DNA of 64,000 nucleotides from Candidatus Limnocylindrales bacterium (lineage in GTDB: Bacteria > Desulfobacterota > Binatia > UBA1149 > CAITLU01), in the NCBI GenBank assembly GCA_035571835.1, contig DATNBU010000043.1, forward strand, positions 1-64,000, in the 5' to 3' direction. The notes below the pieces were generated by a model, which saw only the letters and a program-made list of their open reading frames with translations, searched no databases and had not been told where the DNA came from. The stretch's first letter is position 1. The number at the start of each line of letters is the position of its first letter. This document shows, piece by piece, positions 1 through 64,000 of the stretch. The position numbers were made by a program, and so were the translations under genes.

Positions 1-560
1 CGGAGAGCCAGGTTCATCGCGAGCTCGCTTCGGGCCTTTCGGTTCCGGTCGGATTCAAGAACGGCACCGACGGCAACGTGCAGATCTGCATCGACGCGAT
101 CCGCGCCGCGGCCGGGGCGCACCACTTCCTTTCGGTGACCAAGCAGGGCGACGCGGCGATCGTCGAGACGCGTGGCAACGACGCGTGCCACGTGATCCTT
201 CGCGGATCCACGAGCGGGCCGAACTACGACTCGGCGAGCATCGATGCCGTGGTCGCAAAGCTGCGCGCGGCCAAGCTCGCCGAGCGCGTGATGATCGACT
301 GCAGCCACGGCAACAGCCGCAAGGATTTCCACCGCCAGGTGGAAGTTGCAGAAGACGTCGCCCGCCAGGTCCATTCCGGCTGCGCATCGATCTGCGGCGT
401 GATGCTCGAGTCGAACCTCGTCGAAGGGCGTCAGGACCTCGTCGCCGGCCAGCCGCTGACGTATGGGCAGTCGATCACGGATGCCTGCATCTCGTGGGAC
501 ACGACCGTGCCGGTGCTCGAGACGCTCGCAGAAGCGGTGCGGGCGCGGCGCGGTCGTTGA
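1..560 (+). CDS. 3-deoxy-7-phosphoheptulonate synthase, type I (5'-truncated by window edge)
   Basis: C-terminal part, about 185 residues, of a class I DAHP synthase of the AroF/AroG/AroH family. The enzyme condenses phosphoenolpyruvate and erythrose 4-phosphate in the first step of the shikimate pathway. The reading frame is open from base 3. Family blocks are visible: PVGFKNGTDGN, then LRGSTSGPNYD, MIDCSHGNSRKD, and near the end GVMLESNLVEGRQ and TYGQSITDACISW. The Cys and His of DCSHGNS and the Glu of MLESN belong to the metal and substrate site in this family. The frame ends at a TGA about 15 residues after the last conserved block, as expected for a full-length C-terminus. Which feedback-regulated isozyme it is cannot be told because the N-terminus is outside the window. 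Confidence 0.93.
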   Translation, partial: ESQVHRELASGLSVPVGFKNGTDGNVQICIDAIRAAAGAHHFLSVTKQGDAAIVETRGNDACHVILRGSTSGPNYDSASIDAVVAKLRAAKLAERVMIDCSHGNSRKDFHRQVEVAEDVARQVHSGCASICGVMLESNLVEGRQDLVAGQPLTYGQSITDACISWDTTVPVLETLAEAVRARRGR

Positions 561-758
561 CTGTGCCGACACCGATAGTCCGACTGGCGTCAATGTTTCG
601 AGCTTGATGACACCGATGTCGTAGCGGCGCGGAGCCGCGCGGTTTACGGACAGGAATGCGTAATGGACATCCCCGTTCTGTAGCCGCTCCACCCCCGCCT
701 TTGCCATTCGCGACGCGCGCGATCGGCTCTGGCCACTGCTAGCATTTCGCGCTATCAA

Positions 759-1022
759 ATGAAGCCGCGGAACGCGAGGCAGCGGCGGACGCTTGCAGCG
801 GTGTTCACCCACCCGACGCCAGGCTCGATCCTCTTCGCCGATATCGAGTCTCTGATCGTCGCTCTTGGTGGCTCTGTCGTCGAGCGAGCCGGCTCCCGCG
901 TCAAGATCACGCTGGGCACGGAGCAATGGCACTGTCATCGGCCCCATCCCGGTAAAGAGGCAAGACGCTATCAGGTGGAGGAAGTCCGCGAGCTTCTCGA
1001 ACGCGCAGGAATCCGACCATGA
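759..1022 (+). CDS. hicA: HicA-family toxin (mRNA interferase)
   Basis: An 87-residue protein with the small dsRBD-like HicA fold signature: an N-terminal block FTHPTPGSILFADIESLI, then LGGSVVERAGSRVKI, then a histidine-rich strand WHCHRPHPGKEA and the C-terminal helix VEEVRELLERAGI. HicA toxins cleave mRNA and are neutralised by HicB. The family's catalytic histidine is normally in the strand occupied here by H58, H60 and H63. Its stop overlaps the start of the downstream hicB by ATGA, the usual toxin-first order. No strong Shine-Dalgarno sequence precedes the ATG, which would keep toxin translation low. The assignment rests on motif pattern and neighbour. Confidence 0.82.
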   Translation: MKPRNARQRRTLAAVFTHPTPGSILFADIESLIVALGGSVVERAGSRVKITLGTEQWHCHRPHPGKEARRYQVEEVRELLERAGIRP

Positions 1023-1351
1023 GTGTCATGAAATACAAGGGCTACACCGCCCGCATCGAGTACGACGAGCGCGACGAGATTTTCATAGGTCGGGTTCTCG
1101 GTCTTCGCGCCATCGTCAGCTTCCACGGATCGACGGTAAACGAGCTCCGAAAGCAGCTGCGAATCGCGGTGAACGAGTTTCTTCGTGATTGCGGCAAAAA
1201 GGGTGTGCGGCCAGAGAAAGAGGCCTCCGGAAAAATGCTGTTGCGGGTTCCGCCGGAGGTGCACGGCGCCGCTCTCGTCGCGGCGAAAGCAAAGGGCAAA
1301 AGCCTGAATCAGTGGGCGACCGAAGTGCTGGCTCGCGCGGCGCGCGTCTGA
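1019..1351 (+). CDS. hicB: HicB-family antitoxin
   Basis: A 110-residue protein with the HicB N-terminal degraded RNase H-like fold (KYKGYTARIEYDERDEIFIGRV, then IVSFHGSTVNELRKQLRIAVNEFL) and a C-terminal ribbon-helix-helix or Arc-like segment (MLLRVPPEVHGAALVAAKAKGKSLNQW). The N-terminal part would bind HicA and the C-terminal part DNA, giving autoregulation. It overlaps hicA by ATGA and so is translationally coupled. A second ATG nine bases inside is an alternative start. The next gene converges from the other strand 24 bases downstream, so the module stands alone. Confidence 0.85.
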   Translation: MSVMKYKGYTARIEYDERDEIFIGRVLGLRAIVSFHGSTVNELRKQLRIAVNEFLRDCGKKGVRPEKEASGKMLLRVPPEVHGAALVAAKAKGKSLNQWATEVLARAARV

Positions 1352-1375
1352 CCACTTACCCAGGCCAGGCCTGAC

Positions 1376-2347
1376 TCATCTCGCCATCGGCGCGCCGCGC
1401 ATCGCCGGTTGCGGGGTTCCGGTCTGCCGATGTACGCGCCGGCGCTCGGGGGCTGCGGCCTGTGCGACCTTTTTCGGCGTGCCGGTTTCGATGTGCGAGC
1501 CGTACTCGTTCGCCCACACCTGCGTGAACTCGGCGCCGAACAGCAGGATCTGCGCCGAGTAGTAAACCCACACGAAGACGACCGCGAGAGAGCCCGCAGC
1601 GCCGAACACGCTCGCGGTGCTGCTTTTGCCGAGGTACAGCCCGATCAGTGCCTTGCCGAGCGTAAAGAGCAGCGCCGTCACAAGTGCGCCGACGGCGACG
1701 TCGCGCCATGCGACGCGTACGTCCGGCAGGAACTTGAAGATCATCGCGAACATCCCGGCCGACATCAGCAGCGACACGACACCGTTGACGACATGCCACG
1801 CGAACGCGCCTCCGGGCAGCGTGTGGCTGACCCAGTCTCCGACGGCTGTCAGCACCGCGCTCAGAACGAGCGAAACCAGCAGCAGGAATCCGATCGACAG
1901 CACCATCGCGAACGACATCATCCGGTTGCGAAGGAATGCGAGCATGCCTTCGTTGGGTTTTTCTTCGACGCCCCACACCGTGTTCAGCGCGCCCTGCAAC
2001 TCGACGAACACGCCGGATGCACCAGCCAGCAGCATCGCAACGCCGATCACGGTCGCAATGATGCCGGAGCTCTGGTTCTTCGAAGCGTTGTCGATCATTC
2101 CCTCGATGGCTTTGCCGCCGTCCTGGCCGACGAGGCCGCCCATCGTCTGGATGATCGAATGGCGGGCAGTGTCGCCGCCGACGACGAAGCTCGCGACGGC
2201 GATCGTGATCACGAGCAGCGGCGCGAGCGAGAAGACGGTGTAGTACGAAATCGCCGCGCCGAGGCGCGCGGCCTTGTCGTTGGTCCACTCCCGGTACGAT
2301 TGCTGGAAAAGATTTTTGCCGGCGGTGGTTGCGCTGCGGAGGTCCAT
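1376..2347 (-). CDS. YihY/BrkB family inner-membrane protein
   Basis: A 323-residue polytopic membrane protein of the YihY/BrkB family (often misnamed ribonuclease BN). About six hydrophobic segments are visible, including the first after AISYYTVFSLAPLLVITIAV, then IATVIGVAMLLAGASGVFV, FAMVLSIGFLLLVSLVLSAV and LAVVFVWVYYSAQILLFGAEF. The diagnostic N-terminal AISYYTVFSLAPL and the C-terminal WVYYSAQILLFGAEFT blocks are intact. The C-terminal tail after residue 290 is polar, basic and proline-rich, as expected for a cytoplasmic tail. GAGGAG stands a suitable distance upstream of the ATG. The transported substrate, if any, is unknown for the family. Confidence 0.9.
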   Translation of the reverse strand: MDLRSATTAGKNLFQQSYREWTNDKAARLGAAISYYTVFSLAPLLVITIAVASFVVGGDTARHSIIQTMGGLVGQDGGKAIEGMIDNASKNQSSGIIATVIGVAMLLAGASGVFVELQGALNTVWGVEEKPNEGMLAFLRNRMMSFAMVLSIGFLLLVSLVLSAVLTAVGDWVSHTLPGGAFAWHVVNGVVSLLMSAGMFAMIFKFLPDVRVAWRDVAVGALVTALLFTLGKALIGLYLGKSSTASVFGAAGSLAVVFVWVYYSAQILLFGAEFTQVWANEYGSHIETGTPKKVAQAAAPERRRVHRQTGTPQPAMRGAPMAR

Positions 2348-2399
2348 CTTCCGTCTCCTCGTGCCGGCTGCTCGCGCAGCCGCGGCTCGCCAACTGAGT

Positions 2400-2481
2400 T
2401 TCGCACTCGCGTGCTTCAGCCGTTGAGCTTCGCACTCGCGTGCTCAGCCGTCAGCTTGGCACGCTCGCGCTCAGCTGTCTG
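2400..2481. repeat. Three short direct repeats of about 27 bp
   Basis: Three consecutive imperfect units, each with a core like TTCGCACTCGCGTGCTCAGC, begin near 2400, 2428 and 2455. The third is the most diverged and runs into the last codons and stop of the hybrid kinase gene on the minus strand. No function is evident. It lies between two minus-strand genes and could be slippage-derived. Confidence 0.7.
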
Positions 2482-4111
2482 CGATCAGCCTGAGGAGCTC
2501 GTCGATCTTGACGGGCTTGACCGTGTGGAGGTCGAACCCGGCCTCTTTGGAGCGTTCGCGATCGCGATCCTGACCGTACCCGGTCAGCGCGATGATGCAG
2601 GTGTCGGAAAGTCCCTGCTGGCGCATGCGGCGGCACACTTCGTATCCGTCGATACCCGGAAGTCCGATATCGAGAAGAATCACCGCCGGTTTTTCGCTCG
2701 TGGCGACGTCGATTGCGGTCTGTCCGTCGTAGGCGACCCGCACGTCGAAGCCTCGCATCTGCATGAGCATCGTCAAGCTGTCGGCCGCGTCCTGGTTATC
2801 GTCCACGACGAGAATACGGCGCGGCTTGCCGTTCGTGCTCGTCGGGTGTTCGACGACCGCCGCATCCGCGCGCAGCTCTTCACTGCGACACGGAATCCGT
2901 ACCGTGAACTCGCTGCCCTTTCCGGGGCCTGCGCTCGCGGCGGTCACCATTCCACCATGCATCTCGACGAGGCTTTTGACGAGAGACAGCCCGATTCCAA
3001 GTCCACCTTGCGCGCGATCGAGGGAACGTTCGCCCTGCGCGAACAGCTCGAAAATCTGCGTGAGCATCTCGGGTGCGATTCCGATCCCCTGATCGCGTAC
3101 GGTGATCGCGACCATCGTGCCCATCTTCTCCACGATGAGGTCGATGCGCCCGCGCTCGTTCTGGTATTTGGCGGCGTTGGTCAGCAGGTTGCCGATCACC
3201 TGGGTAATGCGCGTCAGGTCGCCGTCGATCGAGATCTTCTCGTCGGGGAGCCGGACGACCAGCTGATGATGCTGTTTCTCGACGAGCGCGCGGCTGGTCT
3301 CGACCGCGCAGCTGACGGCCTCGGCAAGGTCGAATGGCTGCAGCCGCAGCTTGATCTTGCCCTGCGTGATGCGCGAGACGTCGAGCAGGTCGTCGACCAG
3401 CCGCGTCAGCTGGTCGGCCTGGCGTTCGATGACTTCGCGGCACCAGATCAGCTCGGGATCCTTCGTTTCCTTTGCGCGCATGATGCCGGCGGCGTTGCGC
3501 ACCGATGCGAGCGGGTTGCGAAGCTCGTGCGCGAGCAGCGCGAGAAACTCGTCCTTTCGATGGTCGGCTTCGCGAAGCTGCTGCGTCAGCGCTTCCTGCT
3601 TCGCGCTGGCCGCTTCGAGCGCGGCCGTGCGCTCGGCGACGCGCTGCTCGAGCTCGCGGTTGAGCCGCTCGGATTCGCGCGTCTTCCTGTAGAGCTCGGT
3701 GAACACGCTGACTTTGGCGCGCAGCAGCTCCGGCACGACCGGCACCGCGACATAGTCGACGGCGCCCGACTCGTAGCCCTTGAGACGGTCGAGGTCGGTC
3801 AGGTGTACCGCCGACACGAAGATGATCGCGGTCTTCTGATAGCGCGGATGTCCGCGAATGATCTCGGCGAGCTCGAACCCGTCGATGTCGGGCATGCTGA
3901 CGTCCATCAGCACGACCGTGATCTCGTTGCGCAGCAGGTGGTCGAGCGCTTCCTTCGCCGAGTTGGCCTTGATCAGGTTCTCGCCGAGCTGGTTCAGCAT
4001 CGCTTCGTAGCTGAGCAGCTTGGCCGGCTGATCGTCCACGAGGAGGATGTTGACCGCCTCGTGGTGATTGCCGTTCGCCACCGGCGTAAGGGAGGAAACG
4101 GGTTGTGTCAT
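2471..4111 (-). CDS. Hybrid sensor histidine kinase/response regulator (REC-HisKA-HATPase-REC)
   Basis: A 546-residue cytoplasmic protein if started at the ATG whose bases overlap the TGA of the upstream giant kinase (ATGA at 4108-4111). A start 29 codons earlier exists but adds only a basic low-complexity stretch inside the other gene. Domains in order: an N-terminal receiver ([10 protein letters not shown], phospho-acceptor Asp in [14 protein letters not shown]); a coiled coil ([20 protein letters not shown]); HisKA with the phospho-His in [15 protein letters not shown]; HATPase with N-box NLLTNAAKY and G-boxes DQGIGI and [10 protein letters not shown]; and a C-terminal receiver ([10 protein letters not shown], Asp in [14 protein letters not shown]). 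It has no membrane segment. Overlap with the poly-HAMP kinase implies one transcript and probably one phosphorelay. Confidence 0.92.
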
Positions 4112-7100
4112 CGGTGCAGCCACAGGCGCAGCGCCGACAGAAGCTGCTCGGTGTTGACGGGTTTGGCGAGATAATCGGACGCGCCGGCTTCGAGGCATTT
4201 CTCGCGGTCGCCCTTCATGGCCTTCGCGGTCAGCGCGACGATCGGCAGCCTCCGGAACTCGGTTTTCTGGCGGATGACCTGCATGGTCTGATAGCCGTCC
4301 ATCTCCGGCATCATGATGTCCATCAGCACGATTGCAACGTTCGGGGTGGTCTCGAGCGTCGTGATCGCCTCGTAGCCCGTCCCGGCCGTCAGCACCTCCA
4401 TGCCGCGGCGCTCGAGCACGCTGCTGAGCGCGAAGATGTTGCGGACGTCGTCGTCGACGACCAGCACCTTCTTGCCGAGCAGGTCGTCGTCCGAGCGATG
4501 CAGCCGGTCGAGCATCTGCTGTTTCTCCGGCGGCAGGTCGGAGATCACGCGGTGCAGGAACAGCGCGGTCTCGTCGAGCAGCCGCTCGGGCGACTCGACG
4601 CCTTTGACGACCACGCTGCGTGCCAGCATGTGCAGGCGCGCGTCTTCTTCCGGCGAGAGCTCCTTGCCGGTGAAGACCACGACCGGCAGGTCGGCCAGGC
4701 TCTCGTCGTCGCGCATGGTCTCGAGCACCTGGAAGCCGCTCATGTCCGGAAGTCTCAGGTCGAGCACGCAGCAGTCGTAGGACTTCTCGCGCAGGGCCTT
4801 GAGCGCCTCTTCGCCGCTGGCCGCGGTCTCGATCGTGATGTCGTCGTGCTCGAGCAGCGTGTTGATGCTGAGCTGCTCGGCCGGATTGTCCTCGACGACC
4901 AGCAGCCGCTTGCTGCGCGGAACCGCGAAGTCCTTGATGCGGCCGAGCGCCGCTTCGAGGCCTTCGGTCGTCGTCGGCTTGGCGAGGAACGAGAACGCTC
5001 CGCGTGCAAGCCCGTGCTGCCGATCTTCATCGAGCGTGACGATCTGCACCGGGATGTGCCGAAGAGTGGGATCCTGCTTGAGCTGATTCAGCACCGTCCA
5101 GCCGAGCATGTCGGGCAGGAACACGTCGAGCGAAACCGCCGTCGGCGTGTGCTCGCGCGCGAGCTCGAGCGCATCGGCGCCGCGCATCGCCACCAGCACC
5201 TTGAATCCCTGCAGATGGGCCTGGTCGAGCAGGATGCGCGCGTAGCTCGGATCGTCCTCGACGATCAGCAGCACCGGATCTCCCGGGTTCAGCTCGTGAC
5301 GGTCGTCCGGAATCTGGTCGATCGGGCGATCGACGGCGCGCACGCCAGACAATAGCGGCGTCGCCGGAGGCGAATCGGCCATCTGTCCCGACGCTGCGGT
5401 CGGGCCCGCATACGACTGCGGCAGGTACAGCGTGAACGTACTGCCTTGTCCCGGCGTGCTGCGAAGCTGGATCTCACCGCCGAGCAGCGACGCGAGCTCG
5501 CGGCTGATCGCGAGACCGAGACCGGTGCCGCCGTAGCGCCGGCTGGTGCCGGCGTCGGCCTGCTGGAACGCCTCGAAGATGATGCGCTGCTTCTCGGCCG
5601 GAATGCCGATGCCGGTATCCGACACTTCGAACGCGATCACGTTCTGTGCGCGACCGAGCACCGGGTGCTCCGGATTGAAGCCACTGTCGACCCTGGAGAC
5701 GGCGAGGCGAACGCCGCCCTGCTCGGTGAACTTGAACGCGTTCGACAGGAGGTTCTTCAGGACCTGCTGCAGGCGCTTGGAGTCGGTGACCATCGTCGAG
5801 CCGATCGCAGGATCGATGCGCACGTCGAGCGAGAGCTTCCTGTTGTCGGCCTCGTGGCGAAACGGCCGCGCGATCGCCTCGAGCACGTTCGTGACGATGA
5901 CTTCCTCGGCAACGACCGTCACCGTTCCCGACTCGATCTTGGACAGGTCGAGAATGTCGGTGATCAGGTTCAGCAGGTCGGTGCCTGCGCCGTGGATCGT
6001 TCGCGCGAACTCGACCTGTTTCGGCGTCAGGTTGCCCTCGACGTTCTCGCCGAGCTGCTGGCCGAGGATCAGGATCGAGTTGAGCGGAGTGCGCAGCTCG
6101 TGCGACATGTTCGCGAGGAATTCGGACTTGTACTTCGACGTGAGCGCGAGCTCGGTCGCCTTTTCTTCGACGGCGCGCCGGGCCTGCTCGATTTCCTGGT
6201 TCTTGCGCTCGACCTCGGCGTTCTGTTCGGCGAGCTGCTGGGCCTTCTGCGCGAGCTGCTCGTTGGTCTGCTGCAGCTCCTTCTTCTGCGACCCGAGCTC
6301 GGCCGCGAGCTGCTGCGACTGCACCAGCAGGCCTTCGGTCTGCATCGTCGCTTCGATCGAGTTGAGCACGATGCCGATCGACGTCGTCAGCTGCTCGAGG
6401 AACGCGAGGTGCGACGCGGTGAACGATCCGAGGGATGCCAGCTCGATGACCGCCTTGACCTCGCCTTCGAACAGAACCGGCAGCACGATCACGCTGCGCG
6501 GCTTCGAACGGAACAGTCCGGAGCTGACCGGCACCGAATCGGGCGGCAGGTCGTTGATCAGGATGCGGCGCCGGTCGGCCGCGCACTGTCCGAGCAGGCC
6601 TTCGCCGACGCGGATGACCGGGTTGTGACCGTTGGATCCGTCGTCGGCGAACGATGCGATCAGGTACAGCTCGTTCGGCTCGCCGCCTTCGGTCCGGTAG
6701 ATGACGCCCTGGTGCGCGTTGACGAGCGGCGTCAGCTCCGACAGCAGCATCCGTCCCACCGTCGACAGGTCGCGCTGTCCCTGCAGCATGCCGGTAAAGC
6801 GCGCGAGGTTGGTCTTGAGCCAGTCCTGCTCGGTGTTGCGGTCCGTCGTCAGACGGAGGTTGTCGATCATCGTGTTGATATTGTCTTTGAGCTCGGCCAT
6901 TTCGCCGCGCGCTTCCACCTGGATGGAGCGCGTCAGGTCGCCCTGCGTCACGGCCGTGGCCACTTCGGCGATTGCGCGGACCTGGCCCGTCAGGTTTGCG
7001 GCCAGCAGGTTCACGTTGCCGGTAAGATCCTTCCACGTGCCGGCCGCGCCGGGCACGTTCGCCTGGCCGCCGAGTCGGCCTTCCACGCCGACTTCGCGCG

Positions 7101-10100
7101 CCACCGTCGTCACCTGGTCGGCGAACGTCGCGAGCGTTCCGGTCATGTCGTTGATCGTTTCCGCGAGTGCGGCGACTTCGCCTTTCGCGTTCACGGTCAG
7201 CTTCGGCTTGAGGTCGCCGTTGGCCACGGCGGTCACGACGCGCACGATGCCGCGTACCTGTTCGGTGAGGTTCGCCGCCATGACGTTGACGTTGTCGGTA
7301 AGATCCTTCCACGTGCCGGCCACGCCGGGCACCTTGGCCTGACCACCGAGCTTTCCTTCGGTGCCGACTTCGCGCGCGACGCGCGTCACTTCGGCGGCGA
7401 ACGCGTTGAGCTGATCGACCATCGTGTTGATGGTCAGCTTGAGCTCGAGAACTTCGCCCTTCACGTCCACGGTGATCTTTCGCGAGAGGTCGCCGCGTGC
7501 CACGGCGGTCGTCACTTCGGCGACGTTGCGGACCTGCGTCGTCAGGTTTGCGGCGAGCAGGTTCACGTTGTCGGTAAGATCCTTCCACGTGCCGGCCACG
7601 CCGCTCACGTTGGCCTGACCGCCGAGCTTGCCGTCGGTACCGACTTCGCGCGCGACGCGCGTGACTTCGGCCGCGAACGAACGCAGCTGCTCGACCATGC
7701 GGTTGAGCGTTTCCTTGAGATTGAGCAGCTCGCCGCGCACGTCGACGGTGATCTTCTTGGACAAGTCGCCGTTGGCGATGGCGGTTGCGACTTCGGCGAT
7801 GTTTCGAACCTGCGCCGTCAGGTTCGACGCCATCGAGTTGACCGAGTCGGTGAGATCCTTCCACGTGCCGGCCACGCCGGGCACCTGCGCCTGGCCGCCG
7901 AGCCGGCCTTCGGTTCCGACCTCGCGCGCAACGCGCGTAACTTCGCCGGCGAAGCCGTTGAGCTGGTCGACCATCGTGTTGATGGTGTTCTTGAGCTCGA
8001 GGATTTCTCCCGAGACGTTCACGGTGATCTTGCGTGAAAGGTCGCCGCGCGCGACGGCCGTGGTCACCTCGGCGATGTTTCGAACCTGCGCGGTAAGGTT
8101 ACCGGCCATGAAGTTGACGTTGTCGGTAAGGCCCTTCCACGTGCCGGCGACGCCGGGCACCTGCGCCTGACCGCCGAGCTTGCCTTCGGTTCCGACTTCG
8201 CGCGCGACGCGCGTGACTTCGGCGGCGAACGCGTTGAGCTGGTCGACCATCGTGTTGATGGTGTCCTTGAGCTCGCGGATTTCGCCGGACACGTCGACGG
8301 TGATTTTCTTCGACAAGTCGCCGTTCGCGATGGCGGTCGCGACTTCGGCGATGTTTCGGACCTGCGCCGTGAGGTTACCGGCCATGAAGTTGACCGAGTC
8401 GGTAAGGTCCTTCCAGGTTCCGCCGACGCCGGGCACGGTGGCCTGGCCGCCGAGCTTTCCTTCGGTTCCGACTTCGCGGGCAACGCGCGTCACTTCGGAC
8501 GCGAACGCGTTGAGCTGGTCGACCATCGTGTTGAGCGTGTCTTTGAGCTCGAGGATCTCGCCTTTGACGTCGACCGTGATCTTCGACGAAAGGTCGCCGC
8601 GCGCCACGGCCGTTGCGACTTCCACGATGTTGCGGACCTGTCCCGTCAGGTTGCTCGCCATCGAGTTGACCGAGTCGGTAAGGTCCTTCCAGGTTCCGGC
8701 GACGCCCGGCACCTGAGCCTGACCGCCGAGCTTTCCTTCGGTTCCGACTTCGCGCGCGACGCGCGTGACCTCGGCGGCGAACGCGTTGAGCTGGTCGACC
8801 ATCGTGTTGATCGTGACCTTGAGCTCGAGGACTTCGCCCTTCACGTCGACGGTGATCTTTCTCGAGAGATCGCCGCGGGCCACGGCGGTCGTCACTTCGG
8901 CGATGTTTCGTACCTGCGTCGTCAGGTTGGCGGCCAGCAGGTTGACGTTGTCGGTAAGATCCTTCCACGTACCGGCAACACCGGGCACCGCAGCCTGTCC
9001 GCCGAGTCGGCCTTCGGTTCCGACTTCGCGCGCGACGCGCGTGACCTCCGATGCAAAGCCGTTCAGCTGATCCACCATCGTGTTGAGCGTTTCCTTGAGC
9101 TGAAGGATTTCGCCCGACACGTTCACGGTGATTTTCTTGGAAAGGTCGCCGCGTGCGATTGCGGTCGCCACTTCGGCGATGTTTCGAACCTGCGCCGTCA
9201 GGTTGCCGGTCATGAAGTTGACGTTGTCGGTAAGGTCCTTCCACGTTCCAGCGACACCGGGCACCTGCGCCTGGCCGCCGAGCTTTCCTTCGGTTCCGAC
9301 TTCGCGCGCGACGCGCGAGACTTCGCCGGCGAATGCGTTGAGCTGATCGACCATCGTGTTGATGGTGTTCTTGAGCTCGAGAACTTCGCCCTTGACGTCG
9401 ACGGTGATTTTTCTCGAAAGGTCGCCGCGTGCGACGGCCGTCGTCACTTCGGCGATGTTTCGAACCTGCGTCGTCAGGTTTGCGGCCAGAAGGTTGACGT
9501 TGTCGGTAAGGTCCTTCCACGTTCCGGCCACGCCCGGCACCACGGCCTGTCCGCCGAGCTTTCCTTCCGTTCCGACTTCGCGCGCGACGCGCGTGACTTC
9601 GGAAGCGAAGCCGCGCAGCTGGTCGACCATCGAGTTGATGGCTTCCTTGAGCAGGAGAATTTCGCCGCGGACGTCGACGGTGATCTTTCGCGAGAGGTCG
9701 CCGCTGGCGACGGCGATCGTGACTTCGGAGATGTTTCGAACCTGCGCGGTCAGGTTCGAGGCCATCGAGTTGACCGACTCGGTCAGGTCCTTCCAGACGC
9801 CGCTTACGCCGGGCACCTGCGCCTGACCGCCGAGCTTGCCGTCGGAGCCGACTTCGCGCGCGACGCGCGTGACCTCCGACGTGAAGACCGACAGCTGCTC
9901 GATCATCGTGTTGACGATGGTTGCCGAGCGCAGGAACTCGCCCTCGAGGGGGCGCCCGTCGACGTCGAGTCGCATGGTCTGCGTCAGGTGTCCCTGCGCG
10001 ACGGCCGCGATGGCGCCGGTGACTTCGGTGGTCGGCCGCAGGAGATCGTCGATCAGCGTGTTGACCGAGCCCTCCATCTCGCCCCACGCGCCGCGGCGCT

Positions 10101-10413
10101 GGTCGAAGCGGGTTCGCTCGCGGGTCTTGCCTTCCTTCCCGACCACCTGGCCGACGCGCTTGAGCTCCTGCGCCATCTTCTGGTTGGCCGTGACGATGTC
10201 GTTGAACGTGTCGGCGATCTTGCCGTCGATGCCGGCCAGATCGCCTGGAAGCTGGACCGAGAAGTCGCCGCTGCGCATTCGCTGCAGCGCGTGGAGGAGC
10301 TGCCGGCGGTCGAGCGGGACCGACAGGACTGCTTCCCCTTTGACGGCGCCGTTGGTGCCGGCGCGGGTACGACTGGGTCTGGGAGCGGTAGCTGAACCTG
10401 GAATGGTTTCCAC
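4108..10413 (-). CDS. Giant soluble hybrid histidine kinase with eleven tandem HAMP-type repeats, GAF, kinase and three receiver domains
   Basis: About 2,101 residues from the GTG at 10413, which has GGAG six bases upstream. The frame stays open to a GTG at 10548, but that adds 45 arginine-rich residues and has no ribosome site. Residues about 40-1180 hold a leading HAMP segment and eleven 92-residue repeats, each with [19 protein letters not shown], then [11 protein letters not shown], then ITVDVKGE. Next come a GAF domain (about 1195-1365), a coiled coil rich in Gln and Glu, HisKA with [15 protein letters not shown] near 1434, HATPase ([32 protein letters not shown]), and three receivers whose acceptor Asp residues lie in [21 protein letters not shown] and [13 protein letters not shown]. 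No transmembrane segment is seen, so signals are probably cytoplasmic. Architecture resembles fungal Nik1-type poly-HAMP kinases but with about twice as many repeats. It is followed by an overlapping second hybrid kinase. Confidence 0.93.
6900..9990 (-). repeat. Tandem 276-bp coding repeats (poly-HAMP array)
   Basis: Within the giant kinase gene a 276-bp unit recurs about eleven times. The block GACTTCGCGCGCGAC, which encodes VAREVG on the other strand, is spaced by exactly 276 bases, for example at 7366 and 7642. Copies are close to identical over long stretches but carry alternating variants ([27 protein letters not shown]), so units seem to come in types. Homologous recombination between units could change repeat number. 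Confidence 0.9.
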
Positions 10414-10636
10414 GTGGAACTCCGTAAGCGGCCTAAGGCTGCGGAAACAAGGCGATCCCGTTATGGCGCGGACACGCGGTCGGGCGCGGGAAAGAGTGAA
10501 ACAATTCGCCAATTGTGTGAAGAGCAGAGCTGCGGAAATACCCCGCACATGGGGGTAATTTTTTTGGGCGAACGCATCTAATTTCCCCGACGCCCGGCGT
10601 CATCGGAAATCTCGGAATCCTAACCGGCGGGAGCCG

Positions 10637-10722
10637 GAAATCGGGGACAGGAAATCGGGGACAGACACTGATTTCCGGATATCAGGGACAGACACCGATT
10701 TCGTGGAACCGGTGCCTGCCCC
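10637..10722. repeat. REP-like cluster, GGGGACAGACACYGATTTC type
   Basis: Two or three head-to-tail copies of a unit with core GGGGACAGACACYGATTTC lie at about 10637-10700. They are followed by a diverged inverted copy (GGTGCCTGCCCC) that can fold back on them. The cluster sits between the 5' end of the poly-HAMP kinase and the 3' end of the SDR gene, both minus strand. The same core recurs at 45497-45574. No transposase gene is in the window, so mobilisation would have to be in trans. Confidence 0.75.
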
Positions 10723-10729
10723 GCATTCC

Positions 10730-11551
10730 TCAGAACGCGAGCTGTTTCGGGGGCCGCACGACCACCTCGGCAACGTTCACGTAGATCGGCTGGCTGATCG
10801 CGAACAGCACCGCGTTGGCCACGTCCTCAGGGCTCGAGAGCACCTGGCGCACCCGCGGCTGCAGCGTCTTCATGACGTCGTCGGGCAGACGCTCGCCCTT
10901 TTTGACCTCGCCTTCGTAGCCGGCGGCCTTGAGGAACCCCGATACGAACGCCTCGTCGAAGTTGCGGGCGAAATTGGTGCCGATCGCCCCCGGCGAAATA
11001 TTGACGACGCGGATGTTGTCCTCCTCGAGCTCGCGCCGCAGCGTGCTCGAGATGCTGGAGACTGCGTGCTTGGTGGCGCCGTAGACGCCCGAGTCGCTGC
11101 GGTGCGCCGCGATCGACGAGATGTTGACGATGTGCCCTTCGGCCTTGCACGCGCGCATCACGCGCACGGCCTCCTGGCAGCCGACGAGCAGCGCGAGGAT
11201 GTTGGTCTCGAGCATCGAGCGCCATTCCTCCGGATCGCCGTCGACGATCGGTGTCGGATACGAAAGCCCCGCATTGTTGACCATGATGTCGAGGCGGCCG
11301 GTGTCGCGGGCGGCGCGCTGCACGAGATCGCGCGTCTCGTCGACATTGCGCAGGTCGACGACGGCCACGGTGGCCTTGCCGCCGGCGGCCTCGATTTTGG
11401 CGCGCGATTCTTCCATCGCGGCCAGTGTGCGGCCGGCAAGGAACACGTGGGCTCCGGCGCCGCCGAGCGCCTCGGCGATCGCGCGCCCGATGCCGCTCGA
11501 AGCGCCGGTTACGATTGCAGTCTTTCCGGAAAGGGATGCGGTGGTGTGCAT
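10730..11551 (-). CDS. SDR family NAD(P)-dependent oxidoreductase
   Basis: A 273-residue classical short-chain dehydrogenase. The nucleotide-binding motif TGASSGIG is at about residues 15-22, the NNAG motif is in DIMVNNAGLSYP, the catalytic Ser is in HIVNISSIAAH and the YxxxK pair is in VYGATKHAV. The C-terminus is longer than usual, with a charged stretch (EGEVKKGERLPDDV) before the last helix. GGAGGA precedes the ATG with normal spacing. It is transcribed away from a tetR gene across a palindromic operator, so it is very likely repressed by that regulator. The substrate cannot be read from the sequence. Confidence 0.93.
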   Translation of the reverse strand: MHTTASLSGKTAIVTGASSGIGRAIAEALGGAGAHVFLAGRTLAAMEESRAKIEAAGGKATVAVVDLRNVDETRDLVQRAARDTGRLDIMVNNAGLSYPTPIVDGDPEEWRSMLETNILALLVGCQEAVRVMRACKAEGHIVNISSIAAHRSDSGVYGATKHAVSSISSTLRRELEEDNIRVVNISPGAIGTNFARNFDEAFVSGFLKAAGYEGEVKKGERLPDDVMKTLQPRVRQVLSSPEDVANAVLFAISQPIYVNVAEVVVRPPKQLAF

Positions 11552-11575
11552 GACGGGTCCTCCTTGGGTTGCCGC

Positions 11576-11607
11576 AAATTGACAGTCTGAACCTATTTTG
11601 TCAATTT
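11576..11607. promoter_or_regulatory. Operator and face-to-face promoter between SDR and tetR genes
   Basis: A perfect 9-bp inverted repeat, AAATTGACA at 11576-11584 and TGTCAATTT at 11599-11607, is separated by 14 bases. Each arm contains a consensus -35 box TTGACA, one on each strand. Seventeen bases beyond each lies CAATTT as a weak -10. The layout suits a TetR dimer that blocks both divergent promoters at once. The tetR start codon is ten bases from one arm. Confidence 0.6.
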
Positions 11608-11616
11608 GTAACGGTC

Positions 11617-12219
11617 ATGGCCCGGCCCGTCACCGCCACGCGCGAGCGCATTCTTTCCGCCGCGTTCGCCCGTTTTTCGCACTACGGCTACCGCCGCACG
11701 TCGATGGAGGACATCGCCGCCGAGGCCGGGGTTTCGCGCGCGTCGCTGTACAGCCAGTTCCAGAACAAGGAAGAGATCTTCCGCACGCTCGCGAGCGAGC
11801 TTCACAAGGCAGCGCTGGCCGGCGTCGAGGCTGCGCTCGCGCGCGACGCTCCGCTCGCCCGGCGGCTGGTCGCAGCGGCCGAGGCCAAGAGTCTGCGCTT
11901 CGTCGAGGTCGCGTTCGCATCCCCGCACGGCGGCGAGCTGCTCGACGAGAACGGGCGGCTGTGCGGCGATCTCGGCACGCAGACCGAAGCGCGCTTTCGC
12001 GAGCTGCTGACCGATGCGCTGCGGCGCGCATCGCGAAGCGGCGAGATCGACCTTGCGTCGGTCGGACTGACGGCCGCCGACGCGGCCGAGCTGCTTTCGC
12101 GCGCGATGTCGGGCCTGAAGGGCCCGGGCCTTACCGTTCCATCCTATCGCAAGAAGCTGGCCGCGCTGATCCGCGTTTTCGTCGCCGGCTTCCAGTCGGA
12201 ACGTCGCGCCAGCCGCTGA
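11617..12219 (+). CDS. TetR/AcrR family transcriptional regulator
   Basis: A 200-residue regulator starting at the ATG of MARPVTATRERIL. An in-frame start 16 codons earlier would place the operator inside the gene and is less likely. The N-terminal helix-turn-helix is clear: ILSAAFARFSHYGYRRTS, then MEDIAAEAGVSRASLYSQF and NKEEIFRTLA. The C-terminal ligand domain is alanine-rich and not conserved enough to suggest a ligand. It is divergent from the SDR gene over the inverted-repeat operator and upstream of a GST-like gene on the same strand. Confidence 0.92.
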   Translation: MARPVTATRERILSAAFARFSHYGYRRTSMEDIAAEAGVSRASLYSQFQNKEEIFRTLASELHKAALAGVEAALARDAPLARRLVAAAEAKSLRFVEVAFASPHGGELLDENGRLCGDLGTQTEARFRELLTDALRRASRSGEIDLASVGLTAADAAELLSRAMSGLKGPGLTVPSYRKKLAALIRVFVAGFQSERRASR

Positions 12220-12327
12220 GCGTTCGGCTCGAACGTCGTCGAGCCGGGGACCGTTGGTCGGACGCTTCAGGCAATCATCGGCTCGGCGTTCGTTTGCACG
12301 TTCGCGCGTCCGGCGTAACTGGCACGT

Positions 12328-13236
12328 ATGAACGAGCTCATACTGCATCACTACTGGGAGTCACCGTACGCGGAAAAGATCCGCCGCGTGATGGGCATGA
12401 AGAACCTCGCGTGGCGGTCGGTGATCATCCCCATGATGATGCCGAAGCCGGATCTCACGGCGCTCACCGGCGGCTACCGCAAGACGCCGGTGCTGCAGAT
12501 CGGCGCCGACATCTACTGCGACAGCGACCTGATCGCGCGCGAGATCGACCGCCGCCATCCCGATCCGCCGCTGTTCCCCGCGGAAAGCGTCGCGCTCGCG
12601 ATGATGCTCAGCTCCTGGCAGCAGGAGTTCTTCTTTCTGGCGGTACGAACCGCCGGCATGAGCGCACCGATTTTTCCGCCCGGTTTTCTCAAGGATCGCG
12701 CCACGATGGTCGACGTGCCGCTTACGATGGAGCAGGCGATCTCCGATGCGCCGGCGCTTCTGCAGCAGCTTCGCGCCAAGCTCGACCTTCTCGACCGGCA
12801 TCTGTCCACGCGCCGGTTCGTGCTCGGCGACGTGGCCGGGCTTGCCGACCTGTCGCTGTTTCATCCGGCCAACACGTTGCGGGTGGTTCCGCAGACGACG
12901 CCGCTGCTCGAGCCGTTCGCCAGCGTGCGCTCATGGATGGAGCGCATCGATGCGTTCGGCTACGGGGCCATCACCGAGATGAGCCCGGCCGATGCGGTCG
13001 AAGTCGCGCGCGCGGCAACGCCGGAGCGCGGCGGCAGCGTCGATCCCGACGAGATCATCGGCCTCACCGCCGGCGACGGCGTCGAGGTCGTGCACGAAAG
13101 CTTCGGCCGCGATCCGGTCGCCGGCGAGCTCGTCTCGTCAACGGTTCAGGAGATTGCCATTGCTCGCCGCGACGATCGCGCCGGCGACGTCGTCGTCCAT
13201 TTCCCGCGCGAGCACTACAAGGTGAAGAAGCTCTGA
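12328..13236 (+). CDS. Glutathione S-transferase family protein with C-terminal extension
   Basis: A 302-residue protein. The N-terminal thioredoxin fold shows ILHHYWESPYAEKIRRVMG, where a Ser-Pro replaces the Cys-Pro of many GSTs, and the conserved cis-Pro and Glu/Asp region KTPVLQIGADIYCDSDLIAREID. The alpha-helical C-terminal domain contains FVLGDVAGLADLSLF, the usual N-capping motif (normally S/T-x-x-D). An extra segment of about 80 residues after residue 220 (DPDEIIGLTAGDGVEVVHE to HFPREHYKVKKL) looks like a small beta domain and is not part of a standard GST. A role in conjugation or isomerisation of small molecules is inferred. Confidence 0.83.
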   Translation: MNELILHHYWESPYAEKIRRVMGMKNLAWRSVIIPMMMPKPDLTALTGGYRKTPVLQIGADIYCDSDLIAREIDRRHPDPPLFPAESVALAMMLSSWQQEFFFLAVRTAGMSAPIFPPGFLKDRATMVDVPLTMEQAISDAPALLQQLRAKLDLLDRHLSTRRFVLGDVAGLADLSLFHPANTLRVVPQTTPLLEPFASVRSWMERIDAFGYGAITEMSPADAVEVARAATPERGGSVDPDEIIGLTAGDGVEVVHESFGRDPVAGELVSSTVQEIAIARRDDRAGDVVVHFPREHYKVKKL

Positions 13237-13239
13237 GGC

Positions 13240-13998
13240 CTACCAGATCAGCGGACGCCAGCGGTCGGCCGTGGTCCGATATTCCTTGACCCCGGTCTTC
13301 ACGAATTCATCGTCTTCGGGCTTGCGATACGTGCCGCCGAGCAGGTCGAACAGCGGAAACGCCTGCGCGAAGTTCGTCCCATGGTCGTGGGCGTCGAGAT
13401 CGTGGTGAATGCGGTGGTACTGCGGTCCGACGATGAGCGGCGTCAGCGGGCCGAGCGACAGCCGGAGGTCCATGTGGGCGAAGTAAAGGAGGGCGACACC
13501 GATCCCGCCCGCAATCGCCGTTCCGCCCGCATTGAAACCAAGAATCCACAGCACCGGAACGATCAGCAGAAGAAACTGCAGCGGCCGCTCGAGGAAATGC
13601 GTGCGCCGCGCCGTCGTGATGTTCACGGCCGGATCGCTGTGGTGAATCGCATGGATACGCCACAGAAGCGGAGACCAGTGCTGAAGCCGGTGGTAGAGGT
13701 AATAGAGGCCGTCGATCAGGAAGACTGCGGCCAGCCCGTAAAGAAGCGGATTTTCGAGCAGCGGAGCGCGCGGCGCGCCGGGATAGCCGCGCAGCCAGCT
13801 CGACGACGGCTGCGCGAGCACCCACTTCAGCAGGAGACCGCCGGCCACGAAGTTGAGCAGCATCGCACCGAGATTCCCGAGACGCTCGGATGCCGCGGGC
13901 CGCATGCCGGTCGAAAAACGGTGCTCGATCGGAATCGCGATCGCGAAAATGGCCAGCCCCCACCACAGCTCGGAGGCATGTCGAAACAGGTCGGTCAT
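13240..13998 (-). CDS. Sterol desaturase / fatty acid hydroxylase family membrane protein
   Basis: A 252-residue di-iron membrane oxygenase. The start is taken at the ATG of MTDLFRHASELWW; a longer frame exists but its extension is non-hydrophobic, His/Asp/Arg-rich and opposite the next gene. The eight-histidine signature is present: HRLQH (HX3H), HAIHH (HX2HH) and HRIHH (HX2HH), with further histidines in DAHDHGTNF. Four or five hydrophobic segments surround them. Such enzymes hydroxylate or desaturate lipids using O2. The stop lies three bases from the stop of the GST gene, so the two genes converge. Confidence 0.9.
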   Translation of the reverse strand: MTDLFRHASELWWGLAIFAIAIPIEHRFSTGMRPAASERLGNLGAMLLNFVAGGLLLKWVLAQPSSSWLRGYPGAPRAPLLENPLLYGLAAVFLIDGLYYLYHRLQHWSPLLWRIHAIHHSDPAVNITTARRTHFLERPLQFLLLIVPVLWILGFNAGGTAIAGGIGVALLYFAHMDLRLSLGPLTPLIVGPQYHRIHHDLDAHDHGTNFAQAFPLFDLLGGTYRKPEDDEFVKTGVKEYRTTADRWRPLIW

Positions 13999-14049
13999 GA
14001 CTGAGGAACGGGGGAGAATAACCACCGCCCGCCGGACAGGCAATGGACA

Positions 14050-15765
14050 TTGCGGCGCCGTTCGGACACGGAGCGCCACTCCTTTGAGCTTGTGGTGGAA
14101 CCTTTGACGCTTTCCTGGCGCGACTACGCGGGTGCTGCCGTCCTCGCCGTCGCCGTCATCGTCGGCGCGGCGCTGCGCATGCAGCCGGGCGTCATCGGCG
14201 TGATCGATGACGATGCCGTCTATGCCGTGACCGCCAAGTCGCTCGCCGAGGGGCACGGCTACCGGCTCATCAACCTGCCGGGGGCGCCGCCGCAGACGAA
14301 ATACCCGATCCTTTATCCGGCGATCATCTCGCTTGCGTGGCGTGCCGGTGCGCTTTCATCGTCGCCGGGCGTCGAGCAGAGCCTGTTCGCGATGCAGGTA
14401 ACCACCGCGGCCATCGCCGGCGTCGCGCTCGCGCTGGCCTATCTGTTCATCGTGCGCTTCGGCATTGCGGCACGTACGGCCGCGTTCGCCGCGTGCGTGC
14501 TGGTCACGTCGGCGCCGAACTATCTGTTCTACTGCAGCCAGACCGTCTCGGAGATGCCGTTTCTCGCGCTGATGATCGCAGCGCTGTGGGTCGTCGAGCT
14601 GCGGCTTCGCGCAACGGGTCCGGCGCCGTCTTTGGCGCGCGACGTGGCCGCCGGCATGCTCGTCGGCCTGCCGTTTCTTTGCCGCACAGCCGGCATCGTG
14701 GTTCCGGTCGCGGCGGTCGGTCTGCTTGCGTATCGGCGCAAGCCCGTGCGCGGCATCGCGCTCGGCGTCATGGTCGTGACGCTGCCGTGGCTCGCGTGGA
14801 TGTTCTACGGTGCACACACGGCGAGCGACGAGATCATCGGTTACCAGACCGACTATCTCGGATGGTGGCGCACGAACGCATCGCTGATCGTGCCGCTGTC
14901 GAACATCCGCATGGCGTTCGCGGCGTTCCTGCACATCGATTTCGAGTATCTCGCGCGCGCCGCGTACAACAACATTGCGCATGCGAAGTGGCTGATGGCC
15001 GCGCTCGGCAGCCTGCCGTGGATCGTCGTGCTGTCGCGCGCACGCTCGCTGGCCCTCGTGCCGGTCATGCTGCTCGTCTATTTCGCGCTGCTCGTCGCGT
15101 GGCCGTGGCCGCCCGACCGCTTCCTCGTCCCGATGCTCCCGCTGCTCGGTGCGATGCTGTTCGATGCCGTCTGGAAGCTTGCTGCGCGCGCGTCGGTTGC
15201 CAGGGTTGCAAAGCCGCTCGTGGCCGCGGCGTTTGCTGCCGTGCTGGTGTCGAACGAATGGATGCTTTCGACGTACGTCTCGGCGAGCCGCACGGCCGGC
15301 TATCCGTATTTCATCTGGCCGGGCATTCCGGTCGAGTGGCAGAGCTATCAGAAGGCCTTTGCGTGGCTGCGCGAGAACAGCCAGCCGGGGGACGTCGTTG
15401 CCGCCGGCTTCGATACGATGACGTCGCTTTACACCGGCCGCGCCGCGATCCGGCCGTTCAACTCGCGGCCGCTCGCGCTGTTCTACGGCGTCGGCGGCTC
15501 GCCGGTCGGTGACGTCGCCGAGCTCGAGGGTTTTCTTGCGAGCTACGGCGCGAAGTATCTGCTGCTTGCGCCGCTTCCGGCGTACGACCTGGAGGAGCCG
15601 TTCTACAATCTCGTCTACGCCGCGAGCGACGAGCGTCCGGGGCTCCTGCGTCCGGTCTGGCAGCTTCGCACCGATCCGCGCTTCACGATCTATCAGGTGA
15701 GCGCTGCCGACCACCGCGGCGGCGGGACGCCGGCGGAAAAGGGGTTGCAGAACCCGGGGCCCTGA
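14050..15765 (+). CDS. GT-C fold membrane glycosyltransferase (ArnT/PMT-like)
   Basis: About 571 residues with around eleven hydrophobic segments in the first 400 residues and a soluble C-terminal domain. The first extracytoplasmic loop carries an acidic motif (GVIDDDAVYAVTAKSLAEGHG) followed by TKYPILYPAIISL, the arrangement of ArnT and protein-mannosyltransferase-like enzymes that use lipid-linked sugars. The proposed start is TTG; GTG codons 14 and 15 codons later are possible. The acceptor could be lipid A, a glycolipid or protein. It ends 18 bases before a di-heme cytochrome gene. Confidence 0.8.
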   Translation: MRRRSDTERHSFELVVEPLTLSWRDYAGAAVLAVAVIVGAALRMQPGVIGVIDDDAVYAVTAKSLAEGHGYRLINLPGAPPQTKYPILYPAIISLAWRAGALSSSPGVEQSLFAMQVTTAAIAGVALALAYLFIVRFGIAARTAAFAACVLVTSAPNYLFYCSQTVSEMPFLALMIAALWVVELRLRATGPAPSLARDVAAGMLVGLPFLCRTAGIVVPVAAVGLLAYRRKPVRGIALGVMVVTLPWLAWMFYGAHTASDEIIGYQTDYLGWWRTNASLIVPLSNIRMAFAAFLHIDFEYLARAAYNNIAHAKWLMAALGSLPWIVVLSRARSLALVPVMLLVYFALLVAWPWPPDRFLVPMLPLLGAMLFDAVWKLAARASVARVAKPLVAAAFAAVLVSNEWMLSTYVSASRTAGYPYFIWPGIPVEWQSYQKAFAWLRENSQPGDVVAAGFDTMTSLYTGRAAIRPFNSRPLALFYGVGGSPVGDVAELEGFLASYGAKYLLLAPLPAYDLEEPFYNLVYAASDERPGLLRPVWQLRTDPRFTIYQVSAADHRGGGTPAEKGLQNPGP

Positions 15766-15783
15766 CGTGTAACGTAGCGAGCT

Positions 15784-17391
15784 TTGCTCACGCTACGGGG
15801 AACCATTTTTGCTGCTCTGGCCGCCGCGCTGTCCGTTGCCGGAGGCCTGTCGGCGGTGCGTGCCGACGAACCCGCGACGCGCGGCGACCGCGCTACGCTG
15901 CGCGCCGACGGAGCGACGGTGCGCGCCGACGGAGCGACCGTGCGTGCGGATGGCACGACCATCGTCGACGACGTGGTGCTCACCGAGCTGCTGCAGAAGG
16001 CCATCGACCTGCGCCGCCGCGAAGACTTCGACCGCATGCTCGACGCGCGCGATCCCGGCGAGCTGGTCGAGCACGCCACGCTGACCGATCTCGACTTCGA
16101 CTATCGCAAGCTCGGCATCGACTCGCTGTTCATCGTCGGCGACGAGCTGTTCTCGTATCCGTTCCGGCCCGAGAACGGCTGGGGCGGCAAAGGCCGCCGC
16201 GCCGATGCCGTCGATTACACGCCGAGCCCGCGGCGCGTGCACGAAGGCCTGGCGGGCGGACCCGATGCGTTCGCGTGCGCGAGCTGCCACTCGAAAGGCG
16301 GCCCTGACGGAGCGGGCACACAGACGCAGAACGCGTTCCTGCGCGGAGACGGTCTTGCCATGCACGGCGCCGACCAGAGAAATCCACCGCACGTGCTCGG
16401 CCTCGGCCCCGTCGAGATCCTCGCGCGCGAGATGACCGCCGAGCTTGCCGGCGAAGCCGCGGCCGCCCGCGACAAGGCGAAGAAGGAGCAGCAAGCCGTC
16501 GACGAGCCGCTGACCGCGAAAGGCGTCTCGTTCGGCCGCATCGGCGCCGCCGCCGACGGCACGCTCGACTACGCGAACGTCGAAGGCATCGACCACGATC
16601 TCGTCGTGCGACCGTTCGGATGGAAAGGCCACCAGGCGCGCCTTCGCGAAATGATCGAGGAGTCGCTGCAGATTCATCAGGGCCTCCTGTCCAAGCGCAT
16701 CCAGCTCGGCGTAAAGGACGGCACGGTCGATCCGGCGCCGTACGGAAAAGGCCGCTGGGACGACGTCGACGAAGACGGCGTATCGCTCGAGATCGATTCG
16801 GGAATGCTGACGACGGTCGTCGGCTATCTCGCACAGCTCGAGGTGCCGGTCGTGCGGCCGCCGCACGATGCGCGCCTGCTCGACATGTTTGCCGCCGGCA
16901 GCGCGAAGTTCGACGCGATCGGCTGCGCCGGCTGCCATGTGCGCACGCTTCCGATCAAGGATCCGAAGCTCGACGCGGCCGACGGCACCGGCCGCGCTCC
17001 GTTCCTGATCGACGTGTCCAAAGACGGCGACGGACCCAAAGTCGAGCCGCTTTTTGCCGGGCCCGGAAGTCCGTATCTCGTGCACCTGTTCAGCGATCTC
17101 AAGCGTCACGACATGGGTGAAGCGCTGGCGTCGCGTGGCCCGGAGCGCGAGGTCGCCGATCGCGAGATCCCGGCAAGGATGTTCCTTACGCGGCCGCTGT
17201 GGGGACTTGCCGAATCCGCGCCGTACCTGCACGACGGGCGTGCACCCACGATCGACGACGCCATCACGCTGCACGGCGGAGAAGCCGCCGCCGCGCGCGA
17301 TGCGTACGTGGCTCTGCCCGACAGCGAACGCGCGAGCGTGCGCGTGTTCCTGACGTCGCTGTCGCGCGCGCCGAAGCTGTTCGTGCCATGA
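15784..17391 (+). CDS. Di-heme c-type cytochrome, thiol-oxidoreductase/peroxidase-like (first of tandem pair)
   Basis: A 535-residue exported protein with a signal peptide (residues 1 to about 27) and two c-type heme sites, CASCH at 165-169 and CAGCH at 381-385. Conserved C-terminal blocks are SDLKRHDMG and LWGLAESAPYLHDGRAPTIDDAI, typical of DUF1111-type di-heme proteins related to bacterial cytochrome c peroxidases. A heptad RADGATV is repeated about three times after the signal peptide. The start appears to be TTG. It overlaps by ATGA with a paralogue of the same length and order, so the two are co-translated. Periplasmic electron transfer or substrate oxidation is inferred. Confidence 0.88.
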   Translation: MLTLRGTIFAALAAALSVAGGLSAVRADEPATRGDRATLRADGATVRADGATVRADGTTIVDDVVLTELLQKAIDLRRREDFDRMLDARDPGELVEHATLTDLDFDYRKLGIDSLFIVGDELFSYPFRPENGWGGKGRRADAVDYTPSPRRVHEGLAGGPDAFACASCHSKGGPDGAGTQTQNAFLRGDGLAMHGADQRNPPHVLGLGPVEILAREMTAELAGEAAAARDKAKKEQQAVDEPLTAKGVSFGRIGAAADGTLDYANVEGIDHDLVVRPFGWKGHQARLREMIEESLQIHQGLLSKRIQLGVKDGTVDPAPYGKGRWDDVDEDGVSLEIDSGMLTTVVGYLAQLEVPVVRPPHDARLLDMFAAGSAKFDAIGCAGCHVRTLPIKDPKLDAADGTGRAPFLIDVSKDGDGPKVEPLFAGPGSPYLVHLFSDLKRHDMGEALASRGPEREVADREIPARMFLTRPLWGLAESAPYLHDGRAPTIDDAITLHGGEAAAARDAYVALPDSERASVRVFLTSLSRAPKLFVP

Positions 17392-18917
17392 ACATACCCA
17401 CCGCAAAGACCGCCCGGCTGCGTGCGGCATCTGCTGTCCTGATGCTTGCAGGTGTCGCGGCCGGAGCGGCGAATGCCGATGCACCGGCAACTGCCGCCGC
17501 ATCGACATACGCTGCAGCATCGGCCGATGCCGCTCCGCCAGCGAATGCCGCAGCATCGGCGAATGCCGCAAACTGCCCGCCGATCTCGCGGCCGCCGTCG
17601 CTCAGCCTCGACGCCGCGCGCGAAGCGTTCCGCGACGCCGAGCGCCGCCACGAATGGAGAATGCGCGAAGCCGCCGACCCCGGCGCGCTGCTTCGCGACA
17701 CGCGTGCGATCGTCGATAAAAATCCCGGTATGTGCGTCTCCAGGCTCGCCGAGCTCGGCGAACGCCTGTTCGAGCACGAGTACGACTACGCCGACGGTCT
17801 CGGCACGAGCGCCGAGCGCGCCGCGAACGGACCGTTCCGGCGCGTGCACGACGGCCTCGTCGGCGGACCCGAGACGATCTCGTGTCCGTCCTGTCACTGG
17901 GTCGGCGGCCCGAACGGCGCTGGCGCCGAGACCGACAACGCGCTGCTGGCCGGAGACGGCGACACGCTCGCGAGCGCCGATGCACGCAATCCGCAGGCAC
18001 TGGTCGCGCTCGGCGTCGTGCAGGCGCTCGCGCACGAGATGACGCTCGATCTGCAGAAGCAGAAGAGCGACCTGATCAGCGAAACCGGCGGCTCCGGCCC
18101 GCGCGAAAAACGCCTCGTCAGCAAAGGCGTCGACTTCGGCGTGCTGCGCGTGAACGCAAAAGGCGAGCTCGATGCGTCGGGTCTCGACGGCGTCGACGCC
18201 GACCTCGTCGTCAAGCCGTTCGGCTGGAAGGGCACGCGGCCCGACATCGAAAGCTTCGCGACCGAAGCGCTGCAGCTTCATCTCGCCGTCGACAGCGCGA
18301 CCGAGCTGGGGCAGGGCGCGCTCAAGGCGCTGTCCGCGCATCTGGCGCTTCTCGAGATGCCGATCGTCGAGCCGCTCAACCAGGATCGCGTGCTGCCCGC
18401 GGCGGCGACGGGCATGCTGCCCCCGACCAACACCAGCTTCGTCGACGACTTCATCCGCGGTCGAGACGAGTTCCAGTCGCTCGGATGCGCGAGCTGCCAC
18501 CGGCCGATGCTCCTGCTCCGTAGCGCGGTGCTCGAGGTCGACGGGCTGCCGCCGATCGATCTCGCGCGCGAGATGCGCTCTCCGGCGATCCAGTACGACG
18601 AGGCGGTCGGCGGATATCCGGTGTGGCTGTTCAGCGATCTCAAGCGCCACGACATGGGCGCGGCCAACCGCGCGCGTCACGAGCAGCGCGGCGTTGCTCC
18701 CGAGATGTATCTTACGCCGCGACTTTGGGGCGTGGCCGACTCGCAGCCGTATCTGCATGACGGCCGCGCACCGAGCCTCGACTACGCAATTGCCGGACAC
18801 GACGGCGAGGGCGCCGCCGCACGAGCCGCGTACGCCGCGCTGTCGCGCGAAGACAAGGGTGCGCTGCGCGTGTACCTGATGTCGCTCAGGCGCGCACCGC
18901 GCGTCGTCGTGCCTTGA
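17388..18917 (+). CDS. Di-heme c-type cytochrome, thiol-oxidoreductase/peroxidase-like (second of tandem pair)
   Basis: A 509-residue paralogue of the preceding gene. It has a signal peptide ending near ANADA, an Ala-rich spacer (STYAAASADAAPPANAAASA), and heme motifs CPSCH at 166-170 and CASCH at 367-371. The blocks FGWKGTRPDIESFATEALQLH, SDLKRHDMG and LWGVADSQPYLHDGRAPSLDYAI match the first copy position by position, so the pair arose by duplication of the whole gene. The ATG overlaps the previous stop. The two may form a heterodimer or act on related substrates. Confidence 0.88.
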   Translation: MNIPTAKTARLRAASAVLMLAGVAAGAANADAPATAAASTYAAASADAAPPANAAASANAANCPPISRPPSLSLDAAREAFRDAERRHEWRMREAADPGALLRDTRAIVDKNPGMCVSRLAELGERLFEHEYDYADGLGTSAERAANGPFRRVHDGLVGGPETISCPSCHWVGGPNGAGAETDNALLAGDGDTLASADARNPQALVALGVVQALAHEMTLDLQKQKSDLISETGGSGPREKRLVSKGVDFGVLRVNAKGELDASGLDGVDADLVVKPFGWKGTRPDIESFATEALQLHLAVDSATELGQGALKALSAHLALLEMPIVEPLNQDRVLPAAATGMLPPTNTSFVDDFIRGRDEFQSLGCASCHRPMLLLRSAVLEVDGLPPIDLAREMRSPAIQYDEAVGGYPVWLFSDLKRHDMGAANRARHEQRGVAPEMYLTPRLWGVADSQPYLHDGRAPSLDYAIAGHDGEGAAARAAYAALSREDKGALRVYLMSLRRAPRVVVP

Positions 18918-18955
18918 CGCCGGCCGCGCGCCGCGCGGCTTTCATCCTGGCTTAC

Positions 18956-20899
18956 TTACGCCGGGCAGTGCAGCGTCACTGGCTGCCCCACCGCCTTCTT
19001 CAGGACGGTCTGCGCATCGACTGCTGTAACGCCATCTCTGCCGTTCGCGTCACAGACCCGGACGTCGCACGGCTTGGATTCCACGGCGGCATTCAGAACG
19101 TACAATGCGTCGACAGCTGTCGGCGCAGGTCGCTTCGGGTTTCGCGGCTGGCCGCACGGCACACGCAGGCAGTCGTCACGGCAGTATTCGCCGAACTCGA
19201 AATCGGTCTCTCCGTCGTCGCAGTCTTCCCACGGGTCGATTCCGCCATTCCCGCAATTGCGCTCGAGGGCGCAATCTGCCGGCTGCAGCCCATTTTTCCC
19301 CCAGCAGGCAATCGTGCCGTCCTCGTGCAGACCGCATGTGTGTTCCTCGCCGGCTGCGAGACTCACGAATTTCTCATCGGGAGGAGATGCCTCGCCATTG
19401 TGGTCATAACCCCAGCACACGGCCGTGCCGTCCTCGCGCAGTCCGCATGTCTGCCATCGGCCGGCAGTGATCCGGACGAACGTTTCGTCGGGTGGCGAGG
19501 ATTGACCGTGGTTGTCCGCGCCCCAGCACGTGACCTTTCCGTCGTCTCGCAGACCGCACGTGTAGTCGCGACCGCCGGCAAGCTGAACGAATGTTCCCGG
19601 CGGCGGCGATGCCTCGCCATCTTCGTTGTATCCCCAGCACTCGGCGGTGCCGTCCTGGTGTAGCCCGCAGATATGCGACGAACCCGCAGTGACCTGCTGG
19701 AAAATCCCGCCCGGTGCGAAACTGTCCGACTGCCTCTGTCCCCAGCATGCAATCGTGCCGCTGGAACGAATTGCACATGCATGATTGCCGTTGGCCGCCA
19801 GCTCGACGAACGCTCCGGCGGGAGGCATCGGGGATCCGGTGAAGGAATATCCGCCCCAGCATGTAATCGCGCCGGCGAGTCCGATTGCACACTCATGGTA
19901 GTAGCCGGCGGCAATGCGGTGGAACGATCCTTCCGGCGGGATCTCTTCGCCGTACAAGCCGAATCCCCAGCAATCGATGCCTCCGTCGAGACCAATTGCG
20001 CAGCCGTGCACGTGTCCGACAGCGATCGCGGAATAGGATCCCGGCGGCGGACTGAAAAGGCTCTCGCCCCAGCAGACGGTATTGCCGCCGGCAGTCAGTC
20101 CGCACGCATGCAGATAGCCTGCACTCACGTCAACGAACGTTCCTGCCGGCACGGCGAGCTCGCCGTATTTGTTGTCACCCCAGCACACGATCGTGCCGTC
20201 GTCGCGAAGACCGCACGTGTGCGAGCCGCCGGCCGAGATGCGCGTAAAGTGATCAGCCGGCGGCACCGATTCGCCGAAGAAGTTTGCGCCCCAGCAGACA
20301 ACGCTGCCGTCAGCCTTCAGTGCGCACGTGTGCTCTCTGCCGGTGGAGACCTGCACGAACGTACCGGCCGGTGGCGTCGATACTCCGAAGCCGTCCCATC
20401 CCCAGCACACGATGGTCCCGTCGATGCGCAGCGCACAGCTGTGTGCGTTGCCCGAAGTGACCTGCGTGAAGTTGCCGTCCGGTGGCGTGGTGCTGCCGCT
20501 CTCCGCTTTGCCCCAGCATATAAGCGTGCCGTCGGTTCGCAGTGCGCAGGCATGGTGATAACCCGAGGAGACCTGCGTGAACTGCCCTGGCACTACGACG
20601 CCCAGGTGGTCCGCCGTGAAACCGCCCCAGCAGTCGATGCTTCCGTCATCGCGAACTCCGCATACGTGGTAGAGGCCGGAGGAGATGTCCTCGAAGCGTT
20701 CTGCCGGCACGTCGCCTTTGCCGTAGCTGGTATTGCCCCAGCACGACGCGCTGCCGTCGGCACGCAGCGCGCAGCTTGCGCTGCCGCCGGCCGACACCTG
20801 AACGAATCCGCAGCTTTCTTCGGCAATTCCCGCTCGCACGGATGCGAGCAGTGCAGCCGCGACAAGAAGAGACGCCGTACACAGGCGAGATCGAGTCAT
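18956..20899 (-). CDS. Secreted RCC1-type repeat protein with dockerin-like C-terminus
   Basis: A 647-residue exported protein (signal peptide residues 1 to about 26). Residues about 33-545 hold fourteen RCC1-like repeats of the form FxxVSxGxxHxCALRxDGTxxCWG, enough for two seven-bladed propellers. Every repeat has two cysteines eleven or so residues apart, suggesting a disulfide per blade. A Cys-rich segment follows (CGNGGIDPWEDCDDGE), as seen in myxobacterial-type surface proteins. The C-terminus holds two dockerin-like helices: a degenerate one (TAVDALYVLNAAVE) and an intact calcium loop (CDANGRDGVTAVDAQTVLKK). The intact helix-loop unit closely matches the ends of two nearby secreted proteins. 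It is probably surface-associated; the binding partner is unknown. Confidence 0.88.
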   Translation of the reverse strand: MTRSRLCTASLLVAAALLASVRAGIAEESCGFVQVSAGGSASCALRADGSASCWGNTSYGKGDVPAERFEDISSGLYHVCGVRDDGSIDCWGGFTADHLGVVVPGQFTQVSSGYHHACALRTDGTLICWGKAESGSTTPPDGNFTQVTSGNAHSCALRIDGTIVCWGWDGFGVSTPPAGTFVQVSTGREHTCALKADGSVVCWGANFFGESVPPADHFTRISAGGSHTCGLRDDGTIVCWGDNKYGELAVPAGTFVDVSAGYLHACGLTAGGNTVCWGESLFSPPPGSYSAIAVGHVHGCAIGLDGGIDCWGFGLYGEEIPPEGSFHRIAAGYYHECAIGLAGAITCWGGYSFTGSPMPPAGAFVELAANGNHACAIRSSGTIACWGQRQSDSFAPGGIFQQVTAGSSHICGLHQDGTAECWGYNEDGEASPPPGTFVQLAGGRDYTCGLRDDGKVTCWGADNHGQSSPPDETFVRITAGRWQTCGLREDGTAVCWGYDHNGEASPPDEKFVSLAAGEEHTCGLHEDGTIACWGKNGLQPADCALERNCGNGGIDPWEDCDDGETDFEFGEYCRDDCLRVPCGQPRNPKRPAPTAVDALYVLNAAVESKPCDVRVCDANGRDGVTAVDAQTVLKKAVGQPVTLHCPA

Positions 20900-20994
20900 G
20901 CGGCGACTTAGACTATGCCGTCAGACTCGAAGCAACGACGAATTCGACTCCCGGGTCGAGGAGATCATCAACCAACGCCTTTGCGGTCCGGAAG

Positions 20995-23900
20995 CTACAA
21001 CGCCGTGCAGCTCGTGACGCTCGCCAACCCGACCGCCTTGCGCAGGATCGCGAGCGCGTCGGCCGTATCGACCTTCCCGCTGGCGTTGACGTCGCAGACG
21101 TTGTTCGCGCACGCCACGAGATCGACCGCAGCGCGCAGCGCCAGCAGCGCATCCGACGCGGTCAGCTCGCAGTCCGAGTTCGCGTCGCCGCACAAGGGAT
21201 CGACCGACGTCGTCGCGACCGTGCAGCCGCATGCGGCGCCGATGCCGTCGTAGTTGGTGTCTTCCTGCCCCGGATTGGCGACGTCGGGGCAGTTGTCCTC
21301 GCAGTCGGGAACCGAATCGCCGTCGCGATCGGACGAGAGCGCTGCGGTCGGAGTGTAGAGGACGGCCTGGCGAACGAGGTCGACCGACTCCCTGCCGGCC
21401 CACGCCAGGCCCACCGTGCGGGTTTCGTTCTGGATCCCGGCGACCGCCGTGAACACGCCCGCGCGGCTTTTGCGATACTGCACGAGAACGGTGTTGCTGC
21501 CTTCGCTGAGCACGATCTGCCAGAAGTTGGGATACGCAGGAGTGTAGGTGTCGTTTTCGCTCTGCACGATGAGCCGCCGGTGCGGAGCCTCTCCGACGGT
21601 CTGGTACCAGAGCGTCGTCTCGTACGTGACGTAGTCGTGCCACAGCGCAACGATGCTTGCAGCCGGTGTGAAGCGCGACGGAAGCGATCGCGGGTAGTAC
21701 CCCGCGAACTGGTTCGGGATGAAGCTGACGAGCCCCGAGCTCGATCCGTAGAGCTGCGAATACGTCTCGCCGTAGAACTGGAAGTCAAAGCCGATCGGAA
21801 TGGCATCCGGCATGAAGAAGTGGGCGAGCACGGGCGTGCCGGTATCCTGGATGTCGATGTCCTCGAATACGGGCTCGGTCCCATCGGGCGGCGCCAGCGT
21901 GTCGGACTCCGAGTAGCATCCGCCGGTGTCGAGCCTGCCCTGTTCCTCGCAGGCATCGGCGATGCGGTTGCCGTTGCCGTCTTCCTGGCCGGGATTCGGG
22001 ACGCCCACGCAGTTGTCGCACGCGTCGTCGACGCCGTCGGCGTCCTCGTCGGCGAGGTCGGGATCGCAAACGTCGCCGGTGCCGTCACCGTCGCAGTCGC
22101 GCTGCTCCGGGTTGGCGACGGCCGGACAGTTGTCGTCGTCTTCGCAGACGAAGTCCGCGTCCTCGTCGGAGGAGCAATCGAATTTCTCGCAGTCGCCGTC
22201 GCCGTCGATGTCGGCGTTGCCCGGCCCGTTGCAATTGTCGCACGCGTCGCCGTAGCCGTCATGGTCGGCGTCGGCCTGGTCGGCGTTTGCCGCCCGGCAG
22301 TTGTCGAGGCAATCGACGACGCCGTCGGCGTCGCTGTCGGTGCTCAGTCCGGGCGCGGGGACGAATCGCACGGCGTCGTGTTCGAACTCTACCGGCTCGA
22401 ACCCCGTGACACGCAGGCCCACCCTGCCGGTCTCGTTCTCGATGCCGGCCGTAGCGTCTTCGTCGCGCGCGTTGCGGTACTGCAGCAGGATCTCGCCCGT
22501 GCCTTCCGACAGCACGATCTCCATGACGCGCGTGTTTTCTGGGTTGAAGCAGCGGTTCTCGGCGTCGAACTCGAGCACGAACCTTCGGTTCGGCGCGTCT
22601 CCTGTCGTCTGGTACCACACGCTCGTCTGCGCCTGGCACGACTCGTACGCCGCCGCGGCAATGAAGCCGCTCGGCTCGCCGAGAGACGGGATGTAGAAAC
22701 CGGTGACGTGTGACTCCTGGTCTCGCAGGAATGTGAGCCATCCGTCGCGGTCGACGTAGAGCTGCTGGTACGTCGTGCCGTAGAAGGCGAAATCGAAACC
22801 GATCGGTATCGCCACGTTCTGGAACGTCCAGATGTTCGTCACCGGCGTTCCGGTCGCGGAGATATCGATGAAATCGTACGCCGGCTCGCTGCCGTCCGCG
22901 GGCGCGATCGTGTCGGTCTCGAAGTAGCAGCCGCCGCTGTCTAGCTGGCCCTGCGGCTCGCACGCGTCGCCGGTTTTGTTGCCGTTGCGATCGGTCGGAT
23001 CGGCATTGGCGACGTCCGGGCAGTTGTCGAGCGGGTCGCACAATCCGTCGCCGTCGCGATCGGTGGTCCCGAGGCCATCGCAGCCGTCGCACGCGTCGCC
23101 GGGGAAATCGTTATCGCTGTTCTTCTGGTCCGGGTTCGCGACAGTCGGGCAGTTGTCGCACCACGAATCGATGCCGTCTCCATCTTCGTCGTAGAAGTCC
23201 GGATCGCATGCGTCACCAACGGCGTTGAAGCCGCAGTCGTGCTGGTCGGGGTTCCATAGGGTCAGGCAGTTGTCGACCGGATCGCAGCGGCCGTCGAGAT
23301 CGAAGTCGCTCACGCCGAAGCCGACGCAGTGGTCGCATGCGTCTCCGAAATGGTCGTTGTCGGTGTCGATCTGATCGGGATTGACGACCGTAAGGCAGTT
23401 GTCGACGCCGGAGCAGACTCCGTCGCCGTCGACATCGGTATCACCATCGCCGACGCAACTGTCGCAGGCGTTTCCGAAACCGTCCTCGTCGTCGTCGTCC
23501 TGGTTGTAGTTGGCGGTGCCCGCACAGTTGTCGCACCGGTCGTCGACGCCGTCGCCGTCGGTGTCGACCGTGTCGGGATCGCACGGATCTCCGATGCGGT
23601 CGGAGTCGCAATCGCGCTGGTCGACGTTGACAGCCTGCGGGCAGTTGTCGAGGCAGTCGCGAAGACCGTCGGAGTCGGTGTCGGCGATCAACTCCGCGGT
23701 CGGAGCGTAGCGAACTGCCTCGTTGACGAGGTGCATCTCCTCGGGTCCGCCCCAGCGCACTCCGATCGTTCCGGCCTCGTTCTCGATTCCGGCGACGATG
23801 GTGTACCGGGTGGTGACGGATGGATACTCGACGAAGATGTCGCCTGTCGATTCGTCGAGAATGAGTTGCCATTGGCTGTGATGACTGGAGTCGAGAACCA

Positions 23901-26796
23901 CGTCCGGGAACTCGAGCACGAACTGCCGGTTCGGCGCCGATCCGCGCGTTGCATAGAAACCGTAGTCGACTGTCGGGCCGGCCAGCGGCGCGATGACGGC
24001 ATACGGTGCATATGCAGATGGCAATCCGTTCGGGTGATCCCACGGCTGGTCGTCGAGGAAGCTAACGAACCCTCGCGTCGAGACATAAACGGTGGAGTAC
24101 GTCCTGCCGTAGAATTCGAAATCGAATCCGAGCGGAACCGGATCGCACTTCGATGCATTGATGCACGACAGCGGCGTACCGGTTTCCGCAATGCTGTCGA
24201 ACGCGAATACCGGTTCGTTGCCATTCGGCGGCGCAATGGTATCGAAGACGGCGTAACAGCCGGCGTTGTCGAGCCGTCCCTGCACGTCGCAGACGTCCCC
24301 GGTCCTGTTGCCGTTGATGTCGGTCTGGTCGCGGTTGGCCAGCTCCGGACAGTTGTCTTCGTTCGCACAGATGCCGTCGTTGTCGGCGTCGGCGTAGTAC
24401 GGAGCGACGTCACCATCGCACGCGTCGCCGATTTCGTCGAAATCGCAATCGAGTTGGAAGACGTTGGGTACCTGCGGGCAGTTGTCGTCGTTGTCGCAGC
24501 GCTCGTCGCCGTCGGAGTCGGCGGGGCCCTGGTTCGCGCAGGTATCGCAGACGTCGCCGAATCCGTCGTGTTCCTTGTCCTCCTGCCCGGGGTTGGCGAT
24601 CGCGGGACAATTGTCGCACGCATCGGCCACGCCGTCGCCGTCGCCGTCGATCGTATCCGGGTCGCACGGATCGCCGATAAAATCGTGGTCGCAGTCGTCC
24701 TGGGTCGGATTGAAGATGTCAGGGCAGTTGTCCTGCTCATCGCAGGTGTCGTCGCTGTCCGCGTCGGACGGCCCGTATCCGAGACAGGAATCGCATGCGT
24801 TACCGAACGGATCGCCGTCGCTGTCGGCCTGGTCCGGGTTGGCAAGATCGGGACAGTTGTCGCAAAGCACATCGACTCCGTCGCCGTCGGAATCGACCGT
24901 ATCCTGGTCGCACGCATCGCCGGTGCCGTCCGCGTCGCAGTCGGACTGCAGCGGGTTGGTGACGAGCGGGCAGTTGTCCGTGCCCGTGCACACCGCATCT
25001 CCGTCCTCGTCCGACGGACCATTACCGGTGCAGGTGTCGCACGCGTCGCCGAAGCCATCGCCGTCTGCGTCGGACTGCGTGGTATTGGCGATTCCCAGGC
25101 AGTTGTCGCACGCATCGCCGATCCGGTCCGCGTCGCCATCGGTCGAATCCGCATCACACACGTCGCCGATTCCGTCCTGGTCGCAATCGTTCTGTTCGGG
25201 GTTCGCGTCGGCGGGGCAGTTGTCGAGACAGTCGCGAATGCCGTCCGAGTCGGCGTCGCCGGTCATTGCTTCGGTCGGCGAGTAGCGAACCGTCTGGTCG
25301 GCAAGATGGATCGGTTGCCAGCCGGCCCATTGAAGCCCGATCGTCCCGTCATGGTTCTGAATTCCGCCGCTCGCAAAGAACCGATCGTGGACGGCGCTGG
25401 CGTAGTTGACCTCGATCCGGTTCGTGCCTTCGTGCAGCACGATCTCGAAGGTCACCGTCGTGTCGAAGTCGTTGCGTAGCGCAACGTTCAGGAACTCGAC
25501 GATGAAGCGGCGATTCGGGGCGTTGCCGAGAGTCTGGTAGATCACCTCTCCAGTGCCCGGGAACAGATTCGTCCACAGCCCCGCGATGAGCGTGGCTGGA
25601 TTGGTGAATCCGGGCAGACGCCCGCCGTAGCAGCATCCGGTCGTCAGCACTCCGTCGAACTGAAGGAAGCCGTTACTCGACAGCCACGCGTGCGTGAACG
25701 TTTTTCCGTAGAGCTCGAAGTCGAAGCCGAGCGGCAACGGATCGGTGAGCTCCTCGTCGCCGAGCTCGAGCTTGGTCCCCGTTGCAGCGATGTCGGTAAA
25801 CGTGAACTGCGGCTCGCTGCCGTCCGGCGGCGAGACCGTATCGGACGCGGTGTAGCAGCCGCGGTTGTCGGACTTGGATTGCGGCTCGCACGCGTCGACG
25901 AGCAGGTTTCCGTTGACGTCGCCCGGCTGCGGGTCGGGATCGAGCGGGCACGCGTCGGCGCCATCGCAGAGCGCGTCGCCATCGGTGTCGGCAGCGCCCG
26001 GCCCCACGCACGTGTCGCAGGGGTCACCGAACGAGTCGTCGTCCGCGTCGTCCTGCGATTCGTTGGCGATGCCCGAACAGTTGTCGCATGTGTCCACGAA
26101 ACCGTCGTCGTCGCTATCGGTTGTCGTGCGCGTGCTTCCGATGAGCCAGCTCGCGATTGCGGCCGCGACCTCCTTCCCTTTGGCGGAGTTCCGATCGATG
26201 CGAAGCATCGCCACGACGATCCGGCCAGCCGAGCTCTTGCTCGCGATCAGAACGGGAGCGTTCGCGCGCGAGACGGCGAGCACGTTGTAGTCGGGTGAGG
26301 CGTGCGAGAACGTACCCGGGATCGAGCAGGACGTGCTGGAGAAATCGGACGGAACAAGATCGGGAGACGGTCCCGTGATGATCGGATGCCGAAGCCCGAT
26401 GTCGGTGAAGTCGAGGGAGCTCAGGCAGTTGTCGGTGTTGGGCGATTCGACGTCGCCCGGCAGCCAGGACACGTCCTGGCCGGAAAACGTGGGAACGTAG
26501 AGCCCGACACCGGATGCCGCGAGCCTCGTCACGAGCGGTTTTGCTTTGGCGACGAACTCGGAGTCGACGCAGCCGAATGCGATCACATCCTCCGCAATGG
26601 AACAGCCTTCGACCAGCATCTGATGCGACGTGATGGAGCGAACCGAATCCCAGCCCGGCCATTTATTGATCGCCGGTATGTCCGAGAGGGGGCAGTTGTC
26701 GACGACCAGGAGGCTGGCGGCGAATGCGGCCGATGGTGCAACGAAAACGAGGATCGCGAAGAGCGACGCGGCGGCCCGGGTCTTGAAGGATTTCAC
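20995..26796 (-). CDS. Giant secreted thrombospondin type-3 / nidogen-like modular protein with dockerin-like C-terminus
   Basis: About 1,933 residues. A GTG at 26796 gives a typical signal peptide (KSFKTRAAASLFAILVFV); a TTG three codons upstream is possible. After the signal comes a Rossmann-like domain of about 190 residues (LLVVDNCPLSDIPAINKWPG). Long stretches of calcium-binding TSP3 repeats follow (DSDGDGVDVLCDNCPDLANP type), interrupted four times by a beta module of about 200 residues that begins GCYxxxDTxxPPDGxEP and contains PNRRFIVEF and GGIQNHDGTIGLQWAG, similar to nidogen-like domains. The C-terminal 65 residues hold two dockerin-like loops (GDANSDCELTASDALLALR and CDVNASGKVDTADALAILRK). 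It lies downstream of a divergent small membrane gene and upstream of the RCC1 protein gene. A rigid calcium-stabilised surface fibre or adhesin is inferred. Confidence 0.9.
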   Translation of the reverse strand: MKSFKTRAAASLFAILVFVAPSAAFAASLLVVDNCPLSDIPAINKWPGWDSVRSITSHQMLVEGCSIAEDVIAFGCVDSEFVAKAKPLVTRLAASGVGLYVPTFSGQDVSWLPGDVESPNTDNCLSSLDFTDIGLRHPIITGPSPDLVPSDFSSTSCSIPGTFSHASPDYNVLAVSRANAPVLIASKSSAGRIVVAMLRIDRNSAKGKEVAAAIASWLIGSTRTTTDSDDDGFVDTCDNCSGIANESQDDADDDSFGDPCDTCVGPGAADTDGDALCDGADACPLDPDPQPGDVNGNLLVDACEPQSKSDNRGCYTASDTVSPPDGSEPQFTFTDIAATGTKLELGDEELTDPLPLGFDFELYGKTFTHAWLSSNGFLQFDGVLTTGCCYGGRLPGFTNPATLIAGLWTNLFPGTGEVIYQTLGNAPNRRFIVEFLNVALRNDFDTTVTFEIVLHEGTNRIEVNYASAVHDRFFASGGIQNHDGTIGLQWAGWQPIHLADQTVRYSPTEAMTGDADSDGIRDCLDNCPADANPEQNDCDQDGIGDVCDADSTDGDADRIGDACDNCLGIANTTQSDADGDGFGDACDTCTGNGPSDEDGDAVCTGTDNCPLVTNPLQSDCDADGTGDACDQDTVDSDGDGVDVLCDNCPDLANPDQADSDGDPFGNACDSCLGYGPSDADSDDTCDEQDNCPDIFNPTQDDCDHDFIGDPCDPDTIDGDGDGVADACDNCPAIANPGQEDKEHDGFGDVCDTCANQGPADSDGDERCDNDDNCPQVPNVFQLDCDFDEIGDACDGDVAPYYADADNDGICANEDNCPELANRDQTDINGNRTGDVCDVQGRLDNAGCYAVFDTIAPPNGNEPVFAFDSIAETGTPLSCINASKCDPVPLGFDFEFYGRTYSTVYVSTRGFVSFLDDQPWDHPNGLPSAYAPYAVIAPLAGPTVDYGFYATRGSAPNRQFVLEFPDVVLDSSHHSQWQLILDESTGDIFVEYPSVTTRYTIVAGIENEAGTIGVRWGGPEEMHLVNEAVRYAPTAELIADTDSDGLRDCLDNCPQAVNVDQRDCDSDRIGDPCDPDTVDTDGDGVDDRCDNCAGTANYNQDDDDEDGFGNACDSCVGDGDTDVDGDGVCSGVDNCLTVVNPDQIDTDNDHFGDACDHCVGFGVSDFDLDGRCDPVDNCLTLWNPDQHDCGFNAVGDACDPDFYDEDGDGIDSWCDNCPTVANPDQKNSDNDFPGDACDGCDGLGTTDRDGDGLCDPLDNCPDVANADPTDRNGNKTGDACEPQGQLDSGGCYFETDTIAPADGSEPAYDFIDISATGTPVTNIWTFQNVAIPIGFDFAFYGTTYQQLYVDRDGWLTFLRDQESHVTGFYIPSLGEPSGFIAAAAYESCQAQTSVWYQTTGDAPNRRFVLEFDAENRCFNPENTRVMEIVLSEGTGEILLQYRNARDEDATAGIENETGRVGLRVTGFEPVEFEHDAVRFVPAPGLSTDSDADGVVDCLDNCRAANADQADADHDGYGDACDNCNGPGNADIDGDGDCEKFDCSSDEDADFVCEDDDNCPAVANPEQRDCDGDGTGDVCDPDLADEDADGVDDACDNCVGVPNPGQEDGNGNRIADACEEQGRLDTGGCYSESDTLAPPDGTEPVFEDIDIQDTGTPVLAHFFMPDAIPIGFDFQFYGETYSQLYGSSSGLVSFIPNQFAGYYPRSLPSRFTPAASIVALWHDYVTYETTLWYQTVGEAPHRRLIVQSENDTYTPAYPNFWQIVLSEGSNTVLVQYRKSRAGVFTAVAGIQNETRTVGLAWAGRESVDLVRQAVLYTPTAALSSDRDGDSVPDCEDNCPDVANPGQEDTNYDGIGAACGCTVATTSVDPLCGDANSDCELTASDALLALRAAVDLVACANNVCDVNASGKVDTADALAILRKAVGLASVTSCTAL

Positions 26797-26885
26797 GGAG
26801 GTCAACTAACGGACGCGCGGCCTACACACAATATCGGTGGAAGCGCTCTTCCCGGAGCCGGCTTTCCCTGCTTTTCTTCCAGGTT

Positions 26886-27401
26886 ATGAACGGTCTCGTG
26901 ACGGGCGCTCCGACATTGCCGATGGTGGTCCGGGAAGACGCAAGCACGCGGCGACTGGCCAGCGCGTACCCCGGCGCTTTGAAGCAAAAAGGGCTGCTTC
27001 TCGTCGCTGGGCTGTTCGTTCTGCTCGCCGCACTGCTGGCGTTGTTTCAGCCGACGCTAGCCCTTCTCGCGCTCGTCGGGGCGCTGGTTGTTCCGTTGAC
27101 GGTGGGAGTGACCGCCGCCGCCCTCTCGTTGTTGCGGAGATGGTTTCCGCAGCGCTGGATCATCGATGACAAAACGATCCGCCTGCGCGGATACCAACTG
27201 ATCGGCACTCTGCCATGGAAGGACATCGTCTGGTGGAGCGTTCGTCCAGTCGAAGGCCTCGATGCCTACCGGCAGCTCGTAGTCGGTTTCCGTGTCGATC
27301 GCTTCAGCGAGAAGACGACCGACATCGTCGTCGCGGCGGAGCTTGCCGAAGCGCTCGACCGTCTGTTCCAGACAAAATCGGCAGGAGAGAAGCGTCTCTG
27401 A
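26886..27401 (+). CDS. Small membrane protein with PH-like C-terminal domain, function unknown
   Basis: A 171-residue protein with two adjacent hydrophobic segments at about 36-57 (LLLVAGLFVLLAALLALF) and 60-82 (ALLALVGALVVPLTVGVTAA), then a soluble domain beginning RWFPQRWIIDDKTIRLRGYQ. The strand pattern WIIDDKTIRLRG, then LPWKDIVWWSVRP, then YRQLVVGFRV resembles bacterial PH-like (bPH) domains attached to membranes, but this is only a resemblance. It is divergent from the giant TSP3 gene across 89 bases and followed by about 220 non-coding bases. I do not recognise a named family. Confidence 0.65.
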   Translation: MNGLVTGAPTLPMVVREDASTRRLASAYPGALKQKGLLLVAGLFVLLAALLALFQPTLALLALVGALVVPLTVGVTAAALSLLRRWFPQRWIIDDKTIRLRGYQLIGTLPWKDIVWWSVRPVEGLDAYRQLVVGFRVDRFSEKTTDIVVAAELAEALDRLFQTKSAGEKRL

Positions 27402-27584
27402 GCAAAAACGCCCCTGAGAAAGACGCAAGACGTTATCGGAGCCCCGCCAGAGCGGCGAGATTCGCACGCGTGCTAGGATACTCCGAGCAACAGTACGTCC
27501 GTCTTGCACTGCAGGATTCACTGCGACGGGCGGGATTGTCGTACACCGTCGAGATTCGCGCGGTCTGATCTGCCTTGCGGTGAG

Positions 27585-27611
27585 GTCCGATCGGCTGTAA
27601 TCCGATCGGAC
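27585..27611. promoter_or_regulatory. Perfect 10-bp inverted repeat just upstream of a ribosome site
   Basis: GTCCGATCGG at 27585-27594 and CCGATCGGAC at 27602-27611 flank a 7-base loop. The GAGG ribosome site and ATG of the downstream secreted-protein gene follow at once. It could be an mRNA hairpin that limits translation or a protein operator. There is no T-run, so it is not a rho-independent terminator. Confidence 0.5.
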
Positions 27612-27622
27612 GAGGTAGCGGC

Positions 27623-28519
27623 ATGCGAAAAATGATGACGACCGTAGCGATTGCCGCGATGCTGCTGAGCACCTCGATCTCGCTCGCCGCCGACCCGGTC
27701 TGCGGCGACGTCAACGACACCAGCACGATCACCGCCAGCGACGCACTGCTGGTGCTCAGGAAGAGCGTCTCCCAGCCGGTAGACCTAGACTGCTCCGCTT
27801 TCGACGAGCAGCTCGCGGCTTGCGAGGCATCGCTCGCAGGACGCAACGCCGACCTTGCAGCGTGCAACACCAGCCTGCTCGCGAAGAACGCCGAGCTGGC
27901 CGCGTGCCTCAGCGCGCCGGTCTGCGGCAACGGCGTGGTCGAGGACGGCGAAGACTGCGACGTCGGCAGCCTGAACTCGGACGACTGCGTCTCGCAGGGT
28001 TTTGCGGGCGGCACGCTCGACTGTTCGCCCGGCTGCATCTTCGACACGACCGGCTGCTACGCGCTGCGCTTCGATGCATCCGGCAGCACGATCATCGACC
28101 ATGAGACCGGGCTGGAGTGGGAGAAGAAGACGACAACCGTTTCGAGCGGGGAGAACCCGAACGATCCGCACGACGTCGACAACACTTATGCGTGGACCAC
28201 GACCGGCACCGCGCCCGACGGCGATGCGTTCACCGATTTCCTCGCGAAGCTGAACGGCGGCGGCTCGCAGGATGGACTGACGACGACCGGCTGCTACGCC
28301 GGCCACTGCGACTGGCGGCTGCCGACGGTCGAGGAGCTGCTCGGCATCGGCGCGATCGGCCCGGCGTTCCAGCCGGATGCAGAGGATGCTTACTGGTCGG
28401 CCTCGACAAATGTCGGGACGAAGACGATGGCCTGGTATGTCGACACCGACGACGGCTCGTCGCAGTCGAGCTCCAAGACGACCGCCCGGTTCGTTCGCGC
28501 CGTGCGCTCCGGCGTGTAG
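27623..28519 (+). CDS. Secreted DUF1566 protein with N-terminal dockerin-like motif
   Basis: A 298-residue exported protein with signal peptide residues 1-23. Next comes one dockerin-like helix-loop (CGDVNDTSTITASDALLVLR) like those at the ends of the two large neighbouring secreted proteins. A leucine and cysteine spaced segment (CEASLAGRNADLAAC) may be a short coiled coil. A CGNGVVEDGEDCD motif with four or more further cysteines follows. The C-terminal half is a DUF1566/Lcl domain: HETGLEWEKK, WRLPTVEELLGI, YWSASTNVG and ARFVRAVRSG. DUF1566 domains are found in surface and fimbrial proteins, and their ligand is unclear. GAGG lies upstream of the ATG. Confidence 0.85.
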   Translation: MRKMMTTVAIAAMLLSTSISLAADPVCGDVNDTSTITASDALLVLRKSVSQPVDLDCSAFDEQLAACEASLAGRNADLAACNTSLLAKNAELAACLSAPVCGNGVVEDGEDCDVGSLNSDDCVSQGFAGGTLDCSPGCIFDTTGCYALRFDASGSTIIDHETGLEWEKKTTTVSSGENPNDPHDVDNTYAWTTTGTAPDGDAFTDFLAKLNGGGSQDGLTTTGCYAGHCDWRLPTVEELLGIGAIGPAFQPDAEDAYWSASTNVGTKTMAWYVDTDDGSSQSSSKTTARFVRAVRSGV

Positions 28520-28565
28520 AGCGTTCGCCTCGCCGTGCGCGAGTTGCGCGCTCGACCCGGCGTCT

Positions 28566-29576
28566 TCACGACATCACGAGCACCGCGCTTCCGTCGATCC
28601 GGTCGGTCTTCAGCCGCACGAGCGCCTCGTTCGCATCTTCGAGCGCAAACGTCGTCACGCGCGGGCGAATGCCGGCGGCCGCGGCCTCTCGAAGCAGACC
28701 TTCACCGTCGTTACGCGTGTTCGCTTCGACCGAACGAAGTTTTTTCTCGTGGAACAGGCAGCTCTCGTAGTCGAGCGACGGCACCGGCGTCATGTGGATG
28801 CCGGCGAGCGCACACGTGCCGCCCTTGGCAAGCGCACGCATCGCCACTGGAACGATCTCGCCGGCCGGCGCGAAGACGATTGCGCTGTCGACCGGCTCCG
28901 GCGGAACGTCCAGCGTCGCGCCTGCCCATTCGGCGCCCAGATCGAGAGCCAGTCGCTGGTGGCTTTCGCCGCGCGTCGAGACGAACACGCGGTGGCCGCG
29001 GTGGCGTGCAATCCGGAGCACGATATGCGCCGACGAGCCGAAACCGAACAGCGCGAGCGTTCCGCCCGGTGGCACTTCCGCCAGTTCGAGCGCGCGGTAT
29101 CCGATGATGCCGGCACACATCAGAGGCGCTGCTTCCGCGTCGGAGAATTCGTCGGGAATCGCGTAGGCGAATCGTTCGTCGACGAACGCATATTCGGCGT
29201 ATCCGCCGTCGGCGTGCCAGCCGGTGTAACGCGACGACGGGCAAAGGTTCTCGCGCCCGCTCTGGCACCACCGGCAAACTCCGCAGGTTGACCGCAACCA
29301 TGCGATGCCGACGCGTGAGCCGGCAGCAAACCGGCGGGCGCCTGCTCCGCACCGCTCCACGGTTCCGACGACCTGGTGGCCGGGGACGATCGGAAGCTTC
29401 TGCTCGGCAAGGTCGCCTTCGATCACATGAAGGTCAGTGCGGCAGACTCCGCACGCACGCACGCGCACCAGAATCTCATGCTCGGCAGGCGCGGGGAGGG
29501 GCGCATCAACGAGTCGAAGGGGTTTCGTCGCCGCGTCGGCAAGTTTTTCGAGAATCATCGCACGCATCGACATCAT
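28566..29576 (-). CDS. Zinc-dependent alcohol dehydrogenase family protein
   Basis: A 336-residue medium-chain dehydrogenase. The catalytic zinc ligands are in ACGVCRTDLHVIEGD and PGHQVVGTVERCG (the GH-E pattern). The four structural-zinc cysteines are in STCGVCRWCQSGRENLC. The NAD(P) motif is GFGSSAHI, a variant of GxGxxG. The sequence resembles the AdhA-like zinc-binding subfamily that oxidises primary alcohols or reduces aldehydes. The proposed start has two Met codons in a row region (MMSMRAMILEKL). No operon partner is evident; a PIN toxin gene ends 93 bases upstream on the same strand. Confidence 0.92.
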   Translation of the reverse strand: MMSMRAMILEKLADAATKPLRLVDAPLPAPAEHEILVRVRACGVCRTDLHVIEGDLAEQKLPIVPGHQVVGTVERCGAGARRFAAGSRVGIAWLRSTCGVCRWCQSGRENLCPSSRYTGWHADGGYAEYAFVDERFAYAIPDEFSDAEAAPLMCAGIIGYRALELAEVPPGGTLALFGFGSSAHIVLRIARHRGHRVFVSTRGESHQRLALDLGAEWAGATLDVPPEPVDSAIVFAPAGEIVPVAMRALAKGGTCALAGIHMTPVPSLDYESCLFHEKKLRSVEANTRNDGEGLLREAAAAGIRPRVTTFALEDANEALVRLKTDRIDGSAVLVMS

Positions 29577-29668
29577 CCTGGCTGCGGCGAGCGCGATCGA
29601 AGTTTCTTCGATGCGGTCTGCTTAGTCCGCGCGATCGGTAGCCAATGACAGAGTTGGGAGGTTCCCGT

Positions 29669-30100
29669 TCAAGCTCCGGCCCAGACCGTCCTGATCCCGA
29701 GTTCCCTGGCAGCCTTCGCCATCACCGTGTCCGACGTCAGCAGCCCGAGTCCATCGAGCTCCGCCACGGCAAGGTGGAGAGCATCGAGACTTCGCAGCCT
29801 TTGCCTCGTCGACCACAACTGGGCGCCTGCGTGATCGAAGTGCCGGCGGTCGACATCGATCGCCCGAAACAGTCCGGTGACGACGTCGCGTCGAAAAGCG
29901 TCCAATGCCGACTGTGCCTGCGTCCTGGACAGCTCCTTGTCGTGAACCTTGCGACGAAGCGCGGCGCTGGCCTCCGTCACCACGAGGGAAGAAACCATGC
30001 GCTGCCTTTGAGTGCGCAGGGCGCGCTCGGCGCGCTCGCTCTGATCCTCCGGCACGTAGTACGCGACTACCACGCTGGTATCGCAATAGACCGCCGTCAT
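29669..30100 (-). CDS. PIN domain ribonuclease, VapC-type toxin
   Basis: A 143-residue PIN domain. The acidic catalytic set is intact: D7 (VYCDTSVVVAYY), E43 (VTEASAAL), D106 (RSLDALHLAVA) and D124 (LLTSDTVMAKAA). Such toxins cleave RNA when their antitoxin is lost. It overlaps the upstream antitoxin gene by ATGA, the usual antitoxin-first order. The target RNA cannot be predicted. Confidence 0.9.
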   Translation of the reverse strand: MTAVYCDTSVVVAYYVPEDQSERAERALRTQRQRMVSSLVVTEASAALRRKVHDKELSRTQAQSALDAFRRDVVTGLFRAIDVDRRHFDHAGAQLWSTRQRLRSLDALHLAVAELDGLGLLTSDTVMAKAARELGIRTVWAGA

Positions 30101-30336
30101 GCACGTTCTTCGTCGCGCATGCGTACGACCGTGCTGCGGCGGGGTTTCGCCCCTTTCCTCAGCATGGCCTTGCGCTCTTCGGTACGGTCGGGAAGCGTCA
30201 CCGCACCGCGATCGGTCGGCACCAGTCGCGCTACCTCACGGCCATGACGGGTTATCGTCACAGAGTGTCCGGACCTGACCTCGGCAAGAAGGTCGGCCAG
30301 GTGGCTACGGACATCGCGGATACTGACGCGGCGCAT
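30097..30336 (-). CDS. Antitoxin of the Phd/YefM family
   Basis: A 79-residue antitoxin starting at MRRVSIRDVRSHL with a near-perfect AGGAGGT ribosome site. The N-terminal Phd fold is recognisable: VSIRDVRSHLADLLAEVRSG, then VTITRHGREVARLVP. The basic C-terminal tail after residue 50 would wrap the PIN toxin. A direct repeat of ATGTACAC just upstream is a likely operator for autoregulation. A longer frame upstream is not supported because it would run through that operator. Confidence 0.88.
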   Translation of the reverse strand: MRRVSIRDVRSHLADLLAEVRSGHSVTITRHGREVARLVPTDRGAVTLPDRTEERKAMLRKGAKPRRSTVVRMRDEERA

Positions 30337-30663
30337 GGCGGGACCTCCTGTATGTACACGGAAAATGTACACACCGGCCTCCCGAGGAGCAACGGCGGGC
30401 GCGATCGGTCTTCGCTGGGAAACAGCGCCCGGGTCCGTGAAGGTAGCCCCTCCATGATCCCTGCTTAGTTCGGTTGGTGGGACTGAGGCAATCACGCAGA
30501 TGGAATAAGGCGCGACGGTTCTTCGGTCAGTCATCGCGCCGGAACGCTCAAATGTCCCCCGTCAGCGCGTGTTCGTTCGACCAGGTTTCTCTCGACAGCA
30601 GCGAATCGGGCGCGCACGATTCGCGCGTCGACCTCAATCTCGTCTGGAACAAGGAGACTCGTC
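30337..30663. other. Intergenic region, divergent promoters
   Basis: This 327-base stretch separates the antitoxin gene (minus) from a small secreted-protein gene (plus). It contains the ATGTACAC repeats next to the antitoxin and an AAGGAG ribosome site near 30652-30657 for the plus-strand gene. Nothing else could be recognised, and no convincing ORF starts here. Confidence 0.5.
30352..30372. promoter_or_regulatory. Putative antitoxin operator
   Basis: ATGTACAC occurs at 30352-30359 and again at 30365-30372, one helical turn plus three bases apart. Each copy contains the palindrome TGTACA. The site lies about 16 bases upstream of the Phd-type antitoxin start, where such antitoxins bind their own promoters. 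Confidence 0.5.
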
Positions 30664-31056
30664 GTGCGCGCACAACTTCTCACCTCTTCCATCCTTCTCG
30701 CTCTGGCTGCTGCGATCCCCGCTCACGCGGCGAGCTCGACGTCGACGCCGGCGATCCGCGTCGTCCCGCCCGACGGAATCTGGTGCGCCGTTACCAATGT
30801 TAGCACCAAGCCGCTCGATGTTTCCGTCGCGACCGTTGGAGAGAACGGCAGCGAGCTGAACAACAGCGGCGTCGTCACGGTGGCGCCGGGTGCGAGCGTG
30901 GGCAACGCGGCCTCGTCACCGAGCATCACAGGCTTCGTCTATTGCCGTGCCAATGGGCAGCCGAGCAAGAAAGTTCACGTGACGACGTGTCTCGTCACGG
31001 CCAATACGATCGTGAGCGGCAGCGGAGAGTGCCTGGCCACGACGACGTCGCCGTAG
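30664..31056 (+). CDS. Small secreted protein, function unknown
   Basis: A 130-residue protein from a GTG start with AAGGAG seven bases upstream. Residues 1-23 are a signal peptide (RAQLLTSSILLALAAAIPAHA). The mature part is beta-rich, with three cysteines (WCAVTN, VYCRANG, TTCLV) and a fourth near the end (GECLA), so one or two disulfides are possible. Alternating hydrophobic residues suggest a small beta-sandwich. It resembles nothing I can name. It stands alone between a toxin-antitoxin pair and a convergent beta-propeller gene. Confidence 0.7.
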   Translation: MRAQLLTSSILLALAAAIPAHAASSTSTPAIRVVPPDGIWCAVTNVSTKPLDVSVATVGENGSELNNSGVVTVAPGASVGNAASSPSITGFVYCRANGQPSKKVHVTTCLVTANTIVSGSGECLATTTSP

Positions 31057-31173
31057 CGCGATTGCCGCGCCGCGCGGGCGCGGTTGCGGCGAGGTTCCGG
31101 ACCGGAACGGCGGCTAAGGCTCCCCACTCCACCGACATGTTGGCCGCTTCGGCCGACTCGCCTGCAATGCGGC

Positions 31174-33210
31174 TTACCGCACCGCCTCGACCTTCCTGTC
31201 GTTATTCCACATGAGCGTCGTGAACTCGGCCTCCCAGCAGTCGACGTTGCCGGCGGTGTTGGCGACGAGCTGCACCCGCACCGGTGCTGTCAGCGGAAGC
31301 GCCGGAAGCGCGAGGCTTTTGCTGAGCGCTTTCGCACGAACCCTGGCTTCGCCGGCCATGCCGGCGCGAAGAACGATCCGGCGCATTCCGTCGGTCAGGC
31401 CGGCCCGGTCGAAATAGCGGAAGCCGTCCGGTGTGGTCGTCTTCCAGTGGCTGCCGGGCGGAACCACGAGCTCGACGACGGGCAGACCCGCTGCATAAAC
31501 GCAGAGCGTGATTTCCGTCGAGCCCGATACCGGATTGCCGAGGTCTTCGAGGCCGGTTGCTTCGCCGTCCTTCCACACGAACTCGAGGGCTTTGGCGGAA
31601 GTATCTCCCACGTCCCTCATGCGGATGCGCGCCCGCGACTGATCGCGGCAGTCGCTGCGCGGCACGGGTCCGCAGATATCGACAGACGGCAACGTCGTCG
31701 TGCTCGTGGAGGTCGTCGTGGACGTCGTCGTGGACGTGGTCGTGCTCGTCGACGTGCTCGTGGTTGTGGGGATCGTGCTGGTCGTCGTTGATGTCGTGGT
31801 GGTTGTCGTCGATGTCGTGGTCGTTGTCGGCGGGCAGTCCACACGGTCGAAGACCGCCAGTCCGTTGCTCCCGTATCCTCCGACGTAGACGCTCTTGCCG
31901 TCGTCACTCGCGGTCATGCCGACCGAATCCTGCATTGCGACTCCGACCGTACAGCCGTCGCTGCCGGTCCGGTTCACGCAGCCGTACGCGCCGGGCTGCT
32001 GCGTGATCTCGCCGTTCGTCATGTCACGGTCGAAGATTGCGACACCGTCACTGTCCTCGAATCCCACGTATACCGCCATGCCGTCGGAGCTCACCACCAC
32101 CGAGCGCGGCGAGACGAGACCGTGCCCATCGGTGCACAGCCCGAAGGAGCCATTGTTGCTGATGCATCCGGCGTGACCGGGCTTCTGTGTCAGCTCGCCG
32201 GTGGCAACGTTGCGGTCGAACACGGTGATCGCGTTGCTGCTGCCGGTAAAGCCGGCCACCACGTAAAGGTTCTTGCCGTCCGGGCTGAGCGCGCCGTTGA
32301 TCGCCAGCACGAGCTGCGATCCGTCCGTGCAGGCACCGCCGCTGCCGTCGTCGCTGATGCAGCCGGCGGTCCCGGGTTTCTGCGTAAGCACACCGGTTAC
32401 CGTGTTGCGGTCGAAGATCGCGATCGCATTCGAGGTCACCGAGACCACGTAGACGCTGGTACCGTCGGGGCTGATCACGATGTCATTCGCACCGGACACC
32501 GCGACGCCGTCGGTGCATCCTCCCGCGCCGTCTTCATTGATGCAGCCGCTCGCACCGGGCTTGCGGACAAGAGTGCCGGTGACGGTGTCGCGGTCGAAGA
32601 TGACGATCCCGTCACCGGTCGTAACCACGGCATAGAGGTTTTTCTGATCCGGGCTCAGCCGCACGTTGATGACACCACCGCTGCCGGTGGCGCAGCCTTC
32701 GGCGCCGTCGGCATTGATGCAGCCCGCGGTGCCCGCTCGCTGCGTGAGCTGCCCGGTCGATGTGTTACGGTCGAAGATATCGACCCCGTTTCCGGAACCT
32801 ACGTACGCGGTCGTAAAGTCTGCAGTGACCTCCACTCCGCGCGCGCCTTCCAGGTTACGCACATCCGTACAGATGCCGCCGGACCCGGTGTTGCTGAGAC
32901 ATCCCGCGGTTCCGGCAAGCTGCGTCAGCGCTCCGGTTGCCGTGTTGCGAGCAAGCACGACGATCTCGTCGCTGAACTCCATCGTCACGTAGACAGTTTT
33001 GTCGTCGGGCGAGATGCTGAGCACGCCCGTGTGATCGATCGCCACCGCAGCTGTGCATCCGAGCGCTCCTCCGGTTTCGACGCAGCCCTGCGGCAACGGC
33101 TTCTGCACGAGGCACGCGCCGGCACCGGCGCGAATCGGCATGCAGAGGATCGCCGTCACGGCGGCAAACGCACAGAGATTGCGTGTTGGATTCCCCTCCG
33201 TCCGTACCAT
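31174..33210 (-). CDS. Secreted seven-bladed beta-propeller protein with poly-Thr linker and C-terminal beta module
   Basis: A 678-residue exported protein from the ATG at 33210, which has GGGAGG upstream; an ATG 13 codons earlier lacks one. After the signal peptide come about seven repeats of the pattern IFDRNTxTGxLTQKPGTAGCI with SPDGxxVYVV, as in YncE/lactonase-like propellers. Each repeat has paired cysteines (GCINEDGAGGC). A run of about 50 Thr and Ser residues (near residues 457-508) leads to a C-terminal module of about 165 residues (RARIRMRDVGDTSAKALEF, TLCVYAAG, DGMRRIVLRAGMAG). The same module appears at the N-terminus of the protein at 41066-42118. It is probably outer-surface; the function is unknown. 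Confidence 0.85.
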   Translation of the reverse strand: MVRTEGNPTRNLCAFAAVTAILCMPIRAGAGACLVQKPLPQGCVETGGALGCTAAVAIDHTGVLSISPDDKTVYVTMEFSDEIVVLARNTATGALTQLAGTAGCLSNTGSGGICTDVRNLEGARGVEVTADFTTAYVGSGNGVDIFDRNTSTGQLTQRAGTAGCINADGAEGCATGSGGVINVRLSPDQKNLYAVVTTGDGIVIFDRDTVTGTLVRKPGASGCINEDGAGGCTDGVAVSGANDIVISPDGTSVYVVSVTSNAIAIFDRNTVTGVLTQKPGTAGCISDDGSGGACTDGSQLVLAINGALSPDGKNLYVVAGFTGSSNAITVFDRNVATGELTQKPGHAGCISNNGSFGLCTDGHGLVSPRSVVVSSDGMAVYVGFEDSDGVAIFDRDMTNGEITQQPGAYGCVNRTGSDGCTVGVAMQDSVGMTASDDGKSVYVGGYGSNGLAVFDRVDCPPTTTTTSTTTTTTSTTTSTIPTTTSTSTSTTTSTTTSTTTSTSTTTLPSVDICGPVPRSDCRDQSRARIRMRDVGDTSAKALEFVWKDGEATGLEDLGNPVSGSTEITLCVYAAGLPVVELVVPPGSHWKTTTPDGFRYFDRAGLTDGMRRIVLRAGMAGEARVRAKALSKSLALPALPLTAPVRVQLVANTAGNVDCWEAEFTTLMWNNDRKVEAVR

Positions 33211-33497
33211 GAAGACCTCCCCCTCGGCCACCGTTGGTCGCGGCGGCACGTGCTGTTCCTAGCAAAGCGATGCGGCCGTGGCGAGGCGTACACCGACATC
33301 GCGCGGCCGGTCCGATCTGGTGTAGAGGCGAAGCTATCCGTGGGGATTTCCGCCGGAGCGTCGCGAACAGTCGCTGGCGCGATGGCAGTCGCCTTGAGCA
33401 AGGCGCCGTTAGAGAGTCCCGCCCAACCCTCTCTCTGAACAGTAGAAACGTCCATACGTGTGCTCACGGTAGCGCGGCGACTCGTGTGCCGCCGAGG

Positions 33498-34820
33498 TCA
33501 TGGGTTTAACACGTACAGATCAATCACCCCGACCCCTTCATTGCCACCCACTGGTTGCCTCAGCGATCCGATGAGCAATGCCGGCCGCCCTTTGCCGTCG
33601 GGATCCGGCGCGCGCCGTATGTTCCATCCGAACCAGCTCTCGGCACCGTCGCCGGTCCAATCCGCAAGCACGTCGCCGGTCTTCCCCGAGCGAATGTCCA
33701 CGCGCCCGACGCGGTCCGCGCCGCCTTCGCGATGCCACGGCGCACCGATCGCAACGTCGTCGACGCCGTCGCCGTCGACGTCGCCTGCGCTGATCACCAT
33801 GCGGCCGTAGTACTCGCCCGGCTGCTTGCCGCTCCACTTGCGAAGCTCTTTGCCCGTGACGCCGGAGAACACCTGCACGAATCCGGGCTGCGTGCGCGTG
33901 GTGTCGCCGCTGTATGCGGACGAGATCGCGATCTCTCCGCGGCCGTCGCCGTCGAGATCGCCGATCGATGCAAACATCTCGCCGAAGCCGGTGATCGGGT
34001 CGGGACTGTCCCACTGCCGCAGCAGCGCGCCCGTGTTCGCAGACAGCAGAAACACCGCACCGCGAAGATCGGTCGGCGACACGCCCTGGAAGTCTCCGAT
34101 TGCGACATCGTCGTGGCCGTCGGCGTCGAAGTCGCTGGTGCGCGCCACGTACCAGCCGAATGCCCAGCGCGGCGCTTCCGGTTCGTACATGCGAAGCACC
34201 GAGCCGTCCTTGCCGCTCAACAGATAGACGCGCCCGCCGTCGCGAAACGGTGCGCCGGCAAAAAGGTCGACGATGCCGTCGCCGTTCTGGTCGCCGGCAA
34301 GTGCCATGTCCCAGCCGAGCGTCTCTTCGCGCTTGGCGATCTTTCGCCACAGCACTTCGCCGGTCTTCGGCGAGCGCGCCGAGATCACGCCGTGCTGCAC
34401 GCCGTCGAGCTTTGCCTGCGGCGCAGAGATGACGACGTCGGCCAGCTTGTCGCCGTCGAGATCGGGAATCGGAATCACCGACTGGCCGAACATTCCGCCT
34501 TCGAGCACGCCGTCCCATTCGCGCAGCTTCGCGCCGGTGGCGCCCGACCAGATCATCGCGACGCCGTTCTGGTAAACGTTGTCCTTGAGCTTCCAGCGCG
34601 AGCCGGCGGCGATGTCGGCTTTGCCGTCGCCGTCCACGTCGAGCGGATCGCCGAAGCGGAAGCCGAGCTCGCCGTTGGGAACTTCACCGGTGATGCGGCG
34701 CGCGAGGCACCAGCCGCTGCCGGCTTCGCTGCACGGCGGGACGGCAGCGGCTTGCGATGCAATCGCGAGGATCGCCGCGAGTGCGAAGACAGTGGAGGAA
34801 CGATTGCGCAAAAAGGTCAT
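33498..34820 (-). CDS. Secreted FG-GAP repeat protein (integrin-alpha-like propeller), copy 1
   Basis: A 440-residue exported protein (signal peptide 1-26, ending AAA). Seven FG-GAP blades carry calcium-loop motifs of the type DxDGDGxxDxxxGxP: DVDGDGKADIAAGS, DLDGDKLADVVISAP, DQNGDGIVDLFAGAP, DFDADGHDDVAIGDF, DLDGDGRGEIAISSA, DVDGDGVDDVAIGAP and a degenerate last one. There is no anchor or other domain. A paralogue of the same blade order lies 5 kb away at 39669-41069, with long identical stretches such as GSRWKLKD and LGWDMALAGDQNGDG. Calcium-stabilised ligand binding at the cell surface is inferred. Confidence 0.9.
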   Translation of the reverse strand: MTFLRNRSSTVFALAAILAIASQAAAVPPCSEAGSGWCLARRITGEVPNGELGFRFGDPLDVDGDGKADIAAGSRWKLKDNVYQNGVAMIWSGATGAKLREWDGVLEGGMFGQSVIPIPDLDGDKLADVVISAPQAKLDGVQHGVISARSPKTGEVLWRKIAKREETLGWDMALAGDQNGDGIVDLFAGAPFRDGGRVYLLSGKDGSVLRMYEPEAPRWAFGWYVARTSDFDADGHDDVAIGDFQGVSPTDLRGAVFLLSANTGALLRQWDSPDPITGFGEMFASIGDLDGDGRGEIAISSAYSGDTTRTQPGFVQVFSGVTGKELRKWSGKQPGEYYGRMVISAGDVDGDGVDDVAIGAPWHREGGADRVGRVDIRSGKTGDVLADWTGDGAESWFGWNIRRAPDPDGKGRPALLIGSLRQPVGGNEGVGVIDLYVLNP

Positions 34821-35212
34821 AGAGTCTGATTGAGTCTCCGGGGTCGGTTTTGCCCGTTAGAGTTGCGGAGATTACGTGGCTTATTCTCCGCATGCGTTGC
34901 GTTGAAACCTCAGTCCTGCGGAGACTGCACGTCATTCCTCGCAGGAAGTGCGAGGCGCGGCAATCTCGCCGACGCGGGAACATTCCCCGGGGAATGTCGG
35001 TGCGAGGCGACGCGCGAACATTCCCCGGGGAATGTCGGCGGATGGCGGCCGCGCCGTCAAACGAACAATCACTGGACGCGGTTAGGGCGATAGCCGCTGG
35101 TCTTACGGCTTCGATTCACCGATACTGCTCGCCTGCCTGCCGACCCAGAGGCTGTTCTGTCTCTCGGTCCCCTCGTCCTTTCGTCCTCTCGTCCTGCAAG
35201 GAGAATTTGAAC
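34821..35212. other. Gene-free region carrying two palindromic repeats
   Basis: The 392 bases between the FG-GAP gene start and a short leader ORF carry two copies of the ACATTCC/GGAATGT palindrome (34980-34997 and 35018-35035). A shared flank of about 55 bases (to about 35090) containing GGCCGCGCCGTCAAACG and CACTGGACGCG follows. CCTCGTCC and TCGTCCTCTCGTCC direct repeats lie near 35170-35195. An AAGGAG ribosome site precedes the short ORF at 35213. Confidence 0.6.
34980..35090. repeat. Palindromic dispersed repeat, two palindromes plus shared flank
   Basis: Two perfect 18-bp palindromes ACATTCCCCGGGGAATGT (34980-34997, 35018-35035) are 38 bases apart. Each is preceded by GACGCG and followed by CGG. 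Upstream lies GCGGCAATCTCGCCGACG and downstream GGCCGCGCCGTCAAACG. Both flanks recur beside the copy at 37305, and related flanks recur at 57181-57300 on the opposite strand. Confidence 0.85.
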
Positions 35213-35287
35213 ATGAAGCGACAGTTTCTGATCGCAGCGGCTTTGTCTGCTGTTCTGAGCCTTGGCAGCATCGAGACACGTGGATGA
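35213..35287 (+). pseudogene. Orphan signal-peptide leader ORF (24 residues), likely gene remnant
   Basis: An ATG with AAGGAG seven to eight bases upstream encodes MKRQFLIAAALSAVLSLG and stops six residues later with no mature protein. The sequence is a textbook signal-peptide start. It lies 32 bases before the next secreted-protein gene, which has its own start and signal peptide. The simplest reading is that the rest of an older secreted-protein gene was lost when the present neighbour was inserted. A functional leader peptide is the alternative. Confidence 0.45.
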
Positions 35288-35318
35288 TCGCCGGATTTCG
35301 GACGCCAAGGGGGGAAAT

Positions 35319-37241
35319 ATGAATCGGATCTTTTTTGTCGCGGCCTTCGTGCTCGCGACCACGGCCGGACTGGCGCAGGCGGCCGACGTCGCCATCGTCC
35401 CGACCAAGCTCCTCATCGTCGACACGACCGCAGCCGGCGGCAACTTCAAGGTCGTCGTGGTCGCGAAAGATCCGGCTGTTACGAAGGGGACGGGCACGGA
35501 CCTGACGATGATCTCGGCGTCATTGCGCATCGCCTACGACGAAGCTGCCGGCGAATTCGCGATGCCACAAGGCGCGGCCTGGGTGAAGAACACGGTTTCG
35601 ACGAGCAAGTATCTGCTGAGCACTGCGCCCGACGGTGGTCCGGTCAAGCTCAATCTCATCGAGTCCGGCAAGCTCCTCAAGTTCAAGGCCGTAGCACCCG
35701 GCGAACCAGCGCTCGACATCTCCGCAGCTCCTGTCGGAGAGGTGTCACTCAGCGAAACGATCGTCAATGGTGACGAAACCACCCGGCTCTGCGGCAAGTT
35801 CTCGTCCTGCACGTACAAGAACATTGCCGGCGGCCTCGGCTACAAGATTGTCTGCACGGCCGGCGAGGCCGATCCTGGCTGCTCCGCGTCCCCGGCATCG
35901 ACCACGACCACGATTGCACCGACGACAACCCTCGACGCACCGACGACAACCCTCGACGCACCGACGACGACGCTCAACGTAACGACCACGACCCTCGACG
36001 TAACGACGACGACGCTGGACGTGACGACGACGACGCTGGACGTAACGACGACGACTCTGGGCGTAACGACGACGACGCTGCTTTTCTGCGTCCCGGAGAC
36101 GACAGACAACTGTTCCACCGGGCAGCCGGGCATCTGCGATGCAGGAACGCGAGTTTGTAATCCGGCCGGTACGGCCTACGGATCCTGTACGCCGCTGACG
36201 ACGGGTTACGCGGAAATCTGCTTCGACGGACTCGACAACGACTGCAACGGCGTCGCCAACGACGGCTGCGTCTGCCAGCTGGGCACTCCGGAAAGCTGCA
36301 ACACCGGTCAGCCCGGTTTTTGCGCGAACGGCACACGCATCTGCCTGGGCACGAGCTGGGGCGCCTGCACTCCTAACGCGCCCGTGTCGCCGGAGGTCTG
36401 CGATTTCCTCGACAACGACTGTGACGGCGAGACGGACGAAGGCTGCATCTGCTCACCGAACTCGACTGCCGTCTGCAGTACGGGCCTGGCTGGCCTCTGC
36501 GACGTCGGACTCGCGACCTGCAGCGCAGATGGCAGCGGTTACGGCAGCTGCAGTCAGCTCCTGTTCCCGACCGAGGAAAGCTGCGGAGATAGCGTGGACA
36601 ATGACTGCGACGGCGAAGTCGACGAGGACTGTACGACAACGACGACTACGACATCGACCACGATTCCACCCGATACGACGACGACGACGACGACAACAAC
36701 GACCAGCACAACGGTGACGGCTTGTGTTCCCGTCATGGCGCCGCCGGCTCTGGCTGCGGGCACCTTCATCCGCTTCACGCGCGGCGAATCGCAACTCGCG
36801 AACGACGTCAATTTCTATGCCGACCCCGAAGCCAATGCGCTTTCCAACGCCGACCCGGCGGTATTGGATGCATCCAACTTCATCGATCCTGCCGTTTGCG
36901 GTTCCACGGCCGCCGATCTGGACTTTCATTGGGAGGTCCGATACCCCTCCACGTCGGCCATCACGAACCCCTATACCCTTGCAGGCATCACTGGTTACCG
37001 CAGAGTCCGCCTCGAAATCGGCGCGAACACACTGATCGGTCAATCTGTTCCGCCAGTCACGTTCAGGCTCACCGCAACCTCGCGGCTGACAGGGCTCAGC
37101 AGCACGGTCGATATTCTTTCGGAGCTTTCAGAGTCGACTATGTCCCTGACCGTGTTCAATGCCTGCAAAGGCCAGGTGACAGCGTGCCCTACCTGCATCT
37201 GTAATTCGGCTCTGGCGCTGCCGGCGAACGAACCGACCTGA
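35319..37241 (+). CDS. Secreted MopE-like protein with poly-Thr heptad repeats
   Basis: A 640-residue exported protein starting at MNRIFFVAAFVLATT (signal peptide to about residue 22). Residues about 23-195 form a beta-rich domain (LLIVDTTAAGGNFKVVVVAK, MISASLRIAYDEAAGEF) that vaguely recalls cohesins, without proof. Eight 7-residue units of the form xPTTTLD or VTTTTLD follow (residues about 200-255). Residues about 258-440 are a Cys-rich region with three MopE-like metal-binding motifs: CFDGLDNDCNGVANDGC, CDFLDNDCDGETDEGC and CGDSVDNDCDGEVDEDC. A second poly-Thr run and a C-terminal beta domain of about 170 residues end the protein. The gene is flanked on both sides by the ACATTCC/GGAATGT repeat element in the same orientation. 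Confidence 0.85.
   Translation: MNRIFFVAAFVLATTAGLAQAADVAIVPTKLLIVDTTAAGGNFKVVVVAKDPAVTKGTGTDLTMISASLRIAYDEAAGEFAMPQGAAWVKNTVSTSKYLLSTAPDGGPVKLNLIESGKLLKFKAVAPGEPALDISAAPVGEVSLSETIVNGDETTRLCGKFSSCTYKNIAGGLGYKIVCTAGEADPGCSASPASTTTTIAPTTTLDAPTTTLDAPTTTLNVTTTTLDVTTTTLDVTTTTLDVTTTTLGVTTTTLLFCVPETTDNCSTGQPGICDAGTRVCNPAGTAYGSCTPLTTGYAEICFDGLDNDCNGVANDGCVCQLGTPESCNTGQPGFCANGTRICLGTSWGACTPNAPVSPEVCDFLDNDCDGETDEGCICSPNSTAVCSTGLAGLCDVGLATCSADGSGYGSCSQLLFPTEESCGDSVDNDCDGEVDEDCTTTTTTTSTTIPPDTTTTTTTTTTSTTVTACVPVMAPPALAAGTFIRFTRGESQLANDVNFYADPEANALSNADPAVLDASNFIDPAVCGSTAADLDFHWEVRYPSTSAITNPYTLAGITGYRRVRLEIGANTLIGQSVPPVTFRLTATSRLTGLSSTVDILSELSESTMSLTVFNACKGQVTACPTCICNSALALPANEPT
35916..36083 (+). repeat. 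Eight 21-bp tandem coding repeats (Thr-rich heptads)
   Basis: Eight units of 21 bases encode APTTTLD three times and then VTTTTLD-type heptads five times. The first three units are almost identical in DNA and the last five form a second homogeneous block. This looks like two rounds of slippage or unequal crossing-over. They form an extended linker before the MopE-like region. Confidence 0.8.
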
Positions 37242-37304
37242 CGGTCGGCGTTTCGCGGAGCGCGGCACGAAGAGTTGAGGATCGTTGGTCTCGCCGACGC
37301 GCGA

Positions 37305-37380
37305 ACATTCCCCGGGGAATGTTGGGGGATGACGGCCGCGCCGTGAAACGGACAACGTAGCTTCACTGGACGCGAACTTG
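37305..37380. repeat. Palindromic dispersed repeat, single copy downstream of the MopE-like gene
   Basis: The perfect 18-bp palindrome ACATTCCCCGGGGAATGT lies at 37305-37322, preceded by CTCGCCGACGCGCGA. It is followed by a flank containing GACGGCCGCGCCGTGAAACG and CACTGGACGCG, closely matching the flank after the pair at 34980-35035. The copies on both sides of the gene are in the same orientation. Confidence 0.85.
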
Positions 37381-37421
37381 GCAATCCACGCATGTCGCGG
37401 GAGGGCAACATCTCGCTACGA

Positions 37422-38486
37422 TCATGCTTCGACCTTCCGCTTGCTTGCAGGCGTCCTTCCGAGCTTCATGAATGGCTTTTCGATGGCGAAGTAGGTTGCG
37501 GCGGCCAACGTTAGTGTTGCAGCAACTGCAAGCCACCCCGCAAGTGTCGGTGAACTGGTCAGATGGCGGCTACCGAGCTTCACGATCGGAAAGTGAAGAA
37601 GATACACGCCAAAGCTGATAGCACCCAGAAAACGGAGCGGCGCCAGAGACAGAACGCGGCGCATGGTTCCTTCTCCGTGCATCGCAGCAATCAGGCATAC
37701 CGTCCAGAGCGCGCCGAAGCGCCCTGGCTCAGCAAAGAAGCGGTTATGTAGAACCTCTTCGCCGGTTACCCATGACCAGACACTCGGGATGTGGAGCAGC
37801 ACGATTGCCATGGCAAGCCATCCTGCGCCTTCGACAGCCGTTCGCGCTCTCGAGCTCAAAGGGCCCAGCATGGTTTCGATCGAGTCGTGAGCCCATGCGG
37901 CGAAAACGCCACCGAGAAATGCGGGGAGCGTTCGCCACAGCTCCGCCGGGAATGTCGAAGGAAAGAACGACTTGATACCGCTGACCAGGCCGATGAGCAG
38001 TGCAGCGGCTGCTACCAGGATGGCTGGTCGATGTGGCAGCGCAGCACCGGCAAGCACGATCAGAGGCAGCAGGGCGTAAAAATAACACTCTATCGGAATG
38101 GTCCAGAACACTCCGACGCCCGCACGAAGCATCAGGTGGTCGACGACGCTGTCGAAGGTCAGACGATCCACAAAGTCCGCGCCAAGAAACGACGCAAGAC
38201 AGGTTGCCAGCAGAACGACGGAGTAGAGCGGGTAGATCCTGAAGAATCGTCGCTTGAAATATTGCGTCCAGACCTCCGCGCTGTGGAGTGCGTCGGGGCT
38301 GTTCTTCAGAAGCAGCGACGTGAGCAGATAAGCGCTCAGCGTGAAGAAGAGACAGACGCCGTAAAATCCCGACCCCGCGAGGTCGAGCCCCGGGAATAGG
38401 GGAACCCGGAGCTGGCTGAGGTGCGACACGACCACGAACGCGACGGCGAGACCTCGCAGGCCGTCGAGGCATGAAACGCGTCCCAC
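37422..38486 (-). CDS. Acyltransferase 3 family membrane protein (OafA/YrhL-like)
   Basis: A 354-residue integral membrane protein with about ten hydrophobic segments. The N-terminal signature of the family is present: SCLDGLRGLAVAFVVVSHLS, with the R-x-x-x-H-type pair in DGLRGLAVAFVVVSH. It is followed by FFTLSAYLLTSLLLK and FKRRFFRIYPLY. Such enzymes acetylate or otherwise acylate surface polysaccharides, lipids or glycans. The start is GTG. The low-similarity C-terminus (SFGVYLLHFPIVKL, then FAIEKPFMKLG) matches the family's closing pattern. Neighbouring genes are secreted proteins, so a glycan on the cell surface is a reasonable but unproven substrate. Confidence 0.9.
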   Translation of the reverse strand: MGRVSCLDGLRGLAVAFVVVSHLSQLRVPLFPGLDLAGSGFYGVCLFFTLSAYLLTSLLLKNSPDALHSAEVWTQYFKRRFFRIYPLYSVVLLATCLASFLGADFVDRLTFDSVVDHLMLRAGVGVFWTIPIECYFYALLPLIVLAGAALPHRPAILVAAAALLIGLVSGIKSFFPSTFPAELWRTLPAFLGGVFAAWAHDSIETMLGPLSSRARTAVEGAGWLAMAIVLLHIPSVWSWVTGEEVLHNRFFAEPGRFGALWTVCLIAAMHGEGTMRRVLSLAPLRFLGAISFGVYLLHFPIVKLGSRHLTSSPTLAGWLAVAATLTLAAATYFAIEKPFMKLGRTPASKRKVEA

Positions 38487-38705
38487 GCGCCGAGCTTGTC
38501 ACAGGGCCGGTCCTGAATCACCGCGGCCGCGTTGACACCCACGGTGCTACAGTCGTGGTCGACATCTGTCGACGATCTGGCAATGGGTACGCGACTTAGA
38601 TCGGGCACGACTGGGCCAAGCGGTCGTTGGGTTCGATAACGTGTAGATGTTTTCGACAACGGGGATAGACAATCCATTGCTTTGCACAGCCGCTGCAGTG
38701 GCAGC

Positions 38706-39482
38706 ATGGTAGTCTTCAGCTACATAGTGCCCATGCTGATTTTGGCCGAAACGCCTGACGCCATTACAGTTCTGATGGCGGCTGCGGCCCTCGCCACAAT
38801 TCTCCCCGCGGTTGCTCGCTTGTACCGCTGGCTGCGCCCGGAACCGGGCGCGCTTGCGCCCGTCGTCGTGGCCACGGTGGACTGGGAAAGCTACGTGATC
38901 GCTCCGGACGTGAAGAAGCAGCTGCGGGAAAGCGTCCCCTTGGAAGACTTAGTCTCATGGGAAAAGCGGCAGCGAGAATTTCCTTCGGTGAGTTCAGATG
39001 AACTGCTGGAGCGTTTCTCGCGATCCTTCACCTCCGCCGAAGCGATCGCATCCCGGCAGACTAGATACTTGTATATACGGTGGGAACTCGAGCTGGCCAT
39101 CGTTGTTCGTAACGACAGCAATGTCGTCGCCTCTGCAGCGAAGCTGCTTCTGCCTGGAGACGGCGTAGCAGTAGTTTCGAGAACAATTCTGTTCAGAGAT
39201 TCCCCGCTCGTAGAATGGAAGGGTGAGATTGCGCTTGGAGACATTCTTCCAAACTCAGCTGTACGCCTACGAGTGTGGAAAGCCGATCTTTTCTTCGACG
39301 CCACGCAGTTGAGCCAGTTTGCCGTTGTCTATGATGGAGGGCTTGGGAAAGTCATCAATCAAGAGATGACAACCAGTCCGCAATCATGGTTTGGTCTGGG
39401 CACACTCTTTTGGATCTCAGTCGGTGGACTTGTTCTTATGGTTCTCTCGTTGGTCGGCCTATTTCTCTTTGCCAGCCATTGA
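38706..39482 (+). CDS. Membrane protein of unknown function
   Basis: A 258-residue protein (a TTG eight codons earlier is an alternative start). It has an N-terminal hydrophobic region (residues about 3-38, including ITVLMAAAALATILPAVARL), a soluble middle of about 170 residues with a beta-strand pattern (LELAIVVRNDSNVVASAAKLLL, then GVAVVSRTILF), and one C-terminal membrane segment (FWISVGGLVLMVLSLVGLFLF). The middle may be an extracytoplasmic or cytoplasmic immunoglobulin-like fold. Codon use is less GC-biased than in neighbours, which may signal recent transfer. I do not recognise the family. Confidence 0.6.
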   Translation: MVVFSYIVPMLILAETPDAITVLMAAAALATILPAVARLYRWLRPEPGALAPVVVATVDWESYVIAPDVKKQLRESVPLEDLVSWEKRQREFPSVSSDELLERFSRSFTSAEAIASRQTRYLYIRWELELAIVVRNDSNVVASAAKLLLPGDGVAVVSRTILFRDSPLVEWKGEIALGDILPNSAVRLRVWKADLFFDATQLSQFAVVYDGGLGKVINQEMTTSPQSWFGLGTLFWISVGGLVLMVLSLVGLFLFASH

Positions 39483-39668
39483 GCAATCGCATACTTGGCT
39501 CGACCGTCTGACCCCGTCCCGCGATTCGTATGCTGCGGTGCGGAGGAGCTGTAGCGAAACGGGATCAGCAGACTGAACGAGCCGATCCGATCCGCTGCTC
39601 ACGCCAACGTTTCACCGATCCTCATTTTTCGCGCACCTCACCGATGGTGACGTCAGACTTGGAACACC

Positions 39669-41069
39669 TCATCGCTGCATGACGTACCAGTCGATCACCC
39701 CGACCCCGTCCTTGCCGGCCATCGGCTGTCGCAGCGAATCGATCAGCAACGCTGGCCGTTTCTTGCCCTCGGGATCCGGTGCGCGCCGAATGTTCCATCC
39801 GAACCAGCTGCCTGCGCCATCCCCGGTCCACTCCGCGAGAGCTTCTCCGGTCTTGCCGGATCGAATGTCCACGCGGCCGACCTTGTCGGCGTCGCCCGCT
39901 TTGTGCCACGGCGCGCCGACCGCGAGATCGTCGACGCCGTCGCCATTGATGTCGCCGGCGCTCGTGATCATGCGGCCGTAATACTCGCCCGCCTGCGTCC
40001 CGGTCCAATGGCGCAGCTCTTTGCCGGTGACGCCGGAGAACACCTGAACCTCGCCGGGTTTCGACCGCGAATCGTCTGCGCTGTACGACGACGCAATCGC
40101 GATCTCGGTGCGACCGTCGCCGTCGAGATCTCCCATCGACGTCACCATCTCGCCGAAGCCGGAAACCGGGTCGGTGCTATCCCAGCGGCGAAGCAGTGCG
40201 CCTGTGTTGGTCGACAGCAGGAAGACCGCACCATGCGTATCGCCCTCGGATTCTCCCTGCATCGCGCCGACGACAAGGTCGGGATGTCCGTCGGCATCGA
40301 AGTCGTCGGTGCGTGCGACATACCAGCCGAACGTCCAGCGCGGCACTTCGGGCGCATACATCCGGAGCACGGAGCCGTCCTTGCCGCTCAGCAGATAGAC
40401 GCGGCCGCCGCTGTTGGCAGGCGAGCCGACAAACACATCGACTGCGCCGTCGCCGTTCTGATCTCCGGCGAGCGCCATGTCCCAGCCGAGATTCTCTTCG
40501 CGCACGGCCGTCTTCTGCCACAGGGTTTTGCCGGACTTGGGCGAATGCGCGGAGACGACACCGTGAAGGACGTCGTTTTGCTTGGCTGTCGGCGCGGCGA
40601 TGACGACATCGGCAAGACCGTCGCCGTCGAGATCGGGAATCGGAACGACCGAGTGGCCGAACATTCCCTCGTTGATCGTCCCGTCCCACTCGCGGATCTT
40701 CGCACCGGTCGCGCCCGACCAGATCGTCGCGACGCCGTTCTGGTAGACGTCGTCCTTGAGCTTCCAGCGCGAGCCGGCGGCGATGTCCGCACGACCGTCG
40801 CCGTCGGCATCGAGCGGCTCGCCGAAGCGGAAACCGAGCTCACCGTTCGCAACATCGCCGGCAACGCGACGTGCATTGCACCAGCCGGTACCGGCACCGC
40901 TGCACGGCGGGACGGCCGCGGCCGGCAACGCCGCCACGAGCAGCGTCGCGAGCGAAAGCGCGATCAGTCGAGAGAACGGGATCAGAACAACCGGCGCCGG
41001 AATCGAAAGAAGCAGAGGAAGAACGAGGCTGCGCCGGCGGTGCGAGTGCACCGCCGGCGCCGTGATCAT
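39669..41069 (-). CDS. Secreted FG-GAP repeat protein (integrin-alpha-like propeller), copy 2
   Basis: A 466-residue paralogue of the FG-GAP protein at 33498-34820. The N-terminus is longer: a basic region (HSHRRRSLVLPLLL) and a second hydrophobic stretch (LIALSLATLLVAALPAAA) that is the likely signal peptide, so an internal start is possible. Seven blades are visible (DADGDGRADIAAGS, DLDGDGLADVVIAAP, DQNGDGAVDVFVGSP, DFDADGHPDLVVGAM, DLDGDGRTEIAIASS, DINGDGVDDLAVGAP and a degenerate last one). The assigned ATG overlaps the stop of the upstream secreted gene by ATGA, so the two are co-translated. Confidence 0.88.
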   Translation of the reverse strand: MITAPAVHSHRRRSLVLPLLLSIPAPVVLIPFSRLIALSLATLLVAALPAAAVPPCSGAGTGWCNARRVAGDVANGELGFRFGEPLDADGDGRADIAAGSRWKLKDDVYQNGVATIWSGATGAKIREWDGTINEGMFGHSVVPIPDLDGDGLADVVIAAPTAKQNDVLHGVVSAHSPKSGKTLWQKTAVREENLGWDMALAGDQNGDGAVDVFVGSPANSGGRVYLLSGKDGSVLRMYAPEVPRWTFGWYVARTDDFDADGHPDLVVGAMQGESEGDTHGAVFLLSTNTGALLRRWDSTDPVSGFGEMVTSMGDLDGDGRTEIAIASSYSADDSRSKPGEVQVFSGVTGKELRHWTGTQAGEYYGRMITSAGDINGDGVDDLAVGAPWHKAGDADKVGRVDIRSGKTGEALAEWTGDGAGSWFGWNIRRAPDPEGKKRPALLIDSLRQPMAGKDGVGVIDWYVMQR

Positions 41070-42118
41070 GAGTGGCAGCAGGCGACCCAGTGCATGGTGA
41101 GGCAGTTTCGACCTCCGGGGTTACCATCCCCGCCCAATACGAGAGCACCCAGCGCACCGGTGGCGTTGGTCAATGAGACAACGTCGCCGCCGACTCCGAG
41201 ATGACCGGTGTTGTAGACCCACCGCGGGTCGCCCGACGCGGGGCTCTGGGCGCACTGACCGGCCGACGGCCTCGCAGGATTGACTGCCCACAAATCCGTC
41301 ACCGTGTTCATCGCCGTGTCTTTCAGGCCCGTCATTGGCGGGCCCTGCGATACGACCAGCTCAGGATAGCTGCAGACGTGAGCGCCCGCGAAGTTGGAGG
41401 CGCAGGCGGCTTCCGCGGCCGGAAGACCAGCCATGAGATTGTAGTTGAAGCGTCCGGCAGTCTTGGTCAGCGCGCCGACCACCGTTCCGAGCGTCGTCGT
41501 CGTGGTGGTGCTCGTAGTGGTCGTTGTCGTGCTCGTCGTGGTCGTCGTCGTCGCCACCGGCAAACATCCCGGCGGCTCCGCATCGCACACAGCCTGCGCG
41601 CACTCCTTGCCCTGGAACTTCTTCTCGTCGTCGGTGATCACGTCGGTACCCGTGCAGTGCATGCAGAAGCGCGAACCCCCGGGGCCGAACTGCACGGACG
41701 CGTTTACGGTGTTCTGCGGGAAATCGTCGGCGAGCGTGAACGTGACGCCCGAGCGGATCTTTACGAGCAGCTTGCCGTCGGAGATCTGCGCCTGGTTCTT
41801 GGTGTCCGGATTTTTGTACTTCCAGCCATTGCCGTTATCGAGCCAGAGCTCGCTGTCGGCGGTCAGCACGTAACAGAAGTTGTCGGTCGCGCTCCAGACG
41901 TGAACCGAAGCTCCATTCAATTTGGGATTGTCTGCGTCCGTGTACTGGATGTTCGACACGTGCGAGAAGAGCTGGATCTGACGCTTGGTCGCGTCCGTCG
42001 GATGATCCTTGATCGAAAACTTCTTGGTCAGCAGGTCCTCCTCGGCCGCGGATGCGCCGCTGGCGAAGATGGCGATCACGAACATTGCCGACATGGCTGC
42101 GAGACTGATTCGTTTCAT
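41066..42118 (-). CDS. Secreted two-domain protein with poly-Thr linker, function unknown
   Basis: A 350-residue exported protein (signal peptide 1-24, cleavage after ASA). Residues about 25-185 form a beta module (TKKFSIKDHPTDATKRQIQL, FCYVLTADSELWLDNGNGW, GKLLVKIRSGVTFTL) whose strand order matches the C-terminal module of the propeller protein at 31174-33210. A C-x-x-C (FCMHC) and more cysteines follow. A Thr/Ser linker (residues about 186-212) leads to a C-terminal domain (GRFNYNLMAGLPAAEAACAS, HVCSYPELVVSQG, MHWVACCHS) that I cannot name. It overlaps by ATGA with the FG-GAP copy 2 gene downstream. A 5' hairpin abuts the ribosome site. Confidence 0.78.
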   Translation of the reverse strand: MKRISLAAMSAMFVIAIFASGASAAEEDLLTKKFSIKDHPTDATKRQIQLFSHVSNIQYTDADNPKLNGASVHVWSATDNFCYVLTADSELWLDNGNGWKYKNPDTKNQAQISDGKLLVKIRSGVTFTLADDFPQNTVNASVQFGPGGSRFCMHCTGTDVITDDEKKFQGKECAQAVCDAEPPGCLPVATTTTTTSTTTTTTSTTTTTTLGTVVGALTKTAGRFNYNLMAGLPAAEAACASNFAGAHVCSYPELVVSQGPPMTGLKDTAMNTVTDLWAVNPARPSAGQCAQSPASGDPRWVYNTGHLGVGGDVVSLTNATGALGALVLGGDGNPGGRNCLTMHWVACCHS

Positions 42119-42429
42119 GAGTTACCCCCGAGTTGCCGCCTCGGGACGGCAGGAAATCTGAAGAATGCGCGATAGTCACTGATACCTCTCCCCGGTGTCA
42201 AGGCCGCACCCGACGTACGGGCCTGCCGGCGTGGCGCGGGCCTCGGCTCGCGTTCGGCATTGCGAGTGTCGCAAGTCCGGACCTCATGCGTCCTTAACAG
42301 GCAGTCACCGATTGCGAACCGGCCCTCGCGACCCGCATCGCCCGTCTGCTCTCGACCGCGCCGCGGCTGCTCCCGGCCCGAGCGCCCGCTCTTCCCGTCG
42401 GAACGGTTCCCGGGCTATGGTCGCGGCCT
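42119..42429. other. Divergent intergenic region with candidate promoter
   Basis: This 311-base region separates two divergent genes. On the minus strand a consensus -35 (TTGACA, plus-strand TGTCAA at 42196-42201) stands 18 bases from GACTAT (plus-strand 42172-42177), 54 bases before the start of the secreted-protein gene. The remaining 200 bases toward the hydrolase gene are GC-rich and show no clear signal. Confidence 0.4.
42127..42145 (-). promoter_or_regulatory. 5'UTR hairpin overlapping the ribosome site
   Basis: On the minus-strand transcript CCCGAG (complement of 42140-42145) pairs with CTCGGG (complement of 42127-42132) across a 7-base loop. The second arm runs into the GGGGG that should serve as ribosome site nine bases before the ATG. 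Folding could mask translation initiation. Confidence 0.4.
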
Positions 42430-43497
42430 ATGACATACGATCCTTTTTCCCGTGGCCCCCATGCGGTTGGTGTCCGTACCGTTGACCTCTCTGACGCATC
42501 GCGTTCGCGCTATCTGCCGGTCGAGCTGTGGTATCCGGCGACAGCTGCGATTGCGGGAAAGGACGTCGACGAGTCCACGATGGACCACTACGACCTGCTG
42601 CCGGGATTTCCTCCTCTGAAGCAGAAAGCCGTGCGCGGCGCCGAGGCAGCCGATGGCCGCTGGCCGATCGTGATGTTCTCGCACGGCTTCGGCGGACATC
42701 GCCGCCAGTCGACGTTCCTGTGCACGCATCTCGCGAGTCACGGCTACGTGGTCGCGGCGCCCGATCACACCGGCAACACCGTCATCGACATGGCGCAGAT
42801 GACGCTGCAGGTGATGATGGGCGAGCCGATGCCGGAAGTGGAGCCGATGATCACCGAGCTCATCAAGGCGCGGCCGGCCGACGTGAGCTTCGTGATCGAT
42901 CGCCTGCTCGCCGGCGACATGGGCATCGCGCCGTCGTCTCTCGAAGCCGACCACATCGGAATGTCGGGCCACAGCTTCGGCGGCTGGACGACGCTTATGG
43001 TCACCGGCGGCGACCGCCGCATCCGCGCTGCGCTCGCGCTCGCACCGGCCGGCGGCAAGAGCCCGCTTCCCGGCGAGCTGCTGACAGCCGCGCTCGATTT
43101 CTCGTGGGGACGCGACGTGCCGACGGTCTACCTCGTTGCCGACAAGGATTCGCTGCTTCCGCTCGAAGGCATGCACGAGCTTCTCGCGAAGACCGGCGGC
43201 ACCAAACGCATGTTCGTGCTCGAGAACGCCGACCACATGCACTTCTGCGACGACGTCGAAGGCACGCACGAGCTGTTCCGTTCGATGCCGCCGCCGGGAC
43301 CGTTCGCCGAGATCGCCAAGGTGCTGCCGGCTGCGAGCGAGCTCTGCCCCGGCGAGCACGCGTACGACTTCAACCGTGCGCTCGGCCTTGCCCACATGGA
43401 CGCGGTGCTGCGCGGCAGCGAACCGGCTGCGGCGTTTCTCGCCGGAAACGTCGAGAAAGCGTTCGCGGATCGCGGGGTGAAGGTGATCGCGGTCTGA
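42430..43497 (+). CDS. Alpha/beta hydrolase, platelet-activating-factor-acetylhydrolase-like
   Basis: A 355-residue cytoplasmic hydrolase with no signal peptide. The nucleophile elbow is GMSGHSFGGW (Ser about residue 182), the oxyanion region is VMFSHGFGGHRRQS, and the acid and base residues are probably in VYLVADKDSLLP and ENADHMHF. The start (FSRGPHAVGVRTVDL, then RYLPVELWYPA) matches dienelactone-hydrolase/PAF-AH-like enzymes that cleave short ester bonds. A weak ribosome site precedes the ATG. It ends two bases before a small gene of the nucleotidyltransferase module. Confidence 0.88.
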   Translation: MTYDPFSRGPHAVGVRTVDLSDASRSRYLPVELWYPATAAIAGKDVDESTMDHYDLLPGFPPLKQKAVRGAEAADGRWPIVMFSHGFGGHRRQSTFLCTHLASHGYVVAAPDHTGNTVIDMAQMTLQVMMGEPMPEVEPMITELIKARPADVSFVIDRLLAGDMGIAPSSLEADHIGMSGHSFGGWTTLMVTGGDRRIRAALALAPAGGKSPLPGELLTAALDFSWGRDVPTVYLVADKDSLLPLEGMHELLAKTGGTKRMFVLENADHMHFCDDVEGTHELFRSMPPPGPFAEIAKVLPAASELCPGEHAYDFNRALGLAHMDAVLRGSEPAAAFLAGNVEKAFADRGVKVIAV

Positions 43498-43499
43498 GC

Positions 43500-43757
43500 A
43501 TGGCGGGCGCGGGAGAAGACGGACGGCTCTTCGGAACCCGCGAAGAGCTTCGCGCTCGCAACGCTGCGCTTTCCCGTTACGAGCAGTGGCAGCTTGGTCG
43601 CGTTGCGGTGATGCGTCCGGATCAGGCGATTTCGGCGGTTGCGGCTTTGTACGAGCTTCTGCCGGCTTCGAGCCGCGACAGGCCATTCGATCCCACCGGC
43701 GTCGTGACGATGCACGAGCGACTGGCCGCATTGTCACGATTCGCCGCCGCCACGTGA
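43500..43757 (+). CDS. Small protein paired with nucleotidyltransferase, possible antitoxin
   Basis: An 85-residue charged helical protein (GTREELRARNAALSRYEQWQ, then MRPDQAISAVAALYELLPA). It lies two bases after the hydrolase gene and overlaps the downstream nucleotidyltransferase gene by GTGA, so the two are translationally coupled. The pairing of a short helical protein with a minimal nucleotidyltransferase is typical of toxin-antitoxin-like modules. I recognise no domain. That it is a real gene is supported by the tight overlaps on both sides and by sensible codon use. Confidence 0.62.
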   Translation: MAGAGEDGRLFGTREELRARNAALSRYEQWQLGRVAVMRPDQAISAVAALYELLPASSRDRPFDPTGVVTMHERLAALSRFAAAT

Positions 43758-44329
43758 ACTCGCAGGAAAGGGCGATCGCGGACCTGGCGCGCCTGCTCTC
43801 GGCGGCGGCAATTCCGTACATGCTCATCGGCGGCCACGCCAATGCGATCTGGGGTGAGCCGCGCGCGACGCTCGACGTCGATGTGACGATCTGGGCGACC
43901 GAGCATCAGGCAGAGCACGTCGCCGCTATTCTGGAACCGGCCTTTCAGTGCCTGGTCGAACAACCCGTCAACTTCGTTCGCGATGTTCGGGTGCTTCCGT
44001 TTCGCTCGCTCGACGGCGTGCGCATCGACGTCATCTTCGGTCTGCTTCCGTTCGAGAAGATCGCAATTGGCCGCGCACGGCGCGTGTCGATAGCCGGATG
44101 CGATGTTCAGGTCTGCTCTCCCGAGGACCTGATCCTGATGAAGGTCATCTCGGAAAGGCCGCGCGATCTCGAAGACGCCCGAGGCGTCGTCCTCGCGCGC
44201 TACGAAGATCTCGACTTCGACTACCTCGATCCGCAGATCAGCGAGCTTGCGGAGTTTCTCGCGAAGCCGGAGATGGCCCGGCACTGGTCGCAGTGGAAGC
44301 ACGAAGCGAAAGACAGGCGCCGCGCATGA
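43754..44329 (+). CDS. Nucleotidyltransferase, DUF6036/AbiEii-like
   Basis: A 191-residue protein from a GTG start that overlaps the preceding stop. The polymerase-beta-like nucleotidyltransferase core is visible: YMLIGGHANAIWGEPRATLDVDVTIWA, with the metal pair DVDV and a following acidic strand VRIDVIFGLLPFEK. The helix CSPEDLILMKVISERPRDLED carries the Lys and Asp residues typical of AbiEii-type and DUF6036-type proteins. These proteins are often toxins or tRNA modifiers in type IV-like systems, and the small upstream gene would be the partner. The stop overlaps the start of an acyl-CoA dehydrogenase gene by ATGA. Confidence 0.8.
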   Translation: MNSQERAIADLARLLSAAAIPYMLIGGHANAIWGEPRATLDVDVTIWATEHQAEHVAAILEPAFQCLVEQPVNFVRDVRVLPFRSLDGVRIDVIFGLLPFEKIAIGRARRVSIAGCDVQVCSPEDLILMKVISERPRDLEDARGVVLARYEDLDFDYLDPQISELAEFLAKPEMARHWSQWKHEAKDRRRA

Positions 44330-45492
44330 ACTTCTCCCTCCCCGACGACGTCGAGACCATCCGCGTCGAAGCCGAGCGTCTCGCGTCGGGGTTCGACGAC
44401 GACTACTGGCGCCGGCACGACGCGGCGAAGGAATTTCCGTGGGAGTTCTATCGCGCGTTCGCTGCGGGCGGCTGGCTCGGCATTCTCGTTCCCGAACAGT
44501 ACGGCGGCTCGGGGCTCGGCGTGCTCGCGGCCGGCACGCTTCTTCATGCCGTCGCTTCGAGCGCGGGCGCGATGAATGCGGCGTCGACGCTTCATCTGTC
44601 GATCTTCGGAATGGGGCCGGTCATCCACCACGGCTCCGAGGAATTGAAGCGCCGCGTGCTGCCGCCGACGGCGACGGGCGAGCTTCACGTCTCGTTCGGC
44701 GTGACCGAGGACGATGCGGGCACCGATACGTCGCGCATCCGCACCACGGCCGAACGCAGCGGCGATCACTGGGTCGTAAACGGCAAGAAGATCTGGAACA
44801 CCAAGGCGCAGCAGGCCGAGAAGATCCTGCTGCTGACGCGCACCACGCCGCGCGAGGAGTGCGTGAAGCCGCTCGACGGCATGACGCTGTTCCTTGCCGA
44901 CCTCGACCGCAGCTGCTGCGAGATCCGCGAGATTCCCAAGCTCGGCCGCAACGCGGTCAACTCGAACGAAGTGTTCATCCGCGACCTCGTCGTCTCCGAT
45001 GCCGACGTAGTTGGTGAAGTCGGGCGCGGATTCTACTGCCTGCTCGACGGGATCAATCCGGAGCGCATCGTGATTGCGGCCGAAGCGGTCGGCATCGGGC
45101 AGCGGGCGATCGACTGCGCGGTTCGTTATGCGCGCGAGCGCGTGGTCTTCGGGCGGCCGATCGGACAGAACCAGGCGATCGCGCATCCGCTTGCCGACTC
45201 GCACTCGGAGCTCGAGGCGGCCGACCTGATGTGGAAGAAGGCGGCGTGGACGTACGACCGCGGCGAGAACGCCGGGCCGCTTGCGAACATGGCCAAGCTG
45301 CGCGCGGCCGAAGCGTCGTTTCGCGCGTGCGACCGCGCGCTGCAGACGTTCGGCGGCTTCGGCTACGCGACCGAGTACAACGTGGAGCGCTACTGGCGCG
45401 AGTCGCGCCTGATGCGCATCGCGCCGATCTCGCAGGAGATGGCCCTCAACTACCTCAGCGAGCACGTCCTCGCCCTCCCGAAAAGCTACTGA
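44326..45492 (+). CDS. Acyl-CoA dehydrogenase
   Basis: A 388-residue FAD flavoprotein of the acyl-CoA dehydrogenase family. Conserved blocks: GWLGILVPEQYGGSGLG, SFGVTEDDAGTDTSRI (flavin-binding T-E-x-x-A-G-x-D pattern), WVVNGKKIWNTKAQQ, the block RIVIAAEAVGIGQRAIDCAV and the C-terminal LQTFGGFGYATEYNVERYWRE. Residues near the usual catalytic Glu are in the last segment. The substrate chain cannot be told. The ATG overlaps the nucleotidyltransferase stop, and the stop overlaps the ATG of the Nudix frame (TGATG). Confidence 0.93.
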   Translation: MNFSLPDDVETIRVEAERLASGFDDDYWRRHDAAKEFPWEFYRAFAAGGWLGILVPEQYGGSGLGVLAAGTLLHAVASSAGAMNAASTLHLSIFGMGPVIHHGSEELKRRVLPPTATGELHVSFGVTEDDAGTDTSRIRTTAERSGDHWVVNGKKIWNTKAQQAEKILLLTRTTPREECVKPLDGMTLFLADLDRSCCEIREIPKLGRNAVNSNEVFIRDLVVSDADVVGEVGRGFYCLLDGINPERIVIAAEAVGIGQRAIDCAVRYARERVVFGRPIGQNQAIAHPLADSHSELEAADLMWKKAAWTYDRGENAGPLANMAKLRAAEASFRACDRALQTFGGFGYATEYNVERYWRESRLMRIAPISQEMALNYLSEHVLALPKSY

Positions 45493-46094
45493 TGCCGAAA
45501 TCGGGGACAGACACCGATTACGGAAAATCGGGGACAGACACTGATTTCGGAAAATCAGTGTCTGTCCCCGATTTAGCCGGCGACCCGCAATTTCCCAAGG
45601 GAAAAATAAATGTACCTGGTCCCATTTATCCCGATGCACCGCGGGCGGCGGTGGGGGCGCTGGTGATGCGCGACGGGAAGCTGCTGGTGGTGGAGCGGGG
45701 GAAACCTCCGGCGGAAGGGGTGTGGGCGCTTCCGGGCGGAAGCGTCGAGCTTGGCGAGACGCTCGCCGAGGCGGCCGAGCGCGAAGTGCTCGAAGAGACC
45801 GGAGTGGTCGTGCGCGCCGGTGCAGTCGTTCACGCGTTCGATGCGGTGGTGCGCGACGACGACGGCCGCGTGCGCTTCCACTACGTGATCGTCGATCTCG
45901 CCTGCGACTATGTCAGCGGCGAAGCAGTCGCGGGCTGCGATGCGCGCTCGGCGCGATTCGTTTCGCGTGAGGAATTCGCCACGCTTCGCTCGAGTCGCGC
46001 GACGGTGGACCTTTTGAGGCGCATCACGTCGTTCCTTTCTGCGCCCGAAACGACCGATGCGCCCGACGCAGACAGCGACGACGCGTCCGACTGA
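45492..46094 (+). CDS. Nudix hydrolase, N-terminus encoded by REP-like sequence (start uncertain)
   Basis: A 200-residue frame. The Nudix box is complete: GGSVELGETLAEAAEREVLEETGV with REVLEETG, preceded by APRAAVGALVMRDGKLLVVE. Such enzymes hydrolyse nucleoside diphosphate derivatives, often housecleaning ADP-sugars or oxidised nucleotides. The ATG used here overlaps the acyl-CoA dehydrogenase stop. The first 43 residues (SGTDTDYGKSGTDTDFGKSV) are translated from REP-like DNA and probably carry no function. A GTG near 45648 or the ATG at 45666 could be the original start. The acidic C-terminal tail (DAPDADSDDASD) is unusual. Confidence 0.8.
   Translation: MPKSGTDTDYGKSGTDTDFGKSVSVPDLAGDPQFPKGKINVPGPIYPDAPRAAVGALVMRDGKLLVVERGKPPAEGVWALPGGSVELGETLAEAAEREVLEETGVVVRAGAVVHAFDAVVRDDDGRVRFHYVIVDLACDYVSGEAVAGCDARSARFVSREEFATLRSSRATVDLLRRITSFLSAPETTDAPDADSDDASD
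45497..45574. repeat. REP-like cluster, GGGGACAGACACYGATTTC type, with hairpin
   Basis: One copy lies at 45497-45520 and a second at 45525-45547, followed after a 3-base loop by the inverse complement of the core at 45551-45574 (AAAATCAGTGTCTGTCCCCG). The second and third copies form a near-perfect hairpin with a stem of about 20 bp. The same core occurs at 10637-10700. Within the Nudix frame the hairpin is in coding sequence. Confidence 0.85.
45605..45633. repeat. Second REP-like palindrome (ATAAATG...CATTTAT)
   Basis: ATAAATG and CATTTAT flank a central TACCTGGTCC. The element resembles one at 52438-52463 (GGAAAATGG...ACATTTTCC with TACCTGGTA in the middle). Each is an isolated palindrome with the same centre TACCTGGT. 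Confidence 0.6.
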
Positions 46095-46131
46095 ACTCGA
46101 CAGCCCCACCTGCTGCAAGTAGTCTCGCCGC

Positions 46132-47439
46132 GTGCATGCTGCTTTCGCCGTCCCGGGCGCGCGCCGCGCTCACCGCCGTCACCTCGTTGTTGCGACTGCC
46201 GTCGTGCTTGCCGCCTCGCTGGCCGCAGCAGGATGCGGCGGCACGATGCGAAAGACTCCACTCGCGCCCGCGCCGTCGCTCAGCCAGCTTGCGCCGTCCG
46301 ACGAGCTCTACGAGCTGTCGCCGGCACGCATTCACATCCGCCGCCTCGGCCCCCAGGCGCTGCGCCTGCTCGCTCCGCACTGGAGCCGCCTGCGCGAGAG
46401 CGACCGCAAGATGGTCCAGCTCACGCTCGTCAGCACGCTCGCCGAGGCCCGCATCGCGCCGTTCGTGCGCGCCGAGCTCAAGAAAGCGTCCGACGCGCAC
46501 CCCGACCTTGCGGCGGCCGCACTGGCGTGGCTGAGGACCCCGATCGGCTACGACGTGAAGTTCTCCGAAGCCACGGCGTGGAGCGGCGAGAAATCCCCGG
46601 AGAAAACCTTCTACTCCGACGTGGCGGAGATCCGCGAGAACCGCATGCCCGAGGTCCGCATGGAACGCATCCGGCGCCTCGCGGCAGTGACCGGTGCGCT
46701 CGAGAAGACACTCGACATGACCGAGGCTGTCGGCAAGGTGGTCGCGCGACTCGTCAACGTTGCGATCGCCGATCGTAAGGCGCTGCCGCTCGCGACGCTC
46801 GAGGCCGAAGTCGACCGCGAGCGGCGCGTGCCTGCGGTTGCGGCGGCGTACGAGCCGGTCGTCAACGCGTCGCTGCTCGCGCGCTGCCGCGATCTCGACC
46901 TCGATCAGCTCGACCAGTACATCGACTTCTCCAAGTCGCCGGCCGGCATGTGGTACCACGACACGCTGTCGGCAGCGCTGGTTGCCGGCATCGCGCAGGC
47001 CAGCACCGACGTCGAGGGCGTGCTCGACGCCAACGCGCACTCCGACAAGCCGGCGCCGGAGGTCGGCGGATTCGATCTCGACTCGCTGCTCGTTCCGCTG
47101 CCGTCGGGTCGCACGATCCGCCTGCTCGCGCTCGCGCAGAGCGGTCCCGAATCCGAGCCGTCGGTGCTGCTTCGCTACGAGACGACGCTGCCGCTCGACA
47201 ACGCGGCCGCGGTTCGCAGCGAAGCGAGCGAGGTCTGGGACAAGCTTCGCGGCCAGATCGAATCCGAAGGCGCGACCGCAGCCGTGCTGCAGCCCACGGG
47301 ATCGGTCAGCGGATGGGTTTTCCCGTTCGCGTCGTCGCGCAAGTTCGCGTGGCGCAGAAGCGAAGACGGAAACTGGACGCCCGCGCCGCAGACGGCCGGT
47401 GCGCTCGAGCGCGAGATGTTATGGAGCGTTCCGCCCTGA
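46132..47439 (+). CDS. Lipoprotein of unknown function
   Basis: A 435-residue protein from a GTG start. A basic n-region and hydrophobic stretch (HLVVATAVVLAASL) lead to a lipobox (AAAGCGG), so it should be lipid-anchored. The mature part is largely helical and charged. It includes a stretch that resembles DUF2059-type helices (LLARCRDLDLDQLDQYIDFSKSPAGMWYHDTL) and a C-terminal beta-rich part with FPFASSRKFAWRRSE. I do not recognise a named family. It is on the opposite strand to the downstream GT-C-like gene and converges with it, overlapping by 21 bases. Confidence 0.75.
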   Translation: MHAAFAVPGARRAHRRHLVVATAVVLAASLAAAGCGGTMRKTPLAPAPSLSQLAPSDELYELSPARIHIRRLGPQALRLLAPHWSRLRESDRKMVQLTLVSTLAEARIAPFVRAELKKASDAHPDLAAAALAWLRTPIGYDVKFSEATAWSGEKSPEKTFYSDVAEIRENRMPEVRMERIRRLAAVTGALEKTLDMTEAVGKVVARLVNVAIADRKALPLATLEAEVDRERRVPAVAAAYEPVVNASLLARCRDLDLDQLDQYIDFSKSPAGMWYHDTLSAALVAGIAQASTDVEGVLDANAHSDKPAPEVGGFDLDSLLVPLPSGRTIRLLALAQSGPESEPSVLLRYETTLPLDNAAAVRSEASEVWDKLRGQIESEGATAAVLQPTGSVSGWVFPFASSRKFAWRRSEDGNWTPAPQTAGALEREMLWSVPP

Positions 47440-49317
47440 CGGCGGATTCGTCGAGCCGCGCGCAGCCGGCGCGCGTCCTGCCGGCGCCGCCATGTTTCCA
47501 CGAGGAGCACCGGCGGGCGGTTGCCCGATTCCACGCGCAGCACCAGCGGCCGGCGCCGGCCCGCCCGCAGCGTTAGCACCAGCCGCCGGCGCCGCGCTGC
47601 GCGCAGAGTTCGCACTCGCACCACGCGCAGCGTTAGCACCAGCCGCCGGCGCCGCGCTGCGCGCAGGGTTCGCACTCGCACCGGGCGCAGGGTTCGCACC
47701 AACCGCCGGCGTCGCACCACGCGCAGCGTTCGTGGCCGGCACCGCTCCGCGCACCGCACCGGGCGCGGGCTTCGGCGGTCTTCTCTCCGGACCGGCTGCA
47801 GCTTTCGGCGCGCTGCCCTTGTCGAATCCCGAGGCCACTCCGATCCTGCGGCTGAACACGCGGATGCGGTCGCGTGCCAGCACAGCGGGCGTGATGTCGA
47901 TGTACTCGGTCATCAGCCACGTCTGGAATCCGGGGCGCAGGCCGCGACCCGCGAGGATGATCTCCGGCATCTTCTCGTTGCGCAGCGGCCGCCACGTCCT
48001 GGTGTCGAGCTCGACGGTCTCGCGTCCGAAATTTCCGACCGGCGTCCAGTTGTCCCTGTGGTTGAAGCCGATCAGGTGCACCGCGCCGAGTCCCCAGACG
48101 CTGCCGCGATGATCGTAGTAAAGATTGACGAGGCGCGCCTGGGCGTACTGCGATTCGAGGTCGTTGCTCGCATTGAAAACCGCACGCGCAACGTCGGAAC
48201 GCGCTTCGGTCGCGACCCACGCGGCGAACGCAGCCGTGAGCACGCCGATCGCGATCTTTCCGCCCGGGTTGTGCCGCAGCCACGAGAAGATCCAGCCCGA
48301 CGCGATCGCTCCGGCGACCGGGAAGTACGGCTGCGCAAGCAGCATGTCGGGATGCGCCTGGTGATCGATGAACGTGAACGTGGTGGCGAGCGCCCCTCCG
48401 ATCCAGAACGCAAACAGCCCGGGTCTTTCGCGCACGATCGCGAACGCACGCGCCGGTCGCACCACGGCGGCCAGCAGCGCGATCGCACCGGCCACCAGGA
48501 ACAGCGTAGGCAGCGGATGCGGATAGTGCTCGAACCCGCGCGACTCGGTCACGAAGAACCACAGGCTCTCGTGCCAGTCGATCGGCTTGTGCGTGGATCC
48601 GAACGCGAGCAGCTCCTGGTGGATCTGCGCTTCGAGCGCACCGTGGAGCGCGAACCACGCTTCGTACGCGCCGAGCGCGAGCAGCGCGCCGGCGATCAGC
48701 ATCGCGACCGATTTCCACGTGGAACGGCGGTCGACGAGGGTCGCAAGGCCGCACGCGGCCAGCACGAGGGCGGCCGGCTGCCAGCAGAGGAACGCGCACA
48801 TGCCGAGCACACCGCACGCGAACGGCCTTCGCCGCGCGCACGCGAGATGCGCCGCGAGAAGGAACACGACCATGTACATCTTCGGCTGGAAGCCGGTCGC
48901 CGACTCGAGGAACACGCCGTACAGCACGAACGTTCCGGCCGCACCGACGAGAACGGCCGCGTCGAAGAGCGGAACTTTCCCGGTGCGCTGCCGCACGTCG
49001 AAGCCTGTGAGCTCGGCGGACAGCAGCCAGATGAGGATCGCCGAAATGGCAGCAGCGGCGACGCACGCGGCGCGTCCGGCAATCACGTCCGTTACGCCGA
49101 ACGTGCGTCCGACGGCGAGCGCGGCGCCGCCGATGATCGTCGGCAGCTGCGTCTTTACTTCCATCTGCGCGACGTGCGGCGGAACGCCCGACGCGCAGCG
49201 CTCGGTCATGTAGAAGTAGAGCTGGTCGTCGGCCAGGATCGGGCGAGTCCAGAAACCGTGCCCGTAGCACATCGCCCACGTCAGCGCGCAGAGCAGGGCG
49301 GCGAAGAGAGCTTTCAT
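47419..49317 (-). CDS. Multi-pass membrane protein, GT-C-like, with long Ala/Pro/Gly-rich C-terminal tail
   Basis: About 632 residues from an ATG that overlaps the stop of the upstream ankyrin gene (ATGA). About ten or eleven membrane segments fill residues 1-400. The first loop contains ILADDQLYFYMTERCASG, the acidic pair expected at the active site of GT-C glycosyltransferases, and later SWLRHNPGGKIAIGV. The soluble part (residues about 410-520) includes YDHRGSVWGLGAVHLIGFNHRD. The last 110 residues are an Ala/Pro/Gly/Arg tail made of near-identical repeats (ANPARSAAPAAGANAARGAS). The substrate is unknown. Confidence 0.75.
   Translation of the reverse strand: MKALFAALLCALTWAMCYGHGFWTRPILADDQLYFYMTERCASGVPPHVAQMEVKTQLPTIIGGAALAVGRTFGVTDVIAGRAACVAAAAISAILIWLLSAELTGFDVRQRTGKVPLFDAAVLVGAAGTFVLYGVFLESATGFQPKMYMVVFLLAAHLACARRRPFACGVLGMCAFLCWQPAALVLAACGLATLVDRRSTWKSVAMLIAGALLALGAYEAWFALHGALEAQIHQELLAFGSTHKPIDWHESLWFFVTESRGFEHYPHPLPTLFLVAGAIALLAAVVRPARAFAIVRERPGLFAFWIGGALATTFTFIDHQAHPDMLLAQPYFPVAGAIASGWIFSWLRHNPGGKIAIGVLTAAFAAWVATEARSDVARAVFNASNDLESQYAQARLVNLYYDHRGSVWGLGAVHLIGFNHRDNWTPVGNFGRETVELDTRTWRPLRNEKMPEIILAGRGLRPGFQTWLMTEYIDITPAVLARDRIRVFSRRIGVASGFDKGSAPKAAAGPERRPPKPAPGAVRGAVPATNAARGATPAVGANPAPGASANPARSAAPAAGANAARGASANSARSAAPAAGANAAGGPAPAAGAARGIGQPPAGAPRGNMAAPAGRAPAARGSTNPPSGRNAP
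47570..47689 (-). repeat. Two 60-bp tandem coding repeats in the Ala/Pro tail
   Basis: GCGTTAGCACCAGCCGCCGG begins a 60-base unit at 47570 that repeats with few changes at 47630. A partial third unit is discernible up to about 47735. It encodes the disordered tail of the GT-C-like protein. Confidence 0.8.
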
Positions 49318-50903
49318 CGCTCTGCCGCCTCGTCCGCCGGCGGAGCCGGAGGCTGCCGGAGCGCCGCGACGGTCGCCGGATCTCCGTAGCTTTGCGCGAG
49401 AAGAAGCGCAGACTGCCCGAGCCGGTCGACGGGGGATGAATCGGCGCCGGCGGCGAGCAGCTCTTCGACTACGCCGGTGCGCCCGTACCACGCGGCAAAC
49501 ATCAGCGCGGTGCGCCCGGTTGCGTTGCGCGCATCGATCTCGGCGCCGGCTTCGACAAGCCGGCTTACGATCGGGCGGCTGCCTGCGGCGGCCGCGGCCA
49601 TGAGCGGCGTCCACTCGTCGTACGGCCAGCGCCGTACGCGCGCCGACGGATTGGCGTGTTTGCGCAGCAGCAGCGCGACCAGGCCGTCGTCGCCGTGCGC
49701 GGCGGCATAGAACAGCAGCGTCTCGCCGTGCGAATCGGGTGCATCGATCGCCCCGACGCGCTCGAGCAGAAGCAGCACGTTGCGCCCCTGGGCCATCTTG
49801 CCGGCAAAAGCAGGGAGCTTTGCGGGATCTACGCCTTTTCCTGCCGGGTTCGCGTCGGCGGCGAGCAGAATCGCGATCGTGTCTTCGTCGCCGCGCGCCA
49901 CGGCAATCGCGAGCGGCGTCCCATAATTTTCACGGGCCTCGTTGACGTCGGCGCCGTCCTTGATCGCGTTCGCGACGATCATCGGACGGCTGTGGCTGAC
50001 GGCCTTGAACAGCAGCGTGGTCTGGAACGAGCGCTGCTTTGCAGGGTCGCCGAGCTCCTCGAGCATGACCGGTGCAAGACGCGGCGCCGCAAGCGCAACC
50101 GCTTCGGCAGCGACGTCGGCAAACGTTTCGGACTGCGCGACCAGCGGACCGATCGGCCGCACCACCAACGAGATCATTTCGCGGCTGTCCTTGTCGCTCG
50201 CCGCGTCGGACGGCGTGCCGCCGTCGCCGGTACGCGGCACTTCGCGCCCCGAGAGCACGCCGCTTTCGACGAGACCTTCGAGCACGGCGCGCGCCTTCTG
50301 CGGATCGGTGAGCACCTTGCTGCCGCGTTCGAGCAGCAGCTTCGCCGACGACAGATGGCCGTTCGCGACCGCGAGTGCGAGCGGCGTTTTGGACGGCCCC
50401 GCGCCGGCATCCGGATCTGCACCGGCATCGAGGAGCATGCGCACGATCGCGTCGTTGCCGGCACGCGCAGCCCAGCCGAGAGCGGTCGCGCCGCGTGCGC
50501 CGGGCTCGTTGATCGCGGCTCCGTGGCGAAGCATCAGCTGAACGCCGCTCGCGTTGCCGGCCGCTGCGGCGGCGCCGAGCGGCGTCGCATCGCGCTTTCC
50601 ATGTCCGTTTACCGCAGCACCGCCGGAGACGAGCTTTTCGAGCTGCGCCGTGTCGGCGGCGGCGCGCACCAGATCGTCGGCGGACGCGGCGTGGGCCTCG
50701 GCGTGCGGGGCCGCGGGCTTCGCGACATCGGCGGCCGATGCGGCGTGAAGCTCGGCGGACGCGGCAATCGGCCACGTGGCCACCGTTGTGATCACGATGG
50801 TGGTCGCGATCGCGCTCTTCGCAACCGCGGCGATCGCGATCGCGATCACGCGCGCGGTGGCGGCGAACGTTGCTGCGGAAAGAACGGCGATAAAACGAGG
50901 CAT
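49314..50903 (-). CDS. Secreted or membrane-anchored ankyrin repeat protein
   Basis: A 529-residue protein with an N-terminal hydrophobic, Ala/Ile-rich segment (VIAIAIAAVAKSAIATTIVI) followed by alanine-rich sequence, probably a signal peptide or anchor. Two blocks of ankyrin repeats are seen: residues about 95-190 (DATPLGAAAAAGNASGVQLML, TALGWAARAGNDAIVRMLLD) and about 330-520 (YGTPLAIAVARGDEDTIAIL, TALMFAAWYGRTGVVEELLA). A region with no repeats (about 190-290) lies between them. The downstream gene overlaps it by ATGA. Periplasmic ankyrin proteins often bind partner enzymes; the partner here is not known. Confidence 0.85.
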   Translation of the reverse strand: MPRFIAVLSAATFAATARVIAIAIAAVAKSAIATTIVITTVATWPIAASAELHAASAADVAKPAAPHAEAHAASADDLVRAAADTAQLEKLVSGGAAVNGHGKRDATPLGAAAAAGNASGVQLMLRHGAAINEPGARGATALGWAARAGNDAIVRMLLDAGADPDAGAGPSKTPLALAVANGHLSSAKLLLERGSKVLTDPQKARAVLEGLVESGVLSGREVPRTGDGGTPSDAASDKDSREMISLVVRPIGPLVAQSETFADVAAEAVALAAPRLAPVMLEELGDPAKQRSFQTTLLFKAVSHSRPMIVANAIKDGADVNEARENYGTPLAIAVARGDEDTIAILLAADANPAGKGVDPAKLPAFAGKMAQGRNVLLLLERVGAIDAPDSHGETLLFYAAAHGDDGLVALLLRKHANPSARVRRWPYDEWTPLMAAAAAGSRPIVSRLVEAGAEIDARNATGRTALMFAAWYGRTGVVEELLAAGADSSPVDRLGQSALLLAQSYGDPATVAALRQPPAPPADEAAER

Positions 50904-50920
50904 GTCGGCTTCCGGTGCAG

Positions 50921-51523
50921 TCAGGTCTGGAACTTTCCGAGCACCGCCGGCTCGGCGAGCGGCTGGAAGCGCTCCATCGCATCGAGGAGACCGGCCGCAT
51001 CGGGCGCGACCAGCACCTTGGCGCGGTGCTTCGGCTTGAGGAACCCTTCGTCCACCGAGTGGTCGAGCATCGACAGAAGGTGACCGAAATAACCTCCCAC
51101 GTCGAGAAGCCCGCACGGCTTTCGATGAATGCCGAGCTGCGTCCACGTGAGCACCTCGAACCATTCCTCGAACGTTCCGATCCCGCCCGGCATCGCGATG
51201 AAACCGTCGGAGACCTCGGCCATCAGCGCCTTGCGGGCGTGCATCGAATCGACGATCTCGAGGCGCGTGATGCCGTGGTGCGCGAGCTCCTTGTCGGCAA
51301 GGCCGCGCGGAATGATGCCGGTGACTTCGACGCCGCGCGCGAGCGCGGCATCGGCGAGGATTCCCATCAGGCCCACGTTGCCGCCGCCGTAGACGAGCCG
51401 TATGCGGCGGCGCGAGAGCTCGTCGGCGAGCGACTCGGCGGCCTCGGCGTACTCGGTCCGCGTTCCGACCGACGAACCGCAGAAGACGCAGACTGCGCGT
51501 ATGGCTGTTGGCGGGCTTTGCAT
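50921..51523 (-). CDS. LOG family protein (TIGR00730, nucleoside 5'-monophosphate phosphoribohydrolase)
   Basis: A 200-residue Rossmann-type enzyme. The signatures are CVFCGSSVGTR, VYGGGNVGLMGILADAA, and the active-site motif MPGGIGTFEEWFE with the PGGxGTxxE pattern. Such proteins remove ribose 5-phosphate from cytokinin-type nucleotides or AMP and are widespread in bacteria. A clean start is at MQSPPTAIRAVCVFCGSS. It lies 17 bases upstream of the ankyrin gene on the same strand and downstream of an SDR gene, so the three could share a transcript. Confidence 0.92.
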   Translation of the reverse strand: MQSPPTAIRAVCVFCGSSVGTRTEYAEAAESLADELSRRRIRLVYGGGNVGLMGILADAALARGVEVTGIIPRGLADKELAHHGITRLEIVDSMHARKALMAEVSDGFIAMPGGIGTFEEWFEVLTWTQLGIHRKPCGLLDVGGYFGHLLSMLDHSVDEGFLKPKHRAKVLVAPDAAGLLDAMERFQPLAEPAVLGKFQT

Positions 51524-51583
51524 GGTTGCGCCGAACGTCGCTTCGCAGCGGTGACTGGCCTCGTGGCGTTGCGCGTCGCCGCG

Positions 51584-52414
51584 TTACAGCGGGCGGCGCT
51601 CGCGCATGATCGGCGGCTGCATCGACCACATCACGCCGCCGGTCAGTCCGCCGTCGACGACGAGCGCATGTCCGTTGACGAACGACGACTCATCGCTCGC
51701 CAGCCACAGCGCGGCCGACGCGATGTCTTCGGGAAGACCGGCGCGGCGGATCGGCTGGAACATCGCGATCGTCTGGCGCACGAGCTCGAGCTTTGCGTTC
51801 TCGTCCATCGAGTCGTCACCGAACGCGGAGCCGAGAAGCGGCGTAGCGATGCCGCCCGGGCAGATGCAGTTGACGCGCACGCCACTCTCGCCGAGCTCCA
51901 TCGCGACCGTCTTCGTAAGCTGGATGACCGCCGCCTTGGCCACGGTGTAGACGTGCGGCGCATATCCGGCGCGCAGCCCTGCGACGCTCGACGTGCTGAT
52001 GATGCTGCCCGAGCCCTGCGCGCTCATGACCGGCGCCGCATGCTTGATGCCGAGGAACACCCCGCGCAGCAGCACGCCGACGGTCGCGTCGAACTCTTCG
52101 ACCGGGATTTCGGCGATCGGCCCGGATGTCCCGCCGTAGCCGGCGTTGTTGAAGATCGTGTCGAGCCGCCCGTGCTCGGACACCGCCAGATCGATCATCG
52201 CCTTGACGTCGGCTTCGCGCGCAACGTCGGCATGAACGTAGCGCGCCGCGCCGCCGTTCGACGAAATCTCGTCGGCGAGCTTGCGGCCGCGATCGTCGTT
52301 GATGTCGGCGAGCACGACGCTGGCCTTCTCGAACGCGAACAGCCGCGCCGTGGCCTCTCCGATTCCACTTGCCGCGCCCGTAATGACCGCGACCTTCCCT
52401 TCGAGTCTTGCCAT
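51584..52414 (-). CDS. SDR family oxidoreductase
   Basis: A 276-residue classical short-chain dehydrogenase from the ATG of MARLEGKVAVITGAASGIG. The cofactor motif is TGAASGIG, the acidic residue after strand two (LADIND) suggests NAD preference, NNAG is in IFNNAGYGG, and the catalytic triad is Ser in SIISTSSVAG, Tyr and Lys in VYTVAKAAV. The C-terminal VNGHALVVDGGLTGG is typical of the family. A longer frame upstream passes through a REP-like palindrome and is rejected. The gene follows 23 bases after that palindrome. Confidence 0.93.
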   Translation of the reverse strand: MARLEGKVAVITGAASGIGEATARLFAFEKASVVLADINDDRGRKLADEISSNGGAARYVHADVAREADVKAMIDLAVSEHGRLDTIFNNAGYGGTSGPIAEIPVEEFDATVGVLLRGVFLGIKHAAPVMSAQGSGSIISTSSVAGLRAGYAPHVYTVAKAAVIQLTKTVAMELGESGVRVNCICPGGIATPLLGSAFGDDSMDENAKLELVRQTIAMFQPIRRAGLPEDIASAALWLASDESSFVNGHALVVDGGLTGGVMWSMQPPIMRERRPL

Positions 52415-52437
52415 GTTTCCTTTAAAGTCGCGCACTT

Positions 52438-52463
52438 GGAAAATGGTACCTGGTACATTTTCC
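52438..52463. repeat. REP-like palindrome (GGAAAATGG...)
   Basis: GGAAAATG and CATTTTCC (one mismatch in the middle) flank the centre GTACCTGGTA, forming a 26-base near-palindrome just before the SDR gene start. The same centre TACCTGGT occurs at 45605-45633. Confidence 0.65.
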
Positions 52464-52577
52464 GGTGCGGTGAAGCTGCCGGCCGCTATAGCATGGAAGG
52501 CGGGACTGTCATCTGGTCGCCTCGCCGGCGATGCCGCGGCGGCGCAATCACGAGGCAAACCGTCGTCATGAGGAACT

Positions 52578-53588
52578 ATGTCGAATGCAGATGACCACGA
52601 TCGGCGCACCCGGGCCGAACCGTTTCATGCCGGCGAGATGGCGGTGCACGAGCGCTACGGCATCCGCGAGCGCATCGAGGAGGTCGGCCGGGCGGTCATC
52701 CGCGACGCGATGCCGATGCAGCATCGCCAGTTCTTCGCCGTGCAGCCGATGCTGTTCGTCGGAAGCCTCGACGGCGCGCGCCGCCCGTGGGCATCCGTGC
52801 TGGCGGGGCCGCGCGGATTCATCGCGGCGCCCGACGCAACCACGCTGCGCGTGAATGCGCTCCCCGCGCCGGGCGATCCTCTGTCCGCCAATCTCGAAGT
52901 CGGGGCGCCGCTCGGATTTCTCGGGATCGAGTTCGCGACCCGCCGCCGCAACCGCCTGAACGGCACCGTCGAGGCGCTCGACGCAACAGGCTTCACCGTT
53001 CGCGTCGATCAGAGCTTCGGCAATTGCCCGCAGTACATCCAGGCTCGCGACGGTGTGTGGGCGGCCTCGCGGTCTGGCGAATCGCCTGCGGAAACGTTCG
53101 CGCACCGACTCCCGGATGACGCCTTGGCCATCGTCCGCCGCGCCGACACGCTGTTCATCGCATCGGCGGCCGCCGGCGCCGGCGGGACAAAACCTGCGGT
53201 CGGCGCCGACGGCGTCGACGTCTCCCATCGCGGCGGCAAGCCGGGCTTCGTGCGCGTGACCAGCGGCGAGGCCGGCGACGTGCTGACGCTGCCGGATTTT
53301 CGCGGCAACTTTCTGTTCAACACCGTCGGCAACCTGGTGAGCAATGCCGTCGCCGGAATCCTCGTGCTCGATTTCGCGTCCGGGGACCTGCTGCAACTGA
53401 CCTGCACGGCCGAGGTCGTCTGGGACGGGCCCGAGGTGGAATCGTTTGCGGGTGCGCAGCGGCTCGTAAAGCTCACCGTCGATCAAGGAATCCATCGGCG
53501 CGCGGTGCTCGCGGGAAACTGGAGCGCACCCGAGTACGCGAGCCAGCTCGAGGCAACCGGCGACTGGGACGAAAGCACCAAGCGCTGA
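52578..53588 (+). CDS. Flavin-nucleotide-binding protein, pyridoxamine 5'-phosphate oxidase-like
   Basis: A 336-residue protein with GAGGA just upstream of the ATG. It has a split-barrel FMN-binding fold. Blocks include MQHRQFFAVQPMLFVGSLDGARRPWASVLAGP in the N-terminal half and HRGGKPGFVRV, LPDFRGNFLFNTVGNL and GILVLDFASGDLLQLTC in the second. The order matches COG3576-type predicted flavin-nucleotide-binding proteins linked to pyridoxine 5'-phosphate oxidase. The reaction is not established for this group. The gene is divergent from the SDR across 163 bases that hold the REP-like palindrome. Confidence 0.88.
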   Translation: MSNADDHDRRTRAEPFHAGEMAVHERYGIRERIEEVGRAVIRDAMPMQHRQFFAVQPMLFVGSLDGARRPWASVLAGPRGFIAAPDATTLRVNALPAPGDPLSANLEVGAPLGFLGIEFATRRRNRLNGTVEALDATGFTVRVDQSFGNCPQYIQARDGVWAASRSGESPAETFAHRLPDDALAIVRRADTLFIASAAAGAGGTKPAVGADGVDVSHRGGKPGFVRVTSGEAGDVLTLPDFRGNFLFNTVGNLVSNAVAGILVLDFASGDLLQLTCTAEVVWDGPEVESFAGAQRLVKLTVDQGIHRRAVLAGNWSAPEYASQLEATGDWDESTKR

Positions 53589-53697
53589 GCCGCGCGTCCG
53601 CGGCGCGGTGAAACCTGCCCGGGAAGCTTGTCCCAAGTCGCGCCGTATGGCACCTGTTTTCCATGACATCGCCGGGTATCCGGCAAAGGGGGGTTTC

Positions 53698-54420
53698 ATG
53701 AAAAAATCGATCTTTTCGGTATTCGTCACGATGGTTGTATTCGCGATCCCCGCGGCCGCCGTTGCAGGCGGGAAGCCCGCCGGGGCGTCCTGCCACGTCC
53801 ACAAAAGCTGCCGTAGCAACCTCTGTGTTCGGTTGCAGCCGAGCGACAAGTTCGGGGTCTGCTGCAGCCCGCAGGATTGCGCGGAACTGGGAGCGCAGTG
53901 CGGATTCATCGACAACGGATGCGGCACGGACATCCAGTGTGGCGACTGCAGCCCGGGCGACCAGTGCGTGAACAACCAGTGCGTGGCCGGGACGACCACC
54001 ACCACGACGACGAGCACCACGACCTCGACGAGCAGCACGACGTCGACCACTTCGTCGACGACATCGACAACGATTGCCGGTGCGTGCCCGAGTGGTGGAC
54101 AGCTCGTCGGCGGCTTCTGCTGGTATCTGAGTGCGGCCGGCGCCAGCTGCGACGCCACCTGTAGCGGCGTGGGGCTTGTCTACAACGACGCGACACGCAC
54201 CTACGCGGGAAGCGACGGTGCGTCGTTCGCCGATTGCAACTCCGTGCTGGAAGCGCTCGGCACCGAGGGCACGCAGTACGGTGACGGAACTTGCCTCGAT
54301 GGCATCGGCTGCTTCTGGCAGTCCTTTGGGATCGGGCGAGTGCGCTGCACGTCCCCGACGACGACCGGTTCGGCATACGATACCGAGGGCACTGCACTGC
54401 GCGCGTGCGCCTGCGACTGA
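53698..54420 (+). CDS. Secreted Cys-rich protein with poly-Thr linker
   Basis: A 240-residue exported protein from the ATG at 53698 with GGGGGG upstream. Signal peptide residues 1-23 are followed by a Cys-rich domain (CHVHKSCRSNLC, then GVCCSPQDCAELGAQC, then CGTDIQCGDCSPGDQC) with about fourteen cysteines in 70 residues. A Thr/Ser linker (residues about 100-123) leads to a second domain with several more cysteines (GFCWYLSAAGASCDATC, GDGTCLDGIGCFWQ, ACACD at the end), perhaps five disulfides. A metal- or ligand-binding surface protein is plausible but unproven. The Cys-rich part recalls proteins of myxobacterial-type bacteria. Confidence 0.8.
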   Translation: MKKSIFSVFVTMVVFAIPAAAVAGGKPAGASCHVHKSCRSNLCVRLQPSDKFGVCCSPQDCAELGAQCGFIDNGCGTDIQCGDCSPGDQCVNNQCVAGTTTTTTTSTTTSTSSTTSTTSSTTSTTIAGACPSGGQLVGGFCWYLSAAGASCDATCSGVGLVYNDATRTYAGSDGASFADCNSVLEALGTEGTQYGDGTCLDGIGCFWQSFGIGRVRCTSPTTTGSAYDTEGTALRACACD

Positions 54421-54517
54421 TGCAGAGAGGATGAAGGCGTAAAGAGCGGACTTCGCGCGGTACTGCATTGCGGTACCGCGCGAATCCGCCGGCTCGGGCG
54501 GTCTTCCGTAACGCGCC

Positions 54518-55135
54518 TTACTTCGTCGATTCGAGCGATCGCGGCTGCGTCGTCGCGAGCCATTCCACCATCGGCAGGTGCTGGCGGCCGATGAAAAGCT
54601 CGCCGCCGGCGAGATACGCCGGCACGTTCCAGACGCCTTCGGACGAAAGCTGCTCGCGGCTCGCGTCGAGCTCACGCGGTCCGTCACCGGTCACGTACGC
54701 GCGAAACCCGTCGGCATCGGGACCGAGGCACTTTTCGACGAAATCGACGTCGGCCTCGGCGTTCTCGCGCCAGATGCGGTCGAACACGCGCTCGACATAT
54801 TCGCCGGCGCGTTCACGAGAGCGGCGGCGCAGCCACAGCAGGCCGAGCGACGCCGCGGTCGCGTCGGTGCTGCGGTGGGCATCATCGATTGCGAGGCCTC
54901 GCGACGCGGCATAGCGGCGCAGCTCGCTCGCGACATACTCTGCGCGCATGCGCAGGTGGCGTGCGCTGCGATCGTCGTTCGACACCGTCATGCGTGGCCG
55001 CGTGCTCGCGACTGCAGGAAACGGAAGCCATTCGAACATGGCGCCGAGCCGCGACTCGAGCGCACGCGTCGGAGCGACCGCGAGATAAGAAGCTGCGCAG
55101 TTGAAATCGATCGCGACGCGCACCGGTGACGTCAT
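54518..55135 (-). CDS. DsbA-family / 2-hydroxychromene-2-carboxylate isomerase-like protein, copy 2
   Basis: A 205-residue thioredoxin-fold protein of the DsbA/HCCA-isomerase (GST-kappa) superfamily. The N-terminal strand VAIDFNCAASYLAVAPT occupies the active-site region, and the C-terminal LSSEGVWNVPAYLAGGELFIGRQHLP is the conserved G-V-x-x-V-P-x-Y block. Unlike the upstream copy it lacks the K-S-P-Y motif and has N-C-A-A-S-Y, so activity may differ. It overlaps the upstream copy by one base (TAATG), so the two are co-expressed. Confidence 0.78.
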   Translation of the reverse strand: MTSPVRVAIDFNCAASYLAVAPTRALESRLGAMFEWLPFPAVASTRPRMTVSNDDRSARHLRMRAEYVASELRRYAASRGLAIDDAHRSTDATAASLGLLWLRRRSRERAGEYVERVFDRIWRENAEADVDFVEKCLGPDADGFRAYVTGDGPRELDASREQLSSEGVWNVPAYLAGGELFIGRQHLPMVEWLATTQPRSLESTK

Positions 55136-55863
55136 TACGCAGCGCTCGTTTCGCGCGGATAGACGATGTCGGGCGCGGGCCCCCGGCGGCCCTCGAGGAT
55201 CCAGCCGATGCGCGGAAGATGCTCCCGGCCCCAGTAGTATTCGCCTTCGACCACGTAGCCCGGCACTCCGAATATTCCTGCGTCGAAGATCGCATGCTGC
55301 TCGGCGAGATACGCGGGGCGCGCCGCGTCGGCGTGCGCGGCAAATCCTGCGACGTCGGCCCCCGATTCGCCGAGGACGCGCTCGATCACCTCGAGCGACT
55401 CGGCATCGAGCTCGCGCTTCCAGAAGCTCTCGAACGTGCGGTCGAGAAAGCGCGCGAGGATGTCGTCGCCGTGCGCCTTAGCCCATTGCATGGCGATGCC
55501 TGCAAGCGTGGTGTCCCAGATCTTTACCGTGCCGCGCAGCGTGAGGCCGCGCATTTTCGCATAGCGGCGCGCGTCGCCGTAGGCGTACTTGACCCACGTC
55601 CACTGCGCGGCGCTGCGCTGGCTCTCGGCGACGTTGTCGCCCGAGTCGAGCCGCGCCGATCCCGCGAATGATGGAATGTCGAGCGAGAGCGGTCTCCAGT
55701 CCACGGCAATGCCGAGCCTGCGGGCAAGCGCGCGAGTCGGATCCTTTGCGAGGTAAGCGTACGGGCTCTTGAGGTCGACGTAGACGATCAGCGGGCGATC
55801 CGATCGCAGCGGATCGAAGCGACTCGCATCGGATGACGATTTCTGGTCCGCATTCTCGCGCAA
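55135..55863 (-). CDS. 2-hydroxychromene-2-carboxylate isomerase / DsbA-family protein, copy 1
   Basis: A 242-residue protein. The start chosen is the TTG at 55863, which has GGAGGT with good spacing; an ATG at 55911 would overlap the upstream gene. The active-site strand is VYVDLKSPYAYLAKDP, with the Ser-Pro that is typical of GSH-dependent HCCA isomerases. The C-terminal IFGVPGYVVEGEYYWGREHL is the conserved GVP-x-x-VV block. In naphthalene-type pathways this enzyme isomerises ring-cleaved chromenes, and here it follows a hydroxy-acid oxidase by 19 bases. The natural substrate is unknown. Confidence 0.83.
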   Translation of the reverse strand: MRENADQKSSSDASRFDPLRSDRPLIVYVDLKSPYAYLAKDPTRALARRLGIAVDWRPLSLDIPSFAGSARLDSGDNVAESQRSAAQWTWVKYAYGDARRYAKMRGLTLRGTVKIWDTTLAGIAMQWAKAHGDDILARFLDRTFESFWKRELDAESLEVIERVLGESGADVAGFAAHADAARPAYLAEQHAIFDAGIFGVPGYVVEGEYYWGREHLPRIGWILEGRRGPAPDIVYPRETSAA

Positions 55864-55882
55864 GGTCCGTACCTCCGTTCTG

Positions 55883-56950
55883 TCAGACGACGAGGCTCCG
55901 CTCGAGCGCATCCGGATTCGCTGCGCCGCACAGTGCCATCGCGATGTCGCACTCGTCGCGCAGCATCGCGAGCATCCGTTTGACGCCGCGATGTCCACCG
56001 GCGGCGAGCGCCCAGACGACGGGACGCCCGACGGCAACGGCACGCGCGCCGAGCGCGATCGCCTTGATCACGTCGGTCCCGCGCCGCACGCCGCCGTCGA
56101 GATAGACCTCCGCGCGCCCGTCGACCGCGTCGACGACGCTCTCGAGCACGTCCATCGTGGCCGGCGCACCGTCGAGCTGGCGACCGCCGTGATTCGACAC
56201 GAACACGCCGGCCGCGCCGTGCGCCACGGCCAGACGCGCATCATCGGCGTGCAGGATGCCCTTGAGCACGATCGGAAGAGACGTCATCGCGGCCAGCTCG
56301 GCAACGTCGTTCCAGTCGAGCGACGGATCGAGCAGGGATGTCACGTACGCCGCCAGGCCGGATTCGGGCGCGTCGGGAAACCGGTCGAGCCCGACCGCGG
56401 AAAAGTTCGCGAGCTTCATGCCCGGAGGCAGCGAAAACCCGCTGCGCACGTCGCGATAGCGCCGGCCCCAGACCTGGCCGTCCACCGTCAGCACGATCGC
56501 TTTCGCGCCGGACGCTTCGGCCCGCCGCACGAGCTCGGCCGTCAGCCCGCGATCCTTGTAGATGTACAGCTGGAACCAGCGCGGGCCGTCCGCTGCCGCC
56601 GAGATTTCCTCGATCGAAGCGGTCGCGAGCGTGCTCATGATCATGAGCGTTCCGGATTCGGCGGCGGCGCGCGCGGTGGCGAGCTCGCCGTCGTCGTGCG
56701 CGAGCCGCTGCATCGCGACCGGTGCGATCATCACCGGCATCGAGACGGGACAACCGAGCACGGTCGTCGAAAGCGTGCGGCCCGAAACGTCGCGCAGCAC
56801 GCGGCCGAGAAGGCGCACGCGTCCGAACGCGTCGCGATTGTCGCGAAGCGTGACTTCGTCGCACGAGCCGCCGGCAAAATAATCGTACGCCGCGGCCGGC
56901 AGATGCTCGCGCGCAATGTCTTCGAAATCCTCGAGGCAGCAGGTCTTCAC
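55883..56950 (-). CDS. FMN-dependent alpha-hydroxy-acid oxidase/dehydrogenase
   Basis: About 355 residues from the GTG at 56950. It belongs to the glycolate oxidase, lactate and mandelate dehydrogenase family, a TIM barrel with FMN. Conserved blocks: LPAAAYDYFAGGS, RWFQLYIYKDR, LTVDGQVWGRRYRD, PIVLKGILHADDARLAV, VSNHGGRQLDGAPATM (substrate and FMN His, Arg) and VYLDGGVRRGTDVIKAIALGARAVAVGRP. No membrane segment is present, so it is a soluble oxidase type. A start up to 50 codons further upstream cannot be excluded. It heads a likely operon with two HCCA-isomerase-like genes. Confidence 0.92.
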   Translation of the reverse strand: MKTCCLEDFEDIAREHLPAAAYDYFAGGSCDEVTLRDNRDAFGRVRLLGRVLRDVSGRTLSTTVLGCPVSMPVMIAPVAMQRLAHDDGELATARAAAESGTLMIMSTLATASIEEISAAADGPRWFQLYIYKDRGLTAELVRRAEASGAKAIVLTVDGQVWGRRYRDVRSGFSLPPGMKLANFSAVGLDRFPDAPESGLAAYVTSLLDPSLDWNDVAELAAMTSLPIVLKGILHADDARLAVAHGAAGVFVSNHGGRQLDGAPATMDVLESVVDAVDGRAEVYLDGGVRRGTDVIKAIALGARAVAVGRPVVWALAAGGHRGVKRMLAMLRDECDIAMALCGAANPDALERSLVV

Positions 56951-57156
56951 GCAGCGACAATTGAAGGAAGGCGAAAGCGGAAGCAAAGCACTGCGGCGGA
57001 CAGCGAGACGGGTCGTTTCATTTCTGCTTTGCCGTTGGGGGCGGGGATGGTTTTTTGGCTCTTCGCGGGTTGGTGCTTCGAGGTCCTGAGCCGCGCGCAA
57101 TCAGCCTGATTTCCGGGCCCCGACCAAGACCGCCTGCACGAACACCGGCGACGTCT

Positions 57157-58530
57157 TCACGGAGCGGCCGCCGTCCCCCGACATTCCCCGCGGAATGTTC
57201 GCGCATCCGAGAGATTGCCGCGACATTCCGCGCTTCGTGTATCCGAGAGATTGCCGCGACATTCCGCGCGGAATGTTCGTGCATCGGCGAGATTGCCGCG
57301 CTTCGCATCCATGAAGGCGCGGCCAAAGTCGAGGTCCGCCTGATACTGGTTGTGTGCTGCGCAGCGCAGCTCGATGTTCTCGGGCGTAGGAGGTCCGCCC
57401 ATCGCGAAGGGGGCTCTGTGGTGGAACTCGATGTTGCTCGTCTCGCGGCAGCGACGCCCTCGTCCGTCTACGTAGCAGCAGCGACCCGAGTCCCGTCGCC
57501 ATACTTCGCGCCGCACGGCCGCGGGGATCGTCCGGGATCGCTGTGCTCGCTGCGAAGCGGCAGTAGCGGCCGCGGGCGTTGTGCCGGGTCGACCGGTGCA
57601 TTCCGCGTTCGTTGACGTGGTCGACCTCGGTCGATCGGCGCATATTTCTTTCGTCGGCGTCGTCGACCTCGGTCGATCGGTCGAGCCTGCCTTGCGCGCG
57701 AGCGTCCGGACGAGCAGCACGTCGATCGCACGACTGATGATCGCGGCCGCGTCGCGACCGGTCGACGAGCGGCCCAGCAGATCCTGCAGCGACCGAAGCT
57801 TGTCATGCGTGTCTTCGTCGACGGTGATCTCGATCTTGTAACGACGCGGGCTGAGCGGAACGATCGGCTTCGCAACTGTTGCCGGCTGCGCTGACCGGGG
57901 AGCGATCGCAGCGCCGACGACCTCGGATTCCGGCTCATTACTTGAGCAGCCGGCGGGTTCGCGGTCTGTCGAAGTGCGCCGATCGTCCGCACCGCCGGCC
58001 TCCTCGTGATCCGGCGAATCCCCGCCGGCCAACGTTGGCGCTGCCACCCCCGTCCCATCGCTCGCCGCGTCCGCACCGCGACGCCGCGGCATCGCCCGAA
58101 CACGCGACGCCACATCCGCTCGCGGCGCCAGCTCGGCAACCAGCCGCTCGACCTCGCGCGAGCTCTTGTGCCTGGCGCGCTCGAGCACTCGCAGGTGGTT
58201 CTCGGTGGTCAGATGCCTCGCCAGCAGATGGATCGCGCTCAGATGCAGCTCGCCGCGTGCGACAAGGTCGAGGACGACCGGAAAGCGACGCGCCGTGCGC
58301 GCAGCCCAAAGCCGCTTGGCAGTCACCTGCTCCGACATGTGGAATCGCTCCATGCAGAAGCTGAACATGGAGGAGCAGGCATGTCTGGCCCAGAGCTTGC
58401 GCTCATCGATTTCGGCGATCGCGACGAGAAGCGCCGCAGTCGTACGACGATCGCGGGCGACGAGGCACTCGAAGTGATCGAGCAGTTCCTTTTCGGAGAG
58501 CTTTGCAATGCTGTCGAAGGATGTCGTCAT
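57157..58530 (-). CDS. DUF222 and HNH endonuclease domain protein with repeat-derived C-terminal tail
   Basis: A 457-residue protein. The N-terminal helical DUF222-like region includes LWARHACSSMFSFCMERF, SEQVTAKRLWAARTARRFP and GELHLSAIHLLARHL. A disordered, polar middle (residues about 150-320) is rich in Ser, Thr and Asp. The HNH nuclease domain (about 330-410) holds RREVWRRDSGRCCYVDGRGR, EFHHRAPFAMGG and ENIELRCAAHNQYQADL. The last 48 residues are three peptide repeats (RGNLADARTFRAEC and variants) that are translated from the ACATTCC/GGAATGT DNA repeat. DUF222-HNH proteins are common in several phyla with unknown role, possibly mobile. AAGGAT precedes the ATG. Confidence 0.88.
   Translation of the reverse strand: MTTSFDSIAKLSEKELLDHFECLVARDRRTTAALLVAIAEIDERKLWARHACSSMFSFCMERFHMSEQVTAKRLWAARTARRFPVVLDLVARGELHLSAIHLLARHLTTENHLRVLERARHKSSREVERLVAELAPRADVASRVRAMPRRRGADAASDGTGVAAPTLAGGDSPDHEEAGGADDRRTSTDREPAGCSSNEPESEVVGAAIAPRSAQPATVAKPIVPLSPRRYKIEITVDEDTHDKLRSLQDLLGRSSTGRDAAAIISRAIDVLLVRTLARKAGSTDRPRSTTPTKEICADRPRSTTSTNAECTGRPGTTPAAATAASQRAQRSRTIPAAVRREVWRRDSGRCCYVDGRGRRCRETSNIEFHHRAPFAMGGPPTPENIELRCAAHNQYQADLDFGRAFMDAKRGNLADARTFRAECRGNLSDTRSAECRGNLSDARTFRGECRGTAAAP
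57181..57300. repeat. Palindromic dispersed repeat cluster inside the 3' end of the HNH gene
   Basis: On the opposite strand to the copies near 35 kb. Palindromes occur at 57181-57198 (arms ACATTCC and GGAATGT with centre CCGC) and 57259-57276 (perfect ACATTCCGCGCGGAATGT), with a half copy at 57223-57229. Repeats of the flank GAGATTGCCGCG lie between them. Downstream flank GGCGGCCGCT also matches the family. Confidence 0.85.
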
Positions 58531-59032
58531 GACGATCCTTGTAACACGGGTTTTTCAGGCGTCGTTCTCGGTAAGGACTCGACCGCGCAGAGACATGCGC
58601 CTGTCGCGACAAGCCGCAACGTCTGAGCGGCGCAACGCGCGAAGCCGCGAAAAAAGCAGAGCGCTCCGTTTCGATTCGCCATACGCGACGTCAAGCGGCG
58701 AAATATCGCGTCAAGCGAAATCGACACCGCGACGACGCTTCCATAACAAAAGTAGCATAGCGCGGCCGTGATCTGCGCCCGGGAGGACGCGACCAGATCA
58801 GTGCGCGAGGTCGACAAGACACCCTCGACCTTGCCGTCCCGCTGACGTCACCCGACGCCGCGCGCGTACTATCCGACAAACCCTCGGACCCGTCGCCGTC
58901 GCCTACCCCGGCGCAAGACACCGCTCACTCAGAGCGCTGATGCATCAGACGAAACCTGCGACACATTCCCCGCGGAATGTTCGTGCATCACGGACACCGC
59001 CGCGTCGGCCGCGCTGACGTGCGGTCGGCTGA
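58531..59032. other. Gene-free region with one palindromic repeat
   Basis: About 500 bases between the HNH gene (starting at 58530, minus) and the end of the cyclase gene (minus). One copy of the palindrome (arms ACATTCC/GGAATGT, 58963-58980) lies near the cyclase stop. The rest is GC-rich, and short frames in it carry no recognisable protein. An A/T-richer stretch near 58740-58760 could be promoter material, with no proof. Confidence 0.5.
58963..58980. repeat. Palindromic dispersed repeat, single copy
   Basis: ACATTCCCCGCGGAATGT at 58963-58980, followed by TCGTGCATC as in the cluster at 57260-57290. It lacks the GGCAATCTCGCCG flank. Confidence 0.8.
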
Positions 59033-60919
59033 TCACGCCCCAGCAACCGTGCACACTTCGATCGCGGCCGTGCGGCCGCGCAGCTCCACGCTTCCGCACC
59101 AGTCGACGGCGATCTTCGCACCCGCCTGTTCAGCACGGTGCACGGCGTCGGCCGAGATCACGACGGCGCGCGAGCGCTCCTTAGCGACATCGAGAAGCCG
59201 CGACGTTACGTTGACGGCGTCCCCGACGACCGTGTAGTCGAAGCGGTCCTCCGCGCCGAGCGTGGCGGCAACGACCGGGCCGGCATGAACGGCGATCAAC
59301 ACGCGCACGGGTTCGCCTCCGGCCTGCACGCGCGTCGCGGCGAACGCATCCAGGTCGCTGCGCAGGCGGAGCGCGCATTCGATGGCGGCAGCGGCTGCGC
59401 GGCTGGAAGCCGGCGCATGATCAGCATTCGGCCCCGGAACGGAAACAGACGCAGGATCGCAAACCGACGCGCTCTCCGGTTCCGTCTCCGCCTCGAGGTC
59501 AAACAGCCCGAACACCGCGAGCATCGCGTCGCCGACGAACTTGTCGACGGTTCCGCCCGCGCGCTTTACGCCCGCGGACATGATGCGGAATAACTCGTTC
59601 AGAGTTTCCACGACTTCTTCGGGCGGACTCTTCTCGGCCATGCGCGTGAACGCTCGGACGTCGGCAAACAGCACCGCCACCTCGCGCCGCTCGCCGCGCG
59701 GCGAGACCTCGCCGGCCAGCAGCCGGTCGCGCACGGCCGGATCGACGATCCGGCCGAAAGTGGCGAGGATATGGCTCTTCTCGCGCATCGAGCGGGCAAG
59801 CTCGTTGACGCCCTCAGCAAGCGAGCCGAGCTCGTCGCGGGTGCGCACGGCCACGTGCACGTCGAGGTTTCCATCGCGGATCCCGGCGAGCGCGCGCGTC
59901 AGCTCGCCAAGAGGCACCGTCAGCGAGCGCGCGAACATCCACACGTAGCCTGCGCCGGTCAGGATGAAGAACACGAAGATCCGCCCTGCGTTGCGCTGCA
60001 GCAAATCCATGATTCCGGTGTCTGCAAGGTCGGCGACCGCGCGATCGTTACCGGCTGCAACCATGCGATCGTCGCCAGCTGCGCCGACGCGATCGCTGCC
60101 GGCTGCACCGACGCGCTCGCTGCCTGCTGCACCGACGCGCTCGCTGCCTGCTGCAACAACGCGATCCTTCGCCGCTGCAGCCGCGCGCTCCTTCGCCGCC
60201 GCATCCGCGCGCTCCTTCGCCGCGGCAACCACGCGATCGTTGGCCGCGGCAATCACGCCGAGCAGCGCAAACGCAGGAATGAATCCGAGCGCGAACGCGA
60301 GCACGACGAGTCGCGCGGTGACAGGAAGGAACGGCGCACGGCGAACGGCGCGAAGGCCGCCTTCGGGAAAGACCAGCGGCACGATGCGCTCGCGGAACAC
60401 CCATTCCAGCATCAGGTACTGCGCCGTGGCCGCGACGAACCCGGAGAGCGCCGGCGTGATGACCTGCTCGGAGAGCATGTCGTCGGACCAGCGTCCGAAG
60501 CTCGTGATCGTGACGGCGACGAACGTCGCGATGCCGCCGATCCACGGCACGATCGTGATCGCCGAGAGCGCAAGCGGTGCACCGATCGCGCGCCGCTGCA
60601 CGGCCGGTGACGGCTCGGCGTTTCCGAGGCCGTCGTCGTCGAGAAAGAACCGGATCAGCGGCAGCAGGTACGCAAGCGAAACTCCGGTGACGACCACGAA
60701 CGCGACGATCACGTACGGCTGGTCGAACGGACGATGGACGAGGATGGCCTGCGTGGCCAGGTCGGAGGTGCCGCGCATGGCGCGACCAATGAGCCGCGCC
60801 AGGCCGGTCGCGACCAGGTGCGCGCCAACCGACAGCAGCGTGCCGGCAAGCAGCCAGAACAGGCCGGAGCTGCGGGCAGCCTTGCCCTCCGGCCCGCGCC
60901 CCCCGACGCTCCGTTTCAA
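59033..60919 (-). CDS. Class III adenylate cyclase with HAMP domain and octad-repeat loop
   Basis: About 628 residues from a TTG that overlaps the stop of the VOC gene (TTGA). Several membrane segments occupy residues 1-245, followed by nine octad repeats (AAGSERVG, AAKERADA and similar), a last membrane segment (IFVFFILTGAGYVWMFARSL), then HAMP (TVPLGELTRALAGIRDGNLDV) and the catalytic domain. Catalytic residues are present: metal Asp in VLFADVRAF and VGDAMLAVFG, the Lys-Asp adenine-selecting pair in VDKFVGD and DYTVVGD, and the Asn-Arg pair in AVNVTSRL. An insert of about 40 residues rich in Glu and Pro breaks the cyclase domain. It makes cAMP in response to an unknown signal. Confidence 0.88.
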   Translation of the reverse strand: MKRSVGGRGPEGKAARSSGLFWLLAGTLLSVGAHLVATGLARLIGRAMRGTSDLATQAILVHRPFDQPYVIVAFVVVTGVSLAYLLPLIRFFLDDDGLGNAEPSPAVQRRAIGAPLALSAITIVPWIGGIATFVAVTITSFGRWSDDMLSEQVITPALSGFVAATAQYLMLEWVFRERIVPLVFPEGGLRAVRRAPFLPVTARLVVLAFALGFIPAFALLGVIAAANDRVVAAAKERADAAAKERAAAAAKDRVVAAGSERVGAAGSERVGAAGSDRVGAAGDDRMVAAGNDRAVADLADTGIMDLLQRNAGRIFVFFILTGAGYVWMFARSLTVPLGELTRALAGIRDGNLDVHVAVRTRDELGSLAEGVNELARSMREKSHILATFGRIVDPAVRDRLLAGEVSPRGERREVAVLFADVRAFTRMAEKSPPEEVVETLNELFRIMSAGVKRAGGTVDKFVGDAMLAVFGLFDLEAETEPESASVCDPASVSVPGPNADHAPASSRAAAAAIECALRLRSDLDAFAATRVQAGGEPVRVLIAVHAGPVVAATLGAEDRFDYTVVGDAVNVTSRLLDVAKERSRAVVISADAVHRAEQAGAKIAVDWCGSVELRGRTAAIEVCTVAGA

Positions 60920-61341
60920 GAGGCCGCCGCGCCGAGCAGTCCTTTGCCGGGCACGTGGTTCATCTCGAGCCGGATCCCGTCCGGATCCTCGAACAGGATC
61001 GAGTAGTAGCCGGGCGCCCACGGGCCGTCTTCGGGCGAGTGGACGATGGTGGCGCCGAGCTCGACGAGGAAGCGGTGCAGCTCGTCGACGTCGGCGCGCT
61101 CCCGGGCGCGAAAGCAGATGTGGTGGAGGCCGACCCGTTCCTGGACGAAACGTTCGCCGCTGTGAATCGGTTCGCACGACCGGATTCCGAACGCGGTCCG
61201 GCCGCCGACGCAGTAGTAGAAGCCGTCGGCGTCGAGCACCGGGCGCATGCCGAGGAACGGCAGCAGCCGCGAGTAGAACTCGCGGGACCGGGCGAAATCG
61301 CTGGAGGTGATGAAGGTGTGGGCGACGCCGTTGATTTCCAT
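60916..61341 (-). CDS. VOC family (glyoxalase/dioxygenase-like) protein
   Basis: A 141-residue vicinal-oxygen-chelate domain starting MEINGVAHTFITSSDF. Metal ligands of the family would be H8 (GVAHTFI), H74 (VGLHHICFRA) and E125 (GIRLEMNHVP), with the usual FYSRLLPFLGM helix. Such proteins catalyse isomerisation, ring cleavage or drug inactivation, and the exact reaction is unknown. It overlaps the cyclase gene by TTGA, an odd pairing that hints at co-regulation. Confidence 0.85.
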   Translation of the reverse strand: MEINGVAHTFITSSDFARSREFYSRLLPFLGMRPVLDADGFYYCVGGRTAFGIRSCEPIHSGERFVQERVGLHHICFRARERADVDELHRFLVELGATIVHSPEDGPWAPGYYSILFEDPDGIRLEMNHVPGKGLLGAAAS

Positions 61342-61658
61342 TGCCGTGCTTCATGCTCCGGTCCGTGCCGCGGGCGGCCGGGCCTTGTGTAGTGTGGCGT
61401 GCTGTTAACTCGGCCGCGCGATCCAGGCCAGCGGGCTAGCCCCCGCACAGTCTTCCGTCCGGCCGCAACGTGTGACGGCCGGCGCGGAACCCCGGGAAAG
61501 TCCGGGTTCCGACTCAGGGCTGCACTTTCAATCTTTCGTACGACGGCAGGCATACCTTAGGTCGACGGCATGTTGTCATTCTGATGACAGGGCCGCCCCG
61601 GGCTGAAAAAAATCGAAAGGAACCGGCGTTGACTGTTTCTTGCGGGAGCGCACGGGGC

Positions 61659-61917
61659 TATGCTCCGCCCGGTCATAACTGGAGAGCTTCTAAAAGCTCT
61701 CAGATCTACTCGCCGATCCATTGAGAGGTAGGATCGGCGGGGACAGCGGGCGGCGTCGTTTGTGTGCTCCAGGTCCGGAAAGCCGCCTCTCTGCGGCAGT
61801 CCGGACGAGGTTTTCCCCCGTGACCTCAGCAGACGGGACCTCCCCCCGTCGCGAACGGCGCCGCCTCAACCTCGATATTAAAAAACGGCCACCGCGGATG
61901 CGGTGGCCGTTTTTTTA
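61659..61917 (+). ncRNA. Candidate structured small RNA
   Basis: On the plus strand TATGCT at 61659-61664 may be a -10 box with only weak -35 candidates. Downstream are three consecutive clean stem-loops: GAGAGCTT/AAGCTCTC (61682-61701, loop CTAA), CGCCGATCC/GGATCGGCG (61711-61739, 11-base loop) and GTCCGGA/TCCGGAC (61773-61806) with inner GCCGC/GCGGC. A terminator hairpin with a T-run ends at 61916. No gene on that strand follows, so a trans-acting or housekeeping RNA is more likely than a riboswitch. No known RNA family was recognised. Confidence 0.35.
61880..61916. terminator. Bidirectional rho-independent terminator
   Basis: ACGGCCACCGC pairs with GCGGTGGCCGT around a GGAT loop. The stem has an A-run on the left and a T-run on the right. 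It ends 24 bases after the stop of the minus-strand gene at 61940, whose transcript it would terminate, and it can also terminate the plus-strand candidate RNA. Confidence 0.85.
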
Positions 61918-61939
61918 CAACAGCCTCAGCGCGTGGCGG

Positions 61940-62431
61940 CTACTTCGTCGTCTCGACGATGATCGTCGCTTGGTAGAGCAGGCACGAGGTGCCGAGGTCC
62001 GAGTTGAGCCGCACCTCTACCGTGGAACCTGGAGGTACGGCCGGACCGCCCAGCTTCTCTGAGGCGAGATAATACGACTTCGACAGTACGCGGTAGCCCG
62101 ACGTCGAGCCCGAAAACTCGTAAGGCAGGCTGCCATCCTCCATGGTCTGGCCTCCGACGACTACCCGCGATGAGATCTTGTCGGTGCCGGAACACGCGAC
62201 CTGGTAGTTGGCCGTGACTTTGAGAAAACTGGCCGAGCTCTTGTAGCCCGTCGGCACGGCGACCGAAACTGCAGTCGTCTCCGACGGATACGCAGCGATA
62301 ACGGCGCCACCAACGGTTACTGCTGCGGTGGAAATCTTCTTTCCTACCTGGGCATGCACCGGCGTCGAAGACGCGGCTACCACCATCAGCGAAGCAACTC
62401 CCAGCATGATCTTTCGTATCGGTTTGTTCAC
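61940..62431 (-). CDS. Small secreted protein, function unknown
   Basis: A 163-residue protein from a GTG start with GGGAGA upstream. Residues 1-27 form a signal peptide ending VHAQ (NKPIRKIMLGVASLMVVAA). The mature part is beta-rich, with two cysteines (VACSGTDK and GTSCLLY) that could form one disulfide, and alternating hydrophobics (TVEVRLNSDL). A fibre or pilus-like subunit or adhesin is possible by composition only. It is followed by the terminator at 61880-61916, so it is a single transcription unit. Confidence 0.7.
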   Translation of the reverse strand: MNKPIRKIMLGVASLMVVAASSTPVHAQVGKKISTAAVTVGGAVIAAYPSETTAVSVAVPTGYKSSASFLKVTANYQVACSGTDKISSRVVVGGQTMEDGSLPYEFSGSTSGYRVLSKSYYLASEKLGGPAVPPGSTVEVRLNSDLGTSCLLYQATIIVETTK

Positions 62432-62655
62432 TACGTGTTTCTCCCCGGGACCATTTCCTGGCTCCCGGGCGGGACGTTGAGCCGACCGTCACAGCCAGCG
62501 CAAGCGGCGCGGGTGACAATGGCCACGCGCACGTTCGAAATTTCGCCGGTCTGTCCGCAGAAGGCGCACGCAGCGGGCGCGCCTTCCCATGTAACCGATT
62601 CCTGCGACGTGCTGCGGCGGATGCGACGTCGGCGCGCGCAGCCCGCCGGCCGCGA

Positions 62656-64000
62656 TCAGCGCGGAATCACCGGCACGAGCAGGTGCGAGTCGCATTCGCC
62701 GCCGAGATGAAGACGATGGACGCCGCGGTTGCAGTCGACGCGCTTCCGGTACGGCGGCGACGGTATGATTTCGTCGGCCGCGACGATCAGCACGATCGAC
62801 TCGCCTCGATCGAAAAACGTGCTGCTCGCGTAGAGCGCAATGTCGACGGAAACGCGCTCATGCGGCGCGAGCGGAAGATGCGATGTACCACGAAGCACCG
62901 GCTGCCAGTCGGTGGACGCTTCGGCATCGAGCTCGCGGCGTGAGGCTCGGCAGAAGCCGCGCGTGACCATGTCGCGGTCATTGCCGACCGATCCGCGAAA
63001 CCGAACCGACCTGCCCGACGCGTCGAGCTTGTCGATCGCGACGAAGATCGCCATATCGTCGGGCGGAGCTTCGCCGCCGGCGCCTCGCGCTTCGACCCAC
63101 AGATGCAGCTTCATCGGACCGGTGAGCTCGGTCGGTTCGTCGAATCGATACGTGAACGTCGAGCGGCCGCCGCGCGCCGGGTGCTCCGCGACCGACGCGC
63201 CGTCGGCCGGCACGCTCGAAAGCCGCGTGCCGTCGAGCCACAGTTTCGTGAACACGGTTCGTGCGAGCGGCCACTCGCGTTCGTCGCGCACTTCGTGGAT
63301 CACGTCGCGGCTGGAGCGCACTTCGAGCCGCACGGGTGCGCGCTCGAGAAACCCGTTCGACGAGTCGCCTTTGAGAAAACAGTCCATGAACTGTTTTACG
63401 AGCTGCTCGACTTCGTCCGAGTAGAAGGCGTCCCATTTGCCGGTGCGGTGCGTGTAGACCCATTTGTGCGTGGACCTCGCCTCGACGAACGCGCGAAACG
63501 ACCCGGTCGTGTGCAGGCCGTGATCCGAGAACGACGCGCACACCAGCATCGGAACGTCGATCTCCGCGAGCGGCGCAGCCTTTTCGCGCCAGAAATTGTC
63601 GTAGAACGGATGCTGGTTGAACAGCTCGTACGGCGTGCCGCCGTTGTGCCGTGCGAAGTCGGCAGTCGAGCCGGTCAGCGCCGGAAGCACTTCGGTGAAC
63701 CACCAGAACGGAGCGAAGCCGTCGTCATCGATGCCGCCCGGGCACGACTGCTCGCGGTACATATCGGCAAGGCCTTCCCACGGCGCGATGCACTTGAGCG
63801 ACGCCGGCGGCCCGCCGTAATGACGGCACGCGGCCACGTGATACTGCGTGATCGCAAGAAAGCTGACGCCGAGCAGGCCGACCGCTCCGGTCGACCAGGG
63901 CTGCGCGGCAACCCATTCGATCGCGTCGTAGTAGCTCTTGGCCTGCTCGACCGAGAACAGTCCCGGAGCCCCGCCGCTTCCGCCGTATCCGGGAAGATTC
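62656..64000 (-). CDS. CocE/NonD family hydrolase (5'-truncated by window edge)
   Basis: At least 448 residues of an X-Pro dipeptidyl-peptidase (S15/CocE) family hydrolase. The frame is open at the window edge. Its first visible part is GYGGSGG, then the helix SYYDAIEWVAAQPW and the nucleophile elbow TGAVGLLGVSFLAITQY (Ser in GVSFLA; most relatives have GxSYxG). Downstream are the cap and catalytic blocks CASFSDHGLHTTGSFRAF (Asp) and YTHRTGKWDAF (His), and a C-terminal jelly-roll (RSTFTYRFDEPTELTGPMKL, DMAIFVAIDKLD, RESPPYRKR-like end). Such enzymes cleave esters or amides. The N-terminus and start are outside the window. Confidence 0.88.
   Translation of the reverse strand, partial: NLPGYGGSGGAPGLFSVEQAKSYYDAIEWVAAQPWSTGAVGLLGVSFLAITQYHVAACRHYGGPPASLKCIAPWEGLADMYREQSCPGGIDDDGFAPFWWFTEVLPALTGSTADFARHNGGTPYELFNQHPFYDNFWREKAAPLAEIDVPMLVCASFSDHGLHTTGSFRAFVEARSTHKWVYTHRTGKWDAFYSDEVEQLVKQFMDCFLKGDSSNGFLERAPVRLEVRSSRDVIHEVRDEREWPLARTVFTKLWLDGTRLSSVPADGASVAEHPARGGRSTFTYRFDEPTELTGPMKLHLWVEARGAGGEAPPDDMAIFVAIDKLDASGRSVRFRGSVGNDRDMVTRGFCRASRRELDAEASTDWQPVLRGTSHLPLAPHERVSVDIALYASSTFFDRGESIVLIVAADEIIPSPPYRKRVDCNRGVHRLHLGGECDSHLLVPVIPR

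Follow-up and report, generated by a model that had tools for sequence, protein, structure and literature searches.

A putative small RNA with two invariant, predicted exposed C-rich loops in a family of uncultured Binatia

The small RNA B11 is presumably a member of the 6C sRNA family of Actinobacteria (RF01066). In B11 of Mycobacterium abscessus, each of its two C-rich loops is enough on its own for repression of a reporter whose leader carries a G-tract (PMC10470900). In Sinorhizobium, a second report describes NfeR1 as silencing ntrB through anti-Shine-Dalgarno motifs in its loops that act at the translation start, and the alpha-r14 RNAs as forming three hairpins, each with an identical CCUCCUCCC left unpaired (PMC10746234). 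Exposed C-rich loops complementary to the Shine-Dalgarno sequence are a recognised antisense design (PMC10746234, PMC10470900). The locus described here very probably encodes a small RNA that is real and conserved, though narrowly distributed, and that has no match in Rfam 15, its novelty being claimed relative to that release and to the literature searched.

The window, by which is meant the whole 64,000-nucleotide stretch of DNA that was analysed, comes from the genome of a Candidatus Limnocylindrales bacterium (here G000). The gene-free region of about 600 bases noted in a first-pass annotation of this DNA corresponds to a gap of 598 bases (61342-61939) between two ORFs, both on the minus strand: a glyoxalase-like ORF at 60916-61341, named from its translation, and an ORF at 61940-62431, the translation of which reads as having an apparent signal peptide. 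A search of the window for tRNA and tmRNA genes found none. The gap also holds a second GC-rich stretch (61431-61525) with inverted repeats, e.g. GGAACCC at 61486 and GGGTTCC at 61504, the fold of which is modestly better than those of shuffled sequences on the plus strand (z = -2.52; 2 of 200 shuffles as good) and gives z = -1.18 on the minus strand. Elsewhere in the window, the minus-strand ORF at 59033-61354 contains AAGSERVG-type repeats at approximately 60040-60250, and its later part reads, by translation only, as an adenylate/guanylate cyclase; a further minus-strand ORF (57157-58530) has an HNH-endonuclease-like reading followed by repeats of type ECRGNLSDARTFR.

A search with blastn located the core region of the RNA in four of the seven genomes of the family, namely G000, one genome of the same genus (G004), and G001 and G003, the four together representing three genera. 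The part that is similar among these relatives amounts to 119 nucleotides on the plus strand, 61748-61866, which is less than the whole stretch first reported; this core is defined by the blastn matches, by covariance-model matches in G004, G001 and G003, and by the counts of pairs given below. The covariance model, R1, was built from the four carrier sequences. When applied under stricter filters to 148 genomes of the class, it returned the four carriers only, each with a single match, and there was no second copy in G000. Neither R1 nor a looser pattern detected a copy in G002, a member of the same genus as G001, and the five matches of R1 on G002, G005 and G006 included none that was convincing, the best having an E value of 2. 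With 395 genomes drawn from the phylum, G000, G003 and one weak match were among the matches listed; G001 and G004, absent among these, would match if drawn. The weak match, in G233 (34.9 bits, E = 0.004), was dismissed as chance, as it lies antisense inside an oxidoreductase-like ORF and has five mismatched pairs in the closing stem (P1, below). Weak matches of R1 in the window itself reach 17.4 bits, and those on the minus strand of sequences L012 and L011 (24.5 and 21.1 bits) mirror the same inverted repeats. A pattern scan of a named genome collection gave three records, one of which (L032) appears to be the contig of G001 that carries the RNA; the other two (L033 and L034) were judged to be chance, with no model match at the pattern. 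The looser pattern matched in 4 of 13 genomes, at the four RNAs and at one extra place in G003 that was likewise ascribed to chance, and a reversed control pattern gave two matches.

The surroundings of the RNA differ among its carriers. Named by reading their translations, its neighbours are an upstream glyoxalase-like ORF both in the window and in G004, an acyltransferase-like ORF in G001, where the RNA lies at the end of a contig, and transglutaminase-like and aminotransferase-like ORFs in G003. Given that the neighbours differ between genera, the RNA looks like a free-standing gene, and since the glyoxalase-like ORF found upstream in G004 is absent in G001 and G003, it has no fixed association with a single gene and is probably trans-acting.

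The core is composed of a closing stem of 15 bp, P1 (61748-61762 with 61852-61866), around three hairpins, P2 (61773-61806), P3 (61807-61827) and P4 (61832-61850), all on the plus strand, and is predicted to form a four-way junction. P2 is the most variable arm. P3 takes the form GAGGUY...GACCUC with CCCCCGU in its loop (61815-61821), and P4, the 5' arm of which ends in GGG, presents the anti-Shine-Dalgarno-like ACCUCC in its loop (61838-61843). Both loop sequences are identical in all four carriers; they constitute the invariant part of the RNA, whereas the stems that bear them either vary between the sequences (P4) or are almost constant (P3). ACCUCC is predicted to be unpaired with a probability of 0.92-1.0 in each of the four. 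For CCCCCGU, every letter except the G is predicted to be unpaired at 0.88 at least in the four sequences, the G itself being at 0.81 in the window and at 0.16-0.39 in the other three carriers; the mean for this loop is 0.95 in the window. As the G+C content of the core is approximately 70%, C-rich loops are partly expected.

That this stretch is a structured RNA had been proposed by the first-pass annotation, which looked to compensatory changes in relatives as a check; the three relatives supply such changes for P1, P2 and P4, while P3 is uninformative. In P1, all 15 pairs are kept in the four sequences and five have changed on both sides, with G-C to A-U, C-G to U-A, U-A to C-G and U-G among the changes. 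With P2, three of the 11 pairs counted have changed on both sides, and 3 of 44 cells are unpaired. Each of the six pairs of P3 is kept in all four sequences, five of them unchanged, so covariation says little for this stem. The six pairs of P4 are also kept throughout, two having changed on both sides, in a register that was set by hand because the MAFFT alignment puts P4 one base out of register. Taking P1-P3 together in alignment A1, 125 of 128 cells pair, a value reached by none of 500 shuffles, and partners slid by 1-3 columns as a control pair in 37-49% of cells. Changes on both sides affect 8 of these 32 pairs (shuffled mean, 4.0; reached in 4 of 500 shuffles), and the covariation score is 0.339 against 0.205 (reached in 0 of 500); further pair types show no excess over shuffles (172 of 500 reach the count). 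When P1, P3 and P4 were registered by hand, 108 of 108 cells paired and 7 of 27 pairs had changed on both sides. All of these compensatory counts rest on four sequences from one family, two of which are 90% alike. The changes in P1 are those expected from a kept stem, modest though the counts are.

The G-U pairs of P1, P3 and P4, of which there are one to four per sequence, would become A-C mismatches if the minus strand were the RNA and hence identify the plus strand as the RNA. The ends of the core form an inverted repeat of 15 bases, which might otherwise be taken as part of a DNA element, such as the end of a mobile element or an attC-like site, or as a chance palindrome. This is extremely unlikely: each carrier has one copy, the G-U pairs fit the plus strand only, blastn found no match among plasmids and phages, and the conserved pattern is absent from viral contigs. 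An equally slight probability attaches to the proposal of a coding sequence or a cis-regulatory leader. Frames +0 and -0, counted from the first base of the core, are open in each of the four sequences and an ORF at 61721-62062 spans the core; despite these two open frames, a coding function was rejected because the P3 loops of the window and of its closest relative, G004, differ in length by one base, which puts the two out of frame with each other. With respect to a leader, both flanking ORFs in the window are on the other strand.

The predicted folding energy of 61665-61920 is -136.6 kcal/mol on the plus strand, where shuffled sequences have a mean of -94.6 kcal/mol (sd 4.88; z = -8.61), and the minus strand gives a z value of -5.50; on neither strand was any of 200 shuffles as good. 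For the 119-nt core alone, the values are -5.67 on the plus strand (0 of 200) and -3.39 on the minus strand (1 of 200). The cores of all four carriers have z values of -4.0 to -6.0 relative to shuffles, with 1 of 200 shuffles folding as well as the core of G004 and none as well as the other three. The fold contains each of the three hairpins that had been seen earlier, at 61682-61701 (H1), 61709-61741 (P0) and 61773-61806 (P2 of the core), together with the 16-bp terminator-like stem at 61880-61915. That first list of features was thus sound in what it named, and incomplete in that it missed the main stem, P1, as well as P3 and P4.

Outside of the core, conservation is uneven. For H1, on the plus strand and predicted by the fold, visual inspection of the leaders of the other three carriers revealed no counterpart. 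P0, also on the plus strand, is present in the folds of all four sequences and in alignment A2, where its base, UCGCC/GGCG, is kept in each of the four, its upper part is variable, and the GGCG ends eight columns before the core in every case; in G001 the stem carries a 5-base bulge. Further upstream, a -10-like hexamer on the plus strand, TATGCT (61659-61664), was picked by eye and would probably place the transcription start at about 61671. It stands without a good -35 sequence at the usual spacing, and the sole site returned by a consensus promoter scan was a different one (61584-61613; 9 of 12 matches). Upstream of the core in the relatives, the -10-like hexamers TATGCT, TATTGT and TAGACT were likewise chosen by eye; the distances from the first base of the hexamer to the core are 90, 108 and 69 bases in the relatives, and 89 in the window.

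At the other end, the terminator-like hairpin at 61880-61915 is symmetric, with an A run on one side and a T run on the other, and it is seen in the fold and by its match to itself on the opposite strand. It lies 24 bases past the point at which the convergent minus-strand ORF stops, and it may serve the RNA, that convergent gene, or both. A simple scan omitted it, probably because the T run lies inside the stem. With the contig of G001 ending two bases beyond the core, the comparison of this feature covers G004 and G003, and a terminator after the core was not seen by eye in either one.

A search of Rfam 15 across the window gave no match at the gathering score, which bears out the earlier impression that no known family could be recognised. 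Of the matches up to an E value of 10, Guanidine-III alone overlaps the core, scoring 14.6 bits where its gathering score is 36; the 12 weak matches within 61400-62000 are located over the terminator, at other places in the gap or, in the case of Guanidine-III, on the core, and the four weak matches in L010, L011 and L012 do not overlap a core. No match to the 6C family was found up to E 10 in 61400-62000 or in L010, L011 and L012. The alpha-r14 family (RF02344) scored 27.7 bits, below its cut-off of 58.8, and this weak minus-strand match (61880-61964) covers the terminator rather than the core; L010-L012 gave none up to E 10.

B11 and the 6C RNAs share with this locus two hairpins with C-rich exposed loops, here by prediction P3 and P4. 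The difference is that the hairpins here are set inside a four-way junction with a 15-bp closing stem, and their loops are CCCCCGU and ACCUCC. With alpha-r14 (NfeR1), the likeness lies in stems that differ while conserved anti-Shine-Dalgarno letters stay unpaired (PMC10746234). In contrast to the three CCUCCUCCC hairpins of that family, the present RNA has two loops that are unlike each other. Judging from sequence and predicted fold, this RNA would work like B11/6C or alpha-r14 (NfeR1) and be a member of neither, as neither family's model matches the core up to E 10 and the architecture is a different one.

RNAs of the CsrB/RsmZ type carry repeated GGA in exposed hairpin loops. The first-pass annotation had suggested that GGA-containing single strands at this locus might bind a CsrA-type protein, and there are indeed seven GGA triplets within 61672-61917. 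However, three of these are wholly paired, three are partly so, and the sole wholly unpaired GGA sits in the loop of the terminator, such that, unlike CsrB and RsmZ, the RNA displays no repeated GGA in exposed loops and none at all outside of the terminator. Moreover, CsrA (PF02599) was not found in the genome of the window or in the three RNA-carrying relatives; among the 13 genomes searched it was detected in one, G005, which is without the RNA (controls were found in 3 of 14). Hfq was found in none of the 13 genomes, with its control found in 5 of 14. As neither CsrA nor Hfq was found in the four carriers, the CsrA proposal is not supported, and, barring a CsrA that escaped recognition, the probability that the RNA serves to sequester CsrA is practically negligible.

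The invariant loops predicted to be exposed, the failure to find Hfq or CsrA, and the precedents of B11 and NfeR1 lead to the reading that this is a chaperone-independent, translation-blocking, base-pairing sRNA, to which we assign a probability of roughly 60% on the basis of the analysis. By prediction, the locus is an RNA gene between ORFs, conserved within one family, that exposes two invariant C-rich loops. The gene would be transcribed on its own from a start near 61671, and its product would act in trans. The RNA would fold into P0 and the four-way junction closed by P1, the junction holding P3 and P4 such that CCCCCGU and ACCUCC stay single-stranded. ACCUCC is complementary to the Shine-Dalgarno sequence GGAGGU, and the two loops would pair, without Hfq, with the G-rich Shine-Dalgarno regions of several mRNAs, the putative targets, and thereby block their translation.

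The same loops could instead be contacts for a protein. A structured RNA that mainly binds protein, as a scaffold or decoy, would be well suited by a four-way junction, a long closing stem and invariant loops, and the conservation of the loops could reflect protein binding. Against this, neither CsrA nor Hfq was detected in the carriers and no candidate partner is known, while exposed C-rich loops complementary to the Shine-Dalgarno sequence are, as introduced above, a recognised antisense design; this alternative is considered unlikely. ACCUCC is also the core of the 16S rRNA anti-Shine-Dalgarno sequence, and its invariance and predicted exposure in P4 would be consistent with a mimic of the 16S rRNA 3' tail that acts on ribosomes or initiation overall rather than on chosen mRNAs. 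CCCCCGU, however, is not part of the 16S tail, and the presence of this second invariant loop suggests a more specific pairing, which makes a general mimic improbable.

A further possibility concerns 6S RNA, which is a long rod with a central bubble resembling an open promoter. The new RNA is of a similar length class, and 6S RNA is found in close relatives that are without it; the predicted four-way junction in place of a rod, and the different location, set the two apart. The 6S model (RF00013) matched in 8 of 13 genomes (G005-G012), seven over the cut-off and G006 just below, and was not found in G000-G004. Of the five genomes without 6S RNA, four have the new RNA and one, G002, has neither; the eight with 6S RNA all lack the new one. 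The 6S gene adjoins a zapA-like gene in G005-G009 and a fau-like gene in G005, G007, G008 and G010-G012, lying between the two in G005, G007 and G008. In G001-G004 (L025-L028), only 25-66 bases separate the end of the zapA-like ORF from the start of the fau-like ORF, leaving no room for 6S RNA there. Six of the seven family genomes have the zapA-like gene; in the seventh, G000, a search with the G005 protein did not find it, and consequently the usual 6S site is not seen in that genome.

These observations would fit a functional replacement, in which 6S RNA was lost beside zapA and an unrelated RNA took over its role by acting on translation or polymerase, or else a 6S RNA that moved and was rebuilt. 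If true, a widespread transcription regulator would have been exchanged for a new RNA acting on translation, or on polymerase in another way. A 6S RNA by homology was rejected, as searches up to E 10 gave no RF00013 match to the core, and G000 has none. The junction fold also argues against replacement, as does the consideration that a single loss plus a single gain within one branch would produce this pattern, with G002 lacking both RNAs and the site in G000 not seen. In addition, RF00013 was found in only 25 of the 148 class genomes under stricter filters, and so either the model misses many or 6S RNA is often absent. Replacement of 6S RNA is for these reasons regarded as very improbable, and the coincidence of the new RNA with the missing 6S RNA may be just two events on one branch; it nevertheless merits study in more genomes.

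A lineage of uncultured bacteria that has received little study gains a conserved RNA family for which Rfam 15 holds no match. If, as favored here, the RNA is a base-pairing sRNA that blocks translation, the two invariant loops would amount to a directly testable rule for its targets. Hfq was found in none of the 13 genomes searched and CsrA in one, and in such a lineage the RNA may also offer a handle on RNA regulation that operates without the usual helper proteins.
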